This document shows, piece by piece, positions 1 to 32,058 of a DNA stretch of 32,058 nt. Numbering within the stretch: the stretch's first letter is position 1; each line of letters begins with the position of its first letter. Made by a program: the position numbers and the translations under genes. The stretch lies in NCBI GenBank assembly GCA_016212665.1, contig JACREZ010000021.1:1-32058 (forward strand), given 5' to 3'. The stretch comes from Ignavibacteriota bacterium (GTDB lineage Bacteria; Bacteroidota; Ignavibacteria; UBA10030; SZUA-254). Below the pieces are notes generated by a model. It was given only the letters and a program-made list of their open reading frames with translations. It was not told the DNA's origin and ran no database searches.

Positions 1-101
1 CGTTCTTTGATTTCATGTAAATATTCTTGTTTTGCTGCATGAGTCACTACCGAATTCCTTGAAATTGTTGGGTTACCTAACTTATGAGGCAACGACTCCA
101 T
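1..101 (-). CDS. Transposase/integrase-like protein, N-terminal fragment (runs off left edge)
   Basis: An open frame on the minus strand starts at the ATG at 99-101 and is still open at base 1. It encodes 33 residues beginning MESLPHKLGNPTISRN and containing THAAKQEYLHEIKER. A purine-rich GAAAGGG lies about 6 bases before the ATG, consistent with a ribosome binding site. The AKQEYL.EIKERY-type opening resembles the N-terminus of integrase-core (DDE) transposases of the ISNCY/IS481-like kind, from memory of such proteins. The catalytic domain lies outside the window, so this is a weak family call. Another transposase-like fragment lies at the opposite edge on the same strand. Confidence 0.45.
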   Translation of the reverse strand, partial: MESLPHKLGNPTISRNSVVTHAAKQEYLHEIKE

Positions 102-195
102 TTTCAAACCCTTTCGGTTACATTTTTTATGAGTCAACTCGGTATTGCTTCTTCATCTTTGTTTGACTTGAAGTTTTTCTTATCTTCACAGTCAA

Positions 196-414
196 ATGAA
201 CGTTGATAAAATTATCAGATTGCCATAAAAGATTGAGATAACGCCACTTGCAGAAAAAGATGGTGGAGGATATTTTGCAACTATCCCATTACTGGAAGGA
301 TGTCAAAGTGATGGACGGACTCCTGATGAAGCAATAACAAATCTTCGCGAAGCTCAAAGAGCATGGATTGAATCGGCATTAAAAAATCATGATGCTATCC
401 CAGTACCTCAGTAA
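196..414 (+). pseudogene. hicB: HicB-family antitoxin relic with an in-frame stop
   Basis: Reading from the ATG at 196 gives MNVDKIIRLP, then a TAA stop at 226-228, then an uninterrupted frame KIEITPLAEKDGGGYFATIP...LEGCQSDGRTPDEAITNLREAQRAW to the stop at 412-414. The pattern ITPL.E.DGGGY.A.IP.L.GC.SDG.T.EEA..N..EA...W is the HicB RNase-H-like antitoxin fold, which normally neutralises the HicA mRNA interferase. The family usually has an aromatic residue where the stop sits (P-Y/F-x-I-x-I), so a single base change could explain it. After the stop there is no ATG before the conserved core. No HicA-like ORF lies beside it, so this is probably a dead antitoxin left near a mobile element. Confidence 0.7.
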
Positions 415-597
415 AACACAGTGCTTATCACCAATACTCTCCACATCAAACCCAGAAACCAACTAACCCCGCATTCCATACAATAATACCCTGGAGGAAA
501 CTTTGACTGAATATTATTCAATCAATTTTTTGAAATTCTGATTCGTGTTGAGTACATTGTTCCAACATCAATCACAGTAATAAGTTCTCTAATTCTT

Positions 598-1053
598 ATG
601 ATATCCAAAGCCACAACCCCGAAAGAATATCTCGATAGTCTCCCCGAAGACAGAAAAAAAGTGATGACTGAATTACGAAAAGTCATACTCAAAAATCTTC
701 CTAAAGGATTTTCTGAGAAGATGAGTTACGGAATGCTCGGATATGTCGTTCCTCATTCGTTGTACCCGAACGGCTACCACTGCAATCCGAAATTACCGTT
801 GCCGTTTCTGAACATCGCCTCTCAGAAGAATTTTGTCGCTCTCTATCACATGGGTATTTATGCAGACCCGAAATTGCTCGCATGGTTTCAGAAAGAATAT
901 CCCAAACATACGAAAGAAATAATTGACATGGGAAAAAGTTGTCTCCGCTTCAAGAAACTCGACCAGATACCGTACAAGTTTATCGGTGAGTTAGTTTCGA
1001 AGATGACACCGCAGGAGTGGATTGCTGTTTATGAAAGCCGGGTAAAAAAATAA
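598..1053 (+). CDS. DUF1801 domain protein (YdhG-like)
   Basis: The 151-residue protein opens with TPKEYLDSLPEDRKKVMTELRKVI and continues with the LPKGFSEKMSYGMLGY segment. This is the typical DUF1801 / YdhG-like layout: a helical start, then a conserved E-x-x-x-Y-G-M stretch, followed by a beta-rich half (NFVALYHMGIY) and a helical end with GKSCLRFKKLDQIPY. The length matches the family. DUF1801 is a small cytosolic fold related to SufE/iron-chaperone-like descriptions, but its function is not settled and none is claimed here. No clear ribosome binding site precedes the ATG. It stands alone, 76 bases before a separate toxin-antitoxin operon. Confidence 0.8.
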   Translation: MISKATTPKEYLDSLPEDRKKVMTELRKVILKNLPKGFSEKMSYGMLGYVVPHSLYPNGYHCNPKLPLPFLNIASQKNFVALYHMGIYADPKLLAWFQKEYPKHTKEIIDMGKSCLRFKKLDQIPYKFIGELVSKMTPQEWIAVYESRVKK

Positions 1054-1092
1054 TTTTTTCATATTATCGCTCCTCTTTCTTTCTCAATGAGT

Positions 1093-1121
1093 TTGTATTA
1101 AATATGACAGTTATGTATAAT
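1093..1121 (+). promoter_or_regulatory. Sigma-70-type promoter for the DUF4258/zinc-finger pair
   Basis: TTGTAT at 1093-1098 and TATAAT at 1116-1121 are separated by 17 bases, a near-ideal vegetative promoter. The downstream ATG lies at 1130, only 8 bases after the -10 box, and no ribosome binding site lies between. The transcript may therefore start at or next to the start codon (leaderless). Confidence 0.5.
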
Positions 1122-1129
1122 CTATGTGA

Positions 1130-1441
1130 ATGAATATTTCGGATATAATAGATTCAATTCACAACAACAAAGTGCGTGTGTCTGACCATGCTGATGAAGA
1201 ATCTATTGAGGATAACTTATCATTAAATGAAATACTATTTTCTGTTATTAACGGTGAAATTATTGAAGACTATCCAAACGATAAACCGTTTCCAAGTTGT
1301 TTGATTTTAGGATATAACAAAATAAAAGAACCAATACATAGTGTTTGGGCATACAACGAAATCAATAAATGGTCAGTATTGATTACTGTTTATCGTCCAG
1401 ACGAATTTTTATGTATTGATTATAGATTCAGGAGAACATAA
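1130..1441 (+). CDS. DUF4258 protein, probable toxin of a type II toxin-antitoxin pair
   Basis: This 103-residue protein starts MNISDIIDSIHNNKVRVSDHADEES and contains the SxHAxEEs segment near residue 18 and a late VLITVYRPD segment. Both are typical of DUF4258 proteins, which are related to the MqsR/RelE-like RNase fold. In many genomes DUF4258 genes are followed by a YgiT-type zinc-finger antitoxin, and that is the case here one base downstream. The toxin role is therefore inferred from family plus neighbour. The gene has a strong promoter directly in front but no Shine-Dalgarno sequence, which suggests leaderless translation. Its stop TAA at 1439-1441 almost touches the next ATG, so the two are surely co-translated. 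Confidence 0.75.
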   Translation: MNISDIIDSIHNNKVRVSDHADEESIEDNLSLNEILFSVINGEIIEDYPNDKPFPSCLILGYNKIKEPIHSVWAYNEINKWSVLITVYRPDEFLCIDYRFRRT

Positions 1442-1442
1442 C

Positions 1443-1691
1443 ATGATTCCATTTTCCGAATGCCCTGTTTGTGGAAACACAATGGTAGAAAAAAATGTAG
1501 AGAAACTTTTACGCGGTGGAACGAACACTGCAACTGTTAAAGTCAAGGCAGAGGTATGTCTCCATTGTGGTGAGCGACTCTATTCAAAAGAAACTATTCA
1601 TCAATTTGAAGACATTAGAAGGAAACTCGAACTTCGAGACACAAAAGAATTTTCGCGTGTTGGTGAGTCCTATACTGTTGCATTAACTTAG
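1443..1691 (+). CDS. YgiT-type zinc-finger protein, probable antitoxin
   Basis: The chosen ATG at 1443 is preceded by AGGAGA at 1430-1435, a good ribosome binding site lying inside the end of the toxin gene. An upstream in-frame ATG at 1416 would only add nine residues that overlap the toxin gene. The 82-residue protein has two CxxC pairs (CPVCGN near residue 7 and CLHCGE near residue 37), the zinc-binding N-terminus of MqsA/YgiT antitoxins. The GGTNTATVKVKAEVCLHCGE core is typical of single-domain YgiT-like partners of DUF4258. A helix-turn-helix half as in full MqsA is absent. The likely role is to bind and neutralise the upstream toxin. Confidence 0.78.
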   Translation: MIPFSECPVCGNTMVEKNVEKLLRGGTNTATVKVKAEVCLHCGERLYSKETIHQFEDIRRKLELRDTKEFSRVGESYTVALT

Positions 1692-1809
1692 TTTTAGAAG
1701 TCAATCGTTATCAGTTAATAGCATCATCAAACAAATAACGAGTAACATATAACGGATAACAAAACTCACCCGCGCGCTCCACACCCTGCCCCCCTTGCGT
1801 TCATCAACG

Positions 1810-3408
1810 TTACGATTCAGTATTCGAGACCAACGCCCCCAACGGCAACGCGGTTAATTCCTTTCTATCCAACTTTCCATCATACTCGATGAAGATATTT
1901 GAAAACTTTATCGGCACGGTCTCGGCGGCGAGGAATGGACCTTTCTGTCGTTGAATGTGAAGATGCGGAACAGGCGAGTAACCTGAATTGCCGCACACAC
2001 CAAGAACCTGTCCCGCTTTTACGTGGTCGCCGACATTGACCGTGAGCGAGCCATACTTGAAGTGACTGATTTCTGTAAACTCCGTCTCCGAATGTTGAAT
2101 GATGACATAGTTCCCCCAATTGTGAATCTCGTTCACGACACCCGGAGGATTATCCTGAATGTAATTCATTACGGCAATCACTCGTCCATCTGCGGGCGCG
2201 AGAACGGGTAATCCAAAGGCATAATAATCTTCCAGCGCCACGCCAAATCCTTTAAACTGTTTTGCTTCATTATCAAGCACAACAAAATCGTATGCGTATG
2301 CCTGCGTCCCTTTGTGTGTATGATGTCCGTGTTCTCCCTGATAGACGAACCATGTCCCGTAAAACGGTAACGAGTAGTGAACGTTACTTCGCTTGCCATG
2401 ATGTTCGAGATACCATTTCCTGTTTTGTTCAGGCGAATGAACTTTCGAGAGCGGCACGAGATACAACCCTGCACGCGATGTATAAAGTATTTGACTGCGA
2501 AGCGGATACATCATGATGAACATAACAATGTTGAACGGCGCGACAAGACTGGGAAGTCCGAACGGTTCAAGCATAGCGTTCAATCCGTTCACTACTAACA
2601 CGCCGATTGCAACTCCACTCGCAGCGTACAAATAACTTGAGAGATTCGGTGCGACGAAAAATCCTCCAAGCCCGATGCCAATGATGATGTAATTCAAAGC
2701 GGAAGAAAATGGTTGACCTGTGTTGATATCGCCGCCAATCCAGGTATGCAAAACAATTCCCAGAATCCCGCCGACCACGCCTGTCAGAAAAGAAATTCTG
2801 CTCATAATCAACAAACCGATTGCAACGAGAACTCCCGAATAAACGGACGGCTGAAAAAGAGTCGAGCCGAACGAAGTAAGAAAGGAATTCAGCCAATCAG
2901 GAAAAGCATCTGCCAATGTTTGATTGATTGAATCACTCAACCAGAATGGCTGAATGACAGCGTGCGGCGTTTCCTGATGAATTGATTTCAAAGCGAGAAG
3001 CACTGCCCACGTCGTGATGATGAACGGAATGCTGAGAATCGGCAACTGACGATTTCGTGTCAGCGAAGAAAGCAAACCGATGGCAATCACGGTCGAAAGC
3101 ACAATGCTAATGAGCAGGACAATGAGCGCTTCGGTAATTATCGGGACATACAAACCGACGCTGATACCAACAAGAAGCCCGTTGATTCCAAAAACTCCCG
3201 CCTGCAAATAATTTTTGTCCGTGTGAAGTAACGCCGCAACCGCATTCGCGCCGATATTTCCGAGCAGACCGAACAACCCGATGTACGGGTCGTAGAACGT
3301 CGCCGCAAGAAACAAGAGCGCGGGGATGTATCGCTCGGAGAAAAGCGTGTGTGCGTAACTCTTCAGAACGATACGAAAGAAATCGAGGAGAGCGTTTGGT
3401 CGCTCCAT
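1810..3408 (-). CDS. Urea-transporter-like membrane domain fused to an M23 (LytM) metallopeptidase
   Basis: The 532-residue protein has two parts. Residues 1-310 are a multi-pass membrane region with the urea transporter (UT) plan, including GxNGLLVG near 76-81 and two LPxxTxPF-like signatures, LPILSIPF (122-129) and LPSLVAPF (285-292). In both signatures the usual Thr is replaced (Ser, Val). Residues 340-500 are an M23 peptidase with zinc-ligand candidates H365 and D374 (HKGTQAYAYDF) and the HLH at 482-484, plus H449. M23 enzymes cut peptide cross-links, usually in peptidoglycan. The UT half may tether the peptidase or move a small amide. It is the last gene of the operon, nine bases after the decarboxylase-like gene, with AAGGCG before its ATG. 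Confidence 0.85.
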   Translation of the reverse strand: MERPNALLDFFRIVLKSYAHTLFSERYIPALLFLAATFYDPYIGLFGLLGNIGANAVAALLHTDKNYLQAGVFGINGLLVGISVGLYVPIITEALIVLLISIVLSTVIAIGLLSSLTRNRQLPILSIPFIITTWAVLLALKSIHQETPHAVIQPFWLSDSINQTLADAFPDWLNSFLTSFGSTLFQPSVYSGVLVAIGLLIMSRISFLTGVVGGILGIVLHTWIGGDINTGQPFSSALNYIIIGIGLGGFFVAPNLSSYLYAASGVAIGVLVVNGLNAMLEPFGLPSLVAPFNIVMFIMMYPLRSQILYTSRAGLYLVPLSKVHSPEQNRKWYLEHHGKRSNVHYSLPFYGTWFVYQGEHGHHTHKGTQAYAYDFVVLDNEAKQFKGFGVALEDYYAFGLPVLAPADGRVIAVMNYIQDNPPGVVNEIHNWGNYVIIQHSETEFTEISHFKYGSLTVNVGDHVKAGQVLGVCGNSGYSPVPHLHIQRQKGPFLAAETVPIKFSNIFIEYDGKLDRKELTALPLGALVSNTES

Positions 3409-3417
3409 CGCTTCGCC

Positions 3418-4764
3418 TTATGCTTTCAGATGATTGGGGACTTTATCCAACTGCTTGATGTATTCCATCGTCTCGCGTTCACGAACGAGATGCGGCTTTC
3501 CATCCGAAATCATTACTATCGCCGCTCTCGGTTGAATGAATTGCATACTTTGTGAAAAATTATACGCGCCGATATTTTTCACTACAACCAAATCGCCGCT
3601 TCTCAATTGCGGAAGAGAAATTGAAGAACGGACGCAATCAATCTGCATACAAAGCGGACCGTAAATGGAGGAATCTTCCATCGCAACTCCCCCCTCCTGC
3701 GCCGGTACAACATCATAACGATACCAGAACGACGAAAAGAGTTGATTGACTCCCGCGTCAATCACATACGACTTCGCGCCGGTTGAAAGTCGCTTCGCCG
3801 CATGAACTGTCGAAACCATGTGCATCGCTTCTTCAACGATGGAGCGACCGGGTTCGAGGAATAGCAACGGCGCTTCATTCGGCGTAAAGGGTCCGCGTAA
3901 TAACATTGGTCCGATGACTTCCGCGTATTGGTCGAACGTCGGACAGGTTTGACTTCCGGGCAAGTACGCTGTGTGCAATGTATTCGGCGCCGCATATCCG
4001 CCGCCAACATCCCAATACTGTAGTTTGATTTTTAATTCTTTGTTGATGAGATGATAGAAATTTACCAACTTCTCCGCCATCAAACGATAGGTTTCCACAT
4101 TGTCAATGTACGTTCCTGCGTGACAGTGCAAGCCGCGCACTTTCAACAAATCGTTACTCATCATTCGTTTGATTGCATCAAAGGCTTGCCCTGATTCAAC
4201 ATTGAATCCGAATCTATCCCACGGCGGATAGTTCAATTCCATGTTCACCCGCACACCGATTTCAATCTGCTTCTTCTGTTCACGAGCGATGTCTTCGAGT
4301 AAATACATTTCATCATACGAATCAATGTTAACCAAAGCACCTTCACTGATTGCCTTTTCAAGTTCTTTCTTGGTTTTGTACGGACCATTGAGAATAATTT
4401 GCTTTCCGGGGATGTTCAACGAACGAGCGATTTCATATTCAAAACCGGAAACAGTTTCCGCCCACGCTCCCTCTTTATGAAGCGTGGCGCAAATTGCATT
4501 CAAATAATTTGTTTTGTAGGAATACGAAATCTGCACTTTCGGATACCGGAGACTGAACGCACGTTGCATATCCCGATATTTTTTCCGTAATGTACTTTCG
4601 GAGACAACGTACAACGGCGAGCCGAATTTCTGAACCAATTCTTTCACCGCAACGCCGTCAATATGCGTCATCGGAAGTGTTCCTGGAGCGCGTCCGAATT
4701 TGTTTGATAAACCGACCGAGTGCCGGATGATTGTAGGTTTTTCGTAAAACTGTTTTTGAGGCAT
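3418..4764 (-). CDS. Type III-fold PLP-dependent decarboxylase, diaminopimelate decarboxylase-like
   Basis: The 448-residue protein has the alanine-racemase-fold barrel and C-terminal beta domain of LysA/ornithine-type decarboxylases. Visible landmarks are YSYKTN with the PLP lysine K84, HCHAGT at 213-218, GGGYAAP at 254-260, EPGR at 304-307, GPLC at 369-372 and GAYNFS near 399-404. DAP decarboxylases usually read C-E-S-x-D after GPxC; here it is CMQID, so the acidic substrate contact is missing. It carries about 30 extra residues before the usual start. Its operon partners are an ATP-grasp ligase and a PqqD-like protein rather than lysine genes. A modified amino acid or peptide substrate is therefore plausible, but this is inference. 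Confidence 0.8.
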   Translation of the reverse strand: MPQKQFYEKPTIIRHSVGLSNKFGRAPGTLPMTHIDGVAVKELVQKFGSPLYVVSESTLRKKYRDMQRAFSLRYPKVQISYSYKTNYLNAICATLHKEGAWAETVSGFEYEIARSLNIPGKQIILNGPYKTKKELEKAISEGALVNIDSYDEMYLLEDIAREQKKQIEIGVRVNMELNYPPWDRFGFNVESGQAFDAIKRMMSNDLLKVRGLHCHAGTYIDNVETYRLMAEKLVNFYHLINKELKIKLQYWDVGGGYAAPNTLHTAYLPGSQTCPTFDQYAEVIGPMLLRGPFTPNEAPLLFLEPGRSIVEEAMHMVSTVHAAKRLSTGAKSYVIDAGVNQLFSSFWYRYDVVPAQEGGVAMEDSSIYGPLCMQIDCVRSSISLPQLRSGDLVVVKNIGAYNFSQSMQFIQPRAAIVMISDGKPHLVRERETMEYIKQLDKVPNHLKA

Positions 4765-4873
4765 AAGTTTATTTCAGTGATAGTGTGTTATTAAACGGTC
4801 ATTAAATTGACGATTGACGATTGAGTCATTGTATCATTTTTAATAAATCGTCAATGATTCAATCGTAAATGAT
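4765..4873 (-). repeat. Intergenic cluster of the word TTGACGATT / AATCGTCAAT between operon genes
   Basis: The 109 bases between the ATP-grasp and decarboxylase genes hold the word ATTGACGATTGACGATTGAG (4805-4824) and its complement-like forms ATCGTCAATGATTCAATCGT and AATGATTCAATG further on (4847-4880). The arms could fold into an imperfect hairpin. Similar words recur inside the glycosyltransferase gene near 26570-26590. It is the only sizeable gap in an otherwise tightly packed gene run. Confidence 0.5.
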
Positions 4874-5929
4874 TCAATGATAAATGAGTTCTCCAAGCGT
4901 TGTTAAACTCTCGAGGTAGCTGATTGGGCAAACCAAATCTGTTGCGTGACGAACGAACGAAATTCCCGGTTGAGGCGGTGGCAACGGCTTTACTTTTTGT
5001 CCAAGCGCAAGATGAACAACGGTTGCCGGCAAATTCACATTCGCACCTGCCGAAAGATAAATCCACGACGGGAAGCGAGGATTAATTTCCACCAAATAAT
5101 ATTTTCCGGATTTCTGTTCTTTGAGAAACTCCAACTCGCATGGTCCACGCCACTTGAGAGCCTTAATGAGCTTTTCAGAAAGTTTTGTAAGAACAGCATC
5201 TTTGATTGTCACTCCTGCCCATGCTTTTCCTTTTTCCGTCAAACGAAGTTTTCGCATAGGCACCGCGCCAATGAGTTTTCCTGTTCCGCTTCCGACGCAG
5301 GCAACGTCATATTCTTCTCCTGCAAGATATTCCTGAACAATGATGGGTAATCCCCACTTTGCTTTCAATCGTTGGAAATTGATTACTGCTTCTTCCACTG
5401 TATAGGAAATGTACGCTTCGTAAAATGTTCCCTTCACGACGATCGGTGTCCCGAGTGTTTTGAACGCATCTGCCAACAACCGTGTATCGTTAATGGTGAT
5501 AGTTCTCGGACAAGAGATGCTATGCTTCTTGCAAAAATCTGAAAGTAACGCCTTCGACCGCAAACGAAACTGTTCTTCCGTAGGGAGAAACATTTTAATT
5601 CCCATCGAAGTCAATTCGGTTGATAAACGATTGACATTGGTAATTTCAGAATCAAGCGTCGGGATGAACACATCAATCGGAGTGCGTGAATGAATGTATT
5701 CGATACGTCGAAGTAACGCCTCCTCCCCTTCCGAAGGGTACGGAATGAGATACACTTCATCAAGCAAATCGCCGTCATAAATTCCCGTATCGAACGCGTC
5801 ATACGTCAAGCCGATAATCTTACCGATGTTTTTCAGTTCATGGCGTACGCTTCTGATAACAGGAATTCCCGGAGCGGGATTATCAGTTGCGTTCAATCCT
5901 GTAACTGCGATGTTAAGTTTCTTTGTCAT
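4874..5929 (-). CDS. ATP-grasp carboxylate-amine ligase
   Basis: The 351-residue protein opens with a Rossmann-like pre-ATP-grasp domain (LNIAVTGLNATDNPAPGIPVIRS), followed by the ATP-grasp fold. PIVVKGTFYEAY carries the nucleotide-binding lysine, IVQEYLAGEEYDVACVG is the hinge strand, and CELEFL with VEINPRFPSW holds the Mg2+/ATP-binding acidic and Asn residues. The layout resembles carbamoyl-phosphate-synthase/PylC-like single-chain ligases. Such enzymes join a carboxylate, through an acyl phosphate, to an amine. No substrate is evident. Its ATG overlaps the end of the FG-GAP gene by four bases, implying translational coupling, and a PqqD-like gene lies just beyond that. Confidence 0.83.
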   Translation of the reverse strand: MTKKLNIAVTGLNATDNPAPGIPVIRSVRHELKNIGKIIGLTYDAFDTGIYDGDLLDEVYLIPYPSEGEEALLRRIEYIHSRTPIDVFIPTLDSEITNVNRLSTELTSMGIKMFLPTEEQFRLRSKALLSDFCKKHSISCPRTITINDTRLLADAFKTLGTPIVVKGTFYEAYISYTVEEAVINFQRLKAKWGLPIIVQEYLAGEEYDVACVGSGTGKLIGAVPMRKLRLTEKGKAWAGVTIKDAVLTKLSEKLIKALKWRGPCELEFLKEQKSGKYYLVEINPRFPSWIYLSAGANVNLPATVVHLALGQKVKPLPPPQPGISFVRHATDLVCPISYLESLTTLGELIYH

Positions 5930-7869
5930 GGGCGATGTCCTCGAACAAATGTTTTCTTTGATAATTTCTGTTCATGTCTCTTTGAATGTATTCTAAGAGA
6001 TTGTTCCAACTTTGTTGGTTCTGTCATTCCGAATCCCGCTTTAGCGGGTGAGGAATCTCGAGTCAAATAATGATTTGAAATCAAACCGGAAGAATGTTTG
6101 GCTTGAAGAGTTGAAGTTTTCAAAATAATCTTTCCACTCCCGTTCGCCTTCAGCCAATATCCTTTTCCCGGTTCGATAATTTCGGTACTTGTGTAGCCTG
6201 AATTATATCCGAATACAGATGACTCAATCAAACCAATTGGTATCGTTGTGATTGATGAAACGGAAACTGAATCAGACACAGAGCCGATCATATTCCAACC
6301 GGAGAAAACATCATTTGTGTCTGTCAATAGTTCATAACCTGCTATTGCAACAGTTTCCGGTGTGGAGAATTTCAGCCAATATCCAACTCCAACCCGGAGT
6401 GAATCATTCTGATAATATCCTGTCTCTGAAAAGGCAAACGCAGACGATGTTGCTTTGGGAAAGAGTGAACTCGTTTTATTATCAATCACCAACGAAGGAA
6501 CAGAAACAATGTTCCATCCCGCGTTGATAGGAACAAAAACATTCTGACTTTGTTCAACGAAGAGTAACACCGGCTTATCCAAAGCAAAACTTGCCGAGGA
6601 AACAATCATATCGGGAACTCCGTCATCATCGAAATCTCCTGCGGCAATTTTTGTCGGACGAAAATATCCTTGGTCGTCTCCTGAAGTGTGGTCATCCGTT
6701 GTATCATCCATAAAAACAGTTGAGTATGAATAATTGTAAATATCATTCACTGCGCCGCCGAGATATTCACAACGATACACCGCTTCATTGTAACTTCCGG
6801 CAAGATACAGTTCGGGAACGCCGTTCGTATCCAAATCTGCTTTTGTCATCCCAACCATACCGTTGTACACATCATACTGAGCAAGCCAAACAAAATCTGC
6901 CGCAGTCATTTGGCTCACATCACCTGAATTCGTTGCAACAAACAATGCCCCGTTCGCCGTCAACATATACAATTCATTTGTAGCATCGTTATCAAAGTTT
7001 GCTTCGATAAAACCATCATTCACCAAATCAACATAGTAAGAAAGATTCTTTATGTTGACTGAAAGCGCGTAACTGTCCGCGCTTCCTGTGTTTTCATAGA
7101 TTGCAACACGAAGCGTATCCCAACCGGAAACGACAAGTTCTTTTCGATTGTCTTTGTCCAAATCGGTTGCGGCAAGCGAGTAACCAACGACAGATAACGT
7201 CGTGGAATCAACAAATTCAATTTGCCATGTCGGATTGAGGAGCGAATCATTCTGCAACGAAAAAATCATCACTTTACTTTTGTACGTGTCCCAACTTTCG
7301 ACAAACGAAACTGCGACTTCCTGTCGTCCGTCGTTATCTAAATCATTTGCGAGAATTGAACTTCCTTCTTGGAACCAATGTCCCAAACCAAAATCCCATG
7401 TCGTCGTCGGGACGAACGGGAAACCATTATCATATCCTTCCCATTCAAAAACATACAAGCCATGATATGTTGTATCAATCGGGTCGAGCAGACAGAGAAT
7501 TTCCTGACGACCGTTTCCATCCAAATCTGAGACCGTTACTGTGCTGTAATCATTCGAGTACGGATAGAGCGAATACCACCAAACGATTTGAAAACTATCG
7601 TTCCCAACCGCTTCGTAGAGATACAACATGTTGAAGTAATCACTGCTCCATTGTGTGCTGATGAGAAATTCTTTCTTTCCGTCCTGGTCCAAATCCAATT
7701 CCGATTGAACCATTGACCAGACAACGCTTGATGGGTCATAGCCTCCGGAATCCCACGGCGCGGTGAACCATCTCGGAACAAATTCATTTTGTGCTTTCAT
7801 AACTGCGGGCGTAAAAAGAAGCACTATAACTGCGAGGTTATAGAACACCAAACGCTCGTACCTGCTCAA
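5926..7869 (-). CDS. Secreted FG-GAP/VCBS repeat protein with GWN C-terminal domain
   Basis: I chose the TTG at 7867-7869 because GGAGGAG (7874-7880) lies just before it and the resulting start gives a proper signal peptide (SRYER, a hydrophobic stretch, then AVMKAQ). The ATG at 7911 would overlap the PqqD-like gene by 74 bases. The roughly 647-residue protein has at least five calcium-binding D-x-D-x-D/N-G/x loops (DLDQDGKKE, DLDGNGRQE, DLDNDGRQE, DLDKDNRKE, DFDDDGVPD), indicating an FG-GAP beta-propeller. Two GWN repeats follow (NAGWNIVSVP, FSGWNMIGSV). The last 45 residues come from an inserted repeat (6022-6063) and sequence beyond it, with no T9SS domain visible. It probably acts outside the cell or at the envelope. 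Confidence 0.8.
   Translation of the reverse strand: MSRYERLVFYNLAVIVLLFTPAVMKAQNEFVPRWFTAPWDSGGYDPSSVVWSMVQSELDLDQDGKKEFLISTQWSSDYFNMLYLYEAVGNDSFQIVWWYSLYPYSNDYSTVTVSDLDGNGRQEILCLLDPIDTTYHGLYVFEWEGYDNGFPFVPTTTWDFGLGHWFQEGSSILANDLDNDGRQEVAVSFVESWDTYKSKVMIFSLQNDSLLNPTWQIEFVDSTTLSVVGYSLAATDLDKDNRKELVVSGWDTLRVAIYENTGSADSYALSVNIKNLSYYVDLVNDGFIEANFDNDATNELYMLTANGALFVATNSGDVSQMTAADFVWLAQYDVYNGMVGMTKADLDTNGVPELYLAGSYNEAVYRCEYLGGAVNDIYNYSYSTVFMDDTTDDHTSGDDQGYFRPTKIAAGDFDDDGVPDMIVSSASFALDKPVLLFVEQSQNVFVPINAGWNIVSVPSLVIDNKTSSLFPKATSSAFAFSETGYYQNDSLRVGVGYWLKFSTPETVAIAGYELLTDTNDVFSGWNMIGSVSDSVSVSSITTIPIGLIESSVFGYNSGYTSTEIIEPGKGYWLKANGSGKIILKTSTLQAKHSSGLISNHYLTRDSSPAKAGFGMTEPTKLEQSLRIHSKRHEQKLSKKTFVRGHRP
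6022..6063. repeat. Interspersed palindromic repeat fused into the FG-GAP gene 3' end
   Basis: The segment contains TGTCATTCCGAATCCCGC, then TTTA, then GCGGGTGAGGAATCTCGAG, with a CCCGC/GCGGG stem. This is the style of TGTCATTCC... repeats scattered between genes in many FCB-group genomes, and a relative (TGTCATGCCGAAC...) lies at 24681. Here it is read through in frame as SSPAKAGFGMTE. Confidence 0.7.
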
Positions 7870-8098
7870 GGAACTCCTCCAAATCTTTTTGTGCGATTGA
7901 TTCTCCGACATCGAAGGTTGATGTCAGCGCTTTAATTGTTGCAGGGGCTGATTCTCCATCCATCAAATGCTTGAGGATAAGTCCACCTGTTGAGTTAACA
8001 GTGTAGGTCAACCCCGTAACATGGTCGAAGAGGAAACCATTTGGTGTGAGGGTAATTTCTTCTTTCAAATTTCTTTGTGTTTGAATTGAACTTGCCAT
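7838..8098 (-). CDS. PqqD family protein (HPr-rel-A-type PqqD-like peptide chaperone)
   Basis: The ATG at 8096-8098 gives 86 residues. A longer upstream frame to 8272 would overlap the preceding gene by 167 bases and looks like an antisense-style artefact. The core GFLFDHVTGLTYTVNSTGGLILKHLMDGESAPATIKALTSTFDV...DLEEFLEQVRAFGVL matches the PqqD plan: a beta hairpin ending in a G-x-x-Y-x-x-N segment, then a winged-helix trio ending in L-x-x-L/F-x-x-x-G-V/L-L. PqqD proteins and related RRE domains bind the leader of a peptide substrate and present it to modifying enzymes. Here an ATP-grasp ligase and a PLP decarboxylase follow in the operon. No precursor peptide was recognised, so a role in peptide modification is inference. 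Confidence 0.8.
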   Translation of the reverse strand: MASSIQTQRNLKEEITLTPNGFLFDHVTGLTYTVNSTGGLILKHLMDGESAPATIKALTSTFDVGESIAQKDLEEFLEQVRAFGVL

Positions 8099-8105
8099 AA
8101 CAATT

Positions 8106-8564
8106 TTATTGATGTGAATAAGAAAACGTTCCTGATTTATACACGAGCAATTCGTCGAGATGAAACCCGCTCTTTCCGCACCAGTAGCAATCCTCGATTG
8201 TGCACTCGTTTTTATATACTTTCTTTCCCCAGACTGCCGCCTCGAACGAACCGCCGACAAATTTCTTCCCAACTTTAATCACTTTATCTGATGTTTCTCC
8301 ATTTAATTCGATTTGCTGATGCTCTCCATCTTTCAGCGCATCTTTCACTGTCGCGGGATAAAGCGAAACTCCAAGATAAACTTTTTTCTTGTTTGATTTC
8401 ACATCGAATGTAAGTTTGGTCGGAACTGCCGAGTCATAATCAAACGAAACTTCCGTTGTCAACGTCGTTCCGTTTTGATTTGATGTCTTCGATTCTTGCA
8501 CATACACACTGCCGGCAAAAATCAAGAGACCAAAAAGTAAAAACAGAATTTTATAATTCTTCAT
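8106..8564 (-). CDS. Small exported protein of unknown function with a Cys pair
   Basis: The 152-residue protein starts MKNYKILFLLFGLLIFAGSVYVQ, a clear signal peptide, so it is probably periplasmic or outer. It contains repeated beta-strand-like segments (TLTTEVSFDYDSA, KLTFDVKSNKKKVYLGVSLYPA) and ends with KNECTIEDCYWCGKSGFHLDELLVYKSG, where three cysteines sit close together (CTIEDC, CYWC). AAAGGAT lies at a good distance before the ATG. I do not recognise a family. It stands 13 bases after the OMP gene and 7 bases before the PqqD-like gene, so it belongs to the operon. It could be the substrate or an accessory of the downstream modifying enzymes, but nothing proves this. Confidence 0.7.
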   Translation of the reverse strand: MKNYKILFLLFGLLIFAGSVYVQESKTSNQNGTTLTTEVSFDYDSAVPTKLTFDVKSNKKKVYLGVSLYPATVKDALKDGEHQQIELNGETSDKVIKVGKKFVGGSFEAAVWGKKVYKNECTIEDCYWCGKSGFHLDELLVYKSGTFSYSHQ

Positions 8565-8577
8565 AAGTTATCCTTTG

Positions 8578-9477
8578 TTAAAATGAATATCGAAAACCGA
8601 TTGAACCGTAGGTGATAGTGTAACTATCGAATGTATCATACTCGAACGACGGAGCGATGTTGAAATTTTTCGTAATGCCGATTGTTCCTCCGAGCATGTA
8701 GCCGCCGGTTTGTACTTCAGGTTGATTGTAGAGAAGCAGTAAATCTTCATCGAAATAAAATGTTCGTCGTCCGAATCCTACCGAAACATTCATGCGTGTA
8801 TATTTTCCGAGCGATACGTTTATGTTCTGCCGGACAAAGAGAAAGTTGCCAGCCCATTTCGAATCAGAAGCAATTGCAGAAGTCGTTATCCAAATTCCGG
8901 AGCCGAGATTGTAAATGAAATGCCCGGAATAATTATTCACAGCATAATCGGATGTAGTTGTTGATTGATTTCTGCCATTTCCTCTTGATGTGTTCGTTTC
9001 GCTGATTTGAATCGCGCCGGAATATGTAAATCCGACAGATGCATCATAGTTCAGCCAATAGCCGAAACTTCCTCCGAACGCATGAAAGATAAAGGGGTTA
9101 GAAATATCTTCGATTTCGCTCTGGTAGTTGTAGGAATAAAACAACGCTCCGCTTACACGATTCCCCAAACGCATCGAACCTTTTCCAATGAAAGCGTACT
9201 CAGAAAAATAATTCAGACCGACATCGTCTCTCGAAAATGAAAGCCAATGGTAACCGAAAGTATAGAAATTCTTCTTCTGGTGTTCGAGCGTAAGAAACGT
9301 ATTCACGGATTTTGATACGGTCGCAGTTGAATAGGAGCCATACGAATAAAACACAGATGAATGGATTCGTACATCCGATTGTGCAGATTCATTCGTTTGC
9401 CTTGAAGAGGAACGATTGGTTTCGTCCTGTCCGAACATAACGCTGTTGAAAAATATAATGAAGACTATGATGAACAA
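8578..9477 (-). CDS. Outer membrane beta-barrel protein
   Basis: The protein consists mostly of alternating amphipathic strands with many aromatic residues (SSVFYSYGSYSTATVS, ALFYSYNYQ, YTITYGSIGFRYSF) and ends in Phe, the mark of an outer membrane barrel. The start is uncertain. The only upstream initiator in frame is TTG at 9475-9477, with no ribosome binding site. The leader it gives (FIIVFIIFFNSVMFGQ) is hydrophobic but lacks the usual basic N-terminus, so the 5' end may be frameshifted or mis-sequenced. It is the first gene of the minus-strand run down to 1810 and presumably provides an outer membrane channel or anchor for that system. Confidence 0.7.
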   Translation of the reverse strand: MFIIVFIIFFNSVMFGQDETNRSSSRQTNESAQSDVRIHSSVFYSYGSYSTATVSKSVNTFLTLEHQKKNFYTFGYHWLSFSRDDVGLNYFSEYAFIGKGSMRLGNRVSGALFYSYNYQSEIEDISNPFIFHAFGGSFGYWLNYDASVGFTYSGAIQISETNTSRGNGRNQSTTTSDYAVNNYSGHFIYNLGSGIWITTSAIASDSKWAGNFLFVRQNINVSLGKYTRMNVSVGFGRRTFYFDEDLLLLYNQPEVQTGGYMLGGTIGITKNFNIAPSFEYDTFDSYTITYGSIGFRYSF

Positions 9478-9632
9478 ATGATATTGATTTGTATGTTAGA
9501 GACTGACTTCCCGCGAATAGTTTAATCTTCTGCAGAAAGAGTTGTGCATACATCGCGGCGGGTTAGTAAATGCGGGCGGACAATTATACAAAAAATTATT
9601 TTGCCGAACAATCGTCCAATCAATTTCTTATA

Positions 9633-10886
9633 TTATTTACTCAACAACATCTTCTTCACTTCGATGAAAGAACCTGCTTGAAGTTTGTAGAAATATATTC
9701 CGCTTGGAAAACCTGTTGCATCCCATTCAATGCTGTGTTCACCCTTCGTTTTCTTTTCATGAACCAACGTTGCTACTTCTTTCCCTAAAATATTGAATAC
9801 TTTGAGTGAGACGAATCTGAAATCCGAAATCCGAAATCTAAAATCAGTTTTGGGGTTAAACGGATTCGGATAATTTTGATATAAATGAACAGAAGCGGGA
9901 ATGTTTTCATCATCATGTATGCCAGTCGGAGTTTCCCCACCATTCACTGTCTTTAATATCATTCCACCGGAGCCAACAACCCAGCCGGTATCACTATTCA
10001 CAAAGAAAACCGAATTGAAAACTCGTCCAGCTGTTTTTGTCGGAAGACTTTTCCATGTTCTTCCTCCATTAATTGATTTTACTACCGTGTCGGAGGGAGA
10101 ACCGACGGCATATCCTTCGGTTCGATTAATAAAATGGACATCATTAAGAAAGGACATTTGAGAAGCGTTATTGGAATTCCAATTTGTTCCGCCATCCGAT
10201 GTCCAGTAAATTCCGTTTCCATCTCCGCTTGCCCATCCTACAGAATCATCCGTGAAAAAGATACTTCGATTCGCGGCATAACTCTGATAAATCCAATTAG
10301 TTCCGCCATCAGTCGTATGAAGTATTCTTCCGTTGTTTGCTGTCACCCATCCGTTTATGGAATTGGGAAAATGTACTGAGGTAAAATACTGAGTCCTGTC
10401 ATCAAATAACGTTTGTGTCCATGAAGCGCCTCCATCATTCGTTGAATACACAACCGACTTTGTTACATCACCAACAAATTGTCCCACAACATAGCCGTAA
10501 GAATTATCGGTGAACACAATACCGTTGAAAGTATTATTAACAGGAATTCCGTGATTGGTATTTGTCCATGTGGTTCCACCATTTGTTGTTTTTCGAATAA
10601 CATTGTTGTTCCCGCACACCCAGCCCAATGATACGGAGACAAACACAACCGAATTCAAAGTCTCAGTCGTGCCGGATGTTTGGTCGTTCCAAACGCTTCC
10701 TCCGTTCGTTGTTTTGAGGATAACTCCCCCCTCACCCGCAGCATAACCAACCAACTTATTGGCAAAAAATACTGACCTCAAATTGCTCGAAGTCCCGCTG
10801 TTCTGAGAAAACCATGGTTCCTCGGCAATCAGCGTTAATGAAGAAGCAAGTAATAAAATTAAAAATCGAGTAAAATAACTTTTCAT
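9633..10886 (-). CDS. Secreted YCF48/BNR-repeat protein with T9SS sorting domain
   Basis: The 417-residue protein has a signal peptide (FLILLLASSLTLIAEE), then seven-bladed-propeller-type repeats of the form GYAAGEGGVILKTTNGGSVWN, GWVCGNNNVIRKTTNGGTTWT and GWVVGSGGMILKTVNGGE, typical of YCF48/photosystem-assembly-like and sialidase-like BNR repeats. The end is a type IX secretion sorting domain: HLYQNYPNPFNPKT, then FNILGKEVATLVHEKK, GFPSGIYFYKLQAG and a basic tail VKKMLLSK. It is exported by the T9SS and probably anchored at the surface. The usual strand after NPFNP is replaced by DFRFRISDFRF, encoded by a short repeat (9813-9846). A sigma-70-like promoter is visible upstream. Confidence 0.88.
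   Translation of the reverse strand: MKSYFTRFLILLLASSLTLIAEEPWFSQNSGTSSNLRSVFFANKLVGYAAGEGGVILKTTNGGSVWNDQTSGTTETLNSVVFVSVSLGWVCGNNNVIRKTTNGGTTWTNTNHGIPVNNTFNGIVFTDNSYGYVVGQFVGDVTKSVVYSTNDGGASWTQTLFDDRTQYFTSVHFPNSINGWVTANNGRILHTTDGGTNWIYQSYAANRSIFFTDDSVGWASGDGNGIYWTSDGGTNWNSNNASQMSFLNDVHFINRTEGYAVGSPSDTVVKSINGGRTWKSLPTKTAGRVFNSVFFVNSDTGWVVGSGGMILKTVNGGETPTGIHDDENIPASVHLYQNYPNPFNPKTDFRFRISDFRFVSLKVFNILGKEVATLVHEKKTKGEHSIEWDATGFPSGIYFYKLQAGSFIEVKKMLLSK
9813..9846. repeat. Short tandem word (GAAATCC) inside the T9SS domain coding region
   Basis: AATCTGAAATCCGAAATCCG and the following bases repeat a 7-base word (AAATCCG) with slight variation. On the coding strand it reads GATTTCGGATTTCGGATTTC, giving alternating Phe/Arg/Ser/Asp residues. 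The same kind of word occurs in the glycosyltransferase insert at 26515-26616. Confidence 0.55.
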
Positions 10887-10916
10887 ATCCCTAAATACCT
10901 TAAAATAATTTGCCTG

Positions 10917-10945
10917 AGTATATCATTCTTTACAGAGATTTGCAA
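10917..10945 (-). promoter_or_regulatory. Sigma-70-type promoter for the YCF48/T9SS gene
   Basis: On the minus strand TTGCAA (10940-10945) and TATACT (10917-10922) are spaced by 17 bases. The -10 box lies about 30 bases before the ATG at 10886, an ordinary leader length. Confidence 0.5.
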
Positions 10946-11044
10946 GGGTTTGAAGAAAATATTTTGTTAAAACTATCCCTCGCTCCTTTTTCATTAAACC
11001 CATTCTTCATTGTTCAGTCTAAATCCCAGACAACATAGGTTACA

Positions 11045-11884
11045 ATGAACACGCCCTCAAAAAAACTCATTTCGCTTGATATTTTCAACATCTGTTTGAC
11101 TTTCTTTCTTGGATTGTTCCTACTCGGTTGCAGTTCTACCACCCAACTTTCGAGTGTTTGGAAATCAAACGAAATCCAAATAGACGGCAACGCCAACGAC
11201 TGGAGTTCCTATCAAACAAACATCAAAGACTCCCCTATTTCTTTAGGATTGAGAAATGATGATGAGTTCGTCTATGTCTGTTTGAAGTCGCCAAATCCGC
11301 AATTTCGTAGACAACTCGGCGGGCTGGGTTTGACGCTTTGGTTCGAATCCGAAAGCGGAACAAGATTTGGCTTGAATTATCCAATGGGATTGATGAAAAT
11401 TGAAAACCCGACTTCCTTTCCTTCCGAAGAGGCACGCTCTCGCGAAGAGTGGGACAAACTTTCTCAAGAATCAATGAATGAATATGAAATTATCGGTAAC
11501 GACGAAAATGACAGGCACCGGTTTTCGATAATTGAGAAAAATGGATTCGCAATGAAAATCGGGGAACAGGATTCGACGATTGTGTATGAAGTGAAAGTCC
11601 CGCTAAAAAAAACAAAAGCGACTCCGTATGCACTTGAAGCATCACTCGGTTCGATTGTGAAAGTCGAAATTAAATCGGGAACTTTTGGTGGCATGAGACC
11701 GGGAAGAAGAATGGGCGAAGGACGACGTGGCGGACAAATGCCCGGCGATATGGAACCACCAGACGGAGATATGCAACAAGGAAGAAGACGCGGCGGAGAG
11801 TTCGGGAGAGGACCTCGTGGCGACCGTCCACAACCGCTCGACTTTAGTTTCGAGTTTCGCCTTTCGACTTCTGAATCCAAGTAA
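11045..11884 (+). CDS. Lipoprotein with a DOMON/CBM9-like domain and an RGG-rich tail
   Basis: The 279-residue protein starts with a lipoprotein signal ending FLGLFLLGC (lipobox cysteine near residue 29), so it is membrane-anchored. It then reads EIQIDGNANDWSSYQTNIKDSPISLGLRNDDEFVYVCLKS, the typical start of DOMON/CBM9-like carbohydrate- or haem-binding sandwich domains. The middle looks like further beta strands. The last 65 residues are low-complexity, rich in Gly, Arg, Met and Pro (MRPGRRMGEGRRGGQMPGD and onward), before a final strand FSFEFRLS. It lies 27 bases before the TonB-receptor-like gene, which also has a Gly/Met-rich segment. The two are probably one outer membrane unit. Confidence 0.72.
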   Translation: MNTPSKKLISLDIFNICLTFFLGLFLLGCSSTTQLSSVWKSNEIQIDGNANDWSSYQTNIKDSPISLGLRNDDEFVYVCLKSPNPQFRRQLGGLGLTLWFESESGTRFGLNYPMGLMKIENPTSFPSEEARSREEWDKLSQESMNEYEIIGNDENDRHRFSIIEKNGFAMKIGEQDSTIVYEVKVPLKKTKATPYALEASLGSIVKVEIKSGTFGGMRPGRRMGEGRRGGQMPGDMEPPDGDMQQGRRRGGEFGRGPRGDRPQPLDFSFEFRLSTSESK

Positions 11885-11911
11885 CACGTAAATTATTCGT
11901 ATCTTCACTCC

Positions 11912-14722
11912 ATGAAAAAATTGTACCTTATCATGTTGCTGAGTCTTCTCAGCCTTCAAGTCTATTCTCAAACTGCCGATCTTACTGGCAAAATCATTGA
12001 CAGCAAATCGAAAAAGCCCATCATTGGCGCGCATGTCAAAATAACCCATCGGAGAGATACGACTCAAACTCATATCATGCCTTCCGATACGAATGGGAAT
12101 TTTCTATTTTCAAACATTCGGTTTGGCGGATACTCGCTTGATGTTTCTTCAATCGGGTATGCAAAATTTACTAAGTTTGTCCGGGTTACTGAGACAAGTG
12201 TCAATGCAGGCGAACTCGAATTGACAGAGACAGAAATTCCTGTTGATGAAATGGTCGTTGAGGAAATGGCTCCCCGAACATTTCAAAAAGGAGATACGAC
12301 AGAGTTTAATGCGCGTGCATTCAAACTCAACAAAGATGCGGTTGCAGAAGACCTTGTGCAAAAAATGCCGGGCGTGACGGTCGAACAAGGAACCGTAAAA
12401 GCACATGGAGAAGAAGTGAAACGTGTGATTGTGGACGGTAAACAATTTTTTGGAGATGACCCGACACTTGCTTTGCGGAATCTTCCTGCTGAGGTTGTGG
12501 ATAAAATTCAAATATTCGATAAGCAAAGCGACCAGGCACAGTTTACCGGATTCGATGACGGGCAAGCGGTGAAAACCATGAACGTGGTTACACGTCCTGA
12601 ACGAAGAATAGGAACGTTCGGAAAAGCGTATGCTGGAATTGGTGATGCGGGGAAATATATTGGCGGAGGAAACCTCAACCACTTTCAGCAAGGAACGCGA
12701 ATATCTATTCTTGGACTTTCAAACAATATTAACCAACAAAATTTTTCGCAACAGGATTTGGTCGGAGTGATGGGGGGCGGCGGTGGCGGACGCGGTGGTG
12801 GTGGCGGAGGAGGAGGAATGGGCGGAATGCGGTTTGAACGCGGCGGTGGTGGTGGTGGTGGCGGCGGACAATTTCAAGGTGGATTCGGTGGGAGTAATTT
12901 TCTCGTCGGTCAACAAAACGGAATTGCATCAACAAACTCATTCGGTGTAAACTACTCCGATAATTGGGGAGAGAAACTTTCTGTTCAACACAGTTACTTT
13001 TTCAACCGGACACAAAATAACAATTTGCAAAATCTGCAAAGGCAATATTTCACTTCGTCTGATTCGACACGGACGTACGACCAATTTTCTGACGCTGAAA
13101 CGAAGAACTTCAATCATCGCCTTGAGATGCGATTTGAATACACGATTGACACGATGAACTCTCTCATACTTCAGCCACGTTTATTTTTTCAGGATAACAA
13201 CTCGTCAAGTTATCTCTTCGGCAGTACCATGTTGAATGATTCGTTGCTCATTAACAATACCATTACTGACAACAACTCAAACACAACGGGAAATAATCTT
13301 TCAAATCAATTAACATTCAGACACAGATTTGAAACTACAGGACGGACTTTTTCTATTGAATTAAGAAATAGTTTTAACAATCGAGAAGGGACAGGAAACA
13401 ATACTTCTGATGTTACATATTATCATAACAATGGAAACCTAAAACCAATCATTAATCAACATACAACGACGAAAACCGATGGCTCATCAATATCTTCTCG
13501 AATTGTTTATACTGAACCTATCGCTGAGAACACACAACTTCAAATTTCTTACAATCCGTCCTTCTCGAAAAGCAACGCCGATTACAGGAGATTTAATCTT
13601 GATTCTTCTACATACTCCTATTCGCAGCTAGATACAACGCTTTCAAATCAATATGAGAATACATATACGACACAAAACGCGGGTGTTGCCTACCGATGGC
13701 GTGATTCTTCGATTAATTTGAATCTTGAAATGTCTTATCAGATTTCCGACTTGGAGGGCGGACAGGTGTTTCCGTTCACTTCTTCAACAAAGAAAATATT
13801 CTACAATCTTCTCCCATCTGCGTTCATGCAGTACAAAATTTCCGAAACGAAGAACCTCCATACATATTACCGGACTTCAACGCGTGAACCTTCAATAAAT
13901 CAACTGCAAAATGTTGTTGATAATTCAAATCCACTTTTGCTTACTTCAGGGAATCCGGATTTAAAACCGTCTCTTACGCATACATTGATGTCTCGATATT
14001 CCCTCACAAGCATTGATAGAACAAAGAGCACATTTCTCATGTTCATGACATCCCTGACAAATAATTATATCGGTAACTCAACGATTACCAATGCAAGTGA
14101 TCTTCTTGTACCAACCGGAGTGCAACGTACTACTCCGGTCAACCTTGATAATTCTTGGAACGCCCGCACATTCATAACACATGGTATTCCATTTGAAGTC
14201 ATCAAAAGCAATCTCAATATGAACGCGGGCTACACATTTTCTCAAACTCCCGGACTCATTAACAATGTTGAGAACATCACGAGTACATCGGGAATTAATG
14301 CAGGCGTCGTTGTCAGCAGTAACATCAGCGAGGACCTGGATTACACACTTTCCTATTCCGGCAATTACAATATTTCCCGCAACTCGTTGCAGGAAGAATT
14401 GGATAACAATTATTACTACCACAACTCCGGTTTGAAATTCAATGCAACATTTTGGGAGAGTTTAGTTTTACGAAATGAATTGACGAACATGCTCTACAGT
14501 GGTTTGGGCGATGCGTACAACCAAAACTATTGGTTATGGAATCTCAGTCTCGGTAAAAAGATATTCGACAATCAAAACGGAGAAATCCGCCTCACCATTA
14601 CCGACCTGCTCAACCAAAATACAAGCGTCAATCGCTCAGTGACTGAAACCTACGTCGAAGATTCGAACAATCAGGTACTTGGAAGATATTTGCTGTTGAT
14701 GTTTACTTATACGCTACGGTAA
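11912..14722 (+). CDS. TonB-dependent receptor-like outer membrane protein with a polyglycine loop
   Basis: The 936-residue protein has a signal peptide (LYLIMLLSLLSLQVYSQ), then a carboxypeptidase-regulatory-like domain (ADLTGKIIDSKSKKPIIGAHVKI...GGYSLDVSSIGY). A plug-type region follows (LNKDAVAEDLVQKMPGVTVEQGTVKAHGEEVKRVIVDGK), and the rest is a large beta-barrel with many aromatic strands ending FTYTLR. This matches the OMP_b-brl_3/TonB-dependent receptor layout of Bacteroidota. Residues about 287-327 are almost only Gly with some Met, Arg and Phe, which is unusual within the start of a barrel. No classic TonB box was identified. The ligand is unknown; the paired lipoprotein upstream suggests a joint surface complex. 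Confidence 0.82.
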   Translation: MKKLYLIMLLSLLSLQVYSQTADLTGKIIDSKSKKPIIGAHVKITHRRDTTQTHIMPSDTNGNFLFSNIRFGGYSLDVSSIGYAKFTKFVRVTETSVNAGELELTETEIPVDEMVVEEMAPRTFQKGDTTEFNARAFKLNKDAVAEDLVQKMPGVTVEQGTVKAHGEEVKRVIVDGKQFFGDDPTLALRNLPAEVVDKIQIFDKQSDQAQFTGFDDGQAVKTMNVVTRPERRIGTFGKAYAGIGDAGKYIGGGNLNHFQQGTRISILGLSNNINQQNFSQQDLVGVMGGGGGGRGGGGGGGGMGGMRFERGGGGGGGGGQFQGGFGGSNFLVGQQNGIASTNSFGVNYSDNWGEKLSVQHSYFFNRTQNNNLQNLQRQYFTSSDSTRTYDQFSDAETKNFNHRLEMRFEYTIDTMNSLILQPRLFFQDNNSSSYLFGSTMLNDSLLINNTITDNNSNTTGNNLSNQLTFRHRFETTGRTFSIELRNSFNNREGTGNNTSDVTYYHNNGNLKPIINQHTTTKTDGSSISSRIVYTEPIAENTQLQISYNPSFSKSNADYRRFNLDSSTYSYSQLDTTLSNQYENTYTTQNAGVAYRWRDSSINLNLEMSYQISDLEGGQVFPFTSSTKKIFYNLLPSAFMQYKISETKNLHTYYRTSTREPSINQLQNVVDNSNPLLLTSGNPDLKPSLTHTLMSRYSLTSIDRTKSTFLMFMTSLTNNYIGNSTITNASDLLVPTGVQRTTPVNLDNSWNARTFITHGIPFEVIKSNLNMNAGYTFSQTPGLINNVENITSTSGINAGVVVSSNISEDLDYTLSYSGNYNISRNSLQEELDNNYYYHNSGLKFNATFWESLVLRNELTNMLYSGLGDAYNQNYWLWNLSLGKKIFDNQNGEIRLTITDLLNQNTSVNRSVTETYVEDSNNQVLGRYLLLMFTYTLR
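12771..12892 (+). repeat. Low-complexity GGN-rich segment coding polyglycine
   Basis: GGC/GGT/GGA codons run in two long tracts interrupted by a short Met/Arg/Phe-containing stretch. The tracts lie inside the receptor gene and keep its frame. Such codon runs are prone to slippage and length variation. Confidence 0.8.
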
Positions 14723-14771
14723 TTGGTTACATGTTCTTTTTGTAAAACAATCCAAATTTACTTGTCCTGTT

Positions 14772-14812
14772 ATTGATGTATTTTTCAATATCAATTTGTT
14801 TTTATTTTTTTT
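14772..14812. terminator. Possible AT-rich terminator between convergent genes
   Basis: ATTGAT (14772-14777) and ATCAAT (14790-14795) form a weak inverted repeat followed by a T-rich tract reaching 14812. It lies between the convergent receptor gene and hsdR. The stem is short and AT-rich, so the call is weak. Confidence 0.3.
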
Positions 14813-17800
14813 AGTTATTTTCACTCACAAAATAATCCGCCATCAATTCCGCCTGTTTCAAAACTGTTTCAATTGCCTTTGCTTGTTTGTCAGGCGGATA
14901 GCCATACTTTGTTAATGTTCGTCGTACAAGTACCATGAGTTTTGCTCTGGCGCTTTCCCGAATCGTCCAATCAATCGTGGCATTTGCTTTCACTTTGTCT
15001 GCAATTTCTCTTGCTATAACTTTTAATGTTTCATCACCCAGCACCTGAACTGCGCTATCATTCACTTCTAACGCATTGTAGAATGCAACTTCATCTGTGG
15101 AAAGTCCAAGTCTCTCACCTTCTTTGTCCGCTTCTTTGATTTCTTTCGCAATGCGAATGAGTTCTTCGATTATCTGTGCTGTTGTCAATAAGTTATTTTG
15201 ATATTTTTTAATGGAAGCCTCAAGCATGTCGAGTAGTTTCTTGCTCTTCACAAGATTAGTTTTTGCCCGGCTCTTGATTTCATCATTCAGGATTTTCTTT
15301 AGCAACTCAAGAGCAAGATTCTGGTGCTTCATTCCCTGCACTTCGAGAAGGAATTCATCCGAGAGAATAGAAATGTCAGGCTTCTTAATTCCCGCCGCAT
15401 CAAATATATCAATCACCTTATCTGATGTCAATGCTGAATCTATTATTTGTTTGATGGCTGTTTCTATTTCCACACTTGATTTTCCTGAACCGGTACGTTC
15501 AAATTTCACTAACCGCGACTTTACTGCCTGAAAGAATGCAACTTCTTCTTTTATCGCAATCGCTTTTTCGTGTGGTATCGAAAGTGCAAATGCCTGACTG
15601 AGCAACGTTTCTTCTTTGACAAATCGTTCTTTCCCATCTTGCAAGCCTAAAATATGTTCTTCCGCTTGCAGGATAATAGAAAGTTTTTCTCCCGGATTTC
15701 CAACAAAAAATCTCTTGTAGTTAAAGCCCGTACTTCCTTCATAATACGCCAACGGTTCTGCGACAAGAATATCGTTCTTCGTTTTACTTGTTTCGCGAAA
15801 CATCTGCCGTACAATTTCAAGTTTTTCGAGCATAGCTCTTACTGCTTGCTCTTGCGTTTCGGTCGGGTCTCCTTTGCCTCCGGCATCCGAATAAAACGAT
15901 AATGCTTTTTTCAAGTCGGTTGCAATGCCTAAATAATCAACCACCAATCCACCCGGCTTATCCTTGAAGACACGATTGACGCGGGCAATCGCTTGCATCA
16001 GTGTATGTCCTCGCATCGGTTTATCAACATACATTGTGTGCAAACACGGGACATCAAAACCAGTCAACCACATATCGCGGACAATAACAATGTTCAACTT
16101 GTCGGCAGAATCTTTCATCCGTTCTGCCAACCCCCTTCTCTGACTTTTGGTAGTGTGATGTTTTTGCATGAGTGGTCCATCATCACTCGATGCCGTCATC
16201 ACTACCTTGATTGAACCTTTCGTTAAATCGTCGTCGTGCCATTCGGGTCTCAGGTTGATGATTGCATTGTACAAATCAACTGCAATTCTCCGACTCATTG
16301 CAACAATAAGCGCTTTCCCTTCAAACGCCTCTTGTCGTTGTTCGAAATGGGAAACAATATCCCGTGCAAGATTGATGAGCCGTTGTTCATTCCCGATGAT
16401 TGCCTCTAACCGCGCCCACTTTGCTTTTACCTTCTGTTTTTCAGTAACGTTCTCATCATGTTCCAACTCCTTATCAAACTCCTCCAGCAACCGTCTCCCT
16501 TCTTCATTAAGATTGACTTTTGCCAAACGGCTTTCATAATAAATCCTTACTGTCGCACCATCGGTTACTGCATCGCTGATGTCGTATCGGTCAACATAAT
16601 TGCCGAACACTTGCGGAGTGTTGACATCGGTTCCTTCAATCGGTGTTCCTGTGAATCCGATGTACGTTGCATTCGGCATAGCATCGCGCATGTATTTCGC
16701 GAATCCGTATGCTAATCGTTTTCCCGTGACTTCTCCTGTCTCTTTATCAAAAACATCTTTGGCAACCGCTTCAAATCCGTATTGCGTACGATGGGCTTCA
16801 TCGGCAATCACCACTATGTTTCTTCTCTCCGAAAGACAATCATATTTTGAATCCTGTGCCGAGCTTGTCGAAGCATCCGGAAAAAACTTTTGAATGGTTG
16901 TGAAGACAATCCCGCCGCTTGCAACATTCAACAATTCCTTCAGGTGCGGTCTGTTTTGTGCCTGCACCGGTTCTTGTCTGAGTAATTGTGTTGATGCCGC
17001 AAACGTATCGAACAACTGGTCATCTAAATCATTTCTGTCGGTGATGACTACAATCGTCGGGTTTTGCATTGCAGGAGAAGTAATAAGTTTGCCTGAATAA
17101 AATACCATGCTCAGACTTTTCCCCGAACCTTGCGTATGCCAAACGACTCCACCTTTCTTACTCCCGTTATTCCCCGATGCTTGAATCGTACTTTCGAGAG
17201 CTTTATTGACAGCATAATACTGGTGATACGCGGCTAACTTCTTTTCGGTGACAACCTGAGTAATACCAGTCTGCAAGTCTTCTTTTTTCGTCTTCTCGAA
17301 AACAATAAAATTTCGAATAAGGTCTAGCAACGTTGCAGGATTCATCATTCCTTTCAACTGGGTTTCCAATTGTGGGATAAACCGGGATGCTTCTTTTCTT
17401 CCATCTGCGGTTTTCCATGCCATGTAACGGCTGAAACCGGCAGATACGCTTCCTGCTTTACATTCCATCCCATCGGAGATAATGCAAACAGCATTGTAGG
17501 TAAACAGACTTGGAATTGTTGCCTTATAGGTTTGGATTTGCTCGTAGGCTTTTCTTATTGTTGCGTTTTCATCGGCGGCATTTTTTAACTCTATGACTAC
17601 TAACGGGATGCCATTAACGAAAAGCAAAACATCGGGGCGTTTGTTTTGGCTTGAGTTGCTTACCGTGTTTCTCTCAACAATGGTGTATTGATTGACTGCT
17701 AAAAAATCATTGTTGAGGGGATTGGTGAAGTCTATTAACTCAACTTCATGACTTCGCTCGTAACCATCCTGATGATACGCGACCTTTACTTTTTCAATAA

Positions 17801-18077
17801 GCAGTTGATGGAATGTTTCATTGGTATGAAGTAAATCAGGAGAGTAAATACGGAGAACTTTCTGTATCGCTTGTTCTCTTGCATCCTCCGGTATTTCGGG
17901 ATTCAACCGTTCAACGGCATTCCGCAACCGTCCGGTAAGAATGATTTGCTCAAAGGATTCTCTCTCCGCTTGTTCTGCTTCCGGCGCGATTGATTGCCCA
18001 TGAACATATTCCCATCCGAGCAATTGTAGTAAATCAATTGCTGATTCTTCGATAATATTTTCGGTGATAGGTTTCAT
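14811..18077 (-). CDS. hsdR: Type I restriction enzyme, R (HsdR) subunit
   Basis: The 1088-residue protein has the HsdR layout. The N-terminal PD-(D/E)xK nuclease is visible as RPDVLLFVNGIPLVVIELK (D149, E163, K165). The SF2 translocase motifs include Walker A HTQGSGKS (314-321), DEAH (426-429), FTGTP (475-479) and MQAIARVNRVF further on, and a helical C-terminus binds HsdM. HsdR cuts DNA at a distance after ATP-driven translocation when the site is unmethylated. A 25-base repeat (16853-16877) is read through in frame as DASTSSAQ just before the DEAH motif, in a loop known to vary. It is the last gene of the hsd run, separated from hsdS by a REP-type transposase gene and a 15-bp inverted repeat. 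Confidence 0.93.
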   Translation of the reverse strand: MKPITENIIEESAIDLLQLLGWEYVHGQSIAPEAEQAERESFEQIILTGRLRNAVERLNPEIPEDAREQAIQKVLRIYSPDLLHTNETFHQLLIEKVKVAYHQDGYERSHEVELIDFTNPLNNDFLAVNQYTIVERNTVSNSSQNKRPDVLLFVNGIPLVVIELKNAADENATIRKAYEQIQTYKATIPSLFTYNAVCIISDGMECKAGSVSAGFSRYMAWKTADGRKEASRFIPQLETQLKGMMNPATLLDLIRNFIVFEKTKKEDLQTGITQVVTEKKLAAYHQYYAVNKALESTIQASGNNGSKKGGVVWHTQGSGKSLSMVFYSGKLITSPAMQNPTIVVITDRNDLDDQLFDTFAASTQLLRQEPVQAQNRPHLKELLNVASGGIVFTTIQKFFPDASTSSAQDSKYDCLSERRNIVVIADEAHRTQYGFEAVAKDVFDKETGEVTGKRLAYGFAKYMRDAMPNATYIGFTGTPIEGTDVNTPQVFGNYVDRYDISDAVTDGATVRIYYESRLAKVNLNEEGRRLLEEFDKELEHDENVTEKQKVKAKWARLEAIIGNEQRLINLARDIVSHFEQRQEAFEGKALIVAMSRRIAVDLYNAIINLRPEWHDDDLTKGSIKVVMTASSDDGPLMQKHHTTKSQRRGLAERMKDSADKLNIVIVRDMWLTGFDVPCLHTMYVDKPMRGHTLMQAIARVNRVFKDKPGGLVVDYLGIATDLKKALSFYSDAGGKGDPTETQEQAVRAMLEKLEIVRQMFRETSKTKNDILVAEPLAYYEGSTGFNYKRFFVGNPGEKLSIILQAEEHILGLQDGKERFVKEETLLSQAFALSIPHEKAIAIKEEVAFFQAVKSRLVKFERTGSGKSSVEIETAIKQIIDSALTSDKVIDIFDAAGIKKPDISILSDEFLLEVQGMKHQNLALELLKKILNDEIKSRAKTNLVKSKKLLDMLEASIKKYQNNLLTTAQIIEELIRIAKEIKEADKEGERLGLSTDEVAFYNALEVNDSAVQVLGDETLKVIAREIADKVKANATIDWTIRESARAKLMVLVRRTLTKYGYPPDKQAKAIETVLKQAELMADYFVSENN
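16853..16877. repeat. Short interspersed repeat inside hsdR
   Basis: On the coding strand the segment reads GATGCTTCGACAAGC, followed by TCGGCACAGG. The core GCTTCGACAAGCTC is a familiar component of palindromic interspersed repeats in FCB-group genomes. Here it keeps the reading frame. Its length is not itself a multiple of three, so flanking bases must be part of the inserted unit. Confidence 0.6.
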
Positions 18078-18091
18078 TAATTTATAGTTTT

Positions 18092-18170
18092 AGATGGAGT
18101 CCACTTTCACCCACAGAAATAATGTTATACTCAAACATTTCCTGTTTATTGATAGAAGTGGACTCCATCT
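18092..18170. repeat. 15-bp perfect inverted repeat between hsdR and the RAYT gene
   Basis: AGATGGAGTCCACTT (18092-18106) and its exact reverse complement AAGTGGACTCCATCT (18156-18170) enclose a 49-base spacer. It could be a folded RNA element, a transcription terminator without a T tract, or a miniature element. It sits directly downstream of the transposase gene, which favours a mobile-element origin. Confidence 0.7.
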
Positions 18171-18191
18171 TCGTTATCTGCTGTGTTAACA

Positions 18192-18791
18192 TCATTTATT
18201 AAATAATTTATCATCATTCCAATTTGCCGGATTGTTAATAATATAATTGGAAATCGTTTGATATGATTGTTCGTTCCGGATAATGTGTTCATAAAACCGC
18301 GATTGCCATTGAAAATTTTCATGTCCATGATTATTGCACCATCGTTTTACGGAAGATTTATATTGATTGACAATAACCGAAACAGAACCCGCAACCGGTT
18401 TTCCGTATTGATTAATTTTCGTTTGCTGTTGTGGTTGGAGAACGCCGTGGGATTGGGATGTGTCGGTTGGTAGGGACACGCCATGGCGTGTCCCTACGTG
18501 GCCTGTCCCCCCATCCAATTTATCACCCAACACCAATATACAATGTACATGATTGGGCATCACAACATATTCACCAATTTCTACATGTGAAAAATGATTG
18601 GGAATGTTTTGTAAATATTCATCTGCAATTCTTCCCATATCATTGAATATCATTTCACCATCCATTATTTCTCCCATCAGACATTCCCTTTCCTTTGTGC
18701 AGATGGTAATAAAATACGCGCCCGCTTGTGAATAATCATATCCTTTTAATCGGATTGACCTACGATGATGTATTTGCGGATTATATTTCAT
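18192..18791 (-). CDS. REP-associated tyrosine transposase (RAYT, Y1 HUH family)
   Basis: The 199-residue protein begins with RRSIRLKGYDYSQAGAYFITICTK and has the HUH motif in VVMPNHVHCI (residues 81-83). A later Y-containing helix in SRFYEHIIRNEQSYQTISNYI holds the likely catalytic tyrosine. This is the Y1_Tnp/TnpA-REP family, single-copy domesticated-like transposases thought to mobilise REP palindromes. Length is normal. A perfect 28-bp palindrome is embedded in the coding frame (residues 99-107, GTRHGVSL region), and a quasi-palindrome lies just before the gene. The gene is inserted between hsdS and hsdR in the same orientation, so hsdR may depend on read-through transcription. Confidence 0.9.
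   Translation of the reverse strand: MKYNPQIHHRRSIRLKGYDYSQAGAYFITICTKERECLMGEIMDGEMIFNDMGRIADEYLQNIPNHFSHVEIGEYVVMPNHVHCILVLGDKLDGGTGHVGTRHGVSLPTDTSQSHGVLQPQQQTKINQYGKPVAGSVSVIVNQYKSSVKRWCNNHGHENFQWQSRFYEHIIRNEQSYQTISNYIINNPANWNDDKLFNK
18470..18497. repeat. Perfect 28-bp palindrome inside the RAYT gene
   Basis: The half-site GTAGGGACACGCCA is followed by its exact reverse complement, centred on CCATGG. GTAGGGACACGCC-type palindromes are a common dispersed repeat in bacterial genomes that carry RAYT genes. It is translated in frame as VGTRHGVSL. Confidence 0.85.
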
Positions 18792-18806
18792 TTTCTTTTT
18801 TCATTT

Positions 18807-18830
18807 CGTACGGGCGGGCTTGCCCTTACG
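18807..18830. repeat. GC-rich quasi-palindrome between hsdS and RAYT
   Basis: CGTACGGGCGGG followed by CTTGCCCTTACG has near-complementary ends (GTACGGGC against GCCCTTAC). It overlaps the hsdS stop codon and lies just upstream of the RAYT start. It resembles the dispersed GTAAGGGCAAGCCCGCC repeats often found beside RAYT genes. Confidence 0.6.
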
Positions 18831-19977
18831 ATACCCTCACCTCTCCACTCATCAACTTTGGTAACAGCGTATCCCGGAGTTGCGTGAGGGTGCGGATTTG
18901 ATTTGTATTATTTTTCATTTTTGCTATCGTTGGTAAGGTAACTTTATTGAAACACTCTAATGTATGTGTATCAGGGATAAAAATAGGATAATCACCAATG
19001 ATCTCCCAACTCGTTCTTGGCATTCGTGTCCCCTCAGAAGACAAATCTGAATAATCAACTAATTCTTTCTGGAATAAAGTAAATAAACAGAAAGCAAAGT
19101 AAATTGATTCTTTTGGTCTTATGACAAGTATATCAGTTGAACAAATCCCATTGAACGGTGCATAACAAACCTTATGAAAGTAGGGTCTAAGTTTGCCGAA
19201 AAGAATATCGTTCTCTTTGAATAAAGATTTGTTACTTGAAACATCTGTGCTGGAGCCATAACTGTTTAATACAATTTGTTTGCGGTCAATATGTTCAAGT
19301 CCAACATATATAATATCATTTGTAAAATATTTTGGTGAAACATTTGCTTTGACGTTTATTGCTATATCTTTAAGTGTTTTTTCCTCCCACCCCTCCTCCG
19401 CTTCCTCAACAAACCACTGTCGAAACAACGTCTCAGCCAATGCCTCAAGTGTTTTATTTTGGCGGTGGAGTAAATCTATCTTATCATCCAAGCTACTGAG
19501 GATGGAGGCAATAGCGCGTTGTATTAGATAATCCGGTAAACCAATTTCAAGTTCTTTTAATTCAGAAGATTTTATACCTTCTACAACACTCCCTTGCGCC
19601 CTTGATTGTAACAACGCCTGACCAACATTACTCTGTAAGTAATATTTTAAAAAAATATTATCACAAATATTTTTCTTGCCTCTTAACGTAATAATTCGTT
19701 GAGCTAATGCGACTTTTTTATCTTTCAATAACGCCACTTCCCCCAGAGGCGCTTCAGTAGTTAATACGACATCATTTATCTCTGGAAAACCCCGTGTCAT
19801 CCATTCTTCATAATTGTCTTCTGCAATGAATTCATTTGGTTCAAGTATTCTACCATCCTTCACTATTTTTGCGGTAATTAAAGGAATACCTCTTTCCGTT
19901 TTAGTGGGTGTTTTTCCTCTATAGTCAATGAATGTCTCAATAACTTCTTTAAGTTTATATTCCTTCCACTCAGCCAT
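18826..19977 (-). CDS. hsdS: Type I restriction-modification specificity (HsdS) subunit
   Basis: The start is taken at the ATG 19975-19977 (MAEWKEYKLKEV), the usual HsdS opening. A TTG three codons upstream is possible but abuts the PIN gene stop. The 383-residue protein has two target recognition domains, each followed by a conserved helical spacer. The first spacer is IASILSSLDDKIDLLHRQNKTLEALAETLFRQWF, the second LPTIAKMKNNTNQIRTLTQLRDTLLPKLMSGEV. The two half-sites set the bipartite DNA sequence recognised by the HsdM methylase and HsdR nuclease. The target sequence cannot be predicted by eye. It follows the PIN gene almost without a gap. Confidence 0.92.
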   Translation of the reverse strand: MAEWKEYKLKEVIETFIDYRGKTPTKTERGIPLITAKIVKDGRILEPNEFIAEDNYEEWMTRGFPEINDVVLTTEAPLGEVALLKDKKVALAQRIITLRGKKNICDNIFLKYYLQSNVGQALLQSRAQGSVVEGIKSSELKELEIGLPDYLIQRAIASILSSLDDKIDLLHRQNKTLEALAETLFRQWFVEEAEEGWEEKTLKDIAINVKANVSPKYFTNDIIYVGLEHIDRKQIVLNSYGSSTDVSSNKSLFKENDILFGKLRPYFHKVCYAPFNGICSTDILVIRPKESIYFAFCLFTLFQKELVDYSDLSSEGTRMPRTSWEIIGDYPIFIPDTHTLECFNKVTLPTIAKMKNNTNQIRTLTQLRDTLLPKLMSGEVRVS

Positions 19978-19986
19978 CAGCTTCAA

Positions 19987-20445
19987 TTAGTATTTCTTTA
20001 AAGTAAGGAAGGAACCAGCTAAATGGTTAAAATCATTATCAGTTGTTACGAGAGGTGCGTCAAGAACTAATGCCGTTGCTGCTATCCATAAATCATTTTT
20101 CCCCATTTTAATTGCTGAACCTTTGAGCATATTTCCTTTATCATCAGCTATCTTTCTCTTACTATATGCATCAATTATAGCATAGGCGTTTTGTAATTCT
20201 TCATTTGCAAATGTTATATCTACGAAAGATATATATTGTAAGAATTCGTCCAGCAACTTAGTTTTATTGACACCCCAACCTCTCTGCTTTACAAATGACA
20301 ATAATTCTCCTTTCGTTACAGAGGAAATAACCGGAACCATTTCAGGATCATCCAGTTTTAATTCATCATTCAATTTGAGATGAAGAGGACTCTTCCGCAA
20401 ATAATGAACTACGATGCACGTATCTAAAACTATTGTTTTCATCAA
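19987..20445 (-). CDS. PIN-domain ribonuclease, VapC-like toxin in the hsd operon
   Basis: The 152-residue protein opens with KTIVLDTCIVVHYLR, giving the first PIN acidic residue. It then has SSVTKGELLSF (conserved Glu) and the C-terminal acidic cluster GKNDLWIAATALVLDAPLVTTDNDF. All four metal-binding acidic positions appear present, so it should be an active Mg2+-dependent RNase as in VapC toxins. Its ATG overlaps the stop of the preceding 306-residue gene by four bases, and hsdS follows directly. This placement makes it a translationally coupled toxin-antitoxin pair inserted between hsdM and hsdS. Confidence 0.85.
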   Translation of the reverse strand: MMKTIVLDTCIVVHYLRKSPLHLKLNDELKLDDPEMVPVISSVTKGELLSFVKQRGWGVNKTKLLDEFLQYISFVDITFANEELQNAYAIIDAYSKRKIADDKGNMLKGSAIKMGKNDLWIAATALVLDAPLVTTDNDFNHLAGSFLTLKKY

Positions 20446-21362
20446 TCGAGGTCTTTTAATATTTCGTCTAAGCTCTCATCACCAGGCCATTTGCCTGTAA
20501 TCAGCGATAAAGGATTTCTTGTTTTCCCGGATTTTAGCTGAAATGCAATTTGCTGTCTGGCATTCATCGCAGATGGTTTTCGTGAAAAGAATTTATCTTT
20601 TTGCCCCGGTTGAGAAAATTCTTGCACCTCTATATACGATAGCTGTCCTCCGGGTTTGTAATGTGCCATTCCAGATATGGTGAGGTCTTTCCCAAAATAT
20701 TCCGCCATAGAATTAATTATGTTTACATTTTTTGTGAAAGCATTAATATTCCCTTCATCGGTAATCAAAACAAGTTTTGATCTTGAATATTTCATTTCAT
20801 CAAGTCTGCCATTAACAATAACTTTATTGGGTTCAGGAATTGCATCCTCGAGATATTCAATCGTCTTAAAAGATTCAAATGTAATTTCAATTTCAGGTAT
20901 TGTGCCTCGATTTGAAAAGTAGATCACTTCACGATGACTAAGCAAATTTTTCTTGAACTTCAACAAGGTTTTTAATAAGGGTTTGTCAAGATCATTTTTA
21001 TCTTCATCTTCAAGTAGTGCAGAACGAAACGTTTGAATAACTAAAGCCATCGGAGTTAGGGATAATAAATCCTCGGTTGGTTTAAATAAATCGAATTGAA
21101 GATACTGTAATGTTGAACTAAAATGTTCACAATCCAATAATAAATTTGTCCCTTCATTTATATTTCCATGTAGGCTTTTTAATCGTATCGCTAAAGCTTC
21201 TTTTATTTGCTTTGGAGGTTGTATTTCACTAAACCCTCCTAACTTCAGCATTAATGCTTTTGTTGCAATTTCCTTAGTGTTTCTGGTAAGAAGATTCAAA
21301 CGGTCAAACTCAAGCAAACCGTTGTCATTTTTATTTCCAATTATTCTAATATCGTAGTTCAT
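20442..21362 (-). CDS. Unknown 306-residue protein, probable antitoxin/partner of the PIN protein
   Basis: I do not recognise a named family for most of it. The middle is predicted mixed alpha/beta with segments such as [20 protein letters not shown] and [25 protein letters not shown], where a beta-rich binding domain is possible. The final stretch [18 protein letters not shown] closely resembles the short acidic tail with which VapB-type antitoxins wrap their PIN toxin. It is four bases overlapped with hsdM upstream and with the PIN gene downstream. I infer a large antitoxin or sensor coupled to the type I system. It is roughly four times longer than a typical VapB, and no DNA-binding N-terminus (AbrB, RHH) is evident. 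Confidence 0.55.
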
Positions 21363-22960
21363 TGTTTTGAAGTTCCTTGTAATTCTATTTTACCAAGATT
21401 TATCGTTATCTGCTTATTCAAATTATCTTCTTCAGCAATCTGCTTTTCCAATTCCGCTTTCAATGTACCAAACCTCTCCGCAAAATTAAAATCATCCTCA
21501 TCATCCGGCAAACCAATGTAACGTCCGGGGGTAAGTACATAGTCTTTTGATTTTACGTCTTCAATCGTTGCGCTTTTGCAAAATCCGGGGATATCGTTGT
21601 ACTCTCCTTCTCCCGTTCTCCAATTGTGATATGTTCTGGCAAATTGCTGTATCTCCTCCGGCGCTAAATCCCTGTTCTTCCGGTTAATCAAAAAGCCGTG
21701 GTTGCGTGCATCAATAAATAATATCTGCCGCGCTCGCTTCTTCTTGTTCCTTCTCATAAACCAAAGGCAAGCGGGTATCTGTGTATTGAGAAATAACTTG
21801 GTGGGGAGATTCACAATGCAATCAATCAAATCGTTTTCAATTAATGCCTTTCGTATCTCGCCTTCGTTGTTTGTCTTGGTGGTGAGTGAGCCTTTTGCCA
21901 AAACAAATCCGGCTAATCCATTGTGTGCAAGATGGTAGAGGAAGTGGAGTATCCACGCATAGTTAGCATTGGCGGCTGGAGGCGGAAGTTTCGCTTCACC
22001 GATCTTCCATCGTGCATCATCGCGTAACAACTCACCGCTCCAATCGCTATCGTTAAATGGCGGGTTGGCAAGTATGTAATCGGCTTTCAAATCTTTGTGT
22101 AAATCGTTGAGGAACGAGCCTTCGTTGTTCCACTTGATATTACTGCTATCAATGCCGCGAATAGCAAGGTTCATCTTTGCCAATCGCCATGTGGTTTGGT
22201 TGCTTTCTTGTCCGTAAATGGAAATATAGTCTTTGGGATTTAACACACCCCCACCCCCTCTCGAGAGGGGATTTTTTTTTCGGTAATGGTCTTGATGAGC
22301 CTCAATAAATTTTTCGCTCTGAACAAACATCCCACCGGAGCCACAACACGGGTCAAACACTCTGCCTTCATACGGTTCAATCATTTCCACCAATAACCGG
22401 ACAACACTTACCGGAGTATAGAACTGTCCTCCTTTTTTTCCTTCCGCTAATGCAAACTCTCCAAGAAAATATTCATACACTTTCCCCAGAACATCTTTGC
22501 TTTGGGCTTCCTTCGTGCCTATTGCCGCGCTTCCAATCAAATCAATGAGACTGCCCAAACTCTGTTTGTCTAATTTTTCCTGCGCGTACACTTTCGGCAA
22601 CACTCCCCGTAACGATGGATTATCTTTTTCTATTGCGTCCATCGCATCATCAACATCTTTTCCGATTGTGGGTAACTTCGCTCTCCCCTGTAACCACTTC
22701 CATCGTGCAGAGGGGGGTACGTAAAATACTTTCTCGGCTGTGTACTCGTTCTTATCCTCCGGGTCTGCGCCTTCGCTTTGTTGCTCAATGAGTTTTTGAT
22801 ACAGTTCTTCAAACGCATCGGAAATATACTTTAAGAAAATAAGTCCTAACGCAACATGTTTGTATTCAGCCGCGTCAATGTTCTTGCGGAGTTTATCAGC
22901 CGCTCTCCAAAGTTTCTTTTCTAACGGTTCATCCGTGTTGTTGATTTTTTGTTTTGCCAT
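21359..22960 (-). CDS. hsdM: Type I restriction-modification DNA methyltransferase (HsdM) subunit
   Basis: The 533-residue protein has the HsdM N-terminal helical domain ([36 protein letters not shown]). The N6-adenine methylase core follows, with [17 protein letters not shown], the AdoMet motif [11 protein letters not shown] (203-212) and the catalytic motif IV NPPF (299-302). It methylates the HsdS-defined site and forms the core of the complex. A run [14 protein letters not shown] (about 228-241) interrupts the usual link between motif I and ISIYGQE, and it comes from an inserted repeat (22238-22279). It is the first gene of the operon and has a good promoter upstream. Confidence 0.94.
22238..22279. 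repeat. CCCCTCTCGAGAGGGG repeat inserted in frame in hsdM
   Basis: The segment contains a CCCCTCTCGAGAGGGG palindrome flanked by an ACACACCCCCACC stretch and an A/T run. It is typical of dispersed repeats in these genomes. It is a whole number of codons and encodes a Gly-rich loop in HsdM. Confidence 0.65.
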
Positions 22961-22995
22961 TTGATATGTTAAGTTCTCATTCAGGAATTGGCATG

Positions 22996-23024
22996 TATAT
23001 ACAAATTTTCTCTTGAAATATCAA
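22996..23024 (-). promoter_or_regulatory. Sigma-70-type promoter of the hsd operon
   Basis: On the minus strand TTGATA (23019-23024) and TATATA (22996-23001) are spaced by 17 bases. The -10 box lies about 35 bases before the hsdM ATG. No strong ribosome binding site is seen. Confidence 0.5.
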
Positions 23025-23045
23025 TCCGTTTTGCTGAATTGTTAG

Positions 23046-23127
23046 GTGGTGAGTGGTTTATTGGTGAGTAGTTAATTGGTGAGTAGTTAATTGGTGAGTA
23101 GTGAGTGGTGAGTGGTGAGTGATGAAT
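23046..23127. repeat. Degenerate tandem repeat of TTGGTGAGTAGTTAA / GTGAGTG
   Basis: The word TTGGTGAGTAGTTAA occurs about three times in a row and is followed by GTGAGTG repeats. A 24-base part (23072-23095) matches the reverse complement of 28611-28634 at 23 of 24 positions, so it belongs to a dispersed family. Confidence 0.7.
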
Positions 23128-23310
23128 GTAACACAACCAAAAAGCATATCCTTGAGATTATTTCCGCTGTACTTGAACAATTAGGGAAGTTATTGCGGGA
23201 GTTTATCAGGGGCAAGATATGCTCGTTTTGCTTAAAATAACAATAGAATAGGCGTTTTCTGCCTCCCTAAAATCTTTCGGGAATTCCCCGAAAAGTTGGA
23301 AGGAATTTCC

Positions 23311-23600
23311 GGAACGAAGTGCGAAGCCCACCAAACAATGTGCAGAGTTCCGGGAAACGTGTGCAGTCGCCTCCAAACAAAATGCAACTCCCCAAAAATG
23401 GAGTGCGACTCCCTCGAAACAAAATGCAATTCCCGATACATCGTGTGCATTTGCCCCCGAACAATATGCGACTCCCCAAAAACGGAGTGCGACTTCCGCG
23501 GAACAACATGCAATTCCCGATACATCATGTGCAGTTCCCCCAAAACAAAATGCGACTCCCGAAAAACGGAGTGCGACTCCCTCGGAGGTGTGTGCGAATG
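23311..23600. repeat. 21-bp minisatellite with higher-order 84-bp period
   Basis: TGC occurs at 23320 and at every 21st base up to 23593, fourteen times without a slip. The common core is RTGCRAYTCCC. Neighbouring units differ, but every fourth unit is most alike (for example CAATTCCCGATACATC at 23427 and 23511), giving an 84-base higher-order period. Because 21 is a multiple of three, long frames stay open on both strands. One plus frame has a Cys every seven residues; one minus frame has heptads like GVALRFW. None of these frames has an ATG start with a ribosome binding site, so I annotate a DNA repeat rather than a gene. Confidence 0.85.
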
Positions 23601-23856
23601 CTTCAGGTAATGTTTGGGAAACTATTTCCGAAGTCAAAAAGTTATATATCCAAGTTTGTCTGATTACGAATCGGACTCTACAGAATACTTTTTTTACCGA
23701 TGCAGTTTCATCCGTTCGTGGCTCTGCTTTTTGTGTGCCGAAAAGACAGAAACAGTACAGGAGCGAAATTGTTCATCGCTTTCATTCATTGCAACGCGAC
23801 ACCGCATACCGGTTCGTGTGTTGCGTGCATAATGGCACAGAAAGGAGAATCGCGTT

Positions 23857-24483
23857 ATGGCATCGAAAGATTATTTACCAAGAATTGACGCTCAGTTCGT
23901 CATCTGGTTTGCTAACTTTGTCGGAAAGGTTCCGCAGTATAAAGATACGTACGGAATCAAGGACGATGAAATCAACCAGTATTCGGCTGACTTGACTGCA
24001 TTGAAGGAACGATTGGAACTTATCGAATCAACGAAGAAAACACTGCACTCGTTGGTCGAGGGAAAAGATTCAATGATTTCCGATATCAGCAAGAGAATCC
24101 GGACGACGGCAATTCTTGTAAAACGTCATAAGGATTACAAAGCGGAAGACGGAGAAAATCTCGGAATCATTGCACCTGCCGATATGGATGAAGCAACACT
24201 CTCGGCAATTGCAAAACCAATGTTCCAGGCTCTCGCCATGAGCAACTTTGTCCGGCTCGATTGGATAAAGAGCGCTTATGATGGTGTTATCATTGAGTGC
24301 AAGCGGGGAAATGAAACAACATTTTCACGGCTTAGCCCAGATAACCGTTCGCCGTATGAAGATGCACGACCTAATCTTCAGCCGGACGTTCCCGAAATCC
24401 GCGTCTACAGAATGAGATACATTCTGAACGAAAAAGAAGTCGGGAATTGGTCTGACGAAGTAAAAGTCGTTGTGTTAATATAA
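23857..24483 (+). CDS. Conserved-type unknown protein with helical N-half and Fn3-like C-half
   Basis: AAAGGAGA lies just before the ATG, one of the best ribosome binding sites in the window. The 208-residue protein starts MASKDYLPRIDAQFVIWFANFVGKVP and has a helical first half (ALKERLELIESTKKTLHSLVEGKDSMISDI). The C-terminal half reads VRLDWIKSAYDGVIIECKRG...VPEIRVYRMRYILNEKEVGNWSDEVKVVV, like a fibronectin-III-type sandwich. I recall similar unnamed proteins in Bacteroidota and other phyla but cannot name a function. It has no signal peptide. It follows the 21-bp minisatellite and is followed by a hairpin terminator, so it is a single-gene unit. Confidence 0.72.
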   Translation: MASKDYLPRIDAQFVIWFANFVGKVPQYKDTYGIKDDEINQYSADLTALKERLELIESTKKTLHSLVEGKDSMISDISKRIRTTAILVKRHKDYKAEDGENLGIIAPADMDEATLSAIAKPMFQALAMSNFVRLDWIKSAYDGVIIECKRGNETTFSRLSPDNRSPYEDARPNLQPDVPEIRVYRMRYILNEKEVGNWSDEVKVVVLI

Positions 24484-24484
24484 A

Positions 24485-24535
24485 CGACACAGGAAGAAAT
24501 GGGGGCGGGGAGGTACCACCTCGCCCCTGTGTTTT
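24485..24535 (+). terminator. Strong hairpin terminator after the 23857 gene
   Basis: GGGGCGGGGAGG and CCTCGCCCC form a near-perfect GC-rich stem around GTACCA, extended by the outer ACACAGG/CCTGTGT pair. A short T run (GTTTTC) follows. It begins just after the stop codon at 24483. Confidence 0.65.
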
Positions 24536-24575
24536 CAAAAATGTAGGGCGGTTTTAACAAATACAAATTAATATC

Positions 24576-24635
24576 GAATGTCGAATAAGGAATTATGAAT
24601 TTTGAAGTAAATTTCCACTTCATAATTCGACATTC
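24576..24635. repeat. Imperfect inverted repeat (GAATGTCGAAT...TTATGAA)
   Basis: The left arm is GAATGTCG, AATAAGG, AATTATGAA (24576-24599). The right arm TTCATAATT CGACATTC (24619-24635) is its complement lacking the 7-base middle. It is a dispersed-repeat-style hairpin. Confidence 0.6.
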
Positions 24636-24680
24636 AATGTTCATTCTTCATTATTAGAAGTCTTTGCATTACCTCGTATT

Positions 24681-24748
24681 TGTCATGCCGAACTTGTTTC
24701 GGCATCTAAACAAGCGCCGATAGACCCTGAAACAAGTTCAGGGTGACG
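24681..24748. repeat. Interspersed palindromic repeat, TGTCATGCCGAAC type
   Basis: TGTCATGCCGAACTTGTTTC starts a segment with two self-complementary stems (GCCGA/TCGGC and CCTGA/TCAGG). The GAACTTGTTTC and GAAACAAGTTC parts are also complementary to each other. It ends in GGGTGACG. It belongs to the same broad class as the element at 6022-6063. Confidence 0.7.
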
Positions 24749-24828
24749 TTGTCGTAGGGTTTTACAAATCCTTCTATTCGAACTACCATGTATCTTCTAA
24801 GTTGGTGAGCAGAAGCAATAACCGGCAA

Positions 24829-25911
24829 TCAATTCTCAACAATTCTCTGGGTACAATCGTAGAGGTCGCAACACGTGTGGCAGACACGCTTGTGTGCGCG
24901 GAAATCTATGAACTCCACATCCGGTGCTAAATATTCGTTTCTCACCTGTTCTTCCCGCAGTAAATCGGTGCTGAGATATTTTTTGTTATCATCCGGAAAG
25001 ACCGTAACGACAACGGCATCAGCGCCGAGTTGATTTTGCACTTTCAGCGCTCCAACAAAATTCGCTCCCGAAGAAATACCAACTGCAATCCCTAATTGTG
25101 CGGCGAGCTTTTGCGACATCAGGATTGCATCCCCATCATTCGCACTCACTACATCATTTAGTTGGTCAAGTTTCACAATTGGAGGAATAAACTCGTCCGA
25201 GATTCCCTGAATACGATGATGACCGACTTTGTGTCCCGATGTAAGTGTCGGCGACTCTGTCGGTTGTAATGGATAAATACACACTTTTGGATTCTTGCTA
25301 CGAAGATACCGTCCAACCCCCATGATTGTCCCTCCCGTTCCAACCCCTGCAACAAACGCATCGGGTTTCCGTCCGGTAAACCCTAACTGCCACCATATTT
25401 CAGGACCTGTTGTTAGTTCGTGTGCTTCAATGTTTGCTTCGTTGGAGAATTGACAGGGGAGAAAAACATTATTTTCATTCTTTGCAAGTTCTTCTGTCTG
25501 ACGTATGCTTCCCACAAAACCTCCTTCTTCACGAGTCACCGGTTTCACTTTCGCACCGAGACTCCGAATCAGGTCAACTCGTTCGCGGCTCATCCAATCC
25601 GGCATGAAGATAACAACGGGATGACCAAGTGCTTTGCCAATTGCCGCAAAAGAAATTCCTGTGTTGCCGCTCGTTGCTTCGACGATTGTGTCTCCCGGCT
25701 TCACAAGTTCTTCGTTGTACGCTCGTTGCATGATGTGGAATGCCATTCTATCTTTGATGCTTCCGGTCATGTTCATGTGTTCTGCTTTGGCGTAGAGTTT
25801 CCGCATCTTCCCCTGAAATGTGAAATGGATTTCAAGTAGCGGCGTGTTCCCCACCATGTGTTTGATTCCTTTAAAACGGTCAACGGTTGGTTTTACAACT
25901 GTATTATTCAT
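24829..25911 (-). CDS. Cysteine synthase-family PLP enzyme with a Cys-rich C-terminal tail
   Basis: The 360-residue protein has the fold-type II PLP layout of O-acetylserine sulfhydrylase / cystathionine beta-synthase. VGNTPLLEI opens the domain, [11 protein letters not shown] holds the PLP lysine K53, [10 protein letters not shown] (80-89) binds the cofactor phosphate/substrate, and [12 protein letters not shown] is the phosphate loop. It would make cysteine or a related beta-substituted amino acid. After the usual end there is an extension [20 protein letters not shown] with four clustered cysteines, which could bind metal or sense thiols. The ordinary CysK/CysM lacks this. The gene stands alone, and no strong promoter was identified. 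Confidence 0.85.
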
Positions 25912-26025
25912 TGTTCATCATTTTCATTTCAACTTTGAATTTATTCGGGCATTTGGAGAGAATGCTTATCAATAATTCGGCACCTATTTACGATTTCTCT
26001 TTGGGAATTTCATCAGTATTATTTT

Positions 26026-27261
26026 TCATGTCTTATCACAGAACAGTTCCACTTCCCTCACAATCCTCTCCAAATCAATCATCTGAACACACTCAAGATT
26101 GTACGGGCATTGATGTTTCCAACATGGCGAGCAGTGCAAACTTTCAGGAATCAACTTCACTCCCCTGTCATACAAATCAATCTCTTGCGAGCAACTGACG
26201 CCGAACCACGCAACAACAAATTTCTTCAACCCAATTGCTACGTGCATCCCGAACGAATCGCCGGAGATGACAACATCGCACACGTTTTCGTAACAGATTC
26301 CTCGTCGCAATCCTTCCGTCGTTGGCGTGCTAACAACCTTCTTCCCGACACGACGAACAATTTCTGCATTCCGTTCCGTGTCTTCGGGTCCTCCAAGCAA
26401 CACAAGTTTCAAATTCGCTCGCTTCGATAATTCATTGATGAGAATGACGTGTTGGTCAATGGTCATCTTCTTGTTCGGGTAGAGTAAGGAGCAACCGGTG
26501 TTAAAACCAACTATCTTGATTTCGGATTGCGAATTTCGGATTGCGGATTGATTACTGATTGATGATTTTTGATTTACGATTGAAGATTGAATCCTAAATC
26601 CTGAATCCTGAATCCTTTTATCGTCGAAGATGATGGTTTCTCTATAACACCGAGTAAATTCTTTTTCTTCTTCCGTCAGGTTAAGTACGTATTCGTCTCT
26701 CTTCCATTTCAATCCCATTGCCTCGGTCAGGAGTTGTGTGTTTGGCTTTTGGTTGATGCGGAACTTGAGTTCATCATCAAGTCCGAGACGGTAATTGTAC
26801 TCCGCTTCTTTGTTGAGTGGAGTGATGACGCCGTTCTTGTTCAGTCCGTAACCAAGTTTCTTCTTCGCATTGATTGACATGATGAACGCACCTGCCTGTT
26901 GGGATTTATCAATGTTCATCACCAAATCAAATTCCATTGTCTGAAGTTTAAGCCAACTTTCCGGTTCCCATACAAATACTTTGTCAATGTACTCATTGTT
27001 ATCAAGCAGGCGATACGCGTTCTTCAACGTAATCCAATAAATTGTACTGTGCTTGTACTTCCGTTTGATTGCGGGAAGAAGCGAAGTCGTAACCAACACA
27101 TTTCCCATCGCTTCGAGATTGATGATGAGAATGCGCGTTCCTCGTGGCTTCGGGTCAACACATTCATCTAAACAATTCGTACCGGGGAAACAAGGTTTGT
27201 AACCGGTGAAGTGCTTGCAATCGGGAATCGTAATTTTCTTTTTTGATTTTCTCTTTGTCAT
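26026..27261 (-). CDS. Glycosyltransferase family 9 (heptosyltransferase-like) with an inserted repeat
   Basis: The 411-residue protein has the GT9 plan. RGTRILIINLEAMGNVLVTTSLLPAIKRKY is the N-terminal Rossmann strand and loop, KIVGFNTGCS and LVLLGGPEDTER are in the C-terminal domain, and DVVISGDSFGMHVAIGLKKFVVAWFG is the nucleotide-sugar site. It carries a Cys cluster at the N-terminus (CKHFTGYKPCFPGTNCLDEC, 15-34) and another near the end (CSPCWKHQCPYNLEC), suggesting metal binding. Residues about 216-249 are foreign-looking, rich in Ser, Gln, Ile and Asn (RIQDSGFRIQSS and onward), and come from a 102-bp repeat that keeps the frame. It lies 17 bases after a second GT9 gene and probably builds surface glycan. 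Confidence 0.83.
   Translation of the reverse strand: MTKRKSKKKITIPDCKHFTGYKPCFPGTNCLDECVDPKPRGTRILIINLEAMGNVLVTTSLLPAIKRKYKHSTIYWITLKNAYRLLDNNEYIDKVFVWEPESWLKLQTMEFDLVMNIDKSQQAGAFIMSINAKKKLGYGLNKNGVITPLNKEAEYNYRLGLDDELKFRINQKPNTQLLTEAMGLKWKRDEYVLNLTEEEKEFTRCYRETIIFDDKRIQDSGFRIQSSIVNQKSSISNQSAIRNSQSEIKIVGFNTGCSLLYPNKKMTIDQHVILINELSKRANLKLVLLGGPEDTERNAEIVRRVGKKVVSTPTTEGLRRGICYENVCDVVISGDSFGMHVAIGLKKFVVAWFGVSCSQEIDLYDRGVKLIPESLHCSPCWKHQCPYNLECVQMIDLERIVREVELFCDKT
26515..26616. repeat. 102-bp in-frame repeat cluster in the GT9 gene
   Basis: The segment is made of short related words: ATTTCGGATTGCG twice, GATTACTGATTGATG, GATTTACGATTGAAGATTG, then ATCCTGAATCCTGAATCC. It has exactly 34 codons and falls between conserved GT9 segments. 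Its words also appear in the gaps near 4805 and in the T9SS domain at 9813. Confidence 0.7.
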
Positions 27262-27278
27262 TACAATGTGAAGATGTT

Positions 27279-28349
27279 TTAAATTGTTGGTTCGAGTTTT
27301 GGGTTTTGAGTTTTGACGCTTGAGATGAGACGTTGACTTGCAAGAAAAACTTCCTCAACTGATAGTTCTTCCATACACGGATTTCCAATCGGGCATTTGG
27401 TGAAATTGCAACCCAAGCATCCAAGCCGTTCGTTCCGAACAATTTCCGATTGATTCCCGAATGGTCCTTGCAACATCGGGTTTGTCGGACCGAAGATTGC
27501 AACTGTCGATGTTCCCATAGCTGCCGCAATGTGCATGGGACCGGAATCGTTTGTAACCATCATTGAGCAACGTTGTAAAATTGCCGCAAGTTGCTTTAGC
27601 GTTGTTGCCGGAATCAGTATTGCTTTGTTTGTCATAAGTGTTGCAAGTCGTTCTGCATCATCCCGCTCGCCCGGTCCCCACAGCAAAAGTATTTTCGCCT
27701 GATGCTGTTCAACAAGCATATCTGCAAGTTCGGCATATTTCGGAATTGCCCATCGTTTCGTGTACCACCCTCCTGCCGCGTTCAATGCCACAACAAAAGA
27801 ATCATTCAATCCCGATTCCAAAAAATATCTGAATGCAAATATCTCATCATTCTCTGTAATCGTCATCCGTAATTTCTGTCCGCTATCGGCGGGTGAAAAA
27901 TCCGTTACTGCAAAACCGAGCGCTCGAACCGCATCAAGATTAAATTCCGTGTTATGAACTTCTCCACCTCTCGGCTCTACAACGATATTGTAACACTTCT
28001 CTCTCCACCCAAACCGATACCCGACACGATAGTGCGCTCCGCTGAAATACGTCACCAACGCGCTTCGCGGGTTGCCGAACAAATCAATCACCAAATCATA
28101 CTTCCGGCTTCGGACATTCCAAATCAAACCTAAACCGCTTTGCTTTTTTCCATCAAACACCAAAACATTGTTGATGTCGGGATTCCCTTCGATAATATCC
28201 CTGCTCGGCTTTTCCGTCAGAAAATCAATCTGAGCATCAGGAAACGCAAGCCGGAGATTGCGGATAACGACAGTTGAAAGAACAACATCGCCAATTGCTC
28301 GAAGTTTGATAATCAGGATTTTCCGTATTCTGGAGCGGTCTATGTTCAT
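27279..28349 (-). CDS. Glycosyltransferase family 9 (heptosyltransferase-like)
   Basis: I chose the ATG at 28347-28349 (MNIDRSRIRKILIIKLRAIGDVVLST). The upstream TTG would add three residues. The 356-residue protein shows the GT9 N-terminal motif IKLRAIGDVVLST and YDLVIDLFGNPRSALVTYFSGAHYRVGY in the acceptor domain. The donor-site signature is MTNDSGPMHIAAAMGTSTVAIFGPTNP. Near the end it has CLGCNFTKCPIGNPC, a Cys set similar to that of the neighbouring GT9. Such enzymes transfer heptose from ADP-heptose to lipopolysaccharide core in the cytosol-facing membrane. The donor and acceptor here are unknown. The two genes form one operon. Confidence 0.88.
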   Translation of the reverse strand: MNIDRSRIRKILIIKLRAIGDVVLSTVVIRNLRLAFPDAQIDFLTEKPSRDIIEGNPDINNVLVFDGKKQSGLGLIWNVRSRKYDLVIDLFGNPRSALVTYFSGAHYRVGYRFGWREKCYNIVVEPRGGEVHNTEFNLDAVRALGFAVTDFSPADSGQKLRMTITENDEIFAFRYFLESGLNDSFVVALNAAGGWYTKRWAIPKYAELADMLVEQHQAKILLLWGPGERDDAERLATLMTNKAILIPATTLKQLAAILQRCSMMVTNDSGPMHIAAAMGTSTVAIFGPTNPMLQGPFGNQSEIVRNERLGCLGCNFTKCPIGNPCMEELSVEEVFLASQRLISSVKTQNPKLEPTI

Positions 28350-28358
28350 GTGGTTCAA

Positions 28359-28676
28359 ACGGTGGCAATATAGAAAAACGGTGCTTCTGATTCAAGTTGA
28401 TGGCTTCTTTGAGGGTTACTGGTTTGAGGTTTCTGGTTTGATTTTTTTTTGTTTTGGGTTTATGGTTTAGAGTTTCGGGTTAAAACTTCACACAGCGAGA
28501 CAAATATAAATATCCCAGAATCTATTGTATAACATAACGAATCAAAATTTGACTAATTACCAATAAACCAGCTAACCGTCAACTGTCAACTCTACGAGCG
28601 TAGTCCATCAACCAATTAACTAATCACCAATTAACCAATCACGAACTCACGAATTAACTTTTTTTCAAGAAAATCC
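28359..28676. other. Gene-free low-complexity spacer between divergent genes
   Basis: This spacer holds no credible gene. It starts with a T/G-rich part built of GGTTT words (GAGGTTTCTGGTTTG and on to about 28485). A stretch of TTAACCAATCAC / ACCAATTAACTAATC words follows at about 28600-28650. The latter matches the reverse complement of the 23072-23095 repeat at 23 of 24 positions. Confidence 0.6.
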
Positions 28677-28705
28677 TTGACAAAGTTGCCATTTGTTTGT
28701 AAATT
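28677..28705 (+). promoter_or_regulatory. Sigma-70-type promoter of the large T9SS gene
   Basis: TTGACA (28677-28682) and TAAATT (28700-28705) are spaced by 17 bases. The leader to the ATG at 28805 would be about 93 bases. A second TATAAT at about 28723-28730 is possible but has no good -35. Confidence 0.5.
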
Positions 28706-28804
28706 CACGCACACTTGAACTTATATAATCAACTGGAATTACTGATTTTGACTGTTGTTACAAAACTCGAAAACATTTATCGCCTTCGCTCAAAAGGGTG
28801 CATT

Positions 28805-31054
28805 ATGAATTACAAACTTTTCCGATGGAGTTTTCTGTTTCTCCTTCTCACTTCGTTTGCTTTTGCTCAATCTTCATTCTGGGTTCCGACAGCCGGACCG
28901 TTGCGGATTTCTGTCTCATCTCTTGCTTTAAATTCGCAAGGTCATCTCTTTGCAGGTACATACACAAAAGGAATGTACCGCTCGACTGATAACGGAACTT
29001 CGTGGGCACAAATCAACAATGGATTGCCGGAAGCACGGATTTATTCCATTGGAGTTTCCCGCTCGCCCCGAAATCATGACAACATTTTTGTTGCAACACA
29101 CGGCGCAGGCGTGTTCCGTTCGACAAACAACGGAGAACGATGGTACCGTGTCGGATTTAACGACACGAGCAAATACATCGAATCAATTGTGATTGACCTT
29201 GAAGGAAATGTGTTCGCTTCAGCGCATCATATTTGGTACGACAGAAGCACGTTGTACCGTTCGACTGATAACGGAGCGTACTGGGAAGTAACCGAAATTG
29301 ACAACCCGCTCGTCAACACGGCGACAATTTCTTTGTTGATTCCGACAACGGGCAAATACAAAGGAAAATTATTCGCCGGTACGAACTGGGGAATTTATCG
29401 CTCAGAAAACTTTGGCAACGATTGGGAACGCATTGTTCCGGTTGGGACGAACTTTGCTGTCAACTCAATCGCCATCAATTACAAAGGAGATATTTACGCG
29501 GCGGCAAGTGATAGTGCTGTGTATAAATCGGTTGATAGCGGAATGAATTGGTCACACGCAAAGGTTACGAACGATAAAGTTCTTTCACTTGCAATTACGC
29601 CGAACGGTGTATTGTTTGCCGCAACATACGGAAGCGGATTGTATCGTTCGCTTGATGATGGAAAAACATGGCACTCATTGCAATCCGGTTTGGATAACGA
29701 GTTGATGCTCTCTGTTGCTTATGCCGATGCCGGAGATTACAGTACATACGTTTATGCAGGCGGAACAGGACTCGGAACATTCCGAAGTCGAAATTCTACA
29801 ACGCCGTTTGCTCTCAATCGGTACGATATTTTATTTGGCGATGTGAAAGTCGGACAATCAAAAACAGATTCCATTGTCGTTACAAACATGGACACAACCG
29901 ATTTGGCAATTTCCCGACCAATAGTACCTGAATATTTTAGTGTAACTCCCTCTGATACGACCATCTCCGTTGGCGGAAGCGTGAAATATTATGTCACATT
30001 TACCCCGACATGGTACGATACGGTTGAAAGTTCAACGATTTTTAACAGCACGGCAAACTCTTCCCCCGATGAAGTATTGATTTGGGGAATCGGTCGTGCG
30101 GCGGATACGCGGCTTCTTCAATCGGGACTTGCATACGGTCGCGTGTATCTCGGAAAGTATTCCGAAATGTCTGTGCGAATTAAAAATACCGGCAACGATA
30201 CGCTTCGCTTCACCAATATCTACACAAGCGATTCCGTCTTTACCGCGTGGTCTGATGTAAATGAAGTTCTCCCGCGTGAATACGCGTACATCACAATTAA
30301 ATTCACTCCGAGAATTCATGGTCCGTACGCGGGCTTCACCGTCATCGAGAGTAACTCGATGTCATCTCCCGACACAATTTGGATGAACGGTTTCGGTCGC
30401 GGGTATCCTGTTCCGTTTATGAATGTTGCTCAAGTGAAATTCGGAAATGTGAAAGTCGGAAACCAGAAGGACACAGTTCTTTCCGTTACCAATATTGGTG
30501 AAGATACGCTCTGGATTTCCAAGTTTGAATCGAACAACTCCGAGTTCAGCGTGAAAATTGATAAATCGCCTGTGCCGCCCGGAGAGAAAAGAAATTTCAC
30601 TGTAAGTTTCTCCCCTTACTCAAAAGGCGAAGTGTATGCAGCAATTTTCCTGTACAGCAACGCGCTCTCCTCTCCCGATTCGATTATTGTTCACGGTCTC
30701 GGCGACCCGCCGACCGACATCAAAACGCTTGAAGGAACACCGACGGAGTTTGCGTTGTACCAGAACTATCCCAACCCGTTCAACCCTGCAACATATTTTC
30801 GATTTGCCCTTCCTCAGGATGGCGCAGTGAAAATCACTCTCTACAACCAACTCGGTTCAGAAGTTACAACGGTAGTTGAAGAAATTTTACCTGCCGGCTA
30901 CTACGAAACCTACTGGCGCAACACCGGCTTCCCGAGCGGCGTGTATTATTACCGTTTCATCGTCCGAACTGTCCGTACCGAAAACGATATGGAACTCAAT
31001 CCTCCATCAAATATTATTTTTGAGGAGATGAAGAAGTTGGTGCTGGTGAAGTGA
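28805..31054 (+). CDS. Large T9SS-secreted protein: BNR propeller, HYDIN-like repeats, sorting domain
   Basis: The start at 28805 follows AAAGGGTG and gives a signal peptide (FLFLLLTSFAFAQ). An upstream frame start at 28715 only adds a non-signal leader. The 749-residue protein has sialidase/BNR-type propeller repeats (GMYRSTDNGTSW, GVFRSTNNGERW, TLYRSTDNGAYW, GLYRSLDDGKTW). Three choice-of-anchor-D / HYDIN-like beta domains follow (FGDVKVGQSKTDSIVVTNMDTTDL, VYLGKYSEMSVRIKNTGNDTLRF, FGNVKVGNQKDTVLSVTNIGEDTL). The end is a type IX sorting domain (ALYQNYPNPFNPATYFRFAL...FPSGVYYYRF, final KKLVLVK). It is exported by the T9SS and probably surface-bound. Its last 32 bases are repeated 752 bases downstream. 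Confidence 0.9.
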   Translation: MNYKLFRWSFLFLLLTSFAFAQSSFWVPTAGPLRISVSSLALNSQGHLFAGTYTKGMYRSTDNGTSWAQINNGLPEARIYSIGVSRSPRNHDNIFVATHGAGVFRSTNNGERWYRVGFNDTSKYIESIVIDLEGNVFASAHHIWYDRSTLYRSTDNGAYWEVTEIDNPLVNTATISLLIPTTGKYKGKLFAGTNWGIYRSENFGNDWERIVPVGTNFAVNSIAINYKGDIYAAASDSAVYKSVDSGMNWSHAKVTNDKVLSLAITPNGVLFAATYGSGLYRSLDDGKTWHSLQSGLDNELMLSVAYADAGDYSTYVYAGGTGLGTFRSRNSTTPFALNRYDILFGDVKVGQSKTDSIVVTNMDTTDLAISRPIVPEYFSVTPSDTTISVGGSVKYYVTFTPTWYDTVESSTIFNSTANSSPDEVLIWGIGRAADTRLLQSGLAYGRVYLGKYSEMSVRIKNTGNDTLRFTNIYTSDSVFTAWSDVNEVLPREYAYITIKFTPRIHGPYAGFTVIESNSMSSPDTIWMNGFGRGYPVPFMNVAQVKFGNVKVGNQKDTVLSVTNIGEDTLWISKFESNNSEFSVKIDKSPVPPGEKRNFTVSFSPYSKGEVYAAIFLYSNALSSPDSIIVHGLGDPPTDIKTLEGTPTEFALYQNYPNPFNPATYFRFALPQDGAVKITLYNQLGSEVTTVVEEILPAGYYETYWRNTGFPSGVYYYRFIVRTVRTENDMELNPPSNIIFEEMKKLVLVK
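31023..31054 (+). repeat. 32-bp direct repeat, first copy (3' end of T9SS gene)
   Basis: This segment, coding the tail EMKKLVLVK and the stop, matches 31775-31806 at 30 of 32 positions, with the final 22 bases identical (GAAGTTGGTGCTGGTGAAG and TGA). The two copies bracket the nucleotidyltransferase module. Confidence 0.85.
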
Positions 31055-31073
31055 GATTTTCATTCAATGAAAT

Positions 31074-31280
31074 ATGAACGAACAAGACACCTCATTAAGA
31101 GTTGATAGAAATGTTTTGGTTGTAACAACTCTGGAGAGCGAACCAGATGATAAGATGTATTGGCTACGTCGCACTCCCGAAGAACGATTAGAGCAAGTTG
31201 AACTTTTACGCAGAATAAACTATGGCGATGAAGCTACCTCCCGACTTCAAAGATTTTTTGAAGTTGTTGAACGAGAATGA
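31074..31280 (+). CDS. Small protein paired with a nucleotidyltransferase, probable antitoxin-side partner
   Basis: The 68-residue protein starts at the ATG at 31074. It contains DRNVLVVTTLESEPDDKMYWLRRTPEERLEQVELLRRINYGDEATSRLQRFFEVVER. The pattern T.LES..DDK.YW....PEERLE..E.LR.INYG....RLQR is that of small proteins that commonly precede a nucleotidyltransferase gene in bacteria. The last 59 bases overlap the next gene, a sign of translational coupling. A role as antitoxin or partner is inferred from this pairing only. It lies in a short module bracketed by direct repeats. Confidence 0.6.
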   Translation: MNEQDTSLRVDRNVLVVTTLESEPDDKMYWLRRTPEERLEQVELLRRINYGDEATSRLQRFFEVVERE

Positions 31281-31668
31281 GGTAAAATATCTCCTCATCG
31301 GAGGTTATGCTGTCGGCTATCATGGTTATGTTCGGACTACCAATGATTTGGATATTTGGGTTAACCCGACTGCTTACAATGCAGAACGAGTTGTCACAGT
31401 GTTACAAAAATTTGGTTTCGATTTGCCTGACGTTAAAGTTGATTTATTTTTACAGGAAAAAAGAATCATTCGCATGGGAAATCCACCGATGCGGATTGAG
31501 CTATGTACAAGCATCTCCGGCGTCAATTTCGATGACTGTTTTCAAGAAAGAGTTGTAAATACCATTGACAACATTCATGTTAATATTATTAGCCTTGAAA
31601 AATTAAAGATTAACAAATTGGCAAGTGGAAGGCACAAGGATTTAGATGACCTCGAAAATTTACCTTGA
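31222..31668 (+). CDS. MNT/DUF6036-type nucleotidyltransferase, probable TA or defence partner
   Basis: The 148-residue protein has the minimal nucleotidyltransferase core. VKYLLIGGYAVGYHGYVRTTNDLDIWV carries the GG...R...D-x-D pattern, in which D-L-D binds metal, and KVDLFLQE offers a third acidic position. The later helices (LEKLKINKLASGRHKDLDDLENL) match the usual end. Such proteins add nucleotides to a target, and relatives act as toxins or as AbiE-type abortive-infection enzymes. It overlaps the small upstream gene by 59 bases. An inner ATG at 31228 is an alternative start. Function here is inferred. Confidence 0.78.
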   Translation: MAMKLPPDFKDFLKLLNENEVKYLLIGGYAVGYHGYVRTTNDLDIWVNPTAYNAERVVTVLQKFGFDLPDVKVDLFLQEKRIIRMGNPPMRIELCTSISGVNFDDCFQERVVNTIDNIHVNIISLEKLKINKLASGRHKDLDDLENLP

Positions 31669-31774
31669 ATATTTTATTAAGTAAAATACAATTGAGGAAA
31701 TTCGATAAACCAATGTTAAAAGGAGTCTGTTCCAACTACGATAAAACTTCCCCTCCTCCCTCCACACAATTTTA

Positions 31775-31806
31775 AGGATATGAGGAAGTTGGTGCTGGTG
31801 AAGTGA
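31775..31806 (+). repeat. 32-bp direct repeat, second copy, remnant of a T9SS gene 3' end
   Basis: Reading ATG AGG AAG and onward gives MRKLVLVK and a stop, the same tail as the gene ending at 31054. No T9SS domain precedes this copy, so it is a relic or an insertion boundary. Confidence 0.85.
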
Positions 31807-31850
31807 AACATATTTTATGAGCGTGTTGCCGAATACCGAAAAGTGTCTTT

Positions 31851-31922
31851 GCGAGGAACGAAGCGACGAAGCAATCCCGCGTTCCACTCTACTTTCAATG
31901 GTGAGATTGCTTCGCTACGCTG
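31851..31922. repeat. Interspersed repeat GCGAGGAACGAAGCGACG...
   Basis: GCGAGGAACGAAGCGACGAA is followed by GCAATCCC. A complementary GAGATTGCTTCGCTACGC lies about 30 bases later, so the unit can fold. The word GCGACGAAGCAATC is a well-known style of dispersed repeat in several bacterial phyla. Confidence 0.65.
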
Positions 31923-32058
31923 CTAATGAACACTCACCATAGGAACAAGGTTAAATCCTAAAGACGTAGCTTTTTTCTGGAGGATTCGCAGTTGAGAGAT
32001 TTGTACTCGTTCCTGGTATTTTGCAATACCCTGCTCAACATAATCCATCCCTTTTGTC
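31923..32058 (-). CDS. Transposase-like protein, C-terminal fragment (runs off right edge)
   Basis: On the minus strand an open frame enters from the right edge and ends at the TAG in 31923-31925. The 45 residues include MDYVEQGIAKYQERVQISQL, RILQKKATSLG and FNLVPMVSVH. A YVEQG...Y.ER...Q...L.KKA..LG..LVP ending resembles the C-terminus of some DDE transposases, but the catalytic part is outside the window. The call is therefore low. It lies directly beside the 31851 repeat. Confidence 0.4.
   Translation of the reverse strand, partial: TKGMDYVEQGIAKYQERVQISQLRILQKKATSLGFNLVPMVSVH

Follow-up and report, generated by a model that had tools for sequence, protein, structure and literature searches.

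Gene content of the locus

The window, i.e., the whole 32,058-nucleotide stretch of Ignavibacteriota DNA that was analyzed, contains seven co-directional genes. All seven were confirmed, each lies on the minus strand, and their order matches that given in an earlier sequence-only reading. Listed in the direction of transcription, these are:

9477-8578, minus strand: outer-membrane protein (OMP)-like beta-barrel of the envelope arm; its TTG start is uncertain
8564-8106, minus strand: p152, an exported-looking 152-aa protein without a Pfam family, which marks the window's subtype
8098-7838, minus strand: PqqD-like (RRE-type) protein of 86 aa; core gene 1 (Pfam PqqD, E 8e-10)
7911-5926, minus strand: FG-GAP-repeat protein; accessory, non-core (Pfam FG-GAP_3, 4e-19)
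5929-4874, minus strand: ATP-grasp ligase of 351 aa; core gene 2 (Pfam ATPgrasp_Ter, 2e-16)
4764-3418, minus strand: alanine-racemase (AR)-fold PLP decarboxylase; core gene 3 (Pfam Orn_Arg_deC_N, 1e-31)
3408-1810, minus strand: fusion of a membrane domain with urea-transporter (UT) fold and an M23 metallopeptidase domain, 532 aa; core gene 4 (Pfam UT, 6e-56; M23, 4e-14)

From the OMP-like gene to the UT–M23 gene, the intergenic distances are 13, 7, -74, -4, 109, and 9 bases. The earlier description of gaps below 15 bases or small overlaps is accurate for most of these junctions, but not for the 109-base gap or the 74-base overlap. The size of the latter, between the PqqD-like and FG-GAP genes, follows from the choice of FG-GAP start, which is itself uncertain because the ORF overlaps the PqqD-like gene by 74 bases. 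Apart from the window, the sister contig (L029, identical to L045) was the only place where an FG-GAP gene was found between the PqqD-like and ATP-grasp genes; some loci have FG-GAP-related proteins close to the cassette. The conserved core consists of the PqqD-like protein, ATP-grasp ligase, PLP decarboxylase and UT–M23 fusion, to which envelope proteins are added.

The envelope proteins define two subtypes that were never seen combined in one locus (6/6 and 53/53): one has p152, as in the window, and the other an exported TPR protein. In 10 of 80 loci a relative of p152 lies upstream of the core; some of the remaining loci are short on that side. In this protein a signal-like N-terminus precedes a conserved domain, and in locus L048 this domain is repeated inside single proteins (by eye). 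No Pfam hit was obtained for p152, and a search against the sequences of solved structures gave nothing convincing. Downstream, many loci encode a TPR protein whose C-terminus is long. Of 80 loci, 20 have an OMP homolog beside the cassette; the window's own OMP matched Pfam at chance level only, and a profile of it matched the other subtype's TPR-barrel-like proteins with a probability of 92.8 and an E-value of 4e-7. The TPR protein of locus L060 resembles the export porins PgaA and BcsC in that it matches both models weakly, via its TPR part. Unlike those systems, its scores (27 and 23 bits) are far under the cut-offs, the core has no glycan synthase, and the window's subtype is without a TPR protein. 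Upstream in nine loci is an AraC-type regulator whose Cys-rich N-terminus looks like a metal-binding motif (by eye), and in the three regulators tested the Pfam match was to the helix-turn-helix only. Multicopper-oxidase-like genes (by eye) were seen kilobases upstream in L056 and L105, which prompted consideration of a link to copper.

No conserved precursor ORF was found by eye in core gaps of 120-2000 bases, and among recurring ORFs of at least 60 aa near the cassette no small protein stood out except p152. The suggestion that p152 itself is the precursor was rejected on the grounds of its conserved domain behind the signal-like N-terminus, the repeats in L048, and its presence in only 10/80 loci.

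Conservation and distribution of the core

Neighborhoods were counted for the best 80 ATP-grasp loci in named genome records, using only contigs long enough to check. Of the 79 loci that could be assessed for it, 77 had a PqqD-like gene (including L071, assigned by hand; the automatic count was 76/80), and in two, L046 and L048, it was undetected. The decarboxylase was present in 78/78 assessable loci and the UT domain in 69/69. Seven relatives' loci had the four-gene core in the same order, with identities as low as ~30%. A sample of 395 genomes of the phylum was searched for the ATP-grasp, decarboxylase and UT–M23 proteins, the PqqD-like protein not being among the queries, and all three occurred in an identical set of 33 genomes, ordered and within ~710 bases. 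Since the core recurs in the seven relatives and in most of the best 80 loci, and three of its genes adjoin in 33/33 positive genomes, the grouping of these genes is far beyond chance. The genes are thus neighbors elsewhere, a point on which the sequence-only reading had staked its case. Four loci entered the sets twice as duplicate contigs (L029=L045, L031=L046, L033=L067, and L037=L077), so some decarboxylase and UT–M23 row counts include duplicates.

The carriers are many, mostly uncultured bacteria with several phylum-level labels. When the window's UT–M23 protein was the sole query against genome contigs, no relative was found. An anti-phage defense system was rejected, as PADLOC models gave 0 matches at E-values up to 0.001 for six of the seven proteins, all but the FG-GAP protein.

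Properties of the core proteins

By several lines of evidence, the cassette decarboxylase is not LysA. It scored 244 bits against TIGR01048 (LysA), below the 297.9-bit cut-off, and the true LysA encoded elsewhere in the same genome scored 475 bits. In a tree restricted to ORFs of 420-480 aa (79 rows, 75 distinct), all 79 cassette decarboxylases formed one clade apart from LysA with a support of 0.94; one LysA row branched away from the other 29, and the LysA set included the window genome's own LysA twice (L001 and L165). The PLP lysine K84 and catalytic C372 are kept in 79/79 rows (75 distinct), as in active AR-fold PLP decarboxylases. Residue 373, beside the catalytic Cys, is Met in 75/75 distinct cassette copies and Glu in 29/29 LysA, and residue 344, where our own alignment with solved relatives places the specificity-helix Arg, is Thr or Ser in 75/75 distinct copies and Arg in 29/29 LysA. 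On the strength of the cut-off, the tree and these active-site residues, LysA and lysine biosynthesis were ruled out, which answers the earlier concern that the enzyme might group with lysine-biosynthesis orthologs.

The nearest solved relative was FigC (7kh2), with 314 bits, compared with 245 for the best diaminopimelate (DAP) decarboxylase and 163 for BtrK. According to the FigC study (PMC7857480), an acidic residue beside the Cys and an Arg of the specificity helix of DAPDC are tied to substrate recognition; in FigC, which acts on N-citrylornithine, it describes Met355 and threonines of the helix. In the cassette copies, the DAP-recognition residues are replaced in the manner that this study reports for FigC: the catalytic Cys has a Met as its neighbor, and the DAPDC-type Arg is missing. 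The same study proposes FigC His357 as a citrate contact (PMC7857480). Unlike FigC, all 79 cassette rows have Ile375 at this position and citryl chemistry is therefore not implied; the score against the NCBIfam FslC model, 214.7 bits, is likewise below the 500-bit cut-off.

The PqqD-like protein exceeded the Pfam PqqD cut-off, consistent with a RiPP-type recognition element, and in this it resembles PqqD and the lasso-peptide PqqD proteins. With 45 bits against a cut-off of 70, a model of lasso-peptide PqqD was its best NCBIfam match, and it fell under the cut-off of every NCBIfam PqqD-type model. In contrast to PqqD and lasso systems, no radical-SAM or lasso-cyclase gene was seen by eye in the recurring neighbor clusters. 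In the ATP-grasp protein, residues K126, K166, E206, K227, E265, E267, E281, N283, and R285 are each conserved in 77/77 sequences (ORFs outside 330-380 aa were dropped for its tree). Its score was far under the curated cut-off of each NCBIfam family matched, so the second suspicion, that it is a lysine or purine ortholog, found no support either.

The UT domain is full-length, as in dvUT, UT-A, and UT-B, and gave 190 bits against a Pfam cut-off of 25. It has conserved motifs common to solved urea transporters and scored 145 bits with the NCBIfam urea-transporter model, under the cut-off of 274.6. A glutamate of the repeat motif of the solved bacterial channel, where it has a role, is not conserved in cassette UT domains. 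Unlike the known UT proteins, the cassette protein carries a C-terminal M23 domain, usually followed by another domain. The M23 part combines a Pfam match with the His/Asp pattern of a metal site: H365, D374, H439, H449, H482, and H484 are invariant in 65/65 distinct UT–M23 sequences, and all of these but H439 are, going by M23 motifs, presumably the metal site. This set is biased to long forms, as all sequences below 600 aa except L029, L030, and L047 were dropped, along with the overlong ORFs L061 and L106. The extra C-terminal part after M23 was present in 32 of 33 sampled genomes, and the window is without it. Its predicted structure in relatives had a pLDDT of 93 (50-row alignment). Foldseek matched this model to LolA/LprG with an E-value of ~1e-3 and probabilities of 0.98-1.00 at TM-scores of only ~0.3; with VIA-align, the best LolA row (Z 8.6, rmsd 3.3, 123 aligned) was equaled by porins (Z 9.0). 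We tentatively assign this model a LolA/LprG-like fold, which is otherwise familiar from exported proteins. A search with this domain against the sequences of solved structures gave nothing convincing.

Indications of the side of the membrane on which M23 would lie are contradictory, as the positive-inside rule and the nature of the domains disagree. Judged by the charges of the UT loops, 64/65 distinct sequences have their C-terminus on the positive, presumably cytoplasmic side. In L014, an M23 relative that stands alone and shares 45-46% identity across the domain has a lipoprotein-like signal at its start (by eye). Split UT and M23 genes in L185, which might be read as encoding a signal-less, soluble M23 protein, were set aside because of an apparent frameshift in one genome.

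A candidate assembly line and its alternatives

Taken together, the cassette looks like an assembly line in which an amino acid is ligated and then decarboxylated before the product crosses the envelope, a reading that we prefer while placing its chances somewhat short of even. In the cytoplasm, the PqqD-like protein would present a substrate (a peptide, protein, or carrier), to which the ATP-grasp ligase, judging by its fold, could join an amino acid through an amide or similar bond. The decarboxylase, to go by its active-site residues, would then take off the alpha-carboxyl while the side-chain end of the amino acid is attached to a larger group, a step modeled on FigC, BtrK, and MccE. The product would meet the UT-type membrane protein and its M23 domain, there to be trimmed or passed through. 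Outside, its handling may fall to the outer-membrane barrel, partnered by p152 in the window's subtype and by the exported TPR protein in the other. What the substrate is, in which order the steps run, and which way the product travels are all inferred in this model.

The assembly-line reading is based on a core conserved as a unit, three genes of which share the same 33/395 genomes; on a decarboxylase clade apart from LysA with catalytic residues kept and DAP-recognition residues replaced; on FigC as best solved relative and on invariant ATP-grasp and M23 residues; and on the barrel and TPR or p152 proteins that adjoin the core. The enzyme families are compatible with the amide-bond-forming, amino-acid-modifying system first suggested; p152 as its precursor is not supported. 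Counting against the assembly line are the two loci in which no PqqD-like gene was detected, Ile375 in place of FigC His357, a UT fold that is known for urea, the contradictory placement of M23, and the finding of no substrate, carrier, or precursor gene among recurring neighbor clusters (ORFs of at least 60 aa) or in core gaps of 120-2000 bases.

The butirosin proteins BtrI, BtrJ, and BtrK comprise a carrier protein, an ATP-grasp ligase (BtrJ), and an AR-fold decarboxylase. The cassette likewise pairs an ATP-grasp ligase with an AR-fold decarboxylase of the BtrK family, but it has a PqqD-like protein rather than an acyl carrier protein, and FigC is the better match. To our knowledge, the UT–M23 protein and outer-membrane arm have no counterpart in the butirosin system. 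BtrK acts on carrier-bound glutamate, according to PMC7857480.

The side on which M23 acts bears on several readings. M23 enzymes usually act on wall peptides, and the cassette might modify the cell wall: the ATP-grasp ligase would extend a peptidoglycan precursor by an amino acid, which the decarboxylase would convert to an amine, and a periplasmic M23 would later cut or remodel these links. The lipoprotein-like start of the L014 relative and the tentative LolA/LprG-like domain agree with this; the UT loop charges, the role of PqqD-like proteins as peptide recognizers, and a distribution (33/395 genomes) patchy for so basic a function make it unlikely. The same loop charges would suit a RiPP-like maturation in which a precursor is encoded elsewhere, the PqqD-like protein binds its leader, the ATP-grasp ligase and decarboxylase modify the core, and the leader is cleaved off by M23 at the membrane. 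A recognition element, a protease and a ligase can occur together in RiPP systems, and the lasso PqqD model is the nearest to the cassette protein, but with no conserved small ORF in core gaps of 120-2000 bases and only p152 standing out among the clusters of ORFs of at least 60 aa, this proposal seems doubtful. We are similarly skeptical of a novel, widespread envelope-spanning system, in which PqqD-guided ATP-grasp and decarboxylase enzymes would modify a peptide or protein in the cytoplasm and a zinc peptidase–channel at the cytoplasmic face would trim it and pass it to the barrel; we know of no M23 enzyme at that face.

Two further readings start from individual domains. The similarity to the rhizoferrin enzyme FigC, together with the Cys-rich, metal-motif-like AraC-type regulators (by eye), might point to a metallophore pathway, in which the conjugate, once decarboxylated, would be secreted to chelate metal, as in the FigC, SbnH, and AcsE pathways. 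This is quite improbable given that recurring neighbor clusters, inspected by eye through representatives, included no siderophore receptor or NIS synthetase, that the proposed citrate contact is not conserved, and that Pfam gave the helix-turn-helix alone in the regulators tested. The UT fold is known for urea, and the clear UT domain with its shared motifs could be taken for a urea channel with accessory enzymes of nitrogen metabolism. With no urease among the recurring neighbor clusters (by eye), a score below the urea-transporter cut-off and the repeat-motif glutamate not conserved, this is hardly credible.

We found no description of the cassette in the open-access literature, most subscription papers and preprints being beyond the reach of the search, and the four-gene unit is not named by any family model that its proteins matched. 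Three core genes are present or absent together in 395 genomes and the fourth is adjacent in 77/79 assessable loci; a specific function is therefore indicated. The assembly-line reading makes a testable prediction, namely a decarboxylated amino-acid conjugate, and in the UT–M23 protein nature has fused a channel to a zinc peptidase. These results also suggest a different role for many genes that now carry the label of urea transporter, diaminopimelate decarboxylase, or PqqD.

Gene set and conservation of the core

The cassette consists of seven genes running head to tail on the minus strand between positions 9477 and 1810, and the protein naming proposed by the sequence-only reading was backed by family searches. 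In gene order, from the barrel protein to the fusion protein, the intergenic gaps are 13, 7, -74, -4, 109, and 9 bases.

Genes of the cassette, in gene order
9477-8578, minus: barrel-like outer-membrane protein
8564-8106, minus: exported-looking protein of 152 residues (p152)
8098-7838, minus: PqqD-like protein of 86 residues
7911-5926, minus: FG-GAP protein
5929-4874, minus: ATP-grasp ligase
4764-3418, minus: PLP decarboxylase
3408-1810, minus: fusion of a urea-transporter (UT) and an M23 metallopeptidase domain (UT-M23)

Immediately upstream of the cassette, positions 9633-10886 (minus strand) encode a YCF48/BNR-repeat protein that carries a type IX secretion tail, and relatives' loci match it mostly in this tail part. 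Two small, overlapping genes also adjoin the cassette at 1130-1691 (plus strand), one a DUF4258 protein (E 2e-22) and the other an MqsA-like antitoxin (E 2e-4, below the cut-off); together they look like a toxin-antitoxin-type pair. Positions 11912-14722 (plus strand) encode an outer-membrane beta-barrel protein of 936 aa whose N-terminus is carboxypeptidase-regulatory-like and which has stretches rich in glycine.

The order PqqD, ATP-grasp, decarboxylase, UT-M23 was kept in the loci of seven relatives (L029, L032-L037) and was partly present in L030 and L031. A profile scan with the ATP-grasp alignment (A1) against the contigs of 84,980 species genomes gave at least 585 pattern matches, at least 486 of them encoding a relative, and core genes were counted in the best 80 of these relatives' loci. 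Record titles place the 80 loci in Bacteroidota (including Ignavibacteria and Flavobacteriia), Neomarinimicrobiota, Myxococcota, Deltaproteobacteria, Cloacimonadota, Planctomycetota, and Armatimonadetes; almost all of these records are metagenome bins, so an individual label could be mistaken. Of the 80 loci, an automated count found 76 with PqqD, 78 with the decarboxylase, 69 with UT, and 65 with both UT and M23. Core genes are missing mostly because contigs end: the contig stops at ATP-grasp in both loci lacking the decarboxylase, has at most 103 bases remaining in the 11 lacking UT, and runs out within UT in the four lacking M23. After addition of L071, missed by the position rule, and omission of L061, where 130 bases of contig precede the ATP-grasp match, PqqD was detected in 77 of 79 assessable loci, the exceptions being L046 and L048. 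A secreted-looking protein of ~260 aa is inserted between ATP-grasp and decarboxylase in L108 and L122.

From the window's phylum, 395 evenly sampled genomes were searched separately for ATP-grasp (E≤1e-40), decarboxylase (E≤1e-90), and UT-M23 (E≤1e-50), giving 33, 33, and 34 positive genomes, respectively. All three occur in an identical set of 33; in the additional UT-M23 genome (G024) the match is confined to the M23 part. Coordinates compared by eye showed the same order and strand in 33/33 genomes, with spacing mostly ≤150 bases and the longest gaps in G176 (~710 bases) and G063 (~440 bases). The UT and M23 parts of G063 fall in two reading frames, probably through a frameshift. At L185:5944-8198, in a single-contig genome, these parts occupy two overlapping frames, probably a frameshift. 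The gap in G176, between decarboxylase and UT-M23, is occupied by a 159-aa ORF that is GIY-YIG-like by eye (L187:6003-6482).

The decarboxylase and the ATP-grasp ligase

By sequence, the cassette decarboxylase is an enzyme distinct from diaminopimelate (DAP) decarboxylase, LysA. It scored 244 bits against a LysA cut-off of 297.9, whereas the true LysA of the same genome (G000:C4), to which it is 25.6% identical, scored 475. Phylogenetic analysis placed 79 cassette sequences in one clade (support 0.94) apart from 30 LysA rows, one of which branched away from the other 29; removal of duplicates left 75 cassette and 29 LysA sequences. The PLP lysine and catalytic cysteine are retained. The residue adjoining the cysteine is Met in 75/75 cassette copies and Glu in 29/29 LysA. 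At position 344, the cassette copies carry Thr (66) or Ser (9), and LysA carries Arg in 29/29.

The closest solved relative is the N-citrylornithine decarboxylase FigC (7kh2; 314 bits, compared with 245 for the best DAP decarboxylase and 163 for BtrK). According to the FigC paper (PMC7857480), an acidic residue next to the cysteine touches the substrate's side-chain amine and an arginine of DAP decarboxylase touches a diaminopimelate carboxylate; FigC, acting on N-citrylornithine, has Met355 and helix threonines in their place. From sequence alignments we infer that this arginine corresponds to residue 344. Because Met and Thr/Ser replace the LysA Glu and Arg as in FigC, the nearest solved relative, the cassette substrate likely has a masked side-chain end. 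FigC differs in His357, proposed to contact citrate, which is Ile in the cassette enzymes, and we therefore do not claim citrate chemistry. Other relatives described there take large conjugates as substrates, namely BtrK (carrier-bound glutamate) and MccE (a microcin C intermediate).

In the ATP-grasp protein, nine tested polar or charged positions are kept in 77/77. Its score falls far under the cut-off of each NCBIfam family matched, and its matches to solved structures are weak, with carbamoyl phosphate synthase at the top.

The membrane protein and the envelope arm

Both domains of UT-M23 are clear by family search, and all 65 distinct sequences share the same M23 metal-site pattern. In the 395-genome sample, 32 of 33 proteins reach past position 640 of a profile with 717 positions, the exception being the window's, which ends at 529; short forms were also found among the best 80 loci (L045, L047, L054). 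The C-terminal extra part of the L077 protein has a predicted fold (pLDDT 93) that we tentatively describe as LolA/LprG-like: Foldseek gave E ~1e-3 and probability 0.98-1.00 with TM-scores of only ~0.3, and in VIA-align the LolA row (Z 8.6, rmsd 3.3, 123 aligned) was level with porins at Z 9.0. With UT loop borders that we set on the basis of hydropathy and the known UT fold, positive charges are threefold denser in loops on the side of both termini (0.157 vs 0.053 per residue), a bias seen in 64/65 distinct sequences (exception, L056) that predicts a cytoplasmic M23 domain. Two points count against this placement: a stand-alone M23 relative (L014; 45-46% identity over the domain) has a lipoprotein-like signal at its start, and proteins of the LolA type are known as exported.

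In 59 loci, the sequence continues for 800 bases or more beyond the downstream end of UT-M23; here an exported TPR protein followed in 53/53 loci without p152 and 0/6 with it. A Fisher test of this association is not independent evidence, since p152 loci are confined to one ATP-grasp clade (10 of 11 tips; the remaining tip, L046, lacks p152), and the split may represent a single evolutionary switch. In many TPR loci the TPR protein has a long C-terminus, taken as a barrel; the window's barrel protein matched a profile of these proteins (probability 92.8, E 4e-7). The alignment underlying this match (A3) is diverse, with 16-49% identity to the window's protein.

Two repeated-p152-domain proteins lie immediately upstream of ATP-grasp in L048 (4945-7728; labelled Planctomycetota). 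An AraC-type regulator precedes PqqD in L093, L101, L102, L108, L109, L111, L113, L122, and L185; its Cys-rich N-terminus resembles a metal-binding motif, and Pfam found only the helix-turn-helix in three tested. LytTR-type response regulators occur near other loci (a cluster of 19 loci, one member Pfam-tested). A 278-358-aa family with a secretion-tail-like C-terminus lies immediately upstream of the cassette in L058, L062, L066, L068, L078, L081, L082, L085, L088, L089, L096, L103, and L105; in the sole member tested (L058), the tail is of type IX and an FG-GAP match falls slightly below the cut-off.

Proposed function

We lean, with a little less than even confidence, toward a cytoplasmic assembly line that feeds a channel/peptidase and an outer-membrane arm. 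PqqD would present a substrate in the cytoplasm, ATP-grasp would perform a ligation, the decarboxylase would act on the attached amino acid, and the product would pass to UT-M23 and the outer-membrane arm. Of the main rivals, wall modification appears unlikely, and we give the same low weight to RiPP maturation with a distant precursor. No precursor or carrier gene was found in core gaps of 120-2000 bases or among ORFs of at least 60 aa near the cassette, which is the main weakness of the overall picture.

Searches of the open-access literature found no description of the cassette. The enzyme logic of the proposed assembly line has a precedent in BtrJ/BtrK, where an ATP-grasp enzyme and an AR-fold decarboxylase act on a bound substrate, and we place the cassette with that kind. 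We know of no precedent for its PqqD partner, UT-M23 protein, or envelope arm.
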